Shown: in pieces, positions 1 through 64,000 of the stretch | Numbering within the stretch: position 1 is the first letter of the stretch | Layout: the number at the start of each line of letters is the position of its first letter | Assembly: GCF_009834565.1 (NCBI RefSeq) | Contig: NZ_CP019428.1 | Coordinates: forward strand, 744,001 to 808,000 | From: Pseudomonas sp. R76 | GTDB taxonomy: Bacteria > Pseudomonadota > Gammaproteobacteria > Pseudomonadales > Pseudomonadaceae | Length of the DNA: 64,000 bases | Direction of reading: 5' to 3' | The notes under the pieces: model-generated | What the model was told of the DNA's origin: nothing | The model's input: only the letters and a program-made list of their open reading frames with translations | The model's database searches: none | Translations under genes and position numbers: made by a program

Positions 1-780
1 CGCCACCACCGGCACGTCGGTGGCTTTCAAGCCCTGGTTGGCCAGCTCTTTGTAGAACGGCACGTTGGAGTCGCCGTTCACGGTGGAGATCACCGCGGTC
101 TTGCCGCCGGCCGAGAATTTTTTGATGTTGGCCACAATGGTCTGGTAATCGGCGTGGCCGAACGGGGTGTAGACCTCTTCGATGTCTTTATCCGCTACAC
201 CTTTGGAGTGCAGGAACGAACGCAAAATCTTGTTGGTGGTGCGCGGGTACACGTAGTCGGTGCCGAGCAGGAAGAAGCGCTTGGCGCCGCCGCCTTCTTC
301 GCTCATCAGGTATTCCACCGCCGGGATCGCCTGCTGGTTCGGCGCCGCACCGGTATAGAACACGTTCGGCGACATTTCTTCGCCTTCGTACTGCACCGGG
401 TAGAACAGCAAGCCGTTGAGTTCTTCAAACACCGGCAACACCGATTTACGCGACACCGAAGTCCAGCAGCCGAACACCACGGCAACCTTGTCCTGGGTCA
501 GCAACTGGCGGCCTTTTTCCGCGAACAGCGGCCAGTTCGACGCCGGGTCGACCACCACCGGTTCGAGCATCTTGCCGTTCACACCGCCTTTGGCGTTGAT
601 CTCGTCAATGGTCATCAACGCCATGTCTTTGAGCGAGGTCTCGGAGATCGCCATGGTCCCGGACAGCGAGTGCAGGATGCCGACCTTGATGGTCTCGGCG
701 GCCTGGACGGTCCAGGTCAACCCCATGGCGAGAATGGATGCCGACAAAGTAAAAGCCTTGATCAAGCTACGACGCTGCAT
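1..780 (-). CDS. urtA: Urea ABC transporter substrate-binding protein UrtA (partial, C-terminus outside window)
   Basis: This is the periplasmic binding protein of the urea/short-chain amide ABC importer (UrtABCDE). The first 260 residues are visible, out of roughly 420 usual for the family; the rest lies beyond the left edge. The N-terminus [20 protein letters not shown] is a signal peptide ending near VQAAE, followed by [16 protein letters not shown], which is typical of type I amide/urea binding proteins. Later segments such as [14 protein letters not shown] and [11 protein letters not shown] fit UrtA rather than a leucine-type binding protein. The ATG has GGAG eight bases upstream. A sigma-54 promoter sits about 50 bases upstream of the start codon, which agrees with nitrogen (NtrC) control. 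The remaining urt genes should lie to the left. Confidence 0.93.
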
Positions 781-830
781 GGTGCGATCTCCGTAAACCG
801 ATTTTTTTGTGGGGCAGATACACAGGACTT

Positions 831-847
831 TGCAAAGGCTGTGCCTG
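831..847 (-). promoter_or_regulatory. Sigma-54 (-24/-12) promoter of urtA
   Basis: Read on the minus strand the site is GGCAC-AGCCT-TTGC. It has the invariant GG and GC exactly ten bases apart and matches most of the consensus TGGCAC-N5-TTGC. The -12 GC lies about 52 bases upstream of the urtA ATG, leaving a leader of about 40 bases. Nitrogen-limited, NtrC-dependent expression of urea transport is established for pseudomonads; its use here is inferred. An NtrC enhancer was not identified with confidence. Confidence 0.7.
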
Positions 848-1063
848 CGCGACTTAACACGCGTAATGGCGGGGGCCGGCCGATACCGACGGGGGAGATG
901 CGCACCAACTTGGCGCTGCGCTGAGCGTCGTGTGCACGCCAAGCCCTGAAAAAGGGCGCAGGCTTAGATATGCAGCGCAAGTGGTCGGCAAGGATGTTTC
1001 AGCATGAGGCCCTACGTGAGGCGCACCGACTGCGCCCGCGACCCTCTTGTCAGCGAGACACTT

Positions 1064-4000
1064 ATGGACATTACTCAAGCCCACCCCTCACACGACCTTG
1101 CCAAGTTACCGGCCCTGAGCCCGGCCTTTATCAGCGCCGACGACGCTGCGCATTGGGCACACGAGGCCATCGGTACACGGCGCGATGTCGAGTACGGTGG
1201 CGTTATTCTCAAGCGCGCCCATCGCTACTACGCCACCCACCCGGTGCCGGACCAGCGTAATAGTTTCGATCACCGGATCCTGTTGGCCCTGGACAGTCAA
1301 GGCAACTTCATCGCCCCCGCTGACTACAGCGCCGAGGCGTTCTACCACTCCCATCCGGCGGATGCGGCACAGATCCAAAGGATGTTTCCCTACTTCACGA
1401 CCGACCAAGTCGTGGTGTTCAACAATTTCTACTCCATGCCGGACCAGCTCTTCAGCTTCAGAAACAGAGCATTCGCCAAGACCCACTATTTCTCCGGGCC
1501 GGATAACGTGCTGCTCAAATATGTCAGCAGTGGCTCGGCGGCGGAAAATACCTTCGCCCAGCAAGTGCGCGATGGCACGCTTGAGGCCAAAAGTGATTTC
1601 GAGAACCCGATCTGGAACCTGGCGCAGATCGGTGAACTGTGGGTGCTGATTGCGAACAAGGTGTGGGGCGGCGTGCGCGGCCGGGTGAAAACAGGCTGGC
1701 GAATCAACACGCCTGTGACCAGCAGCAGTACTGCACAACAACCCTTTTTCACCTCGGTGTTCCCAACGGCGGATACGGCCGTTTTGGGTGCGCTTTCGGC
1801 TGCTGGCTCGCCCACTGCAGGCGCCATAGGCTTTGTCCTCAAGCACACCCGTGAAGACGCCTTTGTGGCGACGCTGGCAGTGCCCACGCGTCAGCCGCTG
1901 TTTTCGCCAAACGAAGTGTTCCCAAAACGCGCCGACGGCAAACTTCGATTGCCTTCCAACTTCCGATTGGAGGCTATTTACTTCAATAGCTGGTACGAGA
2001 AGAACGAAGTCGCAGCGCGGGAAACCTGGCTGGCGAGCACCTTCTTTACCCCTGCACAGGTGGTGGCCGCGACCCGTCAGGCGCGGGCCACCCTGGGCAT
2101 TCAGGACCCGGCGCGCGGGTTACGCCTGTACATGCACGCTTCAGACGGCGCCCTGTTGGCCTTCAAAGTGCCCGAGGCCACGGCCACAACTGAGCTGGTC
2201 AGGCAAAAAAACGAGGGTGAACTTGACGATAACGGCGCACAGGCGGCCATGGTCGACGGCACGCTGAGCCCTCGGGATTATGTGCGCAGGGTCATTGCCC
2301 AGACCGATCTGTCGGTGGTTCAGGCCGGAGGCTTATGGCGCACGGTGGGCATGTTGGATAACCGCTCCAACCTGCTGATGTCGTTTTACAAGGCCACCTT
2401 GAGCCGTTCGTTTCTCTCTGCACGGGATGCGGCCGTGTATGCCCACGAGCAAATTGGCAACTGGCGAGCCCGCAGCTACGGCGGTTATATCCTCAAGGAC
2501 GCAGACGGTCGTTTTGTCATCACCGAACCCATCGCCAGTGTGGCCAACCCGTTTGCCTTCACGCTGTTCTTTCCGTTCGACAACCAGGGGCCGCTGATCC
2601 CGCCGGAACCCTATGTGTTGCACGGGCGCTACTGCTCCCACACCGCCCTGTCGATGGCCGACCCGGCCCGGGTTGCACAGCGTGGCTGGACGCGGGATGA
2701 GGCGCAGATCATCCAGCAAGGGTTTTCCGACGCTGAAATGTACTCGATCATCACGGCCGGCCGGGTGGCGTACCTGTCGGGCGCGCAGGATTGCCTGTTG
2801 GAGTACACCCCAAACCATTCGTCCCATGAAGAGGTGCTGCTGGGTAATATCGGCCCGGAAGTCGGCAGCAGCAGCCTGGGCAAGCGCCTTGAAAACGGGC
2901 AGGTCCGGCCCGCCGACTGGGTCCGGCGCGTGGCCGAAGCCGGGGATTTCAAGATCATCCAGGGCAACCCATTGTGGGGGCCGCGCTCGGTGATCTACGA
3001 AGACTGGACGCCCAGCTACAACTACACGCCACGGTCCGGCCCGCCCGACTACGCCACCTACGGCGCCGTGTTCAACAGTGCCGATGCGGCTGCGCGTAAT
3101 CTGCACGGGCGAGTGCATGGGCGAAACTTTGCCGAGCAGGCCTGCTTTGCCTTCATTCTCAAGCACAAGGACCAGGAGCAGTACATTGCCAGCGAAGTCG
3201 TGGGCGTGGCGGGGCGGCAAAAGTTGTTCAATCTCAACAGCCTGTTTGAGCGCACCGCCGATGACAGCTACCGCCTGCCTGACGGTTTTGTGTTGTATGG
3301 GCTGTTCCGTTCGCAGCAATGGTCGCCAACCGGGCTGAATGCCTCGATCGCGTGGCTGACGCTGTTTTTTGTCACGCCCGATGTGTTGTACGCGGCCCTC
3401 TACGCGGCTAATCGGCAGGGCATGAACAACCTGTCGATTTACTTCTCAACCCTGGATGGCGCGCTGCTGCGGTATGTGCCTGCGCCGATGGACGTGAGAA
3501 GTGCGGGCCTGGCCGACAGGTCGCTGATTCAGGCACAGGAGCAGTTGAACTCCGGTCAGAAAACCCCTGCGGAGTTTGTCCGGGAGTGGGCCGTGAAGGG
3601 CGGGCTGCACGTGGTTCGCACCAGCCAGTGCTGGGACAAAAACGGGCTGGTCGACAACAACTGGAGCAACTATGCGACGTTGTCTCCGCGCCGGTTAAGC
3701 CCGGCTTTCGCCAACCTCGATGACGCGGCCCGCTATGCCGCCGCCATGATCAGCAACGGCTGGCAGCGGGGGTATGGCGGGGTAATCCTGCGGTTACCCA
3801 ACGGGTTGTTTGCTGCGACTGAGCCGCTGGCACTTCCGATGCAGGGGTTTGCGCTGAACTGGATTTACCCGGACCAGGCGGTTGCGGTAGGGCTGTACCC
3901 CGGAGGCAGTGCGATGGTGGCGCGCTATCGGTCGTTGTTGGATCAAGAGGTCCCGTTGCTGCTGTCCGCCGAGCAGAAAGCCTTGTACAAAACCATGCTG

Positions 4001-5638
4001 CCGAGCGCGGTATTGTCGAGCCTGTTGCACCGCCAGGACCCAATCAAACTGGAGTATGTGTTCGGCGCCACGGGTTCGATCCTCAGCTACCAACTGTCGG
4101 ACTCTGCCGAGGAAGTGCTGCTCAAGCAGCGCCTGACGCCACTGAGCCCGGTCAAGCTGGACTTCAGCGACAACCCTGTCGAAGAGCAGCTGCGCAGCGG
4201 GGCGCTCTCGCCACAGGCGTTCATCAATGAGACGGCGAAGGCCGGTGAACTGCGTGTGGTGAAGGGCGACAGCGTATGGGGCGAACCCAGGAAGATAACT
4301 CCGGGTTTTGTGCCGTATCAAACGCGACCCCAGCCTGGGGATATTCGCCAGGTATTCGCCGACGCGCCTTGCGGCCCGATCTTCACCCAGGCGTATGACG
4401 CCGTTCGTTATGCCCAGCGCCAGTGCGCGCCGCAAACCGATGTGGCGTTCGGTTATGTACTCAAGTCAGTGAACAAGCCGCTGTACATGACGACGCTGGC
4501 GTTGGTCAGGGAAAACCTGGCCGACTTCAAGCAGGTTTTTCTCGACGGCCAGTTGCCCCAGGGGTATGTGCTCGATGGCCTGTATCTGTGTGCTTCGACG
4601 ACTGCCGTCGCCCCGGCCGATGATGAAATGGCATACAGTTTTTTCCCGCCTCACTACATCGCCAAGGCCCTGCAATTCACCCTGTATGCGCGCAACGGTG
4701 GTGTGCTGCCGCTGTATTTGTTGTGCGGCGACGGCGCGTTGCTCAAGTACGTGTTTCCCAAGACTTCGCCACTCTACCCATGGACGAGCGCGGACTACCG
4801 CCTGCAATTACTCGAAGGCTCGCTGAAGGTCCAAGACTATGTGCGCCGCCTCGCCGGGGTGGGTGAACTGGACATTCGCAGCACCAGTGAAGTTTGGGGC
4901 AGGAAAGAGCGGGTCACGGCCGATTGGGTGCCGAAAAGAACGCCCCACCCGTTTGCCGACGACCCGCATGTTCATTCCTACTGCGGGCCGGTGTTTTATT
5001 ACCCCGATGACGCAGCCCGCTATGCCCAACGGCTGGTGGCGCCCTACAAGACCAAGCAGTATGTGGGCGCGGTACTGGTTCCGGGGCAAACGCCGGGGTA
5101 TGTGGCGATCGAGCCGGTGGAAGATCAGGGCACCGGCGCTGCACGCAGCCTGGAACGGTTGTTCCGGGTTGATCATCCAGGCCTCGACGTGCCGCCGGGC
5201 AACGTGTTGAGCACCTATAAAATTGCCGCCGTGCAGGCGTTCTACAAGGCGATACAGTCGACGTCCAGCTATGCGCAGATTGATAAGGATCTGCTGGAAA
5301 ACTTCGTCTCCAAGGATGATCTGCGCGACTACCTGGCGCTGGTCAAAAGGAATGCGCCCGATGCCAAGAGTTGTTACCTGTCCTGCCGGGGTGGGGCGAT
5401 GCTCAAGTATGTGCCGGCGTTTAACGCAGCTGAAACGGAGCTGCTGGAGGCGGGGGGCGCGCCGGACCCGAGTGTGTTGGTCAGTCGATTGCGCAGCCAG
5501 GGCAGTTTGTCGGTGCAGGTCCCCGACGCCTTCTGGTCGCGTCCGGGCTTGCTGGCTGAAGAGTGGAGCGTCAGTGAGTTGCAGGCAGAACCGGAAGCCG
5601 ACGAGTTCTGGTACGCACGGGCAAAAGATGAACTATGA
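1064..5638 (+). CDS. Giant protein of seven JAB-like (DUF4329-type) repeats, function unknown
   Basis: The protein has about 1524 residues from ATG 1064. An ATG at 1004 is also open and has AAGGA nine bases upstream, but the 20 extra residues look unlike protein, so the start is uncertain. There is no signal peptide or membrane segment. Seven units of about 215 residues begin near 1115, 1746, 2398, 3053, 3698, 4372 and 4982. Each unit has an opening like LSPAF-ADDAARYA, a strand like YGGVILK, a phrase like GALLKYVP, and a closing phrase like YVRRVA-GELRVV-VWG. Units 1, 3 and 5 resemble each other, as do 2, 4, 6 and 7. Only unit 1 keeps a JAMM-like HSHP (codons 1346-1357); unit 3 has CSHT and the others have lost it. 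DUF4329 membership is from memory. A polymorphic-toxin or immunity link is possible but not shown. The stop codon lies two bases from that of the convergent permease gene. Confidence 0.75.
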   Translation: MDITQAHPSHDLAKLPALSPAFISADDAAHWAHEAIGTRRDVEYGGVILKRAHRYYATHPVPDQRNSFDHRILLALDSQGNFIAPADYSAEAFYHSHPADAAQIQRMFPYFTTDQVVVFNNFYSMPDQLFSFRNRAFAKTHYFSGPDNVLLKYVSSGSAAENTFAQQVRDGTLEAKSDFENPIWNLAQIGELWVLIANKVWGGVRGRVKTGWRINTPVTSSSTAQQPFFTSVFPTADTAVLGALSAAGSPTAGAIGFVLKHTREDAFVATLAVPTRQPLFSPNEVFPKRADGKLRLPSNFRLEAIYFNSWYEKNEVAARETWLASTFFTPAQVVAATRQARATLGIQDPARGLRLYMHASDGALLAFKVPEATATTELVRQKNEGELDDNGAQAAMVDGTLSPRDYVRRVIAQTDLSVVQAGGLWRTVGMLDNRSNLLMSFYKATLSRSFLSARDAAVYAHEQIGNWRARSYGGYILKDADGRFVITEPIASVANPFAFTLFFPFDNQGPLIPPEPYVLHGRYCSHTALSMADPARVAQRGWTRDEAQIIQQGFSDAEMYSIITAGRVAYLSGAQDCLLEYTPNHSSHEEVLLGNIGPEVGSSSLGKRLENGQVRPADWVRRVAEAGDFKIIQGNPLWGPRSVIYEDWTPSYNYTPRSGPPDYATYGAVFNSADAAARNLHGRVHGRNFAEQACFAFILKHKDQEQYIASEVVGVAGRQKLFNLNSLFERTADDSYRLPDGFVLYGLFRSQQWSPTGLNASIAWLTLFFVTPDVLYAALYAANRQGMNNLSIYFSTLDGALLRYVPAPMDVRSAGLADRSLIQAQEQLNSGQKTPAEFVREWAVKGGLHVVRTSQCWDKNGLVDNNWSNYATLSPRRLSPAFANLDDAARYAAAMISNGWQRGYGGVILRLPNGLFAATEPLALPMQGFALNWIYPDQAVAVGLYPGGSAMVARYRSLLDQEVPLLLSAEQKALYKTMLPSAVLSSLLHRQDPIKLEYVFGATGSILSYQLSDSAEEVLLKQRLTPLSPVKLDFSDNPVEEQLRSGALSPQAFINETAKAGELRVVKGDSVWGEPRKITPGFVPYQTRPQPGDIRQVFADAPCGPIFTQAYDAVRYAQRQCAPQTDVAFGYVLKSVNKPLYMTTLALVRENLADFKQVFLDGQLPQGYVLDGLYLCASTTAVAPADDEMAYSFFPPHYIAKALQFTLYARNGGVLPLYLLCGDGALLKYVFPKTSPLYPWTSADYRLQLLEGSLKVQDYVRRLAGVGELDIRSTSEVWGRKERVTADWVPKRTPHPFADDPHVHSYCGPVFYYPDDAARYAQRLVAPYKTKQYVGAVLVPGQTPGYVAIEPVEDQGTGAARSLERLFRVDHPGLDVPPGNVLSTYKIAAVQAFYKAIQSTSSYAQIDKDLLENFVSKDDLRDYLALVKRNAPDAKSCYLSCRGGAMLKYVPAFNAAETELLEAGGAPDPSVLVSRLRSQGSLSVQVPDAFWSRPGLLAEEWSVSELQAEPEADEFWYARAKDEL

Positions 5639-5640
5639 CC

Positions 5641-6651
5641 TCAGCGCTTGCGCATCAGGCCGATAAAAAACAACCCGCCAATCGCCGCCGTCGCCACGCC
5701 AATGGGCAGGTCTTCGGGGGCGATCAGGGTGCGTGCGGCGACGTCGACCCACACCAGGAACGCACTGCCCAGCAGCACGCACACGGGCAGTAACCGTCGA
5801 TGCTCGGCACCGACCAAACGCCGGGCAATGTGCGGCACCATCAACCCGACAAAACCGATGGAGCCGCTGATCGACACCAGCACGCCGGTCATCAGCGACG
5901 CCACCAGGAACACCTTGAGCCGCACGTTGCGCGCGTTCAGGCCCAGGGTCACGGCGGTCTGCTCGCCGGCCATCAACGCATTCAGCGGCCGCGCCATGCC
6001 CAGCAGCAACAGCAATCCCAGCAGCACGGTCGCGGCGGGGATCGCCAGCAGCTCCCAGCGGGCGAGGCCCAGGCCGCCGAGCATCCAGAACATCACCGCC
6101 GACGCGGCGCGGTGGTCGCCCATGAACAGCAGCAAATTGGCCACCGCCATCATCACGAACGACACCGCCACGCCGCACAGCAGCAGGCGATCACTTTCCA
6201 GGCGACCGTTGCGACTGGCCACGGCCAGCACCACCAGCATGCTCAGCAGCGCACCGATAAACGCAGCGATGGGCAGGGTCAGCAGGCCGATGATTTCACC
6301 CACATGCAGCACCACGATCACCGCGCCAAGCGTGGCGCCGGAGGTAACCCCGAGCAGGTGCGGGTCGGCCAGCGGGTTGCGCGTTACTGCCTGCAACACC
6401 GCGCCAATCAACGCCAGCCCGGCGCCCACCAGCGCGCCGAGCAACATGCGCGGCACGCGGATCAGCCACACGATATGTTCCTGGCCGGTGCTCCAGTTCA
6501 CCTCACCGATACCGAACGCCTTGTTCAGCAAAATCCGCCACACCACGTCCACCGGCACCCGCGCCGAGCCGAACCCCAGCGAGATCACGCAAGAGACCAG
6601 CAACAACGCGCCAAGCGCGACCAGCAACAAGGCGTAGCGCCGGGTAATCAT
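5641..6651 (-). CDS. FecCD/BtuC-family metallophore ABC transporter permease
   Basis: This 336-residue inner-membrane permease belongs to the iron-siderophore/cobalamin type. About ten hydrophobic segments start with LLLVALGALLLVSCVISLGFG. Family signatures are visible: RVPRMLLGALVGAGLALIGA and the ADPHLLGVTSGATLGA stretch near residues 85-105, and GFVGLMVPHIARRLVG near residue 270, the conserved segment that contacts the ATPase. Its ATG overlaps the stop of the upstream binding-protein gene by four bases, so it is the last gene of the receptor-ATPase-binding protein-permease operon. The substrate is not readable from sequence. By resemblance to PA2911-PA2914 and the Zur-like box ahead of the operon, a zinc-related chelate is the best guess. 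Confidence 0.9.
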   Translation of the reverse strand: MITRRYALLLVALGALLLVSCVISLGFGSARVPVDVVWRILLNKAFGIGEVNWSTGQEHIVWLIRVPRMLLGALVGAGLALIGAVLQAVTRNPLADPHLLGVTSGATLGAVIVVLHVGEIIGLLTLPIAAFIGALLSMLVVLAVASRNGRLESDRLLLCGVAVSFVMMAVANLLLFMGDHRAASAVMFWMLGGLGLARWELLAIPAATVLLGLLLLLGMARPLNALMAGEQTAVTLGLNARNVRLKVFLVASLMTGVLVSISGSIGFVGLMVPHIARRLVGAEHRRLLPVCVLLGSAFLVWVDVAARTLIAPEDLPIGVATAAIGGLFFIGLMRKR

Positions 6652-7595
6652 TCGCCGTGAAACCCCTTGGCCAGGGCTTCCACCGCCAGCACATTATCGA
6701 TGCCCGGCGTGGCCTGCACATACGGGATCACGATAAACCGCTGGTTCTTGATGGCGTCCACCGATTGCAGGGCCGGGTTGTTGAGCAGGAACTGCTGTTT
6801 TTGCTCTGCGGTGACTTCGCTGTAGTCGACGATCACGATCACCTGCGGGTTGCGCTCCACCACGGTCTCCCAGTTGACGCGGGTCCAGCTGGCGTCGATG
6901 TCATCGAGAATGTTGCGCCCACCGGCCGCGTCGATCAGCGCCTGCGGCATGCCCAGGCGGCCGGTGGTCATGGCGCGGTCTTCACCGCTGTCGTAGAGAA
7001 ACACGCGCGGCTTGTCGGCGGGCAGGTCCTTTTGCACCTCGGCGACTTGCGCCTGCATCTGCGCGATCAAGGCATTGGCGCGGTCCTGCACGTCGAAGAT
7101 CTTGCCCAGGTTGCGCAGGTCGTTATAGGTGTCTTCCAGGGTTGCGGGCGGGCGCTTCATCACAAACGCACACGACTCGGTCAGCTCGTACACGTTGATG
7201 CCCAAGGGTTGCAGGGTTTGCGGCGTCAGGTCGCCGCCCACGCGCATGCCGTAGTCCCAGCCGGCGAAGAAAAAATCCACGCTGGCGTTGAGCAAGGTTT
7301 CCACTGACGGGTACTTGCTGGCCAGTTCCGGCAGGCCGTCGAGCAGGTGGGCCATTTGCGGGGTCACTGACTTCCAGCCGGTCACGCCGCTGTAGCCGGC
7401 CATATGCGACTTGAGCCCCAGGGCGAGCATCATCTGGGTCATGTTGATGTCGTGGCTGACCGCGTGTTTCGGCGCCTCCTGGAAGGTCACGTCGCGGTTG
7501 CAACTTTTGATGGTCACCGGGTAATGGGTCGCGTCCGCGAAGGCTTGAGCGGTGCCGAACGACAGGGCGAGAGACAGCAGGGCGCGCAGGATCAT
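6648..7595 (-). CDS. Periplasmic metallophore-binding protein of ABC transporter
   Basis: This is a 315-residue binding protein of the helical-backbone (BtuF/FepB-like) class. The reading frame is open a further 54 codons upstream, but translation from ATG 7595 gives a clean signal peptide (MILRALLSLALSFGTAQAFA) and that ATG overlaps the stop of the ATPase gene (ATGA), so this start is chosen. The mature protein begins with THYPVTIKSC; the central part has SHDINMTQMMLALGL and later PRVFLYDSGEDRAMTTGR, as in class III binding proteins. It would deliver the ligand released by the TonB receptor to the downstream permease. The ligand is unknown. Confidence 0.88.
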   Translation of the reverse strand: MILRALLSLALSFGTAQAFADATHYPVTIKSCNRDVTFQEAPKHAVSHDINMTQMMLALGLKSHMAGYSGVTGWKSVTPQMAHLLDGLPELASKYPSVETLLNASVDFFFAGWDYGMRVGGDLTPQTLQPLGINVYELTESCAFVMKRPPATLEDTYNDLRNLGKIFDVQDRANALIAQMQAQVAEVQKDLPADKPRVFLYDSGEDRAMTTGRLGMPQALIDAAGGRNILDDIDASWTRVNWETVVERNPQVIVIVDYSEVTAEQKQQFLLNNPALQSVDAIKNQRFIVIPYVQATPGIDNVLAVEALAKGFHGE

Positions 7596-8380
7596 GGTTG
7601 GGTTATCCAGGTGATTCGGGGGTAGCCGGACAAGGGGTGCGTGTCGATCAGGGCTTCGACGCCAAACACGTCGCGCAGTAATTCGGTAGTCAGTACCTGG
7701 TGCGGTGTGCCGCTGGCGACGATGCGCCCGTGGTTGATCACGTACAGGCGATCGCAAAAAGCGGCGGCCAGGTTCAGGTCGTGGATGCTCGCCAGGGTGC
7801 CGATGTTCAAACGTTTGACCAGCCGCAACAGTTCCAGCTGATAGCGTGGGTCGAGGTGGTTGGTCGGCTCGTCGAGGATCAGCAAATGCGGTTGCTGGGC
7901 CAAGGCGCGGGCGAGAATCACCCGCTGCTTTTCGCCGCCGGAGAGGGTGGCAAAGGCATGGTCTTCGAAGCCCTGCATGCCCACCGACGCCAATGCCTCC
8001 TGGATCAGTTGCTGATCGTGCAGCGTGTCGCCATCGAACAAACCCTTGTGCGGCGTGCGGCCCATGGCGACCACTTCATCCACGCGCAAACCGAAGGCAT
8101 CGGGAAACTCCTGCAGCACCACGGCGATGCGTTGCGCGCACCACTTGGCGCTTTGCTTCCACACGTTCTGGTGGTCGAGCAGCACGTCGCCGTGCTCCGG
8201 TTTAGTGAAGCGATAGGCGCAGCGCAACAGGCTGGTCTTGCCACTGCCATTGGGGCCGATCAGCCCGACAAACTCCCCCGCAGCAACCTGCAGGCTGGCC
8301 TCACGCAGCTGGAACCGGTGATTGCAGTGGTCGTGGCCCGGTGGGGTCCAGCCAAGCTGGGTGAGGGTGAGTGAGGTCAT
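7592..8380 (-). CDS. ABC transporter ATP-binding protein (metallophore/cobalamin type)
   Basis: This 262-residue ATPase of the FepC/BtuD family carries Walker A (GPNGSGKTSLL near residue 45), a Q-loop, the ABC signature LSGGEKQRVILARAL, Walker B LLILDEPTNHLD and an H-loop histidine in LASIHDLNLA. An in-frame ATG lies seven codons upstream at 8401, but MTSLTL at 8380 has an AGAGAA ribosome-binding site at good spacing. It is coupled by an ATGA overlap to the binding-protein gene. A REP element separates it from the TonB receptor gene upstream on the same strand, so it may share that transcript. Confidence 0.92.
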   Translation of the reverse strand: MTSLTLTQLGWTPPGHDHCNHRFQLREASLQVAAGEFVGLIGPNGSGKTSLLRCAYRFTKPEHGDVLLDHQNVWKQSAKWCAQRIAVVLQEFPDAFGLRVDEVVAMGRTPHKGLFDGDTLHDQQLIQEALASVGMQGFEDHAFATLSGGEKQRVILARALAQQPHLLILDEPTNHLDPRYQLELLRLVKRLNIGTLASIHDLNLAAAFCDRLYVINHGRIVASGTPHQVLTTELLRDVFGVEALIDTHPLSGYPRITWITQP

Positions 8381-8410
8381 CGTTATTCTCTGGTTCAACA
8401 CAGTTCAACT

Positions 8411-8497
8411 GTGGGAGCTGGCTTGCCTGCGATAGCGGTTTGTCTGGCCCAGATGCACTGCCTGAACCACCGCTATCGCAGGCAAGCCAGCTCCCAC
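8411..8497. repeat. REP doublet (TGGCTTGCCTGCGA type)
   Basis: Two inverted arms face each other, GTGGGAGCTGGCTTGCC...GCGATAGCGGT and ACCGCTATCGC...GGCAAGCCAGCTCCCAC, around a centre of about 27 bases. This is the classic palindromic doublet of fluorescens-group genomes. It lies between the TonB receptor and ATPase genes and could act as a partial terminator or RNA stabiliser inside the operon. Confidence 0.93.
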
Positions 8498-8518
8498 ATT
8501 GGCGTGTGTGACATTCCG

Positions 8519-10627
8519 TTAAAAGGTGTAATCCGCCGTCACGAAGAACGAGCGCGGCTCCCCCAAAATCCACTGTTGGCCGTTGTTGTACTGGCTGACA
8601 GCGTAAGTGCGGTTGAACAGGTTGTTCAGTTCCAGCCCCAGCGTGGTGTTGCGCATGGCCTTCCACGACACGCTCGCATCGGCCACGGTGTAGCTCGGTA
8701 CTTCGCTGGTGTTGGCGGTGTCGGCATACCGCGCGCTGACGTAACGCACGCCGGCGCCGGCGCGCACATTGTCGGTCACGGCCTTGCTCAGCCACAGGTT
8801 GGCGGTGCGGTTGGGCACGTCGACCGGGCGGTTGCCGGCGCGGGACACGGCCTGGTCATTCACCGCTTCGGAAAAGTCATCGTACTTCGCCCGCACAATG
8901 GCGGCGTTCGCCTGCAATTGCCAGGCGTTGGCCAGTTGCAGGTCGAGGCTGGCTTCCAGGCCGGTCGAAGATTGCTGCCCGACTTGTTGTTGCAGCGTGG
9001 TGCCGGGGATGTCTGTCAGCAGCTTCTTTTTGACGATGTGATAGGCCGCCAATGTCCATTCGCCACGCGAGTCCCAGAACGCCTGCTTGATGCCGACTTC
9101 GGCCTGCTTGGCGGTGGATAAGCCAAACTGCTGCTGGCTTGGGCTCAAGCTGATCAGGCTGCCGACGCCGTCGGTGCTGGTCGCGTACTGGCCGTAGACC
9201 GAGGTATCCGGTGTGATCGCGTAGACCAGGCCGGCTTTCCAGTTGTTGCCGGTGAGGGTTCTGTCGGCGTCCTGGTTCGCGGTGGTCAGGTCGTTGCTGT
9301 CGATGTGCAGATAGTCACGGCGCGCGCCGGTGATCAGCGACAATTTGTCGGTCAGTTGCAGGCGGTTTTCGGCAAACGCGGCGAGCTGTTTGGTGGTGCT
9401 GACCGACTGCGCAATAAACGGGCTGGCGCTTTCAAACGGCTGCGGCACTGGGTGGTTGATATCCACCGGCTGGCCTTGCTCCGTTGCATCGGTGAACGGT
9501 GCGTTGCTGGCCAGGCGGAAGCGAATTCGGTTGTACTCGACGCCCGTCACCGTCTGGCTGTCGAGACCGAACAGCGTGTGTTTGAAGGTAAAGGTCTGGC
9601 GATCGCCGACCTGTTCCTGATCGTGCTTGATGCCCAGGTAGCTCTGGCGTACGAGCCCGCTGTCGACAAAGTTGTAGCTCTCGGCGTTCTGCCAGCGGCG
9701 CTGGTTTTTCAGGTACGACAGCTCGTTGGTGGCGGTGACGTTGTCGTTGAGCTGCCACTCGCTGGTCAGGCGCGTCCATTGGTCGTTGTAGTGCTGTTTG
9801 TCGTCGCTGACGTTGTAGTTCTTGTCACGCAGGCTTTTGTGCAACTGGCCGTTGATCAGCGGCGTGCCGTAGTAGTTCTGTGGGCTCTGGTCGCCGTAGT
9901 CGTGTGCCAGGGTGAAGCTCAGGTTTTCGGCCGGCTGCCAACGCAGGGCACCGCTGACGAAGTCGCTGGCGGAGTCGCCACGGGCGATGAAACCATTGCT
10001 GCGCAGGCGGTTGAGGTTCAGGCGGTAGCTCAGCGTATCAGTCAGCGAGCCGCCGCTGTCCAGGGCTTGCTGCTGGCGATCATAGGCCCCATAGCCGAGG
10101 CGGATGTGGTTTTCGATCTCGCCTTCAAACGGCTTCTTCGCAAGGGTGTTGATCACCGCGCCGGTAGCGCCCTGACCGTACATCACCGAGGCCGGGCCGC
10201 GCAGCACGTCGACACGCTCGACTGACCAGGTGTCCACCGGGAAGGTGGACGTGCCCGCGCCGTCGAACATGCGCTGGCCGTCGTACAGCTGCAGCACCGA
10301 ACTCTGCCCGGTAAACCCGCGCGCCTGCAACGAGGTGCCGCCGTCGCCGGGCGTGCCGGTGCGGCTGATGCCGGTGGCGCGGGAGATGGCGTCCTGCACA
10401 CTGGCGTCGCCGCGTTCGCGGATGTTCTCGCCGGTCTGGCTCTCGACACTGCCGGGGGTTTGCAGGGCCGTGAGGTTCAGGCGCGAGCCGGCAGTGGTCG
10501 GGGTGTTCAGGTCGACGCGTTCGTCGTCCACGGCGGGCGCGGTCACGGGGCTGGCGGGCAGGGTCAGGGCCTGGGCGCTGTTGTGCAGGGCGAGCAGGCA
10601 CAGGCCGGACGCTAGGTACTTGTTCAT
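8519..10627 (-). CDS. TonB-dependent siderophore-type outer-membrane receptor (PA2911-like)
   Basis: A 702-residue receptor. The signal peptide MNKYLASGLCLLALHNSAQA is followed by a plug domain (ERGDASVQDAISRATGISRT, then LRGPASVMYGQGATGAVINT near residue 150) and a beta-barrel ending in the aromatic VTADYTF, as required for outer-membrane insertion. It lies first in an operon with an ATPase, a binding protein and a permease, the arrangement I recall for PA2911-PA2914, which is reported to respond to zinc through Zur. The Zur-like box 65-85 bases upstream agrees. It is probably the receptor for a metal chelate, perhaps a zincophore or zinc-linked siderophore. It has no FecA-like signalling extension, so transcriptional signalling is not expected. 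Confidence 0.9.
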   Translation of the reverse strand: MNKYLASGLCLLALHNSAQALTLPASPVTAPAVDDERVDLNTPTTAGSRLNLTALQTPGSVESQTGENIRERGDASVQDAISRATGISRTGTPGDGGTSLQARGFTGQSSVLQLYDGQRMFDGAGTSTFPVDTWSVERVDVLRGPASVMYGQGATGAVINTLAKKPFEGEIENHIRLGYGAYDRQQQALDSGGSLTDTLSYRLNLNRLRSNGFIARGDSASDFVSGALRWQPAENLSFTLAHDYGDQSPQNYYGTPLINGQLHKSLRDKNYNVSDDKQHYNDQWTRLTSEWQLNDNVTATNELSYLKNQRRWQNAESYNFVDSGLVRQSYLGIKHDQEQVGDRQTFTFKHTLFGLDSQTVTGVEYNRIRFRLASNAPFTDATEQGQPVDINHPVPQPFESASPFIAQSVSTTKQLAAFAENRLQLTDKLSLITGARRDYLHIDSNDLTTANQDADRTLTGNNWKAGLVYAITPDTSVYGQYATSTDGVGSLISLSPSQQQFGLSTAKQAEVGIKQAFWDSRGEWTLAAYHIVKKKLLTDIPGTTLQQQVGQQSSTGLEASLDLQLANAWQLQANAAIVRAKYDDFSEAVNDQAVSRAGNRPVDVPNRTANLWLSKAVTDNVRAGAGVRYVSARYADTANTSEVPSYTVADASVSWKAMRNTTLGLELNNLFNRTYAVSQYNNGQQWILGEPRSFFVTADYTF

Positions 10628-10691
10628 CGGTCGATCAATCGCTTCTTGGAAGGTGCTCGCCGCAGGGCGCGGCGAGCAACGATAACGCAGA

Positions 10692-10712
10692 AAGTGTTAT
10701 AAGTTAACACTT
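10692..10712. promoter_or_regulatory. Zur-like operator upstream of the TonB receptor operon
   Basis: This is a perfect inverted repeat of AAGTGTTA and TAACACTT around a five-base centre. The core GTTATAAGTTAAC (10696-10708) matches the usual gammaproteobacterial Zur box GTTATAATATAAC at 11 of 13 positions. It lies 65-85 bases before the receptor start codon, where it would cover a promoter on the minus strand. Repression by zinc-loaded Zur is inferred. Confidence 0.62.
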
Positions 10713-10777
10713 ATCGGCTGCAAGACAAAAGTCGCGCAAGGCTACAGAAGGGCTCTGTTATGGGCATCTCGCCTGCT

Positions 10778-12160
10778 TCATGCCGAACCTGAGGCAGATT
10801 CACGTTGGCCAAAAAAACGCGCCAACACCAGGCGATCCAATACCCACACCACGATCAACGAAGCCCCCACCAACGGGAAAATGATCGCCAGCCCCAGCAT
10901 GATCGCCATCGCGGTTTTCCACTTCGGCAGGTCATGACGCAACGGCGGCACACCCAGCCCACCCGCAGGCCGACGCTTCCACCAGATCACCACGCCGCTG
11001 ACGGCGCTGAGCAAAATCATCAGGCAGATCAGCAGCACGATCAGCTGGTTTACCCAGCCGAACATCTTGCCTTCATGCAGCATCACTCCGGTTTCGGTAG
11101 CCCGTGCGATGGTGTTGTAGTGCGCCCAGCGCACATCCGCGAGCACCTTGCCGGTGTATTGGTCCACATGCTGGGTGGCGTCATTGCGCGGGTCGTTGGC
11201 GAATACCGCTATGGTGAACACGCCTTCGGCGGTGGTGGGGAAGGTGATGCTGTAGCCGGGCTCGACCTTGCGCGCGTTGGCCAGGTCGACCACTTGTTGC
11301 AGGCGCAATGTGGGCGCCGCCGGGCCGGAGTGCATGGCGCCGTGGTTCATGTGCTCGGCGTGGTCGCCGGACATCGGCATCGGCGTGTTTTCCATGGCCC
11401 AGGGCACGGTCTGTTGGCTGGCGGTATTGAGCACGCGCGCCTGCTGATCAGACTGCGGCACGTTGTTCCACATCGCCGCCGGAAAGCGATTCCACAGCTC
11501 GGCATATTGCTTGCCCCAAAAGCCGGTCCAGGTCATGCCGCTGAGCAGCATCACCAGCAAAAACGCCGCGCCCCAGAACCCGGCGACCGCGTGCATGTCG
11601 CGCCAGAACACTCGGCCACGGGTGTTGAACCTCGGCCATAACACCCCGGCCGACGACTTGCCGCGCGGCCACCACAGGTACACACCGGACACCACCAGCA
11701 TCACGCCCCAGCCTGCCGCGAGTTCCACCAGGCGATCGCCGACGGTGCCGATCATCAGCTCGCCGTGGAGTGCGCGGGCGATGGCTTGCAGGTTGTATTT
11801 GGCATCCTGTTCGCCGAGTACGGTGCCGCGATACGGATCGACAAACACCGTCACTTCACGCCCTTCGTTGTGCATCACCAATTGCGCGCTGCTGGTGGCG
11901 TCGGCGGGCGGCAGGTACTTGCTGATCTTGCCTTGGGGATACGCCGCCTGGGCGCGTTGCAATTGTTCGTCGGCACTCAGTGCGTGCTCGGCGGCTTGCA
12001 CCTTGAGCAGGTCGCCATACATCAGCGGGTCGAGCTGGGGTTTGAACAGGTAGATGATGCCGGTCAGGGCCAGCAGCACCATGAACGGCGCGACGAAGAG
12101 CCCGGCGTAGAAGTGCCAGCGCCAGGCCAGGTTGTAGAAGGAAATCTTTTGAGTGGTCAT
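10778..12160 (-). CDS. PepSY-associated membrane protein with Met/His-rich loop, copper-linked
   Basis: A 460-residue PepSY/PiuB-type integral membrane protein with about four to five transmembrane helices: an N-terminal one (FYAGLFVAPFMVLLALTGII), two in the middle near residues 140 and 205, and two near the C-terminus (LIVLLICLMILLSAVSGVV). PepSY-type periplasmic segments lie between them. Around residues 260-285 is a Met/His-rich stretch (MPMSGDHAEHMNHGAMH) suited to binding copper. Start ATG 12160 has GGAG seven bases upstream; an in-frame ATG at 12175 lacks one. It lies downstream of the OprC gene on the same strand with a REP element between. Family members are thought to reduce or relay metal or siderophore cargo; the exact role is unproven. 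Confidence 0.85.
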   Translation of the reverse strand: MTTQKISFYNLAWRWHFYAGLFVAPFMVLLALTGIIYLFKPQLDPLMYGDLLKVQAAEHALSADEQLQRAQAAYPQGKISKYLPPADATSSAQLVMHNEGREVTVFVDPYRGTVLGEQDAKYNLQAIARALHGELMIGTVGDRLVELAAGWGVMLVVSGVYLWWPRGKSSAGVLWPRFNTRGRVFWRDMHAVAGFWGAAFLLVMLLSGMTWTGFWGKQYAELWNRFPAAMWNNVPQSDQQARVLNTASQQTVPWAMENTPMPMSGDHAEHMNHGAMHSGPAAPTLRLQQVVDLANARKVEPGYSITFPTTAEGVFTIAVFANDPRNDATQHVDQYTGKVLADVRWAHYNTIARATETGVMLHEGKMFGWVNQLIVLLICLMILLSAVSGVVIWWKRRPAGGLGVPPLRHDLPKWKTAMAIMLGLAIIFPLVGASLIVVWVLDRLVLARFFGQRESASGSA

Positions 12161-12202
12161 CAGGATGCTCCGCAAAGGCTTTAAAAATTTTTGTCAGTTA
12201 TG

Positions 12203-12275
12203 CCGCCTTCGCGAGCAAGCCCGCTCCCACATTTGAAATGCATTCCAAGTGTGGGAGCGGGCTTGCTCGCGATGC
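12203..12275. repeat. REP doublet (CGGGCTTGCTCGCGA type, outward arms)
   Basis: The left arm is CCTTCGCGAGCAAGCCCGCTCCCAC and the right arm GTGGGAGCGGGCTTGCTCGCGA, with about 20 bases between. It fills the gap between the oprC stop and the PepSY gene. The arms are in the opposite order to the element at 8411. Confidence 0.93.
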
Positions 12276-12277
12276 TT

Positions 12278-14338
12278 TTAGAAGCTCATGTCCACCTTGG
12301 TCCAGAGCGTGCGCCCCGGCTCCTTGATGGCTTGCGGGTCACTGGCCGGGTAGCCGAAACCGGCGTTACCGGCCAGGTTCAAATGCTCGGCATAGGCTTT
12401 GCCGAACAGGTTGTCGACGCCAGTGCTGACCTTGAAGTTTTTATTGATGCGGTACGCCGCGTTCAGCGAGAACACGCCAAAGCCGCCACTCTTGTCGAAG
12501 TCCTTGCCGACCACGTTGCCCTTGTTCTGGTCGATGCGGTTTTGCGCCGCAACCACACGCCACAAGGCGCCGGCGCTCCAATCGTCTTCGCTGTAGGTCA
12601 GGCCGAAGTGTGCGTCCAGCGGCGGCATCTGCGGCAGTGCCTTGCCGTCGCTGGTGTTCTTGCCCCAGGCGTAGGCGAGGCTGGCGTCGGCTTTCCAGTT
12701 GCGCGTCAGCTTGTAGGCCGCGCCGACTTCGCCGCCCATGATGCGCGCGTCGACGTTACGTGCCTGGGAGGTGGTGCCCATCATGCCGGGCTTGTAGTCG
12801 AACAGAATGAAGTCCTGGACCCGGCCGATGTAACCCGAGGCCCAGGCTTCGAGGTCGGCGGTTTTGTATTGCGCGCCGAAGTCGAGCTGGGTGGTTTTCT
12901 CCGGCTTAACGCCATCGAAGGCATTCACAGATCCGACTGCGCCAGTGTTTGGGGAAAACAGCTCCCAGTAGTCCGGGAAGCGTTCGGCGTGGCCCAGCCC
13001 GGCGTAGACGGTGGTGGGTGTGTCGGCCAGGTCGTGTTCATAGCGCACAAAGCCCGACGGCAGCGTCTCGGCGCGGGTGTCGTCGGCGGTCGGGTTGGGG
13101 CGCGACATCATTCCCGAACCGGTGGTTTGGCGAAAATCCTTGGCCGAGGCGCGGTCCAGGCGTGCGCCGGTGATCAGGCGATCACGGTCGGCGGCGTACC
13201 AGGTGAGTTCGCTGAACACGCCATAGTTGTGGAAGTTGGCGTCCTTGTTGCGCGGCAGGTCCTTGTAGGTGTCGATGCCCATGCTGCTGCGCTGGCGGTG
13301 CTCGTTGGTCTGCGCATCCAGGCCGCTGATTAACTGCACATCGGCCCAACGCCAGGTCGCCTTGATCCGCGCGCCGAGCGTGCGGCGGTCGACATTGGAG
13401 GCCATGGGCCCGGCCATCATGCCGGTGTCCGACGGCGTGCGCAGGCTGTAGTTGTCCATCACGTGGTCGGCGTAGTTGTAGTAGACCTGGGCCTCGACCT
13501 TATCCAGCACCTCGCCGATGTTGGATTTTTCAAAACGCAGCCCGAGGCTTTCGCGCAGGAACTGCGAACCGTCCATGCCGCGCCCGGCGTAGCGCGCTTC
13601 GCCATCGCCACGCCCGGCGGTGAGTTCCAGCAGGGTGTCGGCGTCGGGGGTGAAACCGACGGCGACGTCGCCGTTCCATTTGTCGTAGCGCGAGGCGACC
13701 GTGTGGTTGTTGCCGTCCTTGTAGTCATCGGCATGCGCCTGGTTGCCGATCACGCGCACGTAGCCCAGCGGCCCACCGGCGGCGGCATCGATGACCTTGT
13801 CGAAGCGCCCGTTGGAACCGGCCAGCACGCTGGCATTGACCCGTGTGCCCAACTCGCCGAACTGCTCGGGTTCGCGGTCGAACAGGATGGTGCCGGCCGA
13901 CGCGCCTGGCCCCCAGAGCACGGTTTGCGGGCCTTTGATCACCGTGAGTTTGTCGTAGGTTTCCGGCGAAATATAGGAGGTCGGCGCGTCCATGCGGCCT
14001 GGGCAGGCGCCGAGCATCATGCCGCCGTTGGTGAGGATATTCAGACGCGAGCCGAACATGCCGCGCAGCACCGGGTCACCGTTGGTGCCGCCGTTGCGCA
14101 CCAGGGCAAAGCCGGGGATGGTCTTGAGGTAGTCGCCGCCATCGCTGGCGGGCACCGGTTGGCGTGGGTCTTTCGGGTTGGTGATCACGGTCAGCGGCGA
14201 ACTGGGGGCAATTGCGGTGATCACCGTGGGGCTCAACTCGTGTTCATCCGCGTGTGCCTGTGGCACCAACAGCGCGCCACACAAAACAGCGAAAACGGGG
14301 GTACGTCCCAAACGGGTGTCAGCAGAAAACCTGGACAT
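12278..14338 (-). CDS. oprC: TonB-dependent copper receptor OprC
   Basis: An outer-membrane receptor of 686 residues that takes up copper ions. From ATG 14338 (MSRFSADTRLG) there is a signal peptide ending in PQAHADEHEL; start codons at 14350 and 14353 add a few residues and have no better ribosome-binding site. The plug has LRGMFGSRLNILTNGG and VLWGPGASAGTILFDRE. Both halves of the copper site known for P. aeruginosa OprC are present: CPGRM (CxxxM, near 13990-14006) and HVM (HxM, 13457-13465). The C-terminus TLWTKVDMSF is a normal barrel end. It follows DUF2946, PCuAC and DUF2946 genes on one strand, a unit whose members all carry Met/His/Cys motifs. Confidence 0.93.
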   Translation of the reverse strand: MSRFSADTRLGRTPVFAVLCGALLVPQAHADEHELSPTVITAIAPSSPLTVITNPKDPRQPVPASDGGDYLKTIPGFALVRNGGTNGDPVLRGMFGSRLNILTNGGMMLGACPGRMDAPTSYISPETYDKLTVIKGPQTVLWGPGASAGTILFDREPEQFGELGTRVNASVLAGSNGRFDKVIDAAAGGPLGYVRVIGNQAHADDYKDGNNHTVASRYDKWNGDVAVGFTPDADTLLELTAGRGDGEARYAGRGMDGSQFLRESLGLRFEKSNIGEVLDKVEAQVYYNYADHVMDNYSLRTPSDTGMMAGPMASNVDRRTLGARIKATWRWADVQLISGLDAQTNEHRQRSSMGIDTYKDLPRNKDANFHNYGVFSELTWYAADRDRLITGARLDRASAKDFRQTTGSGMMSRPNPTADDTRAETLPSGFVRYEHDLADTPTTVYAGLGHAERFPDYWELFSPNTGAVGSVNAFDGVKPEKTTQLDFGAQYKTADLEAWASGYIGRVQDFILFDYKPGMMGTTSQARNVDARIMGGEVGAAYKLTRNWKADASLAYAWGKNTSDGKALPQMPPLDAHFGLTYSEDDWSAGALWRVVAAQNRIDQNKGNVVGKDFDKSGGFGVFSLNAAYRINKNFKVSTGVDNLFGKAYAEHLNLAGNAGFGYPASDPQAIKEPGRTLWTKVDMSF

Positions 14339-14431
14339 GACAAATTCCATCAATCAAGCGTAAACAACACGGCCAGCAGCCTGCGGCTGTCTGTCTAAAG
14401 TCGGCCGGTGTGAAGTAAGGATGTGAAGTGC

Positions 14432-14857
14432 TTACGCAGTGATGGGCGGTGCGCGGCTGCGCGCGCCGGGGAAGATGCTTTGCCGGGCATGGCCCAGGCG
14501 GGTGGCGGGGGTAATGGCGTTGGCCGGCGGCGGGGTGCCGAGGCTGACGCAGGACACGCTGCCGGGCAGGGCCGGGCAACTGAAGAGCAGGCTGCAATAG
14601 CCGCACTTTTCCCAGAGGGCGTGGTGTTCGTCAGGTGCCTGCTTGTGTTCGCCATGGCCGCCGGGCATGTCCATGCCCGCGGGCATTTGCATCGACATTT
14701 GCATCGACATACCGGCGTGATGATCCATCGGCATCGCTTGGGAAATCAGCGGACCGATAAAGATCATCAACATGGCGAACAGGCTGATCCAACTGCCGCG
14801 CATCAGGCTCATGGGCTGGCGGCGGTGTGCGGATAACCTGGCGCGAGGGGCGCCCAT
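14432..14857 (-). CDS. DUF2946 family protein, Met/His-rich, copper-associated
   Basis: This small protein of 141 residues has an N-terminal hydrophobic segment (ISLFAMLMIFIGPLISQ) that serves as signal or anchor, then a Met/His-rich run (AMPMDHHAGMSMQMSMQM and MDMPGGHGEHKQ) and a CGYC pair. DUF2946 proteins are small periplasmic or membrane proteins often found with copper genes; the biochemical role is not established. The gene begins ten bases after the PCuAC stop. A second ATG at 14812 (MSLMRG) would shorten the product by 15 residues and neither start has a strong ribosome-binding site. It is followed by oprC. Confidence 0.8.
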   Translation of the reverse strand: MGAPRARLSAHRRQPMSLMRGSWISLFAMLMIFIGPLISQAMPMDHHAGMSMQMSMQMPAGMDMPGGHGEHKQAPDEHHALWEKCGYCSLLFSCPALPGSVSCVSLGTPPPANAITPATRLGHARQSIFPGARSRAPPITA

Positions 14858-14867
14858 TTACGTTGGC

Positions 14868-15350
14868 CTATTGCGCGTGTTTATGCTCGTGGCCGGCCAT
14901 TGGCGGCGTTTTCTGGACCGAGACTTCCACTTCAACCTTGCCGGCTTTTTCGAAAGTCAGGGTCAGCGGGAATTGCTTGCCATCGGCCAACAGGCTGCGG
15001 TCCTTGAGGCCCAGCAGCATCACGTGATAGGCCATCGGCGCGAAGGTCAAATCACCCTTGGCGGGCACGGCGACGGTGTCTACTTGCTGCATCTTCATCA
15101 AGTCGCCTTGCATCACATGCTCATGCAACTCGGCCTTGTCCGCCACCGGCGTCGCGACGCTGAGCAGGCGGTCCGGCGTTTCACCGGTGTTATGAATCAC
15201 AAAGTACGCCGCGACAGTCGGCGCATTCGGCGGCAACTCCTGGGACCAGGGATCGCTGACCAGCAGGTCGCCGGCCTTGTAGTCTTCGGCATTGGCAGCA
15301 CTGAACACCGGCAGCAGCAACGCAGCCAGAAGCAGGGAAGATTTGAGCAT
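14868..15350 (-). CDS. Periplasmic copper chaperone PCuAC
   Basis: A 160-residue periplasmic copper-binding protein of the PCu(A)C (DUF461) family, which in other bacteria delivers Cu(I), for example to cytochrome oxidase. The signal peptide MLKSSLLLAALLLPVFSAANA starts at ATG 15350 with GGAG eight bases upstream; the frame is open further upstream but that part is not needed. The mature domain shows the family copper ligands: the His/Met cluster HEHVMQGDLMKM, then, after a spacer, YHVML, equivalent to the HxM pair. The C-terminus ends in the His-rich GHEHKHAQ. It is flanked on both sides by DUF2946 genes in the copper unit. Confidence 0.92.
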   Translation of the reverse strand: MLKSSLLLAALLLPVFSAANAEDYKAGDLLVSDPWSQELPPNAPTVAAYFVIHNTGETPDRLLSVATPVADKAELHEHVMQGDLMKMQQVDTVAVPAKGDLTFAPMAYHVMLLGLKDRSLLADGKQFPLTLTFEKAGKVEVEVSVQKTPPMAGHEHKHAQ

Positions 15351-15396
15351 GGCAGTTCTCCAGAACGGTTCTAAACGCAGTTCACTTGCGAAGAAA

Positions 15397-15792
15397 TCAG
15401 ACCGTTGGAGAGGCGCGCGGGTTAAGGCTCGGCCATTGCTGGCGCGGCGTAGGGGCTTGCAACGAAGGCGGCGGCAGGCTCTGCACCGCCGCAAACCGCG
15501 TCACATACAACTGCGGCACATGCCCCGGCAACGCCACCAACGGCGGTGAGCCCGAGCAACACCAGCAATGCTGCATGGTGGAGTGATCGTCCTGTTGCGG
15601 CGCCGGAATCTCCAGCTTGCCCAGGGCAATCGTCTTCAGGCTGGCGCCATTGGACGAACAGAAACCGCCCCACAGCAATTGCTGAACAGGGTCTTGGGAC
15701 TGCTGCATCGCACTGGCCATCGGCATGGCAAAGGCGTTGAACAGCACTGCAAAGCAGGCGATCCACACAATTGCAAAGCGTTGACGGGCCAT
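15397..15792 (-). CDS. DUF2946 family protein with CWCC motif
   Basis: 131 residues from ATG 15792 (MARQRFAIVW). A hydrophobic N-terminal segment (WIACFAVLFNAFAMPMASA) looks like a signal peptide with a cleavage site after SASA-like residues. The central part holds MQHCWCCSGSPP, a CxCC cluster preceded by His and Met, which could hold a thiophilic metal. It is the first gene of the copper unit (DUF2946, PCuAC, DUF2946, oprC). It differs from the other DUF2946 in this unit by having Cys rather than Met/His-rich features. Function is unassigned. Confidence 0.8.
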   Translation of the reverse strand: MARQRFAIVWIACFAVLFNAFAMPMASAMQQSQDPVQQLLWGGFCSSNGASLKTIALGKLEIPAPQQDDHSTMQHCWCCSGSPPLVALPGHVPQLYVTRFAAVQSLPPPSLQAPTPRQQWPSLNPRASPTV

Positions 15793-15815
15793 GGCGGACA
15801 ATCCGTAGGGTTAAG

Positions 15816-15842
15816 CGATCAGGTGGGTATTTAGCCTGATCG
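15816..15842. promoter_or_regulatory. Inverted repeat in the leader of the copper gene unit
   Basis: Perfect arms CGATCAGG and CCTGATCG are separated by an 11-base AT-rich centre and lie 24-50 bases upstream of the first DUF2946 start codon. It could be an operator for a dimeric repressor or a leader hairpin. No regulator is identified and it does not match a Fur or Zur box. Confidence 0.45.
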
Positions 15843-15933
15843 TTGGGGATAAGTAAAAAGCGGCGGTGTGGTTTGGTGTCGCAGTAGTTGCCTTCATGAT
15901 AGTCGGGAACCACAGATTGCCAATCTTAACCCT

Positions 15934-16018
15934 GTGGGAGCTGGCTTGCCTGCGATGGCATCACCTTGGCCTGGCTGGAAGACCGAGTCGCCTGCATCGC
16001 AGGCAAGCCAGCTCCCAC
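15934..16018. repeat. REP doublet (TGGCTTGCCTGCGA type)
   Basis: Arms GTGGGAGCTGGCTTGCC...TGCGATG and CATCGCAGG...AAGCCAGCTCCCAC face each other around a centre of about 35 bases. It lies between the cobK 3' end and the copper unit promoter, both on the minus strand. Confidence 0.92.
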
Positions 16019-16071
16019 ACTTATTTGTGCCTGGCCAAAATTTTGCGCCCGCCACAATCCAAATGTGGTGT

Positions 16072-16791
16072 TTAGAGCGTGTTGACGGCCTGTAGCACCG
16101 CCGCCACGGTAGTGAATTCTCGGTCTACCTCAGCCAACACCGGCCGCTTCAAGACAAGCACCGGAATTCCCTGCTCCCGCGCCACTTCCAGCTTCGGCTC
16201 GGTGGCCGCACTGCCGCTGTTCTTGCTGATCAGCACATCAATCCCACGCCGCTCAAACAGCGCGCGCTCGTCCTCGATCAGAAACGGCCCACGGGCGCCA
16301 ATGACTTCACAGCGCGCATTTCCCGGGTACACGTCCAGCGCGCGGAGCGTCCAGAACTGATCGGCGGGGATTTCATCGAGGTGCTGCAATGGCTCACGCC
16401 CCAGTGTGAACAACGGGCGCTTGAAGGGTTTCAACGCTTCAATCAACTCGGCCCAATCACTGACCTCACGCCAGTCATCCCCGGCTTGCGGTTGCCACGC
16501 TGGTCGCCTCAAGGCCCAGCAAGGAATGTCGCACGACTGCGCAGCCAGGGCGGCATTCCGGCTGATCTGAGCCGCATAGGGATGTGTGGCGTCGAGGATC
16601 AAGCGGATATTTTCATCGCGAACAAACTGGGCGAGGCCTTCAGCCCCGCCATAACCACCCACACGCACTTGGCAGGTGAGGTCGGTAGGCACACGGCCCA
16701 CACCGGCCAAACTGTAGAGATGTTCCGGCCCCAGTGTGCGGGCGATGGCCAGCGCTTCCGTCACGCCGCCCAGCAGCAGGATGCGTTTCAT
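16072..16791 (-). CDS. cobK: Cobalt-precorrin-6A/precorrin-6A reductase CobK
   Basis: This 239-residue NAD(P)H-dependent reductase converts precorrin-6A to precorrin-6B (dihydro form) in corrin ring synthesis. The N-terminus [16 protein letters not shown] is the family nucleotide-binding loop (GGT/V-E). Also visible are [16 protein letters not shown] near residue 67, the best-conserved family motif, and [19 protein letters not shown] near residue 190. Its ATG overlaps the cobL stop (ATGA), so the two are translationally coupled. It is the last gene of the minus-strand cob operon. In P. aeruginosa I recall cbiD between cobL and cobK; it is missing here. Confidence 0.93.
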
Positions 16792-17993
16792 AACGGCTTG
16801 ACCACGTCCAGCAGCGTGATCGGCAGCGCCTGGCGCCAGGTGTCGAACTCGCCCAACGGCTGGGCCTGGGCCACATGAATGCGCGTCAGCTCGCCGCCGT
16901 GTTGGGCGCGCCAGGCCATCAAGGTCATTTCGCTTTGCAGGGTCACGGCATTCGCCACCAGGCGGCCGCCGGGGCGCAGCTGCTGCCAGCAGGTGTCGAG
17001 TACGCCATCGCGGGTGACGCCGCCGCCGATGAAGATGGCGTCCGGTGCTTCCAGGCCGTGCAGCACGTCCGGCGCCTTTCCACGAATCAATTGCAAACCG
17101 GGCACGCCAAGGGCGTCGCGGTTGTGTTCGATCAAGCCCTGGCGGCCGGCATCGGCTTCAATCGCCAGCGCGCGGCAGCTCGGGTGGGCGCGCATCCATT
17201 CGATGCCGATGGAGCCGCTGCCTGCGCCCACGTCCCAGAGCAATTCGCCGGGCATGGGCGCGAGGCGGGCGAGGGTCATGGCGCGCACGTCGCGCTTGGT
17301 CAGTTGGCCGTCGTGTTTGAAGGCTGAATCGGGCAGACCGGCGAGGCGCGACAGGCGCGGTGTATTGGCGTCGGCGAGGCAGTCGATGGCGACCACGTTC
17401 AAGTCGGCGACCGAGGCGTGTTCCCATGACTGGGCCAGCCCATCGATACGCTGCTCATCTGCGCCGCCCAAATGTTCAAACACGCTCAACCGGCTTGGCC
17501 CAAACCCGGACTCAACCAGTAGCGACGCAATCGCTGCAGGGCTGCGCCCATCATTGCTCAACACCAGCACGCGCACGCCGCTGGCCAGATGCGCGTTCAG
17601 CGCCGCCAATGGCCGAGCCACCACGGATAACGTCACCACTTCCTGCAACGGCCAACCCAACCGCGCCGCTGCCAGGGAAACAGACGACGGCGCCGGCAAA
17701 ATCAGCAACTCTTCAGCCGCCACCTGCCGCGCCAGGCTGGCGCCCACGCCATAGAACATCGGGTCGCCGCTGGCCAGCACGCACACAGGCTCGCCGCGCC
17801 GCGCCAGTACCGGCTCCAGGGAAAACGGGCTCGGCCACAGTTGGCGTTCGCCACGGATACACACCGGCAACAAGTCCAACTGGCGTTGGCCACCTATAAT
17901 CCGAGTGGCGCGCAGCAGGGCATGCCGGGCGTTTCTGCCCAGCCCCTTGAAGCCGTCTTCACCGATGCCTACAACCGTCAGCCAGGGCGACAT
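16788..17993 (-). CDS. cobL: Precorrin-6Y C5,15-methyltransferase (decarboxylating) CobL
   Basis: A bifunctional enzyme of 401 residues that methylates C5 and C15 of precorrin-6B and removes the acetate carboxyl, giving precorrin-8. The CbiE-like half occupies residues 1-200 ([16 protein letters not shown] at the start; [18 protein letters not shown] near residue 75). The CbiT-like half begins near residue 205 ([20 protein letters not shown]) and carries the SAM site [19 protein letters not shown] near residue 245 and [14 protein letters not shown]. It is transcribed away from cobG across a 95-base gap and coupled to cobK. Confidence 0.94.
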
Positions 17994-18088
17994 ATGAATT
18001 CCTTGAACGACATCCGACGGGCAGGCTTTTCATGCCGCCGGACAAAGCAGGCATAATACCGCGCCTTTACCCGTCAACCGGTAGCCCC

Positions 18089-19378
18089 GTGAACCCAACG
18101 CCCGCTGTGAATACCTTGCGCCCCTCGGCTTGTCCGGGGTTGCTGCGTATTGTCCAGGCGTTGGATGGTGGCATTTGTCGGATCAAATTGGCCGGTGGCT
18201 CGATCACTGCCGCCCAGGCGATTGCGGTGGCGGACGCGGCCCAGGCCTATGCGGGCGGGGTGATCGAGGCCACCAACCGCGCCAACCTGCAGATTCGCGG
18301 GATCGGCGCCGAGCAGGACGCCTTGATCGCCCTGCTGCTGGCTGCCGACCTTGGCCCGAACAACGCCGCCGGCGATGATGTGCGCAACTTGATGCTCAGC
18401 CCCAGCGCCGGCATCGACCCGCAGATGCTGTTCGACACGCGCCCGCTGGCCGAGCAGATCCTGGCGACGCTGCAAAACCATCCGCGTTTCCATGAGCTGT
18501 CAGCCAAATTCGCTGTGCAACTGGATGGCTGTGAGGCCCTGGTGATGCTTGAGCATCACCATGACGTGTGGCTGTCGGCGTTTGAACGGGATGGCGAGAC
18601 GTTGTTGGCCTTCGGCCTGGCCGGTTGCCCGGGGTTGGATGCGCCCTTCGCGGCGGTGCCACTGGAGCAAGGTCATGCCTTGGTCGTCGCGGTGCTGGAG
18701 TTGTTTCTCGACCTGGCGACCCCGACGCAAACCCGCATGCGTCATCTGGCTGTGGATAACTTATTGAGCCGTTTGAGCCTGCCGCTGCTGCCGGTGGATG
18801 GCTTCAAACGCCCGGTCAGCGGGGCCGGGTTGCACCTGGGCACTTATCCACAGCGTCAAAAAGATCTGTTCTACGTGGGCGCCGTTGCGCCGTTGGGGCG
18901 TCTGGATTCCACCATGCTCAAAAGCGTCGCGCAGTTGGCCAGCGCATTCGGCGATGGCACGTTGCGCTTCACGCCCTGGCAGGGCGTACTGCTGCCCAAC
19001 GTTAAAAACCCTGCCGCCGTGACTGAAGGTTTGCAGCGGTTGGGCTTTCTCTGCTCGGTCGACCAACCCCTGGCGCGCTTGATCGCCTGCACCGGTTCCA
19101 GCGGCTGCGGCAAAGGCCTGGCCGATACCAAGGCCGACGCCCTGCAATTGGCTGCGCTGCAACCTGGCACTGAGGTGCACTTGTCCGGCTGCCCGCGTTC
19201 CTGCGCCGCCGCGCACACCGCACCGGTCACCTTGCTGGCGGTGAGCCCCGGCCACTACGACGTCTATTTTCGCGAGGCAGCCCAACCCGGTTTCGGCCGG
19301 CTGCACGCACGCACTCTTTCCATTGAAGCGGCGGGCGCCCTGTTACGCGCACGCTCACGGAGCAACACCGATGATTGA
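18089..19378 (+). CDS. cobG: Precorrin-3B synthase CobG
   Basis: This oxygen-dependent Fe-S/sirohaem-type monooxygenase makes precorrin-3B from precorrin-3A in the aerobic B12 pathway. It has about 429 residues from GTG 18089; an ATG at 18032 is open but lies in the divergent promoter region, upstream of a -10-like CATAAT, so the GTG is chosen. The nitrite/sulphite-reductase ferredoxin-like domain starts with CPGLLRIVQALDGGICRIKL. The [4Fe-4S] cysteines are in CTGSSGCGKGL and, about 35 residues later, LSGCPRSCA, the expected spacing. Its presence marks the aerobic route. The stop overlaps the start of cobH by eight bases. Confidence 0.93.
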   Translation: MNPTPAVNTLRPSACPGLLRIVQALDGGICRIKLAGGSITAAQAIAVADAAQAYAGGVIEATNRANLQIRGIGAEQDALIALLLAADLGPNNAAGDDVRNLMLSPSAGIDPQMLFDTRPLAEQILATLQNHPRFHELSAKFAVQLDGCEALVMLEHHHDVWLSAFERDGETLLAFGLAGCPGLDAPFAAVPLEQGHALVVAVLELFLDLATPTQTRMRHLAVDNLLSRLSLPLLPVDGFKRPVSGAGLHLGTYPQRQKDLFYVGAVAPLGRLDSTMLKSVAQLASAFGDGTLRFTPWQGVLLPNVKNPAAVTEGLQRLGFLCSVDQPLARLIACTGSSGCGKGLADTKADALQLAALQPGTEVHLSGCPRSCAAAHTAPVTLLAVSPGHYDVYFREAAQPGFGRLHARTLSIEAAGALLRARSRSNTDD

Positions 19379-19997
19379 TTACATCCGCGACGGTCAGGAG
19401 ATCTATCGCAACTCCTTCGCCATTATTCGCGCGGAAGCCAAGTTAGAGCGCATCCCGGCTGATTTGGAAAAACTCGCGGTGCGGGTGATTCATGCCTGCG
19501 GCATGGTCGAGGCGATTGACGGCCTGCAGTTCTCCGAAGGCGCCGGTAAGGCCGGGCGCGATGCGCTGGCCGCTGGTGCGCCGATTCTGTGTGATGCGCG
19601 GATGGTCTCCGAAGGGGTGACCCGCGCGCGCTTGCCGGCCAACAATGAAGTGATCTGCACCTTGCGTGATGACAGCGTGCCGGAGCTGGCGCGTGAGTTG
19701 GGCAACACCCGCTCCGCCGCTGCGCTGGAGCTGTGGCGCCCGCACCTGGAAGGCAGCGTGGTGGTGATCGGCAACGCGCCGACCGCGTTGTTCTACCTGC
19801 TGGAGATGCTCGACGCCGGCGCACCGAAACCGGCGCTGATTCTCGGCTTCCCGGTCGGCTTTGTCGGCGCCGCCGAATCCAAGGCCATGCTCGCGGCTGA
19901 CAGCCGTGGCGTGCCGTTTGTGATCATGCAAGGCCGCCTCGGCGGCAGTGCGATGGCCGCCGCTGCGGTCAACGCCTTGGCCACGGAGGTCGAGTAA
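19371..19997 (+). CDS. cobH: Precorrin-8X methylmutase CobH
   Basis: The 208-residue enzyme moves the C11 methyl group to C12, giving hydrogenobyrinate. Translation from ATG 19371 ([20 protein letters not shown]) is typical; the frame extends upstream but inside cobG. Family motifs are [15 protein letters not shown] (with the catalytic His near residue 40), [16 protein letters not shown], and [16 protein letters not shown], followed by [13 protein letters not shown]. It overlaps cobG by eight bases and its TAA shares one base with the cobI ATG, so the operon is tightly coupled. Confidence 0.95.
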
Positions 19998-20728
19998 TGC
20001 CGGCACGTGGACGTTTGATTGGCCTGGGCGTCGGCCCCGGCGACCCGGAACTGATCACCCTCAAGGCCCTGCGCCTGCTGCGTGAGTCGCCGGTGGTGGC
20101 GTACTTCGTGGCCAAGGGCAAGAAAGGCAACGCCTTCGGCATCATCGAAGACCACTTGGTGGCGCAACAGACCTTGATGCCGCTGGTCTACCCGGTGACC
20201 ACCGAAGTGCTGCCGGCGCCGCTGTCCTACGAGCAAGTCATCAGCGACTTCTATGACACGGCCAGCCTGGATGTAGCGGCGCACTTGGACGCCGGGCGCG
20301 ATGTGGCGGTGATCTGCGAAGGCGACCCGTTCTTCTACGGTTCCTACATGTACCTGCACGACCGCCTGGCCGAGCGGTATGAAGCCCAGGTCATTCCTGG
20401 CGTGTGCTCGATGCTCGGCGGCGCCTCGGTGCTCGGCGCGCCGTTGGTGTATCGCAATCAGAGCCTGTCGGTGTTGTCGGGCGTGCTGCCCCATGACGAC
20501 CTCAAGCGTCGACTGGCGGACGCCGATGCGGCGGTAATCATGAAGCTCGGTCGCAACTTCCCCAAAGTGCGCCAGGTGCTGGAAGAACTCGGCCTGGCCG
20601 AGCGCGCGCTGTATGTGGAGCGCGCGACCATGGCCAACCAGAAAATCGTGCCGCTGGATCAGGTTGACCCGGCGTCTTCGCCGTATTTCTCGCTGATCAT
20701 CGTGCCGGGTGAAAGGTGGCAAGGTTGA
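19997..20728 (+). CDS. cobI: Precorrin-2 C20-methyltransferase CobI
   Basis: A 243-residue SAM-dependent methyltransferase that makes precorrin-3A. Tetrapyrrole methylase signatures are [19 protein letters not shown] at the N-terminus, [17 protein letters not shown] near residue 105, and [19 protein letters not shown] near residue 135. It starts one base into the cobH stop codon and its TGA shares one base with the cobJ ATG. It competes for precorrin-2 with the sirohaem branch. Confidence 0.95.
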
Positions 20729-22365
20729 TGCGCCCGGCGATTGTCATTCTGGGCCAGGGCAGCCTGGCCACGGCGCGCAAGATTGCGCAGGTTTACCCCG
20801 GCGCGCTGATCCATGGCCTGGCCGGGCGCGTTGAAGGCGCCGACCAGACCTACACCGAGTTCGGCGCGACCCTGCGCCAGTTGTATCAACACGGCACGCC
20901 GCTGATTGCGTTGTGTGCAGCCGGCATTGTGATCCGCACCCTGGCGCCGCTGCTGCTGGAAAAAGGTGAAGAACCCGCCGTGCTGGCCGTGGCGGAAGAC
21001 GGCAGCGCTGTGGTGCCGTTGCTCGGTGGCCTTGGCGGTGTGAACGTGATGGCGCGGGACATCGCCGCTGCACTGGACGTGTCTGCTGCGATCACCACCA
21101 GCGGCGAGCTGCGTTTCGGCACCTGCCTGCTCAACCCGCCTGCGGGTTACCAATTGGCGGATCTGGAACTGGGCAAGCGTTTTGTCTCGGACCTGCTGGC
21201 CGGCGAAAGTGTGCGTATCGAAGGCGCAGCGCCCTGGCTGGACGAGGCCAATTTGCCGCAGGATCAGCAGGCACGCCTGGCGATTCATGTGGGCAGCGCC
21301 GAGCGTGCGCCCGTGGCCAATGAATTGCTGATTTACCCCAAGACCGTGTGCGTCACCTGCAAGCCCGGCGCGCATTTGGCTGAACGTGTGCGGGCGGCAT
21401 TGCACGACGCGGGCATTGCGCTGCAATCCCTGGCCTGCCTGGTGGCCAGCGATACGCAGATGGCCGACACTTTGCTGCATGAAGCTGCATTGGAATTGGG
21501 CGTGCCGTTGCGTTTCTCTGGCGTCACGCAAGAGGCGGACATCGTTATCAGTGTTGCCGAGCAACCGCTGGACCTGGCGCACGTCGGGCGCCCGCGTGGC
21601 CGCCTGGCGGTGATTGGCCTGGGCCCTGGCGCCGCCGAATTGATGGTGCCGGCCGTCAAGGCCGAGCTGGCGCGTTGCACCGATGTGCTGGGCTATGAAA
21701 CCTATGTGCGCATGGCCGGGCCGTTCCGCGACGATCAGGTGCAACATTGCACGGATAACCGCGAAGAGATGCAGCGCGCGCGGCATGCGTTTGAGCTCGC
21801 CGCGCAGGGCCGTTCCGTGGTGGTGGTGTCGTCCGGTGACCCGGGCGTCTTCGCCATGGCTGCTGCCGTGATCGAGGCTTTGCATGAGTCGAATGACCCG
21901 GCCTGGCATCAGGTCAACCTGGAAATTCTGCCGGGCGTTTCGGCTTCGCTGGCCACCGCCGCCCAGGCGGGTGCGCCGCTGGGCCATGACTTCTGCGTGA
22001 TGTCGCTGTCGGACAACCTCAAGCCGTGGTCGATTATCGAAAAGCGCCTGGACCTGGCATCCCAGGCCGACCTGGCGCTGGCGTTCTACAACCCGATCTC
22101 GCGTTCGCGGCCATGGCAACTGGGACGCGCCCTGGAAATCGTCGCGCTGCACCGCACGCCTGAAACGCCGGTGGTGCTGGGGCGCGATATCGGTCGTCCA
22201 GGCCAGACCCTGCGCGTCACCACGCTTGGGCAATTGACACCCGAGCAGGTCGACATGCGCACCATGGTGCTGATCGGCTCATCCACCACCTGTGTATTCC
22301 CGCGCGCCGGTGGCGGTGAGTGGGTGTACACGCCACGTTGGTATGGCAACAAGCCCGCCTCCTGA
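20728..22365 (+). CDS. cobJ: CbiG-like/CobJ fusion: precorrin-3B C17-methyltransferase
   Basis: A 545-residue fusion. Residues 1-285 are CbiG-like (ALCAAGIVIRTLAPLLLEK; LLGGLGGVNVMARDIAAAL; CVTCKPGAHLAERVRAAL). Residues 290-545 are the CobJ tetrapyrrole methylase (RLAVIGLGPGAAELMVPAVK; VVSSGDPGVFAMAAAVIEA; ILPGVSASLATAAQAGAPLG; VLGRDIGRPGQTL). CobJ methylates C17 with ring contraction. In the anaerobic pathway CbiG opens the lactone ring; what the CbiG-like part does in an aerobic organism is unclear. The same fusion occurs in P. aeruginosa CobJ as I recall. The ATG at 20728 overlaps the cobI stop; a GTG four codons upstream is also possible. Confidence 0.93.
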   Translation: MRPAIVILGQGSLATARKIAQVYPGALIHGLAGRVEGADQTYTEFGATLRQLYQHGTPLIALCAAGIVIRTLAPLLLEKGEEPAVLAVAEDGSAVVPLLGGLGGVNVMARDIAAALDVSAAITTSGELRFGTCLLNPPAGYQLADLELGKRFVSDLLAGESVRIEGAAPWLDEANLPQDQQARLAIHVGSAERAPVANELLIYPKTVCVTCKPGAHLAERVRAALHDAGIALQSLACLVASDTQMADTLLHEAALELGVPLRFSGVTQEADIVISVAEQPLDLAHVGRPRGRLAVIGLGPGAAELMVPAVKAELARCTDVLGYETYVRMAGPFRDDQVQHCTDNREEMQRARHAFELAAQGRSVVVVSSGDPGVFAMAAAVIEALHESNDPAWHQVNLEILPGVSASLATAAQAGAPLGHDFCVMSLSDNLKPWSIIEKRLDLASQADLALAFYNPISRSRPWQLGRALEIVALHRTPETPVVLGRDIGRPGQTLRVTTLGQLTPEQVDMRTMVLIGSSTTCVFPRAGGGEWVYTPRWYGNKPAS

Positions 22366-22386
22366 AAACAGCCTGCCGCACGTAAG

Positions 22387-22443
22387 AAAGCTCCGAGTAA
22401 TGCTGGGTGAAAGCCTGGCGCTGCTCGGAGCTTTTTCTTTTTT
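22387..22443 (+). terminator. Rho-independent terminator of the cobGHIJ operon
   Basis: Arms AAAGCTCCGAG and CTCGGAGCTTT (11 bases each, perfect) with a loop of about 26 bases are followed by a T-rich run (TTTTCTTTTTT), 22 bases after the cobJ stop. Confidence 0.85.
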
Positions 22444-22603
22444 CATCGACGAAATACGCAAGGCCGCGAGGTACGCCTTGTAATTGCTGGGTCAGCCTTT
22501 TTCGGAGGGCGAGCCAAGCGATGTTTGTCGTCTGGATAGCCCGCCAGGCACTCGTCTAGTGTGGAGGCAAACCCCATGTGGGGTGCTTGTGGAGAACTGA
22601 AAA

Positions 22604-23383
22604 ATGGAGCGACATCACAAAAGGATCATCAGCGCGAAAAGGCGCAAATTGATTGCCGCCTACAAGTTGCCAGGGGCGCCTGCAACAAAGCCTGCCGGGC
22701 CGGTGGAGACTGACGATGAGTGCAATGCGGCCGTGGTAAACAACGGGGTGATCTCGTTTATCGAGGGTATGTCCGCCCTCAACCGCGAGTACGTGCGCAA
22801 GAGCTACCTGCTTGCGAGTAGTTATGTCAGCGATGTGTTGAAGGTACAGCGTGGCACAGAGGCCTGGTACGACGAATTTATCAAGGTGATGGTCAGCCTC
22901 GGCTGGTTGCCGGTGCGCAGCCGTTTCGAACGGGTCTCACACACCGGCAAGGGCCTGACCGTGCAGCTGGCGGCACTGAATATGATTGCCGCGATGTTGG
23001 CCTCGACAGCACTGGGCGGGCCATTGCTCGCGGTACTGCCCAAGTTGGCGGCTGATGCACTTGAAGCGCTGAAGCGACAACCGGCTTCATTCGAGCTATT
23101 CATGCGCAACAGCACGGTGCACCAGGGCGGGGATTTCGGCCTGGCGTCCTGTGCCGAAGCCGAGGGTGAAGTGACGATGGTGCTGGTGACTTACAGCTCC
23201 CACGGCGTGAGCAAACAGCTGGGGCTGCCGTTTCTGGAGTGGGACAGCGCCTCGTTCGAGGCCTTCAGCGGGCAGACCTGCCTGGTGCTGAATACCTCGG
23301 TGGTCAACGAAAACACGATTCAACTGATGCGTGAAAGCGCGGGCGATAAAGTGCAATTGGCGATCGCCAAATACCGAATTTAA
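22604..23383 (+). CDS. Unrecognised protein with a central hydrophobic helix region
   Basis: I do not recognise this 259-residue protein. The ATG has GGAG about nine bases upstream, so it looks translated. The N-terminus is strongly basic (MERHHKRIISAKRRKL). Residues 45-100 look helical and charged, and residues 120-150 hold a hydrophobic stretch (LAALNMIAAMLASTALGGPL) that could be a membrane or hairpin helix. The C-terminal third (VTMVLVTYSSHGVSKQLGLP and TCLVLNTSVVNENTIQLM) looks like beta-strands. There is no signal peptide and no cysteine motif. It stands alone between the cob terminator and the convergent marC, with the two stop codons overlapping. Base composition resembles its neighbours. 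Confidence 0.75.
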   Translation: MERHHKRIISAKRRKLIAAYKLPGAPATKPAGPVETDDECNAAVVNNGVISFIEGMSALNREYVRKSYLLASSYVSDVLKVQRGTEAWYDEFIKVMVSLGWLPVRSRFERVSHTGKGLTVQLAALNMIAAMLASTALGGPLLAVLPKLAADALEALKRQPASFELFMRNSTVHQGGDFGLASCAEAEGEVTMVLVTYSSHGVSKQLGLPFLEWDSASFEAFSGQTCLVLNTSVVNENTIQLMRESAGDKVQLAIAKYRI

Positions 23384-23976
23384 GGCACCAGGTAGCCGCG
23401 CACGCCCGTAAAGATGATTTGTGCGGCGAGGGCGCATACGAACAACCCCATCAACCGGCTGACAATCTGCAAGCCCTGGTCACCCAGAATGCGTTCGATA
23501 CGGTTGGACAGGTACAACACCACGCCCACCGTCAGGCTGGCCAGGGCGATGCTGAGAATGGCGGTGATCTTGTCATCCCAGTGCGGTTGGCTGACGCCCA
23601 TTACCAGCAGCGCACCAATGGTGCCGGGGCCAACCGTGAGCGGAATGGTCAGCGGCACGATGGTCACGTCCTGCTGCACGTTGTCGGTTTGTACGGCGGA
23701 TTTGCCTTGGGCCATGCCCAGGGCAGAGATAAACAGCACGCTGCCGGCGCCGATGCGGAAGGCGTCCACGGTGATGCCGAAAACACTGAAAATCACCCGG
23801 CCGAACAAGTAGAGCAACACGCTCGACACCAGCGTCGCCAGGGCCACTTTCCAGGCCAGGCGCCGACGCTCTTTGCTGGAATAGCCACGGGTCAGGCTGA
23901 TAAAGCAGGACAGCACGAAGAATGGGCTGTAGAGCACGAGCATCTTCAGGTAAACGCTGAATAACACGTGGAGCAT
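23380..23976 (-). CDS. MarC family integral membrane protein
   Basis: 198 residues with six hydrophobic segments, the MarC/UPF0056 size and layout. The family motifs are visible: FFVLSCFISLTRGYS after the first helix, FRIGAGSVLFISALGMAQG, and VPLTIPLTVGPGTIGALLVMG, the conserved segment with PLT and GPGTI. MarC proteins are inner-membrane proteins of unknown transport function; the old link to multiple antibiotic resistance was withdrawn. The last four bases (TTAA) are shared with the stop of the convergent upstream gene. Confidence 0.9.
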   Translation of the reverse strand: MLHVLFSVYLKMLVLYSPFFVLSCFISLTRGYSSKERRRLAWKVALATLVSSVLLYLFGRVIFSVFGITVDAFRIGAGSVLFISALGMAQGKSAVQTDNVQQDVTIVPLTIPLTVGPGTIGALLVMGVSQPHWDDKITAILSIALASLTVGVVLYLSNRIERILGDQGLQIVSRLMGLFVCALAAQIIFTGVRGYLVP

Positions 23977-24043
23977 GAGGGCGGCTCGCGGGTGGAAAGA
24001 TGGGGGGAGTCTAACAGGCGGCGCAGATCAAATGTGTGGGGCC

Positions 24044-24065
24044 ATGTGGGAGCCAGCTCCCACAT
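24044..24065. repeat. Collapsed REP palindrome
   Basis: ATGTGGGAGC and GCTCCCACAT arms with only CA between them: the outer ends of a REP doublet fused without the inner stem. It lies between marC and retS. Confidence 0.7.
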
Positions 24066-24082
24066 GTTGATTGTATTTCAGG

Positions 24083-26854
<2,772 letters not shown>

Positions 26855-26969
26855 GGCGAAATCCCTTCGTAGGTTGATGCACGGGTTAACTATGCGCGGG
26901 GTGACATGTCTACGGCAAGGGCCAGAGGCCCTTGCCTAACCGAATGGATAGCTACGGGTGGGTAGCTAT

Positions 26970-28262
26970 TTACTGGTTCTCGCCACGTTCACGGGCAATG
27001 GCGCGGTAGCCGATGTCTGTGCGGTAGAAGCAGCCTTTCCAGTCGATCTTCGCGGCCAGTTTGTACGCCTGTTGTTGCGCAGCGTCGACACTGGCACCCA
27101 TTGCAGTGGCGCACAATACACGGCCACCTGCGGTTACAACTTTGCCATCCTTGAGCGCGGTGCCTGCATGGAACACCTTGCCTTCCAGCGTAGCAGCTGC
27201 GTCCAGGCCTTCAATGACATCGCCCTTGGCGTAGTCGGCAGGGTAGCCGCCGGCCGCCAGTACAATGCCGACGCTCGGACGCGGATCCCACTGCGCTTCA
27301 ACCTTGTCCAGCGCTTGGGCCAGGGCAGCTTCCACCAGCAGCACCAGGCTCGATTGCAGGCGCAGCATCACCGGTTGGGTTTCCGGATCGCCAAAGCGGC
27401 AGTTGAACTCGATGACTTTCGGGTTACCGGCTTTGTCGATCATCAGGCCGGCGTAGAGGAAGCCGGTGTACACATTGCCTTCGTCGGCCATGCCGCGCAC
27501 GGTCGGCCAGATCACCAGGTCCATTACGCGCTTGTGTACTTCAGCGGTGACCACCGGGGCAGGGGAGTAAGCACCCATGCCGCCGGTGTTCGGGCCGCTA
27601 TCGCCGTCGCCGACGCGTTTGTGGTCTTGGCTGGTGGCCATCGGCAGGACGTTCTTGCCGTCGACCATCACGATGAAGCTGGCTTCTTCGCCGTCGAGGA
27701 ATTCCTCGATGACCACGCGCGAACCGGCGTCACCAAATGCGTTGCCGGCGAGCATGTCGCGCACGGCGTCTTCGGCTTCCTGCAGGGTCATCGCAACGAT
27801 CACGCCTTTACCGGCGGCCAGGCCATCGGCCTTGATCACGATCGGTGCACCTTTTTCACGCAGGTAAGCCAGGGCCGGCTCAATCTCGGTGAAGTTCTGG
27901 TAGTCGGCGGTCGGAATCTTGTGGCGTGCCAGGAAATCCTTGGTGAACGCCTTGGAGCCTTCCAGCTGTGCAGCGCCGGCGGTCGGGCCAAAGCAGTCCA
28001 GGCCACGGCTGCGGAACAGGTCCACGACGCCGGCCACCAATGGTACTTCCGGACCGACGATGGTCAGGGACACATTCTTTTCAGCAAAATCAGCAAGCTG
28101 TTCCAGGGCCAGCACGTCGATGGCGACGTTTTCGCACTTGGCTTCAATGGCGGTGCCGGCGTTGCCGGGAGCCACGAATACTTTCTGGACGCGTGGGTCC
28201 TGGGCTACTTTCCAGGCCAGGGCGTGTTCACGGCCACCGCTGCCAATGATCAAAACATTCAT
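26970..28262 (-). CDS. purD: Phosphoribosylamine-glycine ligase PurD
   Basis: A 430-residue ATP-grasp enzyme that joins glycine to phosphoribosylamine in step two of purine synthesis. The N-terminal loop [18 protein letters not shown] and the motifs [26 protein letters not shown] and [16 protein letters not shown] (ATP-grasp nucleotide loop) are all present, as are [14 protein letters not shown] and [11 protein letters not shown] (metal-binding residues). Length is normal for the family. The ATG has GAGG eight bases upstream. It lies downstream of purH with a 103-base hairpin repeat between them. Confidence 0.97.
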
Positions 28263-28281
28263 TTCAAAACCTCGTGTGGAT

Positions 28282-28384
28282 GATCGTTCCCACGCTCTGC
28301 GTGGGAATGCCTCTACGGACGCTCTGCGTCCCAGGGACGCGGAGCGTCCCGGGCTGCGTTCCCACGCGGAGCGTGGGAACGATC
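28282..28384. repeat. GATCGTTCCCACGC hairpin repeat between purH and purD
   Basis: A large imperfect palindrome beginning GATCGTTCCCACGCTCTGCG and ending CGCGGAGCGTGGGAACGATC, with an inner pair of inverted GGACGC/GCGTCC arms. A second copy is at 57625-57747. It ends three bases past the purH stop codon. Confidence 0.92.
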
Positions 28385-28386
28385 AA

Positions 28387-29994
28387 TCAGTGGCGGAAGT
28401 GGCGCATGCCGGTGAAGACCATGGCAATGCCGGCTTCGTCGGCTGCCGCGATCACTTCAGCATCACGCATCGAACCGCCCGGCTGGATCACGGCGGTCAC
28501 ACCGGCTTTCGCGGCATTGTCCAGGCCGTCACGGAACGGGAAGAACGCATCGGACGCCATCACCGAACCGGCGACCTGCAACCCGGCGTGTTCCGCCTTG
28601 ATCGCGGCGATACGCGCCGAGTTCACGCGGCTCATCTGGCCGGCGCCGACACCGATGGTCTGGCGGTTCTTGGCGTAGACGATAGCGTTGGATTTAACGT
28701 ACTTGGCGACTTTCCAGGCGAAGATCAGGTCGTTGATTTCCTGCTCGGTCGGCGCGCGCTTGGTCACGACTTTGAGGTCTTCGCTGCCGATCATGCCGAT
28801 GTCGCGGCTCTGTACCAGCAGGCCGCCGTTGACGCGCTTGTAGTCCCAGGCAGCTGCGCGGTCAGCCGACCACTCGCCGCAGGCCAGCAGGCGCACGTTG
28901 GCTTTGGCGGCCACGATGGCGCGGGCTTCTTCACTCACGCTTGGGGCGATGATCACTTCAACGAACTGACGCTCAACGATCGCCTTGGCGGTCTCGGCGT
29001 CCAGTTCACGGTTGAAGGCGATGATGCCGCCGAACGCGGATTCGGTGTCGGTGGCGTAGGCCAGTTCGTACGCCTGGCGGATGCCGCCTTCTGCGTCCGG
29101 GCTCACGGCCACGCCGCACGGGTTGGCGTGCTTGACGATCACGCAGGCTGGCTTGACGAAGCTCTTCACACATTCCAGCGCGGCGTCGGTGTCGGCCACG
29201 TTGTTGTAGGACAGCTCTTTGCCTTGCAGCTGGGTCGCGGTGGCGATGCCGACTTCGGCCGGTTTGGCTTCCACGTAGAACGCCGCGCTCTGGTGCGGGT
29301 TCTCGCCGTAGCGCATTTCCTGGGCCTTGATGAACTGGCTGTTGAAGGTGCGCGGGAACTGGCTGCGACCGGAGGTCGAGAGGGTTTCAGCGGCCTGGTT
29401 CACGGTGCCCATGTAGTTGGCGATCATGCCGTCATAGGCGGCAGTGTGTTCGAACGCCTTGAGCATCAGGTCAAAGCGCTGGGCGTAGGTCAGGCCACCG
29501 GCTTTCAGGCTTTCAAGCACGTTGGCGTAGTCGCTGGCGTTCACCACGATGGCTACGTCTTTGTGGTTTTTGGCTGCCGAGCGAACCATGGTCGGGCCGC
29601 CGATATCGATGTTTTCGATGGCGGTCGGCAGGTCGCAGCCTGGCTTGTTGATGGTGGCTTCGAACGGGTAGAGGTTAACGGCCACCAGGTCGATCGGCTT
29701 GATGCCGTGCTCGCTCATGATGGCGTCGTCGATACCGCGACGGCCGAGGATACCGCCGTGGATTTTCGGGTGCAGGGTCTTGACCCGACCGTCCATCATT
29801 TCTGCGAAACCGGTGTAGTCCGCGACTTCTACTGCGGCCACGCCGTTGTCCTGCAGCAGTTTGAAGGTCCCGCCTGTGGAGAGGATTTCCACGCCAAGGG
29901 CTTCCAGTTCCCGGGCAAATTCGAGGATCCCGGTCTTGTCGGAGACACTGATCAAGGCGCGGCGGATCGGCAGGCGGGTGGTCTGGTCGGTCAT
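28387..29994 (-). CDS. purH: Bifunctional AICAR transformylase/IMP cyclohydrolase PurH
   Basis: A 535-residue enzyme that catalyses the last two steps of IMP synthesis. ATG 29994 ([20 protein letters not shown]) is chosen because it matches the usual Pseudomonas start and has GGAA upstream; two in-frame starts lie a few codons earlier. The N-terminal MGS-like cyclohydrolase domain carries [28 protein letters not shown] and [18 protein letters not shown]. The transformylase half has [13 protein letters not shown] and [13 protein letters not shown], holding the catalytic Lys-His pair, and ends FTGMRHFRH. It is downstream of fis, behind a terminator-like hairpin. Confidence 0.97.
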
Positions 29995-30024
29995 TTCAAT
30001 TTCCATCAAAAGCAAAGGAGTCAG

Positions 30025-30060
30025 CAAAAAAGGCGACCGTTTTTACGCGGGCGCCTTTCT
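30025..30060 (-). terminator. Terminator-like hairpin after fis
   Basis: On the minus strand, AAAGGCG and CGCCTTT arms with a 16-base loop are followed by a run of T residues, 15 bases after the fis stop codon. The purH start codon lies only about 30 bases beyond. Confidence 0.72.
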
Positions 30061-30075
30061 GGTTTGATTGAATGC

Positions 30076-30396
30076 TTACAGCAAATCGTACTGCTTGAGC
30101 TTTTTGCGCAAGGTGCCACGGTTGAGGCCCAGCAGCTCACTGGCTTTGGTCTGGTTGCCCTTGACGTAGTTCATCACGCTTTCGAGCAAGGGCGCCTCGA
30201 CTTCGGAGAGCACCAGGTTGTACACGTCCGTGACGGAAGCGCCCTCAAGGTGGGCGAAATAATTGTGCAGCGCCTTCTCGACACTCCCGCGAAGGGTCTG
30301 GCCTTCTTCGCTCGGCGTGTTGAGGTGCTGTTTCAAATTGACGTTGTCGCTCACGGGTGTTGTTCCACTCACTAAAGTCTCGGTCATCATCGTCAT
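30076..30396 (-). CDS. fis: DNA-binding protein Fis
   Basis: A 106-residue nucleoid-associated protein that bends DNA and adjusts rRNA and virulence gene expression with growth rate. The N-terminal flexible beta-hairpin region is followed by the helical dimer core [18 protein letters not shown] and the C-terminal helix-turn-helix [20 protein letters not shown], almost identical to Fis proteins of other gammaproteobacteria. The start ATG overlaps the dusB stop by four bases, the conserved dusB-fis operon arrangement. Confidence 0.96.
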
Positions 30397-31406
30397 GCGG
30401 CCACCCCCTCTCCGTCCCCTGTCCCCAGGCTCTTGTAACGCTCGCTGAAAAACTCACGAACGTTGGCGCACTGTGCTTCCGTATCATCCAAACGATTGAA
30501 GTGGGCGCGAAACTCCCTGGCGCCCGGCAAGGTTGCGAGATACCAGCCGACATGCTTGCGAGCAATGCGTACTCCCATCACGTCCCCATAGAAGGCGTGC
30601 AGGGCGGCCAGATGCTCTAGCAGAATACGTTCCACCTCGATCAACTCCGGTGCCGGCAAGACTTCGCCGGTACGCAGAAAATGCTCGATCTCACGAAAAA
30701 TCCACGGTCGCCCTTGAGCGGCCCGGCCAATCAACAAGCCATCGGCGCCGGTTGCGTGCAGCACGCGCCGGGCTTTCTCGGCTGAGTCGATGTCGCCATT
30801 GGCAAAGACCGGCATCGACACCGCCTGCTTGATCGCGGCAATGGTGTCGTACTCGGCTTCACCGGTGTAAAGGTCGGCGCGGGTGCGGCCATGCACCGCC
30901 AGCGCTGTAATTCCTGCCTGTTCGGCGATCTTCGCAACCGTCAGGCCGTTCTTGTTGTCCCGGTCCCAGCCGGTACGAATCTTCAGGGTGACCGGCACAT
31001 CGACTGCGGCGACAACGGCCTGCAGGATCTCGGCTACCAATTGCTCATCTTTCAACAGCGCGGAACCGGCGGCCTTGTTGCAGACCTTCTTGGCCGGGCA
31101 GCCCATGTTGATGTCGATGATCTGTGCGCCCAACTCCACGTTGGCCCGGGCCGCATCCGCCAGCATCTGTGCATCACCACCGGCGATCTGTACCGAGCGG
31201 GGCTCGGGATCACCTTCGTGGATCATGCGCATCCGCGATTTGCGGGTGTTCCACAAGCTCATGTCGCTGGTGACCATTTCAGAGACTACTAGACCCGCGC
31301 CCAAACGCTTGCACAGCTGACGAAAGGGCTGGTCGGTGACGCCCGCCATCGGGGCGAGGATCAAGCCGTTTTGCAATGTGTATGGGCCGATGCGTACCGC
31401 CGACAT
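30393..31406 (-). CDS. dusB: tRNA-dihydrouridine synthase DusB
   Basis: A 337-residue FMN-dependent enzyme that reduces uridines in the tRNA D-loop. Visible motifs are [19 protein letters not shown] near the start, [22 protein letters not shown] with the catalytic Cys near residue 100, [18 protein letters not shown], and the flavin-binding [10 protein letters not shown] and [18 protein letters not shown]. Length and order are normal. The ATG has GGAAG upstream. It is the first gene of the dusB-fis operon. Confidence 0.96.
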
Positions 31407-31591
31407 AGGACTTCCCTGTTGTGGGGCCGGATCATTAGAGTTCGAAAAAGGGTTGGCATGATACCCGCTCTCGATGACTGGATAAAGGCTGAATTGGATA
31501 AAATCTGAACAGTTATTTCTTTATCGCCGCCGGTTTGGTTGCGCAGCGTCAAGTCAATAATCTGCCGTCAAACCTCGACGCACGTGTTGTT

Positions 31592-32851
31592 TCACTCGGG
31601 CGAGTGAAAGCTCAGGCTGTAATTCACGGCTTTGCTACCTGGGTCGAGGATGTCCAGGGAGATATGGATCGGTGTCTGCGAAGGCATTTCGCTCACCCCG
31701 GCCAGCTCGCCGCTGAGGTATTCGGCCGGTTTGAAGCGACGACTGGCAATCAGGCTGCCGTTCAAGTCGGCAAAGCGCAGCTCCAGCAGCGGGAACGGCT
31801 GGGTGAACGTTGCACGGTTATAAATGATCGCGTCCACCACCAGCGCCCCGGCGAACTCCGGGTTGCTGCGTACCACCAGGTTGCTGCTCTTGATGTGGGC
31901 GATATCGACCCGTGATGGCACGGTGCAGCCCAGGGTTGGACACAGCTGCTGGAACCACGGTCGATAGGCGTCCTGGCGGGCCAGGTCGTCGAATTGGTAG
32001 GCGATGTACTGGCCTGCGAGGCCGGCAGCGGCCAATAAGACCAGGATTATCCAGATAAGGCGGCGGCCCCAGCTTGGCGGGCGTTTTTGCGCGTAAAGAT
32101 GCAGCGGGTCGTCTTCCAGGTCCTGGAGCACGTCATCGTGAATGCTGGCTTCGGGGCGCGGGCGCTTGCGACGGGGTTTAGGGGGGACTTGCGGTTCCGG
32201 CTCGTCCAGGGGCTCGGTCACGGGCGTGAGCGGCGGGTCGAGATCGTCGTCGTCATCGTCAGGGGCTGAGCGCAGTGGTGGCTCTTCGTCGATATCGCCG
32301 GTGTGAAACGACATGGACGGCTCGGTGCGCTGCTTGGTCGCAGGCGCCTTGGGCGGTTCAGGTTCGTCTTGCGCTGCTTGGGCGCGTTCCTCAGGCGGTT
32401 CGCTGAACAGGCTGGCGGCCCATTTTTCTTCCTCGGCCTTGACGCTGACGCGACTGGCACTAAGGGCGTCCTCCGGTTGCCGACGGTCAGCGTTCGCCTG
32501 GCGGCGCTCCGCACTCATCGGCTGAGTGTGCTGAATCTCGCGGCGCTCAAGTTTGGCCAGCTCTTCGTCCAGGTCCAGGTTGTCCAGGTCCAGCTCTTCG
32601 GCGGTCCACTGTTTCTGGCTGATAGCGCGTGGCGCCTCAACAATGGGTTCAATTGCTTCTTCAGCGCCGGCCGGCTTTTGCGCAGCTGGCGCCGATGCGT
32701 TGGCGCGCTGCTCCAGCAGTTGGCGCACCGCGTTGAACACCTGCAGGCATGAGCCGCAGCGCACAACGCCACGGGCCACGTTCAATTGAGCATGGCTGAC
32801 GCGAAAGCGCGCTTGGCAATGTGGGCACTGGGTGACGAAACTGTCGGTCAT
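31592..32851 (-). CDS. MJ0042-type zinc-ribbon, DUF3426 membrane protein
   Basis: A 419-residue protein starting at MTDSFVTQCPHC (ATG 32851). The N-terminal zinc ribbon has CPHC and CGSC pairs (residues 9-12 and 32-35) with RFRVSHAQL between, the MJ0042 pattern. Residues 60-250 are a low-complexity acidic/proline-rich linker. One transmembrane helix follows (LIWIILVLLAAAGLAGQYIAY), then a C-terminal DUF3426 domain of about 150 residues outside the membrane (SNLVVRSNPEFAGALVVDA). Function is unknown. The gene ends next to dusB and lies downstream of prmA, so it may be cotranscribed with prmA. Confidence 0.88.
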   Translation of the reverse strand: MTDSFVTQCPHCQARFRVSHAQLNVARGVVRCGSCLQVFNAVRQLLEQRANASAPAAQKPAGAEEAIEPIVEAPRAISQKQWTAEELDLDNLDLDEELAKLERREIQHTQPMSAERRQANADRRQPEDALSASRVSVKAEEEKWAASLFSEPPEERAQAAQDEPEPPKAPATKQRTEPSMSFHTGDIDEEPPLRSAPDDDDDDLDPPLTPVTEPLDEPEPQVPPKPRRKRPRPEASIHDDVLQDLEDDPLHLYAQKRPPSWGRRLIWIILVLLAAAGLAGQYIAYQFDDLARQDAYRPWFQQLCPTLGCTVPSRVDIAHIKSSNLVVRSNPEFAGALVVDAIIYNRATFTQPFPLLELRFADLNGSLIASRRFKPAEYLSGELAGVSEMPSQTPIHISLDILDPGSKAVNYSLSFHSPE

Positions 32852-32881
32852 GCGGCCATCCGATTCAGGCAAGCGCTCATT

Positions 32882-33760
32882 CTAGCGCCGACGACCACTG
32901 ATGCGTACCCAGCCATCGCGGTTGGCGATCGGGTCCAGCTCGAAATCCTTGGCGTAGGCCGCCGCCACGTCTTCACCTTGCTCGGCGAGGATGCCCGACA
33001 GTGCCAGGCGGCCGCCCGACTTGACCAGGCTCGACAGTTGCGGCGCCAAAGAAACCAGCGGCCCGGCGAGGATATTGGCAACCAGCACATCAGCCTGCAC
33101 CTGGGGCAATTGCTCCGGCAGGTACAGTGGGAATTTGCCTTCAGGAATGTTGTTGCGCCCGGCGTTATCGCGGGAGGCTTCCAGCGCTTGCACGTCGATG
33201 TCGGTGCCGACGGCTTCCTTGGCGCCCAGCAGCAGGGCGGCAATCGCCAGGATCCCCGAGCCGCAGCCGAAGTCCAGCACGTTGCAGTCGGTCAGGTCCT
33301 GGCCGTCCAGCCATTCCAGGCACAGCGCGGTGGTGGGGTGGGTGCCGGTGCCGAACGCCAGGCCCGGGTCGAGCAGCAGGTTGACGGCATCCGGCTCAGG
33401 CGCGGCGTGCCAGCTTGGCACGATCCACAGGCGCTGGCCGAAACGCATTGGTTGGAAGTTGTCCATCCAGCTGCGTTCCCAGTCCTGGTCTTCGATCACT
33501 TCGCTGTGGTGCTCGGGCAGCGGGCTGCCGGTGAGCAGTTCCATATGGGCCAGCACGGCGGCGGCATCGGTGCCGTCTTCGAACAGGGCCAGCAGGTGGG
33601 TGTGAGACCACAGCGGGGTGGTGTTGAGTTCCGGTTCGAAGATCGGTTGGTCTTCGGCGTCCATGAACGTCACCGAGACAGCGCCCACTTCGAGGAAAGC
33701 GTCTTCGTAGGTTTCGGCTTGTTCTGGGCTGATGGCGAGACGGACTTGCAGCCAAGGCAT
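32882..33760 (-). CDS. prmA: Ribosomal protein L11 methyltransferase PrmA
   Basis: The 292-residue enzyme trimethylates ribosomal protein L11. ATG 33760 ([11 protein letters not shown]) is the usual family start; a start three codons earlier is also open. The N-terminal substrate-recognition domain is followed by the SAM site, with [20 protein letters not shown] near residue 135, [21 protein letters not shown] near 160 and VANILAGPL near residue 225, all diagnostic of PrmA. It precedes the DUF3426 gene and follows accC after a REP and a terminator. Confidence 0.96.
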
Positions 33761-33889
33761 GGCGGGCACCTTTGAAAAAAATGAGTGTGCAGCGGGGAGG
33801 GGCTGCGAAAGGGCGCAAGTTTACGCGAGCGGCGGGCATAAGACGACTGTACTGAATGCACGCGCAGTCCAAATTTAGGAAAGGTTCAT

Positions 33890-33974
33890 GTGGGAGCCGG
33901 GCTTGCCCGCGATGCAGGCGCCTCGGTCTTGCCTGGGGGCGCGGCGACGCTATCGCAGGCAAGCCAGCTCCCAC
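33890..33974. repeat. Mosaic REP doublet
   Basis: The left arm is GTGGGAGCCGGGCTTGCCCGCGA and the right arm is TCGCAGGCAAGCCAGCTCCCAC, so the arms belong to two different REP subtypes and do not pair perfectly. This element and the accC terminator fill most of the roughly 300 bases between accC and prmA; the prmA promoter must also lie there. Confidence 0.88.
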
Positions 33975-34023
33975 AAAAGCCGGCACCCACTGAATTTTGT
34001 GGGGGTGTGGATAGCCCAGAAAC

Positions 34024-34051
34024 AACAAAGCCGCCCGAAGGCGGCTTTGTT
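34024..34051 (-). terminator. Rho-independent terminator of accBC
   Basis: Perfect 12-base arms AACAAAGCCGCC and GGCGGCTTTGTT enclose a CGAA tetraloop, 15 bases after the accC stop. On the minus strand the 3' side is followed by a short T-rich stretch. Confidence 0.85.
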
Positions 34052-34065
34052 GGGTGGAGCACTTA

Positions 34066-35424
34066 CTAGTTGGCCAACTTGTGTTCCAGGTAGTGAATGT
34101 TCACACCACCTTCGCAGAAGCCTTCATCGCGAACCAGATCCCGGTGCAGCGGGATGTTGGTCTTGATGCCGTCAACCACGATTTCGTCCAGGGCGTTACG
34201 CATACGGGCCATGGCCTCGTCGCGGGTGGCGCCCCAGGTGATCAGCTTGCCGATCAACGAGTCGTAGTTGGACGGAACCTTGTAGCCGCTGTACAGGTGC
34301 GAATCCACACGTACGCCGTTGCCGCCGGGCGCGTGGAAATGCTTGACCAGGCCAGGGCTTGGGATAAAGGTTTTCGGGTCTTCGGCGTTGATCCGGCACT
34401 CCAGGGAGTGGCCGTGGATCTTCACGTCGTCCTGGGTGAAGGACAGCACATTGCCGGCGGCGATGCTGAGCATCTCCTTGACGATGTCGATACCGGTGAC
34501 CATCTCGGATACCGGGTGCTCTACTTGCACACGAGTGTTCATCTCGATGAAGTAGAAACGGCCGTTCTCGTAGAGGAACTCGAACGTACCGGCGCCACGG
34601 TAGTTGATGTCGATGCACGCCTTGACGCAGCGAGCCAGCACTTCCTGGCGCGCGGTTTCATCCAGGCCTGGTGCCGGTGCTTCTTCCAGTACCTTCTGGT
34701 GACGACGTTGCAGCGAGCAATCGCGGTCGCCCAGGTGGATGGCGTGGCCCTGGCCGTCGGACAGCACCTGCACTTCCACGTGACGTGGGTTGGTCAGGTA
34801 CTTTTCCAGGTAGACCATCGGGTTGCCGAACCAGGCAGCCGCTTCGGAGCGGGTCTGCTTGGCGGCTTCGATCAGCTCTTCTTCCTTGTGCACCACACGC
34901 ATGCCACGACCACCACCGCCACCGGCGGCCTTGATGATCACCGGGTAGCCGACTTCGCGACCAATGCGCAGAGCGGTTTCCTCGTCTTCAGGCAGCGGGC
35001 CGTCGGAACCTGGAACGGTTGGCACGCCGGCTCCGATCATCGCGTCCTTGGCCGATACCTTGTCGCCCATCAGGCGAATGGTTTCGGCTTTCGGGCCGAT
35101 GAAGGCGAACCCGGATTTTTCCACCTGTTCGGCGAAATCGGCGTTTTCCGCAAGGAAGCCGTAGCCTGGGTGAATGCCATCAGCACCGGTCACTTCAGCG
35201 GCCGCGATGATGTTGGAGACTTTCAGGTACGAGTTGGTCGCCAGTGGCGGGCCGATGCAGATGCTCTCGTCCGCCAGTTTCACGTGCATCAGTTCGGTAT
35301 CGGCCGTCGAGTAAACAGCGACGGTCTTGATGCCCTCTTCCTTACAGGCGCGCAGGATCCGCAGCGCGATCTCGCCGCGGTTGGCGATCAGGACTTTTTG
35401 CAGTTTCTTCGCAGGTTTCAACAT
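34066..35424 (-). CDS. accC: Acetyl-CoA carboxylase, biotin carboxylase subunit AccC
   Basis: A 452-residue ATP-grasp enzyme that carboxylates the biotin on AccB, the first half-reaction of malonyl-CoA formation. ATG 35424 ([20 protein letters not shown]) has GGAG upstream; the earlier in-frame start overlaps accB and is not needed. Motifs are [30 protein letters not shown], the glycine-rich ATP lid [14 protein letters not shown] near residue 160, [13 protein letters not shown], and [12 protein letters not shown] with the catalytic Arg. It starts 18 bases after accB. Confidence 0.97.
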
Positions 35425-35441
35425 CGAAGGTGCTCCGCGGT

Positions 35442-35906
35442 TCAAACGATGGTGAACAGCGGCTGGTCGTACTCAACCGGCTGACCGTTTTCTACCAGGA
35501 TGGATTCGATGACGCCGGCTTTTTCAGCGGTGATGTGGTTCATCATCTTCATCGCTTCAACGATGCAGATGGTGTCGCCCACTTTCACAGTCTTGCCGAC
35601 TTCAACGAAGGCTGGCGAGGTCGGTGCCGGGGTGCGGTAGAACGTACCGACCATTGGCGACTTGACCACGAAGCCGTTCAGTGCAGGCGCAGCCGGTGCT
35701 GCAGGCGCTGCGGCAGCAGCAAGTGCGGCGGCCGGAGCAGCAGCGGCTGGAGCCGGTGCTTGCATTTGCGGTGCGTAGAACTGTTGGGCTGGGGTTTTGC
35801 TGTGACGGCTGATCCGTACGGACTCTTCGCCTTCCTTGATTTCCAGCTCGTCGATACCGGATTCTTCCAGCAGTTCGATCAGTTTCTTAACTTTACGGAT
35901 ATCCAT
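35442..35906 (-). CDS. accB: Biotin carboxyl carrier protein AccB
   Basis: 154 residues. The N-terminal dimerisation part is [20 protein letters not shown]; an Ala/Pro-rich flexible linker spans about residues 45-75; the C-terminal biotinyl domain has [18 protein letters not shown] (with the thumb) and [11 protein letters not shown], whose Lys carries biotin. GGGAG lies upstream of the ATG. It is cotranscribed with accC and probably with aroQ, 25 bases upstream on the same strand. Confidence 0.97.
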
Positions 35907-35930
35907 GAATCATCAACTCCCAAGGGTCGG

Positions 35931-36386
35931 TCAGGGGCGCTTGGCCGGTTGTTCAAGCTGTTCCAGGGCGGCCTCCAGGGCCAGTCGGTAACCGCTGGCG
36001 CCAAGGCCGCAGATCACTCCTACCGCTACGTCGGAGAAGTAAGAGTGATGGCGGAAAGGTTCGCGTTTGTGCACGTTCGACAAATGCACTTCGATAAATG
36101 GGATGCTCACCGCCAGCAGCGCGTCACGTAATGCAACACTCGTGTGCGTAAAAGCGGCGGGATTGATCAGAATAAAGTCCACGCCTTCGCTGCGCGCGGC
36201 ATGGATGCGATCAATCAATTCGTACTCGGCATTACTTTGCAGGTAGAGCAAATGGTGGCCGGCTTCACGTGCCCGTCGTTCCAGATCGAGGTTGATCTGA
36301 TCGAGGGTGACTGCCCCGTAGACGCCCGGTTCACGGGTGCCGAGCAGGTTCAGGTTGGGTCCGTGAAGAACCAGTAAGGTCGCCAT
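35931..36386 (-). CDS. aroQ: Type II 3-dehydroquinate dehydratase AroQ
   Basis: The 151-residue dodecameric enzyme performs step three of the shikimate pathway. It has [21 protein letters not shown] with the catalytic Tyr and the lid Arg, [30 protein letters not shown], and [17 protein letters not shown] with the general-base His. Start ATG 36386 has AAGGAA at good spacing. The aroQ-accB-accC order is conserved across gammaproteobacteria. Confidence 0.97.
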
Positions 36387-36566
36387 CGGCTGTTCCTTGT
36401 TATTGATGTGGGTACGGCAGAACCCGGCGACTATGCCGCAAAGCCTTTGTGACTGTCCAGTTCTATGCAGTAGGCAGCACGATTAGCGAGGATTGCGCAA
36501 AATTTGTGACTGGGGCTTGAATTCCGGTCATTGGTAGCACGGTCCTGAAATCGGCGCGGATCTAAT

Positions 36567-36640
36567 GTGGGAGCTGGCTTGCCTGCGATAGCGCTATGCC
36601 TGTGCAAGACGGGCCAGCTGATCGGCAAGCCAGCTCCCAC
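36567..36640. repeat. REP doublet with degenerate right arm
   Basis: The left arm GTGGGAGCTGGCTTGCC-TGCGATAG is complete. The right arm keeps GGCAAGCCAGCTCCCAC but has GCTGATC where TATCGCA is expected. The element sits between the chemoreceptor stop and aroQ in a gene-free stretch of 284 bases; nothing else was recognised there. Confidence 0.85.
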
Positions 36641-36670
36641 ATTTTGAACTCCACATGGCTGCAGAGTAGG

Positions 36671-38632
36671 TCAAACCCGGAACGCCTGCACCGCCGTATT
36701 AAGCTGCCCACCCAGCACCAACAGATGCTCTCCCTGGCGACGGCCCTGGCCAATACGCAGCAAATTATCCTCACCCAACTGGTGAATCCGCTCGCTGTTG
36801 TCGCGAATCTCACTGACGGCGCCACTCTGCTGCGCGGTCACATCGGCGATGCGCACTGCCGTGTCGGAAATCGTCTGGATCGCGCCGACAATTTCATCCA
36901 AGGCACCGTCGGCCGCCTGGGCTTGCTGGGCGGTAGCTTCGGCGTGCTCGACCTGCGCGCGCATGCCTTGCACCGATTGGTGGGCGGCGGTTTGCAGGCC
37001 GGCGATCAGGCTCTGGATTTCAGCGGTGGCGCCGGCGGTGCGTTGGGCCAGCGAACGCACCTCATCGGCGACCACCGCAAACCCGCGCCCGGCTTCACCG
37101 GCACGTGCGGCTTCGATGGCGGCGTTCAGCGCGAGCAGGTTGGTCTGGTCGGCAATCGCGCGAATCACCGTCAGCACGCCGCCGATGGTGGCGGATTCCT
37201 CGGCGAGTTTTTCGATCATCTGGGCGTTTTGCTGCACTTCACCCACCAAGGCATGCAGCCCGGTCAGGCTCAGGCCGATCACCCGCTGGCCCTGTTCCAC
37301 GGCCTGGCCTGCACTGCGGCTGGCACCGGCGGCCTGGCTGGCATCACCGGCCACTTGCTGAATGGTCGCTTCCAGTTCACCCAGCGAATTACGGATCTGC
37401 GCGGTGTCCCCGGCCTGGCGCTCGGCCCCGTCGTGCAGGCCACTGCTTAGCTCTGCGAGGGCGCGGCTGCTGCCGGCGACTTCTTCGGCGTTGCCGCGAA
37501 TGGTGCCGACCAGATCGACCAGGTAAGCGCGCAAGCGGTTAAGCGAGGCTTCGATATCGTGCAGTTCGCGGTTGGTCTTGCCCAGCGCAATCGGCTGGCT
37601 GAAGTCGCCTTCGGCCCAGGTCGACAAGGCCGGGGCCAAGTTGGTCAATACGCGCGCCAGGCGCCGTTGCAGGGTGTCGATCAGCAGCGCAATCAACAGG
37701 ATCAGGCCGATCATCACGCCCTGCATCAGGCGCACTTCGCCCTGGATCTTGCCGTGCTGCGCGCGCACCACCGGCTCCAGGCCGGCGATGGCGTGCTGCA
37801 CGGCGGCGATTTTCACGTGGGTGCTGTCGGCCAGCGCGGTGCGTGTCTGGATTTGGTCGCGGGTGCGCTTGAGTTCGGCGGGGTAGCGGGTCAACAGGCT
37901 GTTGAGTTCACGCTTGAGGTCGACGCCGGTGTCCTGCACTTCAGCTTTTTCGCTGTTTTCCAGGCCCATCATGGCGGAAAAGTCGTCGGTGCTGGACTCG
38001 GTACTGGCCTTTACGCCCAGCAACGGCAGCTGTGCCAGCAGGTCGGCCTGGGCACGGATGCTGGCGACTTCGCGCTCCACCTCATCGGCCAATTCCGCGC
38101 GCCCGCTGCTGACCAGCTTGTCGCGGGCCAGGGACAGTTTGCCCAAGTGTTGGGCGGCGGCCAGCAGTGGCGGCAAGTAACGCGCGGCCTCCGGCGAGTT
38201 GACGCCCATGGCGTACTGGCTCAATTGCTCCAGGTTCGCACCCAGCTCACGTTCGGCTTGCAGCAACAGCGCTTGTGGGTCGCCCGCCAGTTTGCCGGCG
38301 GCGAGCAGGTCGGTTTTGCTGAAGGTGTCCAGGTCGACGAGGCTGGGGCGCAGGTTTTGCGCGAGGTCCGCCGGCAGTTCATCAACCTGCTGCAACAGCG
38401 CTTCCAGGCTCTGGCCGGCACTGCTCAAGCGCAAGGCGTCGCCGCTGGCGAGGTAGTCGTCGATGTTGCGCGCGGCCTGGTTCTGAAAGGTCTGCGACAG
38501 GCCGAGGTAGCGTTCCATCAGCAAATACGGGCGTTCCAGTGCCCGTTGCGACCACCACAACGTGGCCCCAAGGGCCAGGCACACGGCCACCAGAAGAAGG
38601 GTGTTCAGATTGGTCAGCAGCTTCAGGCGCAT
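36671..38632 (-). CDS. ctpL: Methyl-accepting chemotaxis protein (CtpL-like)
   Basis: A 653-residue chemoreceptor. ATG 38632 ([17 protein letters not shown]) is taken as start; a TTG four codons earlier is open. TM1 is near residues 5-27; a long helical periplasmic sensor region spans about residues 28-305; TM2 is [18 protein letters not shown], followed by HAMP and the cytoplasmic signalling domain with the conserved hairpin tip [21 protein letters not shown] and [18 protein letters not shown]. Length and neighbours (gcbA, aroQ) fit PA4844 CtpL, reported to sense phosphate and some aromatics. The ligand here is inferred only from that. The dipZ gene found beside ctpL in P. aeruginosa is absent. 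Confidence 0.85.
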
Positions 38633-38685
38633 GCGTGGTTTCAACCGACAGCAAAAGATAAGTGCCTGAAGTTATTGCGTTTGCG

Positions 38686-40356
38686 TTACAAAGTTATGAC
38701 GGATTCAGTGAATTCCGGTGAAAAGGTGGCACTTTGCTTTGACGTACGCGCAGCGTGCACACGGTTACGCCCGGCGTCCTTGGCGCGGTACAGCGCCTCA
38801 TCCGCCTGGGCGGCCATCATCAGGCTGTCGGAGCCGTCGCACAGCTCCACCAGCCCGGCGCTGAAGGTGCACCACAAATCCTGCGGTTGGGCCGGGTAAT
38901 GGATTTCGGCAAAGCGCCCGCGGATTTCGTCGAGCACTTTGCAGGCCGATTCCAGATCGGTGTCGGGCATCACGATGGCGAACTCTTCGCCGCCGTAGCG
39001 GCCGATGTAGTCGGTCTTGCGCAAACGCTGCTTGAGAAACAGCGCCAGGCTCTTGATCACACGGTCGCCCATTGGGTGGCCGTGGCTGTCATTGACCCGT
39101 TTGAAGTGGTCGATATCCAGCATGGCGAAGCTCAGCGGCTTGTTCTCGCGGCGCGCGCGAAAGCTGCAGTCTTCGAGCAATTGCAGGATGTGCGTGTGGT
39201 TGTACAACCCGGTCAGGCTGTCGCGCACCATCCGCGCCTTGAGGTTGCGCGCGCGGGCGGCGCGGTTGCGCACGGTGGTGATCAGGTGGCGCGGCTTGAT
39301 CGGCTTGGTGAGGAAGTCGTCACCGCCTTCGCTCATGGCGTCCAGCTGCTTATCCAGGTCGTCTTCGGCCGACAGGTAAATGATCGGCACGCTGACGTAA
39401 CGGTCATTGTGGCGAATCACCTTGGCCAGTTCAGTGCCGGTGCAGGCGGGCATGTACATGTCGAGGATGATCAGGTCCGGCTGGAAATCCGCCAGCTCGG
39501 CCATGGCCTGGATCGGCTCGATCAAGGTGCGCGTGACAATGCCGGCGCTGTTGAGCAGGCGCTCGGTGTGCAGCGCCTGGGCGCGCGAATCGTCGATGAT
39601 CAGTACTTTGTAGGGCTCGTACTGCGCGACGCAGGTCAGCACTTCGATCTTTTCCAGCAGGCTCGAGGCTTCGAGGGTGCCGGTGAGGAATTCCTGGCCG
39701 CCGGCACGCACGGCGGCCAGGCGCGTCGGGGTGTCGGTTTCATGCAGGCTGAAAAACAACAGCGGCAGCTTTTGCTCCAGGCCTTCCTGGGCCTCGGCTG
39801 CGAGTTTGAGGCCTAAACCTTGGCCGCAGAAATCCACGTCCATCACAATCGCTGACGGCAGGCGCTCGGCCAGCGAGGCGCGAAATGCCGCCACGCTGTC
39901 CAGCGGCTGGGCGCTCATGCCAAAGAATTCCAGCTGCTTGGCCAGGCGCTCGGCGCGGTCGTGGTCCGCCAGCATCACGTAGATCGGCTTGCGCATCGGC
40001 GGCAGGAAGGTTTGTTCCAGCTGATCGCCCTGGCGCAGGCCGGTGCGGGACAGGCGCTGCATCAGGCGGTTGAGTTCGGTGATGACCTGGCTGCTCAGGC
40101 GCCCGCGATTTTCGTCGACTGCCTTGAGCGATTCGCCAATGTGCCGCGCCAGCTGGCCGTGCTCCGGCTGTTCGAAACGCTCGGCAAAGCGCAGCAGGCG
40201 CAGGTTGGCTTCGCTGAGTTCGGACAAATCGGTGTTCGACCATTCGCTGCGTTGCAGGCGTTGCCAGATCTCAAGAATTTGACGTGCCTGATGAATTACC
40301 CGCTGGGCAAAATGGTGCTTGAGACGCTCACGGCTGGGGTCTTCTGGCTCGGTCAT
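38686..40356 (-). CDS. gcbA: Diguanylate cyclase GcbA (receiver-receiver-GGDEF)
   Basis: A 556-residue response regulator that makes c-di-GMP. Residues 1-110 are helical. A degenerate receiver follows (YVMLADHDRAERLAKQLEFF; MDVDFCGQG; no conserved Lys at the end). A complete receiver has VLIIDDSRAQALHTERLLNS, LIILDMYMPACTG and FLTKPIKP. The GGDEF domain carries RYGGEEFAIVMPD near residue 455, with the RKTD inhibitory site five residues before GGEEF, so feedback inhibition is expected. Layout and neighbours match PA4843 and the P. fluorescens Pf0-1 GcbA, which promotes surface attachment. The ribosome-binding site is poorly placed (AGGA two bases from ATG), so the start is less certain. Confidence 0.88.
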   Translation of the reverse strand: MTEPEDPSRERLKHHFAQRVIHQARQILEIWQRLQRSEWSNTDLSELSEANLRLLRFAERFEQPEHGQLARHIGESLKAVDENRGRLSSQVITELNRLMQRLSRTGLRQGDQLEQTFLPPMRKPIYVMLADHDRAERLAKQLEFFGMSAQPLDSVAAFRASLAERLPSAIVMDVDFCGQGLGLKLAAEAQEGLEQKLPLLFFSLHETDTPTRLAAVRAGGQEFLTGTLEASSLLEKIEVLTCVAQYEPYKVLIIDDSRAQALHTERLLNSAGIVTRTLIEPIQAMAELADFQPDLIILDMYMPACTGTELAKVIRHNDRYVSVPIIYLSAEDDLDKQLDAMSEGGDDFLTKPIKPRHLITTVRNRAARARNLKARMVRDSLTGLYNHTHILQLLEDCSFRARRENKPLSFAMLDIDHFKRVNDSHGHPMGDRVIKSLALFLKQRLRKTDYIGRYGGEEFAIVMPDTDLESACKVLDEIRGRFAEIHYPAQPQDLWCTFSAGLVELCDGSDSLMMAAQADEALYRAKDAGRNRVHAARTSKQSATFSPEFTESVITL

Positions 40357-40654
40357 ATCCTGACTACTAGTTAGGGTGCATGCTGAGGTCGACTGATGGC
40401 TCTATGCTAGCACCTCTTTTCTTCTACATGAGTGTCATACGTCAATTAAGTACACGTCTGCCGTATTCAGTTTTTGACCTTGTGGTCGCACTGCGTAAAA
40501 AGCGTGCATCATTTATAGTCGAACATCTCTGGCGCGCCACTTCTGTTAAAAGCCCCGCACCGATGGGCACGATGGGGTAGGGTTGTGGTCGGAGTGTTTG
40601 AACGCACCCGGACAAATGACGTGCATGAACTCAAGTGATTGAAAGGATATCGCC
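40357..40654. other. Divergent intergenic region between gcbA and the DUF2333 gene
   Basis: These 298 bases are AT-richer than their surroundings and must hold the promoters of both flanking genes. A TATAGT -10-like hexamer lies near 40515-40520 for the plus strand, without a convincing -35. I see no repeat, RNA gene or open frame worth annotating. Confidence 0.4.
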
Positions 40655-41722
40655 ATGCTGGACTGGAAAAACCGCGCAGGCAGTGCCAAAGGCCCCGCCC
40701 CTGAGCCCAAGTCGGCCAACCGTAGCTACTTTCGCAACCTGGTGATGAGCCGAGCCGTGCTCAGCGTGCTGGGGTTGTACCTGTTGGTCACCGGCGCGCT
40801 GGGCTGGTACTGGAGCGAAGAGCCGGCGCTGTTCCCGGTCCAGCAAAATGCCCAGCTTGCCGCCGAGAAGGAAGGCAAGCAGATGGTGGTGGGCTACACC
40901 ACCGTCGAAACCCTCAAGACCGTGGTCGGCACCTTGCTGAACAAGCCCGGTGGCTACATCTCCAATGACCGTTTCCCGCCAGGCCTGTGGATGGACAACA
41001 TGCCGAGCTGGGAATATGGCGTGCTGGTGCAGGTGCGCGACCTGACCCGCGCCCTGCGTAAAGATTTCGCCCGCTCCCAGTCGCAGTCGGCTGAAGACGC
41101 TGACTTGGCCAAGGCCGAGCCGCGTTTCAACTTCGACAACAAGAGCTGGGTGCTGCCGTCCAGCGAGTCGGAATACCAGGAAGGCATCAATTCCCTGAGC
41201 CGCTACGAAGCGCGCTTGTCGGACCCTAACCAGCGCGGTGCGCTGTTTTATGCGCGTGCCGATAACCTGAACAACTGGCTGGGCGACGTCGCCACCCGTT
41301 TGGGCTCGTTGTCGCAACGCCTGTCGGCCAGCGTGGGCCGGGTCAAGTTGAACACCGCACTGAAAACCGAAGCCCTGGCACCGGGTGAAGTGCCGCAGGT
41401 CGATGAAGAAGTGGTGGAAACCCCATGGATGCAGATCGACAACGTGTTCTACGAAGCCCGTGGCCAGGCGTGGGCGCTGTCCCACCTGCTGCGCGCCATC
41501 GAAGTCGACTTTGCCGACGTGCTGGCCAAGAAAAACGCCACCGTCAGCGTGCGCCAGATCATTCGTGAGCTGGAGGCCTCGCAGGAACCGGTTTGGAGCC
41601 CAATGATTCTTAACGGCAGTGGCTTTGGCATTCTCGCCAACCACTCGCTGGTCATGGCCAACTATATTTCCCGGGCAAACGCCGCAGTTATAGATTTGCG
41701 TCAGCTCCTCAACCAGGGGTGA
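40655..41722 (+). CDS. DUF2333 family membrane-anchored protein
   Basis: 355 residues. One N-terminal transmembrane helix (AVLSVLGLYLLVTGALGWYW, about residues 33-53) follows a basic cytoplasmic tail, and a large helical soluble part lies outside (EGKQMVVGYTTVETLKTVVG; GGYISNDRFPPGLWMDNMPS; LLRAIEVDFADVLAKKNA). This is the DUF2333 family of unknown function, equivalent to PA4842 by position. It ends three bases before the Nudix gene, so the two are likely cotranscribed and coupled. Confidence 0.88.
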   Translation: MLDWKNRAGSAKGPAPEPKSANRSYFRNLVMSRAVLSVLGLYLLVTGALGWYWSEEPALFPVQQNAQLAAEKEGKQMVVGYTTVETLKTVVGTLLNKPGGYISNDRFPPGLWMDNMPSWEYGVLVQVRDLTRALRKDFARSQSQSAEDADLAKAEPRFNFDNKSWVLPSSESEYQEGINSLSRYEARLSDPNQRGALFYARADNLNNWLGDVATRLGSLSQRLSASVGRVKLNTALKTEALAPGEVPQVDEEVVETPWMQIDNVFYEARGQAWALSHLLRAIEVDFADVLAKKNATVSVRQIIRELEASQEPVWSPMILNGSGFGILANHSLVMANYISRANAAVIDLRQLLNQG

Positions 41723-41725
41723 TTG

Positions 41726-42262
41726 ATGGACGCTACTCAAAAGGAGGCCGCACACCGTGCGGCCTCCGACGCTGAACTGATCTGCTGGGTCGACGAGCAG
41801 GACAACCTGCTCGGCCACCTCGTCAGGTCCGACCTTCGCCAGCGCGGCCTGATCGGCCGATGCACCTTTATCTTCCTGTTCAATTCGGCCGGTGAGCTGT
41901 GTGTGCATCGGCGCACCCTGAGCAAAGCCTTGTATCCCGGTTTCTGGGACACGGCGGCGGGTGGCATGGTCGCGGAGGGTGAGAGCTACGCCGCTTCGGC
42001 CGCCCGTGAACTGGAAGAAGAACTTGGCGTTGCCGGCGTTGAATTGGTTGAGCATGACCATTTCTACTTTGAAGAGGACGACAGCCGGCTGTGGTGCACG
42101 TCCTACTCGGCGGTCTGGGATGGGCCTTTGCGCCTGCAGCCCGAAGAGGTCATGGAAGCGCGCTTTTTACCCATTGAAACTGTCCTGCAGGAAGCTGAAC
42201 AAAAGCCTTACTGCCCGGATGCTCAAGAAGGCTTGCGGCGCTATCTGGCCTTGCGTCGCTAA
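41726..42262 (+). CDS. Nudix hydrolase
   Basis: 178 residues from ATG 41726 (a TTG just before it is also possible). The Nudix box is complete: GGMVAEGE followed by RELEEELG with normal spacing, around residues 75-97. The opening ELICWVDEQDNLLG and the segment FLFNSAGELCVHRRTLSKALYPGFWDTA resemble the YfcD/IDI-like subgroup acting on diphosphate substrates; the exact substrate cannot be read. It is downstream of, and nearly touching, the DUF2333 gene. Confidence 0.9.
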   Translation: MDATQKEAAHRAASDAELICWVDEQDNLLGHLVRSDLRQRGLIGRCTFIFLFNSAGELCVHRRTLSKALYPGFWDTAAGGMVAEGESYAASAARELEEELGVAGVELVEHDHFYFEEDDSRLWCTSYSAVWDGPLRLQPEEVMEARFLPIETVLQEAEQKPYCPDAQEGLRRYLALRR

Positions 42263-42444
42263 AGTTGCATAAATTGGCGCTATTTGGCTCTTAGCAAGTC
42301 GGCTTTTTGCCGTTACACTGCGCGACTTTTCACCCGAACCACCTTTGCGGTTCGGTAGCGCTGCCCCTGCCTGAGTGGGGCTTCGCGGTCGGTGATGCTC
42401 GTTGCGAGCGCCGATCAGTCTTTGTCCTCCCAAGAGGATTGCCG

Positions 42445-42816
42445 GTGGCCAAAAAAGCCGCATCCTTCGCCGCCCTTGGTGGCCTGGTATTTTCCACCGA
42501 CGCAGGTCGACACTGCCCGGACTGTCGTCAGCCCGTGGATTCGTGCACCTGCAAACAGACCCTGATCCCTGAAGGTGACGGCATTGCTCGCGTGCGACGC
42601 GAGAGCAAAGGCCGTGGCGGCAAGACGGTGACCACCATCACCGGCGTACCGCTGGCCGAAGAGGCCCTGAAGGAACTGGCTACCACGCTGAAAAAGCGCT
42701 GTGGCACCGGTGGCGCGTTGAAAGACGGGGTCATCGAGATTCAGGGCGATCACGTCGAGTTGCTGTTGGCCGAGCTGATCAAGCTCGGGTACAAGGCCAA
42801 GAAGTCCGGCGGCTGA
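42445..42816 (+). CDS. SUI1/eIF1-like translation factor (YciH family)
   Basis: 123 residues from GTG 42445, which has AGAGGA at the right spacing; the frame is open upstream but that part has no homology-like features. Residues 20-35 hold CPDCRQPVDSCTC, a putative zinc-binding knuckle. The C-terminal SUI1 domain has RVRRESKGRGGKTVTTITGVPL and KKRCGTGGALKDGVIEIQGDH, as in bacterial YciH. A role in start-codon fidelity is inferred from eIF1. It precedes speA as in PA4840-PA4839. Confidence 0.93.
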   Translation: MAKKAASFAALGGLVFSTDAGRHCPDCRQPVDSCTCKQTLIPEGDGIARVRRESKGRGGKTVTTITGVPLAEEALKELATTLKKRCGTGGALKDGVIEIQGDHVELLLAELIKLGYKAKKSGG

Positions 42817-42959
42817 AAGCCTCTTCCCAACCTGTGTCTAAACTCTGTCCTGCGAGTGAGGTCTACCTCCCTTACAGGCAAATCGTCATTTTCATTCTTT
42901 AGACTGCGCCAGCCTCAAACCCGGGGCGGCGCCTTCGCCTTCATTTATAGGGGACTTCG

Positions 42960-44873
42960 ATGTCCGTACGACGCACACGCAAAGACGATGGCAGCCAATG
43001 GACAGTTGCGGACAGCCGCAGTGTTTACGGGATTCGCCATTGGGGGGCCGGGTATTTCGCGATCAATGAAGCCGGTCGCGTTGAAGTCCGTCCGAACGGC
43101 CCGAACAGCACGCCTGTCGACCTGTACGAGCAAGTCGACGAGCTGCGCAAAAGCGGCCTGTCCTTGCCGTTGCTGGTGCGCTTCCCCGATATCCTGCAAG
43201 ACCGGGTGCGCCAGCTGACCGGTGCTTTCGATGCGAACATCGAGCGCCTGGAATACCAGAGCAAATACACCGCGCTGTACCCGATCAAGGTGAACCAGCA
43301 GGAAGCGGTGATCGAGAACATCATCGCTACCCAGGACGTGTCCATCGGCCTGGAAGCCGGCTCCAAGCCTGAGCTGCTGGCCGTGCTGGCCCTGGCGCCG
43401 AAGGGCGGCACCATCGTCTGCAACGGTTACAAGGACCGTGAGTTCATCCGCCTCGCGCTGATGGGCCAGAAGCTCGGCCACAACGTGTTCATCGTGATCG
43501 AGAAAGAATCCGAAGTGGCGCTGGTGATCGAAGAGGCGGCCAACCTCAAGGTCAAGCCACAGGTCGGCCTGCGCGTGCGTTTGTCGTCCCTGGCGTCGAG
43601 CAAGTGGGCGGACACCGGTGGCGAGAAATCCAAGTTCGGTTTGTCGGCGGCGCAACTGCTGTCGGTGGTCGAGCGCTTCCGCGACGCTGGCCTCGACCAG
43701 GGCATCCGCCTGCTGCACTTCCACATGGGTTCGCAGATTGCCAACCTGGCCGACTACCAGCACGGGTTCAAGGAAGCCATTCGTTACTACGGCGAGCTGC
43801 GCAACCTCGGCCTGCCAGTCGATCACATCGACGTCGGCGGCGGCCTGGGTGTGGACTACGACGGCACGCACTCGCGCAACGCCAGCTCGATCAACTACGA
43901 CATGGACGACTACGCTGGCGTGGTGGTGGGCATGCTCAAGGAATTCTGCGACGCGCAGAGCCTGCCGCACCCGCATATCTTCTCCGAAAGCGGCCGCTCC
44001 CTGACCGCCCACCACGCCATGCTGGTGGTGCAAGTCACCGACGTCGAGAAGCACAACGACGAAATCCCGCTGATCGAAAACAAGGAAAGCCTGCCGGAAA
44101 CCGTGCAGTGGCTGGTCGACCTGCTGGGCCCGACCGACATTGAAATGGTCACTGAAACCTACTGGCGCGCCACGCACTACATGAGCGACGTGGCCACCCA
44201 GTACGCCGACGGCAAAATCACCCTGGCCGAAAAAGCCCTCGCCGAGCAGTGCTACTTCGCCGTATGCCGTCGCCTGCACGACTCGCTCAAAGCGCGTCAA
44301 CGCTCGCACCGCCAAGTGCTGGACGAGCTCAACGACAAGCTGGCCGACAAGTACATCTGCAACTTCTCGGTGTTCCAGAGCCTGCCGGACACCTGGGCGA
44401 TCGGCCAGGTCCTGCCAATCCTGCCGCTGCACCGTCTCGACGAAGAGCCGCTGCGCCGCGCCGTGCTGCAGGATTTGACCTGCGACTCCGACGGCAAGAT
44501 CAAGCAATACGTCGACGAGCAGAGCATCGAGACCAGCCTGCCGGTGCACGCCTTGAACGAAGGTGAAGACTACTTGCTGGGCATCTTCCTGGTCGGCGCT
44601 TACCAGGAAATTCTCGGTGATATGCACAACCTGTTCGGTGACACCGACTCGGTGAACATCTACCAGCGCGAAGACGGTTCGGTGTACAGCGCCGGGATCG
44701 AGACCCACGACACCATCGAAGACATGTTGCGCTATGTGCACTTGTCGCCGGAGGAGTTGATGACGCACTACCGTGACAAGTGTGCGAGTGCGAAGATCAG
44801 TGCCAGTGAGCGCACGCAGTTCCTCGACGCGTTGCGTCTGGGCCTGACGCGTTCTTCGTACCTGTCGTCGTGA
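42960..44873 (+). CDS. speA: Biosynthetic arginine decarboxylase SpeA
   Basis: This 637-residue PLP enzyme converts arginine to agmatine for putrescine synthesis. The PLP lysine is in [15 protein letters not shown] near residue 105. Also seen are [47 protein letters not shown] (PLP phosphate loop), [16 protein letters not shown], and [15 protein letters not shown] near residue 500, which supplies the active-site Cys from the neighbouring subunit. Length is normal. The ATG has AGGGGA upstream. A GC-rich leader of about 140 bases precedes it. Confidence 0.97.
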
Positions 44874-44895
44874 TCTAAGCTGATAGCAATCTAAT

Positions 44896-44982
44896 GTGGG
44901 AGCGGGCTTGCTCGCGAAGGCGGTACATCAGTCACACATGTGTTAACTGACCCACCGCCTTCGCGAGCAAGCCCGCTCCCAC
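44896..44982. repeat. REP doublet (CGGGCTTGCTCGCGA type)
   Basis: Perfect arms GTGGGAGCGGGCTTGCTCGCGA-AGGCGG and its complement face each other around a centre with a second small inverted repeat (CAGTCAC...GTTAACTGA). It lies 20 bases after the speA stop. Confidence 0.94.
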
Positions 44983-45027
44983 ATTTGGATCTTCGTTTGG
45001 TAGTACCTTCTGTGTGAGGCCTGAACG

Positions 45028-45921
45028 ATGTCGAGCAAACTCCTGCAAGCCTTGACCCTGGCATTCGCCGCGCTTCTAGCAGCGTGCTCCCCGATCAAAG
45101 TGCTCAACGCACTGACGCCCTCCAGCACCTTCACCAAAACATCCTCAATTGCCTACGGTGCCGACCCGCGCCAAACACTCGATGTCTACCGTCCAACCAA
45201 GGCAGCGCCCAATGCCCCAGTCGTGGTGTTCTTCTACGGCGGCAGCTGGAACAGCGGCGCCAAGGACGATTACGGTTTTGTCGGCGAAGCCCTGGCCTCA
45301 CGCGGCATCGTGGTGGTGATTGCGGATTACCGGCTCTACCCACAAGTGCGTTACCCACTGTTTCTGCAGGACAACGCCCAGGCCGTCGCCTGGACTTATC
45401 AGCACATCGCCGACTATGGCGCCGACCCCAAGCAGCTTTACCTCATGGGCCACAGCTCCGGTGCCTATAACGCGTCGATGTTGGCGCTGGATGCGCGCTG
45501 GCTTGGCGAAGTGAAGATGTCGCCATCGATGCTCAAAGGCTGGATCGGCCTGGCCGGGCCGTATGACTTCCTGCCGATTGATAACCGCGACGTACGGCCC
45601 GTGTTTTTCTTCCCCGATTCACCGCCGGATTCTCAGCCGATCAATCACGTCAGCCGTGACGCTCCACCGAGCCTGTTGATCGCCTCGGTGAGCGACACGC
45701 TGGTCAACCCAACGCGCAATACCGGCGGGCTGGCGAAGAAACTGCGCGAAGCAGGCGTGCCGGTGGAGGCGTTTTACTTCACCCGGACCAGCCACGCGAC
45801 CTTAGTGGCATCGATTGCCAAGCCCTTACGCTGGCTGGCCCCAGTGCTGGACCGCGTCACGGCGTTTATCCAAGCCACTGATTCTGCCGATTCAAGCGCC
45901 AGGCAATCGCCCACAAAGTAA
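45028..45921 (+). CDS. Alpha/beta hydrolase lipoprotein (BD-FAE/esterase type)
   Basis: 297 residues. A lipoprotein signal ends in LLAACS (lipobox, Cys near residue 20; Ser at +2 suggests outer-membrane sorting). The hydrolase fold shows the oxyanion strand VVVFFYGGSWNSGAK, the nucleophile elbow LMGHSSGAYNA, Asp in SVSDTLVNP and His in TSHATLV, a complete Ser-Asp-His triad. The substrate is unknown; carboxylester or kynurenine-formamidase-like activity is typical of relatives. The last 56 bases overlap the 3' end of the convergent MATE gene. Confidence 0.9.
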   Translation: MSSKLLQALTLAFAALLAACSPIKVLNALTPSSTFTKTSSIAYGADPRQTLDVYRPTKAAPNAPVVVFFYGGSWNSGAKDDYGFVGEALASRGIVVVIADYRLYPQVRYPLFLQDNAQAVAWTYQHIADYGADPKQLYLMGHSSGAYNASMLALDARWLGEVKMSPSMLKGWIGLAGPYDFLPIDNRDVRPVFFFPDSPPDSQPINHVSRDAPPSLLIASVSDTLVNPTRNTGGLAKKLREAGVPVEAFYFTRTSHATLVASIAKPLRWLAPVLDRVTAFIQATDSADSSARQSPTK

Positions 45922-47203
45922 GGCTGCGCAGGGCCATGAACAGCAGAAAGGTTATCCACAGCCCGTGGTTGCCGTACGGCTGCAGCGCCCAGGCGAAGGG
46001 CAGCAGAACCACCACGGTGAGCAGCATGCCGTTGCGCATTTCCCGCGCGCGGGTGGCGCCGATGAACAGGCCGTCCAGCAAGTAACTCCACACCGCAATC
46101 AACGGCAGCACGGCCAGATAAGGCAGGTAGATGTCGGCGGTTTCGCGCACGCTGGGGATGTCGGTTTGCATGGCGATAAACAGGTGGCCGGCGAACGTGA
46201 ACAGCAACGCGAACCCGACGCTGGCGATCAATGACCAGCCACAGGCGACCACCAATGAGCGGCGCAACGCCTGGCGATCATGGGCGCCGATGGCATGCCC
46301 GCACAGCGCTTCCACGGCGTGGGCCAAACCGTCCAGGGCGTGGGCGGTCAGCAGCAGGCCGTTGAGCAGCAGCGCGTTGGCCGCGACCGTGGCATCGCCG
46401 AGTCGCGCGCCTTGTACCGTGATCATGAAAAACACCGACTGCAACGCCAGGCTGCGGATAAAGATATCGCGGTTCACCGCCAGCAACGGGCGCCAACTTT
46501 CCCACACTTTCAGTGCGGCCCAGGCGATATGGCCGGGGTAAGCGCGCAGGGCTTTTTGCGTCAGGGCCAGGCCGAGCAGGGCGCCGGTCCATTCAGCGAT
46601 GACCGACGCCCGCGCGGAGCCGACCACACCCCACTCCAGGCCGAGGACGAACCACAGGTTCAAGGCAATATTGACCAGGTTGGTGGTCAATAGAATCGCC
46701 AGCGGCGCGCGGGCGTTTTGCGTGCCGAGGAACCAGCCGACCAAGGCATAGCTGGCCAGCGCGGCGGGCAGGCCGAACAGGCGCGTGTGGAAAAACTCGC
46801 GGGTCAGTTGATTCAATTCGGCTGAGGGCTGCATCCACTCCAGGGCCAGATGGCTCAGCGGAATGCCCACGGTGCCCAGCAACATCGCCAAGCCCAGTGC
46901 CAGCAGCAAGCCTTGCAGCAGGATTTGCCGCAGTGCCGCGCCATCATTGCGCCCGGCGGCCTGGGCGGCAAAGCCGGTGGAGCCCATGCGCAGAAAGCCC
47001 ATGGCCCAGGCGAGGAAGGTATACAGGCTGGCGCCGACGGCCACGGCGCCCAACTGGTGAGCGTGGGGCAGGTGGCCGATGACCATGCTGTCGACCAGGG
47101 CCACCAGCGGCACCGAGATGTTGGACAGAATCATCGGCGCGGCCAGCGCCCAGACGCGGCGGTGGGTGGGGCGGTGGCGCCAGTCGGTGAGCAGGGAAGT
47201 CAT
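45866..47203 (-). CDS. MATE family efflux transporter (DinF-like)
   Basis: A 445-residue transporter with about 12 membrane helices in two homologous halves. The opening RVWALAAPMILSNISVPLVALVDSMVIGHL is typical of the DinF branch, with the conserved Pro and the Asp in VALVDS. The second half repeats the theme (NRDIFIRSLALQSVFFMITVQGARLGD). It would exchange H+ or Na+ for cationic toxic compounds. The ATG has AGGAG upstream. The 3' end overlaps that of the hydrolase gene on the other strand. Confidence 0.92.
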   Translation of the reverse strand: MTSLLTDWRHRPTHRRVWALAAPMILSNISVPLVALVDSMVIGHLPHAHQLGAVAVGASLYTFLAWAMGFLRMGSTGFAAQAAGRNDGAALRQILLQGLLLALGLAMLLGTVGIPLSHLALEWMQPSAELNQLTREFFHTRLFGLPAALASYALVGWFLGTQNARAPLAILLTTNLVNIALNLWFVLGLEWGVVGSARASVIAEWTGALLGLALTQKALRAYPGHIAWAALKVWESWRPLLAVNRDIFIRSLALQSVFFMITVQGARLGDATVAANALLLNGLLLTAHALDGLAHAVEALCGHAIGAHDRQALRRSLVVACGWSLIASVGFALLFTFAGHLFIAMQTDIPSVRETADIYLPYLAVLPLIAVWSYLLDGLFIGATRAREMRNGMLLTVVVLLPFAWALQPYGNHGLWITFLLFMALRSLTLWAIAWRLNRQNQWLG

Positions 47204-47415
47204 GGAGGCTCCTTTGGGGGAGCGGCATTGTAACTGGCCCTCAACAACACAACAGCACCCACATTTTGATCTTCAGTGGCAATGGGATTTGGCTTGGTTA
47301 CAAGAGGACCGAGAACCAAACCACCCTCCGTCGGTCAATGTGACCAGCACCCCATCGGCCCCACCCAGGCTGATATATAGTTCACCCCTCGGCCCCCTCT
47401 CACTACGAGTGCCCC

Positions 47416-50400
47416 ATGCTTAACAAAGGATTGTTCCTGGCCTGCGCGCTGGCCCTGCTGAGCGCCTGCGATTCCTCCGATAAACCGGCTGCCCCATCTG
47501 CTCCAACGGTGTCGGCCGCGCCGAAACCCGTCAAGGCAGCGGTGGACGTGGCAGCGCTCAAGCAGCGTTACGCCGGGCGTGAGTTGAGCGTGGTGGATGT
47601 GTCCGAAGTCCAGCTGGACGGGGCCAGCACCTTGTCGGTGAGTTTTTCCATCCCCTTGGATCCCGACCAAAAGTTCGCCGACAAACTGCATCTGGTCGAC
47701 AGCAAGTCCGGCAAGGTCGACGGCGCGTGGGAGCTGTCCGATAACTTGATGGAGTTGCGCCTGCGTCACTTGGAGCCGCAGCGCAAACTGGTGCTGACCG
47801 TGGATGCCGGGGTCAGGGCGGTCAACGACAACACGCTCGCCGCCGAGTACAGCGCGCGCCTGGAAACCCGCGACCTGCAAGCCACGGTCGGCTTCGCCAG
47901 CCGTGGCACTTTGCTGCCGACCCGTCTGGCTGAAGGCTTGCCGGTGATCGCGCTGAATGTCGACAAGATCGACGTCGAATTCTTCCGCATCAAACCCGAA
48001 TCCCTGCCGTCGTTCCTGGCGCAGTGGGGGCGCAATACCAGCCTGCAAAGTTATGAGTCCCGTGAGCTGCTGCCGATGGCCGACCTGGTTTACGGCGGCC
48101 GTTTCGACCTGAACCCGGCGCGCAATACCCGCGAAACCCTGTTGCTGCCGATTGCCGGCCTCAAGCAGCTGCAACAGCCGGGCGTGTACCTGGCGGTGAT
48201 GCGCGCCTCGGGCACCTACAACTATTCGCAACCGGCCACGCTGTTCACCTTGAGTGATATCGGCCTGTCGGTGCACCGCTATGCCAATCGCCTGGATGTG
48301 TTTACCCAGGCACTGGAAGGCGGCAAGGCGCTGGACGGCGTTGACCTCGAAGTGCTGGATGCCGAAGGCCGCGTGCTCGGCCAGGGCAAAACCGAGAAGG
48401 GCGGCCACGCCGAATTGCCGCTGCCGAAAAAGGCCCAGGTGTTACTGTCCAAGCAGGGCGAACAAACCAGCATGCTGCGCCTGGACAGTGCCGCGCTGGA
48501 CCTGGCTGAGTTCGACATCGGCGGCCAACCGGCACACCCGCTGCAATTCTTCGTATTCGGCCCGCGTGACCTGTATCGCCCCGGCGAAACCGTGCTGCTC
48601 AATGCGCTGCTGCGTGACAAGGATGGCAATGCCGTCAAGCCGCAACCGGTGAGTGTCGAAGTGCGCCGCCCGGATGAGCAGGTCAGCCGTAAGTTCGTGT
48701 GGGATGCCGATGCGTCAGGCCTCTATCAATATCAACTGCAATTGGCCGGTGAGGCGCCGACCGGGCGCTGGCAACTGGTGTTCGACCTCGGCGACGGCAA
48801 GCCGCAGCTGTATGAATTCCTCGTCGAAGACTTCCTGCCCGAGCGCCTGGCGCTGGAACTCAAGGGCAGCGACACGGCCTTGAGCCCGGCGGATAACCCG
48901 GTGATTCACGTCAATGGCCGCTACCTCTACGGCGCACCGGCGTCGGGCAATCGCGTCAGCGGGCAGGTTTATGTGCGCCCCCTGCGCGAAGCGGTCAAGT
49001 CGCTGCCGGGTTATCAGTTCGGCTCCGTCACTGAAGAAGAACTGAGCCAGGATTTCGAGCTGGACGAAAGCGTACTCGACGCCAAGGGCCAGGAAGAACT
49101 GACCCTGGAAAGCAAATGGGCCGAGGCCAAGTCGCCGCTGCAACTGATTGTGCAAGCCAGCCTGCAAGAGTCGGGAGGTCGGCCAATCACCCGGCGCCTG
49201 GTGCAACCGATCTGGCCGGCCGAGCAATTACCGGGCTTGCGTGGCTTGTTCGACGGCAAGGAAACCAATGGCGACGGCCCGGCAGAGTTCGAAGTACTGG
49301 TGGCCAATCAGGACGGGCAAAAACTCGCTGCGCAAAACCTCAAGGTGCGCCTGGTGCGCGAGCGCCGCGACTACTACTGGAACTACTCGGAAAGTGACGG
49401 CTGGAGTTATCACTTCAACGAGAAATTCCTCAACCTCGACGAACAGACCCTGAACATCAAGGCCGGCGACACCGCCAAGGTCAGCTTCCAGGTGGCGTGG
49501 GGCCCCTACCGCGTCGAAGTCGAAGACCCGCAAACCGGGTTGGTCAGCAGCCTGCGTTTCTGGGCCGGCTACCAGGCTCAGGACAACACCGAAGGCGGCG
49601 CCGTGCGCCCGGACCAAGTCAAGTTGGCACTGGATAAACCCGCGTACGGCGATGGCGATACCGCCACTGTCACCGTCACGCCACCGGCGGCCGGCAAGGG
49701 CTACTTGCTGGTGGAGTCCAGCGAAGGGCCGCTGTGGTGGCAGGAAATCGATGTGCCGGCCGAGGGCAAAAGCTTCGCCGTGAAACTCGACCCGAAATGG
49801 TCGCGCCATGACCTTTATGTCAGCGCGCTGGTGATTCGCCCAGGTGAGCGCAAAGCCAATATCACCCCCAAACGTGCCGTGGGCCTGCTTCACCTGCCGC
49901 TGGATCGCACCCAGCGCAAACTGGGCCTGACCCTCACGGCACCGGAAAAAATGCGCCCCAAACAAGCGCTGACGGTGAAGATCGCCGCCAAGAACGCCGA
50001 TGGCAGCGTGCCGAAGCAGGTGCATGTGCTGCTGGCGGCTGTGGACGTGGGCATCCTCAATATCACCGAATACCCGACGCCGGACCCGTACTCCAGCCTG
50101 TTTGGTCGCAAGGCCTATGGCGTGGACCAGTTCGATATCTACGGCCAGTTGATCGAAGCCGGCCAGGGCCGTTTGGCCAGCCTGGCCTTTGGTGGTGATG
50201 CGGCGCTGGCCAAGGGCGGCAAGCGCCCGGACACCAGCGTGACCATCGTCGCGTTGCAAAGCGCGCCCGTGACCTTGAACGAGCAGGGCGAGGGTGAAGT
50301 CAGCGTCAATATCCCCGACTTTAACGGCGAGCTGCGCCTGATGGCCCAGGCCTGGAGCGATGACCGTTATGGCATGGCCGAAGGCAAGACGGTGATTGCC

Positions 50401-52311
50401 GCGCCGCTGATTGCCGAGCTGTCGGCGCCGCGCTTCCTGGCCGGCGGTGACCAGACGACGTTGGCGCTGGACCTGTCCAACCTGTCGGGCAAAGCGCAGA
50501 AGCTCGACGTGCAACTGAGGGCCGAAGGGCAGTTGGAGTTGGTCAACAGCGCTGCGCAGACGGTGGAACTCAAGCAAGGCCAGCGCATCACTTTGCGTAT
50601 CCCGGTGAAAGCCTGGGGTGGGCTGGGGCAGGGCAAGGTCAACGTCACGGTGAATGGCCTGGACCTGCCGGGTGAAAACCTGCCGCCGTTCAGCCGCGAG
50701 TGGACCCTGGGTGTACGCCCGGCCTACCCGGCATTGCTCAAGCATTACCGCGCAGTGCTCAAGGATCAGCCTTGGAGCCTCCCGGCCGGCACGTTGGACC
50801 AGTTCGAGGCCTCGGGGCGTGAGGCGCTGCTGAGCCTGTCGAGCCGGCCGCCGCTGAACCTCGGTGCGCAGATCAGCGCGCTCAAGGCCTACCCTTATGG
50901 TTGCCTGGAGCAGACTGCCAGCGGCTTGTACCCGTCGCTGTATGCCGACGCTGCGTTGCTCAAGCGCCTGGGCGTCAAGGGCGAGGCGGACAGCGAGCGC
51001 AAGCGCAAGATCGAACTGGGCATCGAGCGGCTGCTGGGCATGCAGCGCTACAACGGCAGCTTCGGTTTGTGGGGCGCCGATGGCGAAGAAGAATATTGGC
51101 TGACCGCCTACGTCACCGATTTCCTGTTGCGCGCCCGCGACCAAGGCTTTGCCGTGCCGCCTGAAGCGCTGAAAAAAGCCAGCGAGCGCCTGCTGCGCTA
51201 TGTGCAGGAGCGCAACCTGATTGAGGTGAGTTACAGCGACAACGCCGACCACACCCGCTTTGCCGTGCAGGCCTACGCCGGCATGGTGTTGGCGCGCAGT
51301 CAGCAGGCGCCATTGGGCGCGTTGCGCAGTATCTTCGAACGCCGCAGCGATGCGCGCTCCGGCTTGCCGTTGGTGCAGCTGTCTATCGCCCTGCAAAAAA
51401 TGGGCGACCAGCCGCGTGCCGATCAAGCCTTGCTCGCCGGTTTGGCGGCGCAACGCAACGCCAATGAGTGGCTGGCCGACTACGGCAGCCCGCTGCGCGA
51501 TCAAGCGATGATCCTGGCGTTGCTCGAAGAGAACGACTTGGCCAAAGGCAAGCGCGAGGAGCGTTTGTTCACGCTGTCGGACCAGTTGGCCGCCAGCCCG
51601 TACCTCTCGACCCAGGAGCGTAATTCGCTGTTCCTGGCCGGGCGCCTTGGGTTCTCGCAGCCGGAGCCGAACTGGCAGGTGTCGCTGACCGGCAGCGGCG
51701 GTGTGCATGAGCTGAATAACCAGCAGTCGACGTTGGAGCTGGACGGCAAACTGCTGTCCAGTGACCTGGCCTTGAGCAATCAGGGCGAGGCGCCGGTGTA
51801 CCAGCAACTGACGATTTCGGGTTACCCGCAAGTGCCACCGGCACCGGGTGGCGACAACCTGAGTATCCGTCGCGAGTACCTGGGTATGAACGGCCAGCCG
51901 TTGAACCTGCGTAACGTAAACAGTGGTGATTTGGTGCTGGTGCACCTGGCGGTGAGTGCCAAGCAGCGGGTGCCGGATGCCTTGGTGGTCGACCTGTTGC
52001 CGGCGGGCCTGGAGCTGGAAAACCACAACCTGGCGCAAAGCGCGGCCAGCCTGGAAAACGCCAGCAGCCAGGTCAAGGAATGGCGCGAGTCGATGCAGAA
52101 CGCGTCGCTCAAGCATCAGGAGTTCCGCGATGACCGCTATGTGGCGGCGATGAACCTGGACGGCTATGGCACCACGCACCTGTTGTACCTGGCGCGCGCG
52201 GTGACGCCGGGCACGTACCGCGTGCCACCGCCGCAGGTGGAGTCGATGTATCGGCCGAACTGGCAGGCGGTGGGGGAGACGCCGGCGGATCTGGTGATCA
52301 AGGGCCGCTGA
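47416..52311 (+). CDS. yfhM: Bacterial alpha-2-macroglobulin lipoprotein (thioester type)
   Basis: A 1631-residue periplasmic protease trap. The lipobox LLSACDSS has Asp at +2 of the Cys, the signal that keeps a lipoprotein in the inner membrane. Macroglobulin-like domains fill residues 60-1100 (for example GPRDLYRPGETVLLNALLRD near residue 375). The thioester motif CLEQ is intact (codons 50902-50913, near residue 1163) within PYGCLEQTASGLYPSLYADA, followed by a thioester-domain helical toroid and a C-terminal domain. In E. coli YfhM is paired with PBP1C, which repairs the wall after attack; pbpC lies 495 bases downstream here. The gene name follows that homologue. Confidence 0.93.
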   Translation: MLNKGLFLACALALLSACDSSDKPAAPSAPTVSAAPKPVKAAVDVAALKQRYAGRELSVVDVSEVQLDGASTLSVSFSIPLDPDQKFADKLHLVDSKSGKVDGAWELSDNLMELRLRHLEPQRKLVLTVDAGVRAVNDNTLAAEYSARLETRDLQATVGFASRGTLLPTRLAEGLPVIALNVDKIDVEFFRIKPESLPSFLAQWGRNTSLQSYESRELLPMADLVYGGRFDLNPARNTRETLLLPIAGLKQLQQPGVYLAVMRASGTYNYSQPATLFTLSDIGLSVHRYANRLDVFTQALEGGKALDGVDLEVLDAEGRVLGQGKTEKGGHAELPLPKKAQVLLSKQGEQTSMLRLDSAALDLAEFDIGGQPAHPLQFFVFGPRDLYRPGETVLLNALLRDKDGNAVKPQPVSVEVRRPDEQVSRKFVWDADASGLYQYQLQLAGEAPTGRWQLVFDLGDGKPQLYEFLVEDFLPERLALELKGSDTALSPADNPVIHVNGRYLYGAPASGNRVSGQVYVRPLREAVKSLPGYQFGSVTEEELSQDFELDESVLDAKGQEELTLESKWAEAKSPLQLIVQASLQESGGRPITRRLVQPIWPAEQLPGLRGLFDGKETNGDGPAEFEVLVANQDGQKLAAQNLKVRLVRERRDYYWNYSESDGWSYHFNEKFLNLDEQTLNIKAGDTAKVSFQVAWGPYRVEVEDPQTGLVSSLRFWAGYQAQDNTEGGAVRPDQVKLALDKPAYGDGDTATVTVTPPAAGKGYLLVESSEGPLWWQEIDVPAEGKSFAVKLDPKWSRHDLYVSALVIRPGERKANITPKRAVGLLHLPLDRTQRKLGLTLTAPEKMRPKQALTVKIAAKNADGSVPKQVHVLLAAVDVGILNITEYPTPDPYSSLFGRKAYGVDQFDIYGQLIEAGQGRLASLAFGGDAALAKGGKRPDTSVTIVALQSAPVTLNEQGEGEVSVNIPDFNGELRLMAQAWSDDRYGMAEGKTVIAAPLIAELSAPRFLAGGDQTTLALDLSNLSGKAQKLDVQLRAEGQLELVNSAAQTVELKQGQRITLRIPVKAWGGLGQGKVNVTVNGLDLPGENLPPFSREWTLGVRPAYPALLKHYRAVLKDQPWSLPAGTLDQFEASGREALLSLSSRPPLNLGAQISALKAYPYGCLEQTASGLYPSLYADAALLKRLGVKGEADSERKRKIELGIERLLGMQRYNGSFGLWGADGEEEYWLTAYVTDFLLRARDQGFAVPPEALKKASERLLRYVQERNLIEVSYSDNADHTRFAVQAYAGMVLARSQQAPLGALRSIFERRSDARSGLPLVQLSIALQKMGDQPRADQALLAGLAAQRNANEWLADYGSPLRDQAMILALLEENDLAKGKREERLFTLSDQLAASPYLSTQERNSLFLAGRLGFSQPEPNWQVSLTGSGGVHELNNQQSTLELDGKLLSSDLALSNQGEAPVYQQLTISGYPQVPPAPGGDNLSIRREYLGMNGQPLNLRNVNSGDLVLVHLAVSAKQRVPDALVVDLLPAGLELENHNLAQSAASLENASSQVKEWRESMQNASLKHQEFRDDRYVAAMNLDGYGTTHLLYLARAVTPGTYRVPPPQVESMYRPNWQAVGETPADLVIKGR

Positions 52312-52329
52312 GGTCTACGGGGTTCAAAT

Positions 52330-52355
52330 GTGGGAGCTGGCAAGCCAGCTCCCAC
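52330..52355. repeat. Collapsed REP palindrome
   Basis: Perfect 12-base arms GTGGGAGCTGGC and GCCAGCTCCCAC are separated by only AA. These are the outer parts of a REP doublet with the inner stems and centre missing. It lies 18 bases after the alpha-2-macroglobulin stop and could itself serve as a hairpin. Confidence 0.82.
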
Positions 52356-52379
52356 AGGGGATTGGGGAAGTGTTTGGGT

Positions 52380-52670
52380 TTAGTGCACAACCCAACTCAG
52401 CAGCCACAGGCCGAGCATCAGCCAGATCACGCCAATGATGATCGAGGCACGCATGAAGGCGCGTACGGCCGAGTACAGGAACAGCAGACCGATGATCAGC
52501 GTGATGATGCTGATGATCGAGGTGTCCATGCCCAGTGAGCGGGACATGCCTTCGACGAAGTTGCCGCCCGCATTGGACAGCATGTTGAACAGCCCACTGA
52601 AGAACTCGACGATGTAGTGGATGATCAAGCCAACGGTGTTACCCAACCATCCGAAAAAGTCTACTTGCAT
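52380..52670 (-). CDS. Small membrane protein, function unknown
   Basis: 96 residues from ATG 52670 (MQVDFFGWLGNTVGLIIHYI), with GAGA upstream. Three hydrophobic stretches are seen: residues 9-28, SIISIITLIIGLLFLYSAV, and IIIGVIWLMLGLWLLSWVV at the C-terminus, separated by a glycine-rich polar loop and a basic turn (RAFMRAS). The frame is open further upstream but that part runs into the pbpC promoter and is not protein-like. It is encoded against the two flanking cell-envelope genes. I do not recognise the family. Confidence 0.75.
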   Translation of the reverse strand: MQVDFFGWLGNTVGLIIHYIVEFFSGLFNMLSNAGGNFVEGMSRSLGMDTSIISIITLIIGLLFLYSAVRAFMRASIIIGVIWLMLGLWLLSWVVH

Positions 52671-52806
52671 AGGTGTGTCTCGATGAATAAGTGGACGAAA
52701 TTGCCAGCACTGAGCCTTTGTTCGCGATGGGTCGCGGCTAGTTCCATGAAGCATAGAGGTTTGCGGGGTTGAATTTGCGATTAGTTGTGGGCGGGGTGGG
52801 GCCGTT

Positions 52807-55173
52807 GTGAGTGAGGTGACTGACAAATCGCTTTCGCGAGCAAGCCCGCTCCCACATTTACTGGGCTGGGCATTTGGATGTGTCTTGGCGGTGATTGCGC
52901 TGTTGTGGCTGGCGGATCGGATTTGGCCGTTGCCGTTGCCCAAGGATGACTTGGCGCGGGTGGTGCTGGCTGAGGATGGCACGCCGTTGTGGCGGTTTGC
53001 TGATGCCAACGGTGTGTGGCGTTATCCGGTGCAAACCAATGAAGTGTCGCCGTATTACCTGGATGCGCTGCTCACCTACGAAGACCGCTGGTTTTATGAA
53101 CACCCCGGCGTGAACCCGTTGGCGCTGGCGCGGGCGACCTGGCAGAACTTGACCGGCGCGCGGGTGGTGTCGGGCGGCAGCACCTTGTCGATGCAAGTGG
53201 CGCGGCTGCTTGACCCGCACTCACGCACCTTCCACGGCAAGCTGCGCCAGCTGTGGCGCACTGCGCAGTTGGAATGGCATTTGTCCAAGGACGAGATTCT
53301 CAACCTGTACCTGAACCGCGCGCCGTTTGGCGGTACGTTGCAAGGCGTGGCGGCGGCCAGTTGGGCGTATTTGGGCAAGTCCCCGGCACAACTGACCCAC
53401 GCCGAAGCGGCCTTGCTCGCCGTATTACCCCAGGCGCCGAGCCGCCTGCGCCCGGACCGCCATCCGCAACGCGCCCAGCAAGCCCGCGACAAAGTGCTGC
53501 GGCGTCTCGCCGAATTCCAGGTGTGGCCGCAATCGGCGGTCGATGAAGCCCTGGAAGAACCGCTGCTGCTCGCCCCGCGCCTGGAGCCGAGCCTGGCACC
53601 GCTGCTCGCCCGCCGCCTGAACCGCCCCGACAGCCCGCCGCTGATCCGTACCACTCTCGACGCCACGCTGCAACGCCGCCTTGAAGACCTGTTGCTGGGC
53701 TGGCGCGCGCGGCTGCCGGAACACACCTCCGCTGCCATTCTGGTGGTGGAAGAAGAAAGCATGGCCGTGCGTGCCTACCTCGGTTCGGTGGACATCAATG
53801 ACGCCAAGCGCTTCGGCCACGTGGACATGATCAGTGCGCTGCGCTCGCCCGGTTCCACCTTGAAACCATTTCTGTACGGCATGGCCCTGGACGATGGGCT
53901 GATTCACTCCGAATCACTGCTGCAGGACGTGCCGCGGCGCTATGGCGATTACCGGCCGGGCAACTTCTCCATGGGCTTCAGCGGCGCGGTGCCGGCGAGT
54001 ACGGCGCTGTCCAGTTCGCTGAACTTGCCGGCGGTGCAACTGCTGGAGGCCTACGGGCCGAAGCGCTTTGCCGCCGAAATGCGCATCGGCGGCGTGCCCT
54101 TGGCGCTGCCTGCGCTGGCCGAGCCAAACCTGGCGTTGATTCTGGGCGGTGCAGGCAGCCGACTGGAAGACTTGGTCAGCGGCTACAGCGCCTTCGCCCG
54201 CGACGGCAAGAGTGCGTCTATCCGCTTGCAGCCGGACGATACGCTTAAAGAACGGCCTTTATTGTCGCCAGGGTCCGCCTGGATTGTGCGGCGTATCCTC
54301 AGCGGCCAGGCGCGACCTGACCGCGACCCGCGCGCCGAGCTGGTGCAGCGCCCGGTGCTGGCCTGGAAAACCGGCACCAGCTACGGCTTTCGCGATGCCT
54401 GGGCGATTGGTGTGGGGCCGCGCTACTTGATCGGCGTGTGGATCGGCCGACCGGATGGCACGCCGGTGCCGGGCCAGTTCGGCCTGGCGTCGGCGGCGCC
54501 GTTGATGTTGCAGGTGCATGACGTGCTGACCAACCGCGACAGTCAGCGCGGGATCAGCGCGCCTGTCAGACCGGTGCCGGCCAATGTCGGCGTCGCGGCC
54601 ATCTGTTGGCCGCTGGGCCAGCCGATGAGCCGCAGCGACCCCAATTGCCGTCGCCAGCGCTTTGCCTGGACGCTGGACAACACCACGCCGCCAACCTTGC
54701 AGGCGCTGGACCAGCCATTAAGTGTGGGCTTGAAGGAAACGGTGTGGGTCAATGCCAAGGGCTTGCGGGTCGATGCCCATTGCCCAGGTGCTGTGGCCAA
54801 AGACATCGCCTTGTGGCCGGCGCCGCTGGAGCCGTGGCTGCCCAGGGTCGAACGCCGTGAAGCGCGTATCCCGGCTGCCGACCCCGATTGCCCGCCTCCG
54901 GCGTTGGCGGCGGCGTCGCCGTTGTCGATCGTCGGTGTTCGCGAAGGCGACCAGTTGCGCCTGCCCGCCGCCAGCCAGCAAGCGCTGCGCCTGAAAATCT
55001 CCGCCCTGGGCGGCAGCGGTCGACGCTGGTGGTTCCTCAACGGCGCGCCGCTGGGCGACAGCGCCAACCAGGACAGCATCAACGCCAGCTTCGAACACCT
55101 GGGCCGCTACCAGCTCAGCGTCCTCGACGAAGCCGGCCAAACCGCCCGCCTCGAGTTCAGTGTCGTCGACTAG
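52807..55173 (+). CDS. pbpC: Penicillin-binding protein 1C PbpC
   Basis: A 788-residue bifunctional peptidoglycan synthase. The glycosyltransferase domain has TYEDRWFYEHPGVNP with the catalytic Glu, GGSTLSMQVARLL and LNRAPFGGTLQGVAAASWAY. The transpeptidase has SPGSTLKPFLYG (SxxK), SSSLNLPA (SxN) and WKTGTSYGFRDAW (KTG). A C-terminal BiPBP_C domain follows residue 690. The membrane helix is VLAVIALLWLADRIW. The proposed start is GTG 52807, but codons 8-18 (SLSRASPLPHL) are encoded by half a REP element, so the N-terminus may have been rebuilt. It pairs with the upstream alpha-2-macroglobulin. Confidence 0.92.
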   Translation: MSEVTDKSLSRASPLPHLLGWAFGCVLAVIALLWLADRIWPLPLPKDDLARVVLAEDGTPLWRFADANGVWRYPVQTNEVSPYYLDALLTYEDRWFYEHPGVNPLALARATWQNLTGARVVSGGSTLSMQVARLLDPHSRTFHGKLRQLWRTAQLEWHLSKDEILNLYLNRAPFGGTLQGVAAASWAYLGKSPAQLTHAEAALLAVLPQAPSRLRPDRHPQRAQQARDKVLRRLAEFQVWPQSAVDEALEEPLLLAPRLEPSLAPLLARRLNRPDSPPLIRTTLDATLQRRLEDLLLGWRARLPEHTSAAILVVEEESMAVRAYLGSVDINDAKRFGHVDMISALRSPGSTLKPFLYGMALDDGLIHSESLLQDVPRRYGDYRPGNFSMGFSGAVPASTALSSSLNLPAVQLLEAYGPKRFAAEMRIGGVPLALPALAEPNLALILGGAGSRLEDLVSGYSAFARDGKSASIRLQPDDTLKERPLLSPGSAWIVRRILSGQARPDRDPRAELVQRPVLAWKTGTSYGFRDAWAIGVGPRYLIGVWIGRPDGTPVPGQFGLASAAPLMLQVHDVLTNRDSQRGISAPVRPVPANVGVAAICWPLGQPMSRSDPNCRRQRFAWTLDNTTPPTLQALDQPLSVGLKETVWVNAKGLRVDAHCPGAVAKDIALWPAPLEPWLPRVERREARIPAADPDCPPPALAAASPLSIVGVREGDQLRLPAASQQALRLKISALGGSGRRWWFLNGAPLGDSANQDSINASFEHLGRYQLSVLDEAGQTARLEFSVVD
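52829..52855. repeat. Half REP element inside the 5' end of pbpC
   Basis: CGCTTTCGCGAGC-AAGCCCGCTCCCAC equals the right arm of the REP doublets at 44896 and 62212. The preceding GACTGAC also resembles the centre of those doublets. No left arm is present. The half element is in frame with pbpC. Confidence 0.88.
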
Positions 55174-55178
55174 AGCCT

Positions 55179-55254
55179 CATCGCAGGCAAGCCAGCTCCC
55201 ACAAATTGAATTGTGAACACATTTAAAATGTGGGAGCTGGCTTGCCTGCGATGG
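55179..55254. repeat. REP doublet (outward arms)
   Basis: Arms CATCGCAGGCAAG-CCAGCTCCCAC and GTGGGAGCTGGCTTG-CCTGCGATG are perfect complements with an AT-rich 27-base centre. It starts six bases after the pbpC stop. Confidence 0.93.
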
Positions 55255-55333
55255 CGGCCTCAAGCCCACCGCCGGGATTCACTTGCCTTCATCCCTGATC
55301 CCCCCGAAGCTATACACCTTCAGGAGCCCCCGC

Positions 55334-55642
55334 ATGAACCTCGAACACCTCACCGAACGCCTGCACCGCATCCGCGATAACAACAACTGGAAGCAGTTCC
55401 ACAGCCCGAAAAACCTGGCCATGGCCGCCAGTGTGGAAATGGCCGAGCTGGTGGAAATTTTCCAATGGCTGACCGAAGACCAATCGCGTCAGCTACCCGC
55501 CGAAAAACTTGCCCATGCCGGGCAGGAAGTCGGCGATATCGTGCTGTACCTGCTGTTGCTGTGCAGTGAGTTGGGCCTGGACATGAACGAGGTGGTGCGC
55601 GCCAAATTGGCCGACAGCGAACGGCGGTTTGCCCATGAGTGA
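55334..55642 (+). CDS. MazG-like nucleotide pyrophosphohydrolase
   Basis: 102 residues from ATG 55334, with AGGAG nine bases upstream. It is a small all-alpha NTP-PPase: the metal-binding motif appears as EMAELVEIFQWL (ExxE) and EVGDIVLYLLLL (ExxD), as in the RS21-C6/dCTPase-like group. These enzymes remove damaged or surplus (d)NTPs; the preferred nucleotide is not readable. The stop overlaps the cmoM start by eight bases, so the two are translationally coupled. Confidence 0.9.
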   Translation: MNLEHLTERLHRIRDNNNWKQFHSPKNLAMAASVEMAELVEIFQWLTEDQSRQLPAEKLAHAGQEVGDIVLYLLLLCSELGLDMNEVVRAKLADSERRFAHE

Positions 55643-56384
55643 CCGTCATTTCGACCAACTGGCCACGCGCTTCGCCGAGAAAATATACGGCGGTGCCAAA
55701 GGCGCGATTCGCCTGGCGGTGCTCCAGGCCGACCTGATCGAAGCGCTGCCCGACCGTCCGCTGCGGGTGTTGGATATCGGCGCCGGCCTTGGGCATATGT
55801 CGCTGTGGCTGGCCGAGCGCGGCCACCAAGTCACCCTGGCCGAGCCCGCCGAGCCGATGCTCGAAGGCGCGCGCAAGCGCTTTGCCGACGCTGGGCAGAC
55901 TGCAACCTTTATCCATGCGCCCTGGCAAGACCTGCTCGGCCAACTCACCGAACCGTACGACCTGGTGCTCTGCCACGCCGTGCTGGAATGGTTGGCCGAA
56001 CCCCATGCGATCCTGCCGGTGCTGCACCAGCTCACGGTGCCGGGTGGCTGGCTGTCGCTGGCGTTCTACAACCGCGATGCGCTGATTTATCGCAACCTGC
56101 TCAAAGGCCACTTCCGCAAAATGCGCAAGAACGACATGGCCGGCGAGAAGCAGAGCCTGACCCCGCAACAGCCGCTCGACCCACGTGAGTTGGCGGCGCA
56201 ACTAGAGGGGCTTTGGCAGGTCGAAAGCCAAAGTGGCGTGCGGGTGTTCCACGACTATATGCCGGTGGAATTCCAGGCCCGCGCCGATTTACAGGACTTG
56301 TTGGAGATGGAACTCGCTCACCGTCGTCACCCAAGCTTTGCCGGACTTGGGCGTTATTTGCACTGGATCTGCCGTCCGGTTTAA
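55635..56384 (+). CDS. cmoM: tRNA 5-carboxymethoxyuridine methyltransferase CmoM
   Basis: A 249-residue SAM-dependent methyltransferase (formerly SmtA) that methylates cmo5U34 in tRNA. Start ATG 55635 (MSDRHFDQLATRFAEKIYGG) is characteristic of CmoM, as is KGAIRLAVLQADL. The SAM loop is VLDIGAGLGHMSLWLAERGH near residue 48; the acidic strand-2 residue is in TLAEPAEPM. LCHAVLEWLAEP and FYNRDALIYRNLLKGHFRK are further family segments. It overlaps the MazG-like gene. Confidence 0.92.
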   Translation: MSDRHFDQLATRFAEKIYGGAKGAIRLAVLQADLIEALPDRPLRVLDIGAGLGHMSLWLAERGHQVTLAEPAEPMLEGARKRFADAGQTATFIHAPWQDLLGQLTEPYDLVLCHAVLEWLAEPHAILPVLHQLTVPGGWLSLAFYNRDALIYRNLLKGHFRKMRKNDMAGEKQSLTPQQPLDPRELAAQLEGLWQVESQSGVRVFHDYMPVEFQARADLQDLLEMELAHRRHPSFAGLGRYLHWICRPV

Positions 56385-56408
56385 GCGGCCCAGTCTGCGG
56401 AGGTCGAA

Positions 56409-57011
56409 ATGCGTCGTCTCTGTTTGATCCTGTTATCGGTGGGCTTGAGCGCCTGCTCCAGCCCCAATCCTTACGTGGCCACTTCTGCGCCCATGCCACC
56501 GGCGCCGGCGCAGGCGGCCAACACCTTTGATGCCAGCGCCTACCCGGCACCGGTGCGCGACTATGGCGCCTACCGCAACTGGGCCTGGCTCAACGGCCAG
56601 CTGCCGGCGGGCACGGCGTGGGCCGATTCGGCGCAAATTGCCGAAGCGGTCAGCGGCGCCCTTGACCAGCGCGGCTTGCGCCCCTTGCATGACAACCGTG
56701 CGCCCGACCTGCTGGTGAGCGCCGACGTGCGCCTGGAAAAGCGCCTGCGCCAGGTCCAGGACGACTATGGCTACGGTTACGGCGGCTATAACCGCTACGG
56801 CAACGGCTACGGCATGTACAACACGGTGCCGGTGGTTCGCACCTATGAAGTGACAGTCGCGGTGGCGCGCATCAGCTTGTTCGACGCCCGCACCCGTCAG
56901 CCCGTGTGGAGCACCAGCGCCGAAACCGCCAGCCAGGGCAGCCTCGGCGAACGGGCGGATGCCTTGCGCGAGGCCATGCAGAAGGCCATGGCCGCTTATC
57001 CACCGAGTTAG
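56409..57011 (+). CDS. DUF4136 lipoprotein (copy 1)
   Basis: 200 residues. The lipoprotein signal ends in LSACSS (Cys near residue 16). A Pro/Ala-rich spacer is followed by the DUF4136 core: [26 protein letters not shown], then a Gly/Tyr-rich segment ([20 protein letters not shown]) and a C-terminal [19 protein letters not shown]. Function of the family is unknown; it is an outer-membrane or periplasmic lipoprotein. It is followed at 45 bases by a paralogue. Confidence 0.88.
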
Positions 57012-57056
57012 CCGCTATTCTCATCGCAGGCTCAGTTTGTCTTTTGGAGAAAAACC

Positions 57057-57614
57057 ATGCTTCGTCGCATTGCTGCACTTGCTGTTGTTGTAGTGCTGGG
57101 CGGCTGCCAGACCAATCAGGTCAACCACGACTTTGACGCCAGCCGCGACTTCGGCGCCTACCGCAACTGGGCCTGGAAAGACCCGGCCCTGCAATACCGC
57201 CCGGATGACCCACGGATCAAGAGTGACCTCACCGAGCAACGCATCCGCCAGGCGGTGGGCGAACAACTTGACCAACGCGGCCTGCGGCCTGCAGCGGCGG
57301 GCACCAAGGCTGACTTGACCGTGCAGGCCTACCTGATCGTCGAAGACCGCCAGCAACAAGTCACCACCAACTACGGCGGCGCCTGGGGCGGCCCGTGGAA
57401 TGGCTACTGGGGCGCGCCGATGTACAACGAAACGCGCAACATCACCTACAAGGTGGCAACCATCCAGATCGACTTGCTGGACGGCAAGGACGGCAAACTG
57501 GTGTGGCGCGGCAGTGACGAACAGATGATGGCCAGCTCGCCGAACCCGCAGGATCGCAGCAACGCTATCCGCACCACCGTCACCAAAATCCTCTCCAACT
57601 ACCCACCGCATTAA
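57057..57614 (+). CDS. DUF4136 lipoprotein (copy 2)
   Basis: 185 residues with lipobox LGGCQ (Cys near residue 17). It shares the core of its upstream neighbour: [26 protein letters not shown], a Gly/Trp-rich loop (GGAWGGPWNGYWGAPMY), and IDLLDGKDGKLVWRGS. The pair probably arose by tandem duplication and has diverged a good deal. Role unknown; likely cotranscribed with copy 1. Confidence 0.88.
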   Translation: MLRRIAALAVVVVLGGCQTNQVNHDFDASRDFGAYRNWAWKDPALQYRPDDPRIKSDLTEQRIRQAVGEQLDQRGLRPAAAGTKADLTVQAYLIVEDRQQQVTTNYGGAWGGPWNGYWGAPMYNETRNITYKVATIQIDLLDGKDGKLVWRGSDEQMMASSPNPQDRSNAIRTTVTKILSNYPPH

Positions 57615-57624
57615 CCCCCTCAAT

Positions 57625-57747
57625 GATCGTTCCCACGCTCCGCGTGGGAACGCATCCGAGGACGCTCCGCGTCACATCTCGCAAGGCTTAAATGTCAGGA
57701 CGCGGAGCGTCCGGGGCGGCATTCCCACGCAGAGCGTGGGAACGATC
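57625..57747. repeat. GATCGTTCCCACGC hairpin repeat with attached half REP
   Basis: Begins GATCGTTCCCACGCTCCGCG and ends CGCAGAGCGTGGGAACGATC, with inner GGACGC/GCGTCC arms; same family as 28282-28384 but about 20 bases longer in the centre. It is directly followed by AGCTCCCACAGGGGAT, the outer end of a REP element. The 250 bases between the DUF4136 gene and the tadG remnant hold little else. Confidence 0.9.
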
Positions 57748-57864
57748 AGCTCCCACAGGGGATCTGCTGCAGCCTTTAGCCAGCGCACCTCTCAGGCCTT
57801 GTCTACACTCAACTACACCCCAGGAGAGTAAGCGCTCGGCGACTCGCCGGCACAGGAGTGCTCG

Positions 57865-59127
57865 ATGTCTCCCCGATTTCAGTGCAAGCAGCGCGGCGCC
57901 ATCGGCTTAATGGCCGTCGGCGTATTGGCGGTGGTATTGGCCTTTACCTTGCTGGTGGTCGACAGCGGCCGCCTGTACCTGGAGAAACGCAAGTTGCAGG
58001 GCGTGGCAGACACCGCGGCGCTGGAGGCCGTCAGCCGCAATGGCACCTGCCTGGCGGGCCTCAGTGCGGCGTCTTATGCCGGGCAAAGTGTGGCGCGCAA
58101 TCATTTCGTGGTGGGTAACGGCAACACGCTTGTCACCCAATGTGGCTCCGTCACCACCGGCGCTTCGGGCCAGCGCACGTTCAGCGCCAACCCGGCGCTG
58201 TCGTCGGCTATCCAAGTGGTTGCCAGCAAAACCGTAACGACCAGCGTGGCCGGCGGAATCTGGTCACTGTTTTCCGGCAACTCGGTCAGCCTCAATACGG
58301 TATTGAGCGCTACGGCGGTGGCGGCCAAGCCCACGCCAACCTTGGCCCAGCTGACCATCAACAGCACGTTGGCCAGTGTCGACACCACCAGCTCCAACCT
58401 GTTGAACCCGCTGTTCAGCGGCTTGCTCGGCGGCAACGTCAACCTGACACTCGCCGGCTGGAATGGCCTGCTCAACACCAATATCAGCCTGCTCAGTTAC
58501 CTCGACCAGTTGGCGATCAACCTGGGCGTGTCCGCCGGCAACTACACCCAACTGCTCAACACCAATGTCACTGCCTCGCAGTTGATCCAGGCGGCGATCA
58601 CGGTGCTGACCGCCAACGGTGCGACGGCAGATGTCTTGACCGCCCTGGGCAGCCTGAAAATCGCCGCAATCAACCAGGCGCCACTGACCCTCGGGAAGAT
58701 TCTGCAGCTGCAGACGGGCACCACATCTGCGGCGCTGAATGCCAACTTGCAGGTGTTCCAACTGATTCAGGGCGTGGTGCAACTGTCCAACAGCCAGAGC
58801 GCGGCCGCCGCAACCTTGCCGGTCAGCTTGCTGGGGCTGGCGAATATCACCACCCAAGTGAAAGTGATTCAACCGCCGCAGTTGTCGGCCATCGGCGATC
58901 CGGCGCTTGCCGTCGCCAACCCCACAGGCCCGAATGCGATTTACGTGCGTACCGCCCAGGTTCGCACCCAGGTGACGGTCAGCTTGCCAGTGCTGAGCAG
59001 TCTGTCGGGGCTCACCACGGCGGTGAATAACCTGGTGGGGCCGCTGACGCCGGTGATCAACAGCCTGTTGAGCCTGAACCTGGTGAGCACCATCAACTCG
59101 GCACTGTGCTTGCTGGGGGCCGGCTGC
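57865..59127 (+). pseudogene. tadG: tadG, 3'-truncated and fused to antisense pprA
   Basis: TadG is a minor, membrane-anchored component of the Tad/Flp pilus machine. ATG 57865 has AGGAG six bases upstream. The N-terminal TadG/TadE-like segment is intact: RGAIGLMAVGVLAVVLAFTLLV then DSGRLYLEKRKLQGVADTAALE. Residues 100-421 are Ser/Thr/Asn/Leu-rich, as usual. After residue 421 (LCLLGAGC, codon 59125-59127) the reading becomes an antisense copy of pprA. The frame stays open to 60417 (850 codons), but the last 430 codons look like shadow translation, rich in His, Gln and Arg. The normal C-terminus is therefore missing. In P. aeruginosa tadG lies between pprB and the DUF3613 gene; here it is on the other side of pprA. 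Confidence 0.75.
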
Positions 59128-60309
59128 CAGCACTTGGCCCTGCACGCGATACCAGGTCGGCGGCTGGTCGCTGTTGCCACGGTGGAGGCGCACGCTGGCG
59201 AGCAAGGGCTTGCCAAGGGTTTTCAGGTCACGCAGGCGGCTGTGCAGTTCCTGGCGGTCGGCGGGGTGGATGAGTTCCAGCCAGGCGTCCAGGGGCTGGC
59301 GGGTCGGGGCTTGTTCCGGGCCGAGGTTGCGCATCAATTGGGGCGCGAGTTGGATCTCGCCGCTGGCCGGCAACAACTCGAACCAGCCAGTGCCCAGCAA
59401 GCCTTGCAGGGCTTCCAGGCGCTCCAATTGTTGATGATGGCGTTGTTCGCGCAGGCGGCTGAGCAGTGGCACAGCGAGGGCGGCGGCGAGGTTCAGCCAG
59501 TCGCGGTCGCGCATCTGCGGCTGGCCGCTGTAGGCCCCGCACAGCAGCCACGCGGCCACGCCTTGGCCATCGCGATACGGCACCAGAAAGCCATCGGCAT
59601 TGCCGAACACGCTGTGCAAGCGCGGGTGCTCGCCGCGCCCATAAGGCGCCTGCAAGCTCAGCGGCGTGGTGCCGTTGAGGCTGTCCAGGCACGTACCGAG
59701 GCGCTGCCCGTTGTGCCAGAACATCGGCGCATCATGGTTGGCGTACTGGCTGTAGATGATCCAGCCCTGGTCTTCCTGATCGAGCAACGCGAGGGCCACA
59801 CACGGGATGCGCCAGCGCTGTGCCACGCTGGCCAGTTGTTCGTTGAACACCTCAGGCAATCGGCTGAGGCTGCACACGCGCAGGTGCTCACTCACCAGGC
59901 TGGTCAGTTGCTGATTCTGTTCACGCTGCTCGGCCAGGTGGCGGCCATTGAGCAAGTCGCCGATATCCATGGCATGCAGCAACCAGCCGCTGTCGTGGGC
60001 TTCAATCGTGCCGCGGGTCTGCAGGATTTGCCCGGCGACGCCCTGGAAATCCAGGTCGAGGCTGTGGCGCTGCCAATCGGCGGGCACGCCTTCAACCGTC
60101 AGCGCACTATGGGGGCACAGCAGGTCTTGCAGGTACGGCGAGTCGGCGTACTGCGCCAACTGCTGGCGCAGCGTGCCGCTGATGTCGAGCACACGGCCTT
60201 GCGCGTCCAAATGCACCTGCAACCCGGCAGACGCCGGTGCCGGTGTGTCGACGGCCAGCGCGCTGCTGCGGCCGAGCAGGCGCCCGAAAAGTTTGTCGCC
60301 CGAGGTCAA
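59128..60309 (-). pseudogene. pprA: pprA sensor kinase, 3'-truncated: sensor half only
   Basis: The first 394 residues of a PprA-like sensor kinase. ATG 60309 overlaps the stop of the tadF-like gene (ATGA). A GAF-like domain spans about residues 145-290 (IPCVALALLDQEDQGWIIYS; GFLVPYRDGQGVAAWLLCGA) and a PAS domain about residues 300-394 (TGWFELLPASGEIQLAPQLM; HPADRQELHSRL; WYRVQGQVL). The histidine-kinase and ATPase domains are absent. Beyond the junction the frame stays open to 58264, antisense to tadG. Without the kinase core this product could not phosphorylate PprB. Identity rests on the neighbours (tadF-like, fppA, pprB). Confidence 0.75.
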
Positions 60310-60743
60310 AACTGCAGGCTCGAGGTGGCCTGCAGCGTCGCCGGCAACTGCGGCACGGTGCCGATGCCGGGCAGGACAATAAAGGGCATCACCGCCTGCA
60401 GGTTGGCCGTGGGGTAGTTGATTTGCACAGACAGCAAGCCGCCGACGAAGGTGGTGGTGACTTGGTTGGCGTTAAATTTGTACGTGGAGGGAATCCACAC
60501 CAAGCGGTTGATGACGGCGGCTTTGGCAGTGCTTTGCACGGCGGCCTGATAGCCGGTCATGGTGGGGTCCAGCGCCACGCTCAGGCGCACGGCTTCGGCG
60601 GTGGCCTGGTTGAACGACTGCAACAGCAGCAGCGGCAGGCTATAGCTGACCATGCCGTAGAACACGGCGAAAAAAATCACGAACACAGCAATGAACTCGA
60701 TTGCTGCCGCGCCTTTTTGCTTCTTCGGGAGGCTTGTTCTCAT
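60306..60743 (-). CDS. tadF: TadE/TadF-like pseudopilin
   Basis: 145 residues from ATG 60743 (a GTG one codon earlier is possible). A short basic leader (RTSLPKKQKG) is followed by AAAIEFIAVFVIFFAVFYGM, the TadE-like prepilin helix with the conserved Glu; cleavage after Gly by the FppA peptidase is expected. The rest is a small periplasmic domain. It corresponds by position to PA4294 beside pprA. It is upstream of the pprA remnant with overlapping stop and start, and divergent from fppA. Confidence 0.82.
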   Translation of the reverse strand: MRTSLPKKQKGAAAIEFIAVFVIFFAVFYGMVSYSLPLLLLQSFNQATAEAVRLSVALDPTMTGYQAAVQSTAKAAVINRLVWIPSTYKFNANQVTTTFVGGLLSVQINYPTANLQAVMPFIVLPGIGTVPQLPATLQATSSLQF

Positions 60744-60815
60744 CACCGCGTCTACCCTGACGGCTACTACTTGATATCAGCATAGAATCAATCGGCAAAA
60801 AGGGATGTTTTTTAC

Positions 60816-61289
60816 GTGATCCATGGCGCAGTGGTGGTGGTGTGGTTGGTGCTGTGTGCGGTGCAGGATATTCGGCAGCGATTGCTCGCCAATCGCCTGA
60901 CGCTGGGCGCTGCGCTGTTGGCGTTGATCTATGCGCTGTGGACGGGCAGCACCTGGCTGGGTGCGCCAGCCGGGCAAGGTTTTCTGGCGTTTCTTCTGGC
61001 GCTGCTGCTGACCTTGCCGGGTTACGCCCTCGGCCGCCTGGGCGCGGGCGATGTGAAGCTGCTCGCGGCATTGGCGCTGGCGTCGGATGCCGAGTACCTG
61101 CTGTGGTCGTTTGTAGGGGCTACGGTGGCCAATGGGCTGTGGATTTTATGCGCGCCAAAACTAATCCCGCTTATGAGTCATGGGCTTAAGAAGGGCATGG
61201 GTTATCTGGTGGCGGAGCCGTCAAAAAAACTGCCATTTGCGCCGTTTCTGCTGGTGGGTTTTGCCGCTGCCTGGTTTTGGATCCATTAG
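60816..61289 (+). CDS. fppA: Flp prepilin peptidase FppA (TadV/CpaA type)
   Basis: A 157-residue type IV aspartyl prepilin peptidase of the small, single-domain A24A class that processes the Flp pilin and TadE/F pseudopilins. Both catalytic aspartates are present: AVQDIRQ near residue 18 and LGAGDVKLLAALAL (GxGD motif) near residue 79. Five to six membrane helices. The start is GTG 60816 (MIHGAVVVVWLVL) with AGGGA upstream. It is followed by pprB on the same strand after a 126-base gap. Confidence 0.93.
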   Translation: MIHGAVVVVWLVLCAVQDIRQRLLANRLTLGAALLALIYALWTGSTWLGAPAGQGFLAFLLALLLTLPGYALGRLGAGDVKLLAALALASDAEYLLWSFVGATVANGLWILCAPKLIPLMSHGLKKGMGYLVAEPSKKLPFAPFLLVGFAAAWFWIH

Positions 61290-61308
61290 TCGCCAGCGGG
61301 TATTAACG

Positions 61309-61355
61309 CTATGTACATAGTCGGAAAGTACGTCTACGTTTAATACATAGATGTA
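61309..61355. promoter_or_regulatory. Pair of palindromes in the pprB promoter region
   Basis: A perfect 12-base palindrome CTATGTACATAG (61309-61320) and a second TACAT-AG-ATGTA (61344-61355) share the half-site ATGTA/TACAT. Their centres are 35 bases apart and they lie 60-107 bases upstream of the pprB start. The stretch is AT-rich compared with its surroundings. A regulator is not identified; PprB itself or another LuxR-type dimer is a guess. Confidence 0.5.
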
Positions 61356-61415
61356 CGGGATTATGTGTCGTAAAGGATCAGTCAAACATTTGGCTTGCTA
61401 GGCATGGAGTAGCGC

Positions 61416-62198
61416 GTGAACAAGCTTACCTCTGCGGTAAAAGTGCTCGTTGTCGATGATCAACCGCTGATCGTGGAAGAGCTCTGTGAATTTCTTGAAA
61501 GCAGCGGTTTCCGCTGTGTCCCGTGTGAATCCAGCCAACAGGCCTTGAAGCGTTTCAGCGAAGACGCCGAGATCGGCCTGGTGCTCTGCGACCTGCACAT
61601 GCCGGACATGGACGGCATCGAGCTGGTCCAGGCCCTGCAAAAGGTCGCCGGTAAACAGCGTGCCTTCGAGGCGATCATGTTGACCGGCCGCGCCGACAAG
61701 CAGGATGTGATCAAAGCCCTGCGTGCGGGGATCGCGGACTATTACCAGAAACCCATCAACCTCGATGAATTGCTCGAAGGCTTGCAGCGCCAGGAAGCGG
61801 CGTTGCAAGAGCGCAAGAAGGACCTGCAACTGGGCAACTTGAACCAGAAGCTGCAGTTCCTTTCCGAGTCGATCAACGACCTGTACCAGGACCTCGACAA
61901 AGTGCGCAGCAGCCGGCCTGGGATGGACGGTGAAGAACTCTCGGCCGAGGACGCGGGGGCGGTGGAGATTCCGGCGATCTTCAACCAGTTGTCGCCGCGC
62001 CAATTGGACGTCGCACGGCTGGTGGGGAAAGGGCAGACCAACTATCAGATTGCCTGTGAATTGGGCATTACTGAAAACACCGTGAAGTTGTATGTGTCCC
62101 AGGTGCTGCGCTTGACGCACATGCATAACCGCACGCAACTGGCGTTGGCGTTGTCGCCGAATAATTCTGCGTTGCGTCAGCGGGTAACTGCACACTGA
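61416..62198 (+). CDS. pprB: LuxR-type response regulator PprB
   Basis: A 260-residue two-component regulator that in P. aeruginosa turns on the Tad pilus, CupE and BapA genes. Receiver domain: VLVVDDQPLIVEELCEF, phospho-acceptor Asp in LVLCDLHMPDMDG, MLTGRADKQD and YQKPIN, all residues intact. A coiled-coil-like linker (residues 125-170) leads to the C-terminal LuxR helix-turn-helix: LSPRQLDVARLVGKGQTNYQIA and ITENTVKLYVSQVL. The start is GTG 61416 with GGAG upstream. Its partner kinase gene pprA is truncated in this window. Confidence 0.92.
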   Translation: MNKLTSAVKVLVVDDQPLIVEELCEFLESSGFRCVPCESSQQALKRFSEDAEIGLVLCDLHMPDMDGIELVQALQKVAGKQRAFEAIMLTGRADKQDVIKALRAGIADYYQKPINLDELLEGLQRQEAALQERKKDLQLGNLNQKLQFLSESINDLYQDLDKVRSSRPGMDGEELSAEDAGAVEIPAIFNQLSPRQLDVARLVGKGQTNYQIACELGITENTVKLYVSQVLRLTHMHNRTQLALALSPNNSALRQRVTAH

Positions 62199-62211
62199 TT
62201 TTGCAACAAAT

Positions 62212-62298
62212 GTGGGAGCGGGCTTGCCCGCGATAGCGGTAGATCAGTCACAGATACAGTGGCTGACACTCCGTCATCGCGGGCAAGCCCGCTCCCAC
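62212..62298. repeat. REP doublet (CGGGCTTGCCCGCGA type)
   Basis: Arms GTGGGAGCGGGCTTGCCCGCGA and its complement face each other around ATCAGTCACAGATACAGTGG-like centre sequence. It lies between the convergent pprB and DUF3613 genes, the place where tadG is found in P. aeruginosa. Confidence 0.94.
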
Positions 62299-62327
62299 AT
62301 TTAGAGAGTGGCCTGGCAGAAATTTAC

Positions 62328-62600
62328 TCAATTACTCCCTTCGGTTTTCCCGCCCACCTTCTGCTCGAAATACTCCGGAATCGGATACTTGTAGCTGTCC
62401 AAAAACCGCTGGTTGGCTTTGTCGCGTTCGGCCGCCGAGGCTTTCTGTGGCTTCTGCGATGCGGCGCTGCCCGTGGACTGCAACGTCAACCATTGCTCGG
62501 TGAGCGCCTGCTGCGGTGACGACGGGCCGGGTTCTATGGCCATGACGCTCATGGGCAACGCGAGCACGGCCAGGCTGGCGAGATAAGGCATGTTCATCAT
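62328..62600 (-). CDS. DUF3613 protein of the Tad locus
   Basis: 90 residues from ATG 62600, which overlaps the tadD stop (TGATG); an ATG one codon later is also possible. A signal peptide (MNMPYLASLAVLALPMSVMA) is followed by a short polar domain: SPQQALTEQWLTLQSTGSAA and DKANQRFLDSYKYPIPEYFE, the DUF3613 pattern as I remember it. Small periplasmic protein of unknown function found in Pseudomonas Tad loci. It is the last gene of the minus-strand tad operon here. Confidence 0.85.
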   Translation of the reverse strand: MMNMPYLASLAVLALPMSVMAIEPGPSSPQQALTEQWLTLQSTGSAASQKPQKASAAERDKANQRFLDSYKYPIPEYFEQKVGGKTEGSN

Positions 62601-63322
62601 CAATTCCTCGGGTTGCTTGCGGCGCCACTGACGGCGGCGACTTGATCCTTGGCCTTGGCCACAGGTGCGCTTGAGCCCTTGAGTTTCTCGGCGCGGGCCT
62701 GGGCTTCAGTGACTTGTTCGGGGCTCAAGCTCATCTGGCTGACCAGTTGCGCCGCCTGTTTCCAGTTGTCCTGATAGATCAGCAGGGTCACCAGGTTGAC
62801 CGCGGCCAATGGGTCGCTCTGCTTGAGTTCCATGGCGGTCATGAATTCAAAGCGCGCGTCTTCCAGGCGCAGTTGGTTGAGGTAGACCACGCCCAGGTCA
62901 TTGCGGATTTTCTCGTCGGTGGGCGCCAGCCGGGCCGCGCGTTGCAAGTGGGCCATGGCTTGCCCGTTATCGCCCTTGGCCGAGGCGATTTGCCCCAGGC
63001 CGTGTTCGCCTTCGGCGGCCATGCAGGTGCCGATCAGGCTGCGGTACAACGGCTCGGCTTCGCTGCGCCCGAGCAGGCGATAAGCCTTGGCCTGGCGCAG
63101 GCGTACCTGGGGCAGATTCGCCGGCAGGCTTTGCAAGTTGGCGAGGCTGGCGTGCAGCTTGCCGTCGCCGGCCATTTCATCGGCCAGGTTCAACGACAGT
63201 TCCTGTTCGGAGCTGGGCTTGGGGCAACTGCCGGTGGCCAACAACGTGTCCCACGGGGCTTGGCCGTTGGTGGCACAACCGCCCAGCAGCAACAGGCTAC
63301 AACCGGCTATCAAGGCTCTCAT
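62600..63322 (-). CDS. tadD: Tad pilus assembly lipoprotein TadD (TPR)
   Basis: 240 residues. The lipobox LLGGCAT (Cys near residue 16) is followed by tetratricopeptide-like repeats between residues 70 and 190 (AEGEHGLGQIASAKGDNGQA; AARLAPTDEKIRNDLGVVYL; DARFEFMTAMELKQSDPLAA). TadD is a periplasmic-side lipoprotein needed for Flp pilus assembly. It lies ten bases after tadC and overlaps the DUF3613 gene. Confidence 0.9.
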   Translation of the reverse strand: MRALIAGCSLLLLGGCATNGQAPWDTLLATGSCPKPSSEQELSLNLADEMAGDGKLHASLANLQSLPANLPQVRLRQAKAYRLLGRSEAEPLYRSLIGTCMAAEGEHGLGQIASAKGDNGQAMAHLQRAARLAPTDEKIRNDLGVVYLNQLRLEDARFEFMTAMELKQSDPLAAVNLVTLLIYQDNWKQAAQLVSQMSLSPEQVTEAQARAEKLKGSSAPVAKAKDQVAAVSGAASNPRN

Positions 63323-63332
63323 CGGGCGCTCC

Positions 63333-64000
63333 TCATAAGTTACTCAAGGCTCGGGTGATGCCGATAAACGCCGGCCCCCCGAGCACGATCAGCAAGGCGG
63401 GAAACAAAAACACCATCATCACGACGGACATTTTTGCCGACATCTTCGAGACGAATTCCTGGATGCGTGTAAGGCGTCGGTCATCAAGCAATTGCTTGAG
63501 CGACAGCAACGATTTCATCGCGCCGCCGCCTTGCTGAACCAGTTGCTGGAGGATGGTGCAGGTGTCGGTAAATTCATCCACGGCCAGCAGGCGGGCGGTC
63601 TTGCCCAGCTCCTCGCTCAGCTCCAGGCCGGAGTCGACCCGTGTGAGGATCAGGCGCAGTTCAAAGGTCAGCGCCGGCAACAGACGTTGCGCTTCAGTGC
63701 TCAATACGCGCAGCGCTTGTTCAACCGCCATGCCGGACTCGAACAGAATGCGCAGCAGCGGAATGAAGGTCGACACCTCGCGGGAGATCCGCTGCTGCCG
63801 CGCCTTGGCCGCCCTGGCCAGGATGCGTTTGGGCAGCAGGTAGCCGATGCCCAGGGCCAACAGCGGCGCCAGCCACGGCGAAGCGGCGTGAGGAAAGAGT
63901 AATTGCTGGCCCACCAAGGTAACCACCAACAGCAGCAACGGCGTGCCGACCTGGAAGGCAGCGAACATCGAGCGCTGGTTGGCTTTGCGCCAGCCGACGC
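63333..64000 (-). CDS. tadC: Tad pilus inner-membrane platform protein TadC (partial)
   Basis: A type II secretion system F-domain protein. The frame runs past the right edge (WRKANQRSMFAAFQVG continues across the first internal Met at 63968), so the N-terminus is outside the window and about 222 residues are seen. Two hydrophobic segments at the start (LLLLVVTLVGQQLLF; LAPLLALGIGYLLP) are followed by the T2SSF domain (FIPLLRILFESGMAVEQALR; EELGKTARLLAVDEF; LVQQGGGAMKSLLSL) and a C-terminal helix (SVVMMVFLFPALLIVLGGPA). With TadB it forms the base of the pilus machine. Confidence 0.93.
   Translation of the reverse strand, partial: VGWRKANQRSMFAAFQVGTPLLLLVVTLVGQQLLFPHAASPWLAPLLALGIGYLLPKRILARAAKARQQRISREVSTFIPLLRILFESGMAVEQALRVLSTEAQRLLPALTFELRLILTRVDSGLELSEELGKTARLLAVDEFTDTCTILQQLVQQGGGAMKSLLSLKQLLDDRRLTRIQEFVSKMSAKMSVVMMVFLFPALLIVLGGPAFIGITRALSNL

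Follow-up and report, generated by a model that had tools for sequence, protein, structure and literature searches.

A probable recent deletion across the convergent 3' ends of tadG and pprA in the flp/tad locus of Pseudomonas sp. R76

The flp/tad locus and its two truncated genes

The window analysed here is a stretch of 64,000 nucleotides from Pseudomonas sp. R76 (positions 744001-808000 of contig 1, which is 6.82 Mb long), and it carries a flp/tad locus in which tadG and pprA meet within an 11-bp sequence (Table 1). At this junction, codon 421 of tadG passes into the antisense of pprA on the plus strand, and codon 394 of pprA passes into the antisense of tadG on the minus strand. The longer of the two resulting frames consists of 421 TadG codons, 394 codons antisense to pprA and 35 codons antisense to tadF, and the shorter of 394 PprA codons and 287 codons antisense to tadG. 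The first-pass annotation had described a TadG sequence that turns into antisense pprA after 59127 and a PprA start that turns into antisense tadG after 59128; the ORF list and the relatives confirm both in the assembly, and the two frames exist as described, open to 60417 and 58264, respectively.

Table 1. Features of the tadG-pprA junction and neighbouring genes (positions in the window)
Feature	Position	Strand	Remarks
tadG remnant, codons 1-421 of ~658	57865..59127	+	98, 97 and 97% identity to P0001-P0003 (658 aa each)
Chimeric open frame, 850 aa	57865..60417	+	TadG 1-421, antisense pprA and short antisense tadF tail; read as a by-product
Chimeric open frame, 681 aa	58264..60309	-	PprA 1-394 and antisense tadG; read as a by-product
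Probable deletion junction within 11-bp sequence	59127..59137	.	In relatives, the extra stretch lies between two diverged copies (junction alignments)
pprA remnant, codons 1-394 of ~910	59128..60309	-	97-98% identity to P0121 (910-aa sensor kinase)
tadF-like gene (TadE family)	60306..60746	-	Pfam TadE; open; 145-146 of 146 aa aligned to L022 and L023
fppA-like prepilin peptidase	60816..61289	+	Pfam Peptidase_A24; 157 of 157 aa aligned; open
pprB-like response regulator	61416..62198	+	Pfam Response_reg and GerE; 95% identity to L022 over 260 of 260 aa; open
tadD-like TPR gene	62600..63322	-	Open

The TadG remnant keeps the Tad domain (PF13400) at residues 11-57 in a Pfam search, and about 237 residues (~422-658) are lost. 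The copy in the Tad locus lacks the C-terminal region of a full-length TadG; it matches residues 1-434 of 658, the last of which lie past the junction. The loss from PprA amounts to about 516 residues and takes in every domain that Pfam finds in the intact protein P0121, namely PAS_3 (450-532), PAS_4 (559-668), HisKA (682-748) and HATPase_c (795-907). Searching the 681-residue frame against Pfam returned no match at E <= 0.001, and the HisKA and HATPase_c domains of a functional PprA histidine kinase are absent from it. The proposal that PprA had lost its kinase and ATPase domains thus holds. The label "GAF-PAS" for the retained part was not confirmed, as this frame has no Pfam match and the PAS region (449-668) belongs to the lost part. 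The missing kinase half, for which the first-pass annotation had proposed looking elsewhere in the genome, was searched for and not found: there is no close copy of PprA in the rest of the strain's own genome, where the other 47 PprA matches are of kinase type at 44% identity or less, and a DNA search for the missing stretch, second contig included, gave short pieces only.

The names used for the genes of the locus are presumptive, being assigned by family and order. The tadF-like gene overlaps the start of pprA by 4 bp, and the pprB-like response regulator is now without an intact PprA. Beyond the tadD-like gene follow tadC, tadB, tadA, tadZ, rcpA, rcpC and flp, all open, with tadC running past the end of the window. 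All 11 genes checked in the remaining PprAB-type machinery (fppA, pprB, the tadF-like and tadD-like genes, tadC to rcpC, and flp) are open. Ten of these align almost from end to end with relative L022; the exception is flp, inside which L022 itself ends and which aligns to L023 over positions 3-89 of 91. In L023 (G196), the tadZ homologue at 14884-16134 is interrupted by a stop where it aligns with the strain's own TadZ. Repeated sequences occur at 57624-57748, where the repeat is inverted relative to itself, and at 62203-62300, which recurs in several copies in the own-genome region L029; both look to us like REP-type intergenic repeats. By family and order, the gene set resembles the type A PprAB flp/tad locus as described in an excerpt of PMC7716237, and the flp/tad genes of P. 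aeruginosa (PA4293, PA4294 and PA4296-PA4303) serve for comparison (PMC3510237, in part). The present locus differs in that only the 5' parts of tadG and pprA are left, meeting at their tails.

A second, intact TadG is encoded elsewhere in the genome. This orphan paralogue of 630 residues lies at about 3.03 Mb (C1 ~3028401-3030293; L029 8401-10293, minus strand), 2.2 Mb from the Tad locus, between genes of other families with APH phosphotransferase and 2-hydroxyacid dehydrogenase domains, and is 47% identical to TadG along its length. Three of 99 genus genomes sampled, the strain's own included, have it at 72-100% identity (74% in G095, 72% in G048), and a second tadG-like DNA match was also seen in G185 contig 42.

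Comparison with intact relatives

The closest matches among the proteins and loci listed are from Pseudomonas, including P. fluorescens and P. antarctica. Alignment of the flanks to relatives with intact tadG and pprA, as the first-pass annotation had proposed, placed an additional stretch at the junction in all 11 relatives compared, with the flanks in the same order on both sides. This stretch measures 2,261 bp in three and 2,267 bp in three of six genus genomes, at least two of which (G157 and G121) recur as L054 and L057 in the set of 80 loci considered below; in five named relatives it measures 2,261 bp (four) or 2,267 bp (one). For the six genomes, the alignment on the tadG side ends at window position 59137 in four and at 59143 or 59156 in the others; on the pprA side it starts at 59119-59129. 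The arrangement before the loss is exemplified by L022 (G175), in which tadG, at 4469..6445, encodes 658 residues, while on the opposite strand the frame of pprA has its end at 6442. The arithmetic agrees: 237 TadG codons (711 bp) and 516 PprA codons (1,548 bp), plus 6 stop bases and minus a 4-bp overlap, add up to 2,261 bp.

Because the relatives carry 2,261-2,267 bp more between flanks that are in order, one deletion explains the locus, and the alignments bear out the earlier suggestion that a single event removed the C-terminal part of TadG together with PprA's kinase and ATPase domains. The further suggestion that material between the two genes was lost as well is contradicted. Among the 80 named loci examined with the 910-residue PprA as query (the best 80 of 213 related loci), tadG adjoins pprA in 78, and in 75 of these the genes overlap tail to tail, by 4 bp (39 loci), 16 bp (16), 31 bp (19) or 93 bp (1), leaving no intervening sequence. 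L065 and L085, the loci that yielded no tadG, come from stretches that end 149 and 16 bp past pprA. The remaining three of the 78, from P. lactis, P. paralactis and P. paracarnis (L069, L073 and L125), show 260-550 bp between the two gene ends (gaps of 260, 462 and 550 bp). Given the overlap in 75 of 78 relatives, the loss of a third gene alongside tadG and pprA was rejected; an inversion, translocation or insertion was rejected on account of flanks that are in order with the relatives and of a missing part found nowhere else in the genome.

Both flanks of the extra stretch match the junction sequence at 59127-59137, and the two copies of this 11-bp repeat agree at 7-10 of 11 bases across the 11 relatives: 10 in L023, L024, L050 and L051, 9 in L056, 8 in L022, L027, L052 and L087, and 7 in L025 and L026. 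In a control for five of the 11 relatives, breakpoints were drawn at random 200,000 times within the same two genes. Agreement at 10 of 11 bases was reached by 31 (L050), 25 (L051) and 33 (L023) pairs, at 9 of 11 by 375 (L056) and at 8 of 11 by 2,505 (L022). A direct repeat is thus present at both breakpoints beyond chance, the relatives' copies standing for the strain's ancestral ones, and its excess over random pairs favours a deletion between short direct repeats. Since the match is only 7-8 of 11 in six of the 11 relatives, and 2,505 of 200,000 random pairs do as well in L022, the repeat counts as good but not overwhelming evidence, its strength depending on the relative taken as ancestor. 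RecA-independent deletions between short direct repeats are known from E. coli (PMC5426353, in part). As in such bacterial deletions, a repeat sits at the breakpoints, the DNA between is lost and one copy is kept; the present case differs in that two convergent genes are hit at once.

Several observations bear on the age of the event. With up to 3 mismatches allowed, the junction sequence was found in one of 398 genus genomes (one genome per species), that of the strain itself, and a search of genome_contigs, in which the own and near-identical records may be hidden, gave no match. Neither remnant contains an internal stop or frameshift. Against six relatives, dN/dS is 0.07-0.14 for the strain's tadG (0.10-0.19 among the relatives themselves) and 0.14-0.19 for its pprA (0.10-0.17 among the relatives); the pprA value is slightly high, that of tadG is not. 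Low values in the retained parts are expected for a recent deletion, since they mirror the time before it.

pprA was detected at E <= 1e-90 in 114 of 199 genus genomes, the strain's own copy being matched over residues 1-401. Three others of the 114 lack one long match: G034, in which the gene lies in two frames, G076, in which it meets a contig start, and G021 (residues 2-668). The deletion described here is absent from both G021 and G034. In G021, an assembly of 180 contigs, the PprA homologue at L042 819-3287 (contig 162) is without about 58 residues across HisKA (670-726 of P0121), the match resuming in the same frame at residue 727, and it is possibly another kinase-dead PprA candidate. 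In G034, a genome 95% complete, pprA is split between two frames and tadG changes frame near residue 513 (G034:C1:1701571-1706298, part of it in L035). The lesions of G034 may reflect either sequencing error or an independent loss, and the presence of two frame changes in neighbouring genes suggests the former. A literature search at the level of titles and abstract openings gave nothing relevant on P. fluorescens tad loci that had suffered losses or deletions.

Openness of the two antisense frames

Openness of an antisense frame in register with a gene requires only the absence of TTA, CTA and TCA codons. Long double frames are an ordinary by-product in GC-rich DNA. The first-pass annotation had named these three codons as the ones that stops would need, and the counts agree: they make up none of the 394 codons of the pprA remnant and two of the 421 of the tadG remnant (codons 15 and 134), codon 134 being where the minus frame ends at 58264. 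Among 18 ORFs chosen by eye from 35 of at least 350 residues in the window (putative genes, two of which overlap, with a wrong strand possible), the codon-aligned antisense-open run extends over at least 350 codons in 13 and at least 394 in eight, the longest being 1,026. Among relatives, the homologous 394 pprA codons are free of antisense stops in 6 of 78, and a tadG antisense-open run of at least 287 codons occurs in 9 of 78. The exact openness of both stretches is a minority state in the relatives, yet not a rare one.

The codon register shared by the two genes, to which the open frames had been attributed, holds now, after the deletion, but did not hold ancestrally: in L022 their phases differ (2 and 1), and the common register arose through the deletion, whose length is 2 mod 3, an outcome to be expected about one time in three. 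That both frames are open reflects some luck, and function is needless as an explanation. Truncated genes can read through into neighbouring antisense sequence, and in GC-rich DNA such frames stay open by chance; what differs here is that, owing to the convergent arrangement, each partner reads into the other. The idea that the locus yields two long chimeric proteins fares poorly, as openness is common here and no protein of chimeric make-up was present among the best 120 of 2,007 hits for the 850-residue frame or the best 120 of 419 for the 681-residue frame, where a self match, if recorded, would be expected to rank first. Overlapping or newly born genes were likewise rejected, as antisense runs of this length are common and the junction occurs in no other genome searched.

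Origin and likely consequences of the deletion

Taken together, the alignments make it very probable that one recent event, a deletion that took about 2.26 kb out of a PprAB-type flp/tad locus, caused the double loss of the 3' parts of tadG and pprA. The missing stretch reaches from about codon 422 of tadG to codon 395 of pprA. The two repeat copies would have mispaired, through slipped-strand pairing, single-strand annealing or end joining, presumably after the split from strains that are 97-98% identical in the retained parts of TadG and PprA.

It might instead be supposed that the chromosome is intact and that the 2.26 kb was lost in assembly, library preparation or subculture of the sequenced clone. 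The restriction of the junction to this one genome (the only one among 398, with none in genome_contigs) would suit such an artefact, as would the absence of either chimera from the listed protein hits; the latter, however, would be expected if the remnants are annotated as pseudogenes. The assembly comprises two contigs rated 100% complete and 0.05% contaminated, the missing DNA is on neither the second contig nor elsewhere, and a repeat of at most 11 bp should be too short to collapse usual assemblies, all of which makes an artefact unlikely, although an assembly error is the chief doubt that is left. Barely credible is the view that the deletion made functional chimeric proteins (850 or 681 residues) that the strain now uses. 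Both frames are open and selection on the retained parts is not clearly relaxed, with dN/dS near that of relatives, but antisense openness is common here, low dN/dS is expected anyway if the deletion is recent, and a junction seen in the own genome only, among those searched, gains no support from conservation.

Compatible with a single recent deletion is the proposal that selection acted against Flp pili or PprAB signalling, perhaps in laboratory culture or on a host, and so favoured the event. One event strikes both a structural gene and the sensor of its pathway and leaves 11 other genes open, other possible pprA lesions exist in G021 and G034 among the 114 genomes with the gene, and activation of PprAB in P. 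aeruginosa has been linked to drug susceptibility and decreased virulence (PMC3510237, in part). Nevertheless, G021 and G034 are the only such candidates, and either could stem from an error of sequencing or assembly; we consider a role for selection doubtful, if conceivable.

Following the deletion, PprA would be left without kinase activity, PprB would be a response regulator without its usual kinase, and TadG would be truncated with a meaningless tail, as a result of which the strain probably assembles Flp pili poorly or not at all. The orphan paralogue might soften the effect of the tadG truncation. In P. aeruginosa, PprAB activates the flp/tad, cupE and bapA genes (PMC3510237, in part). 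According to an excerpt of a further study in that species, flp, rcpC and cupE responded to carbon starvation in a pprA mutant as they did in the wild type, and pprB induction ran through RpoS (PMC6821963). Because PprB-dependent induction survived deletion of pprA there, PprB may still act in the present strain, and the loss of TadG may matter more than that of PprA. A more elaborate outcome, uncoupling in one step, would have PprB working through its expression level or other phosphodonors once PprA was gone and the paralogue replacing TadG, with pili under kinase-free control; this seems very improbable.

Annotations of this locus should not list either of the long antisense frames as a gene. 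In comparisons of Flp pili or PprB across Pseudomonas, the strain is best treated as one without PprA and without a full-length TadG encoded in the locus. More broadly, the junction offers a small, clear case in which antisense openness in a GC-rich genome makes a simple deletion resemble the birth of overlapping genes.
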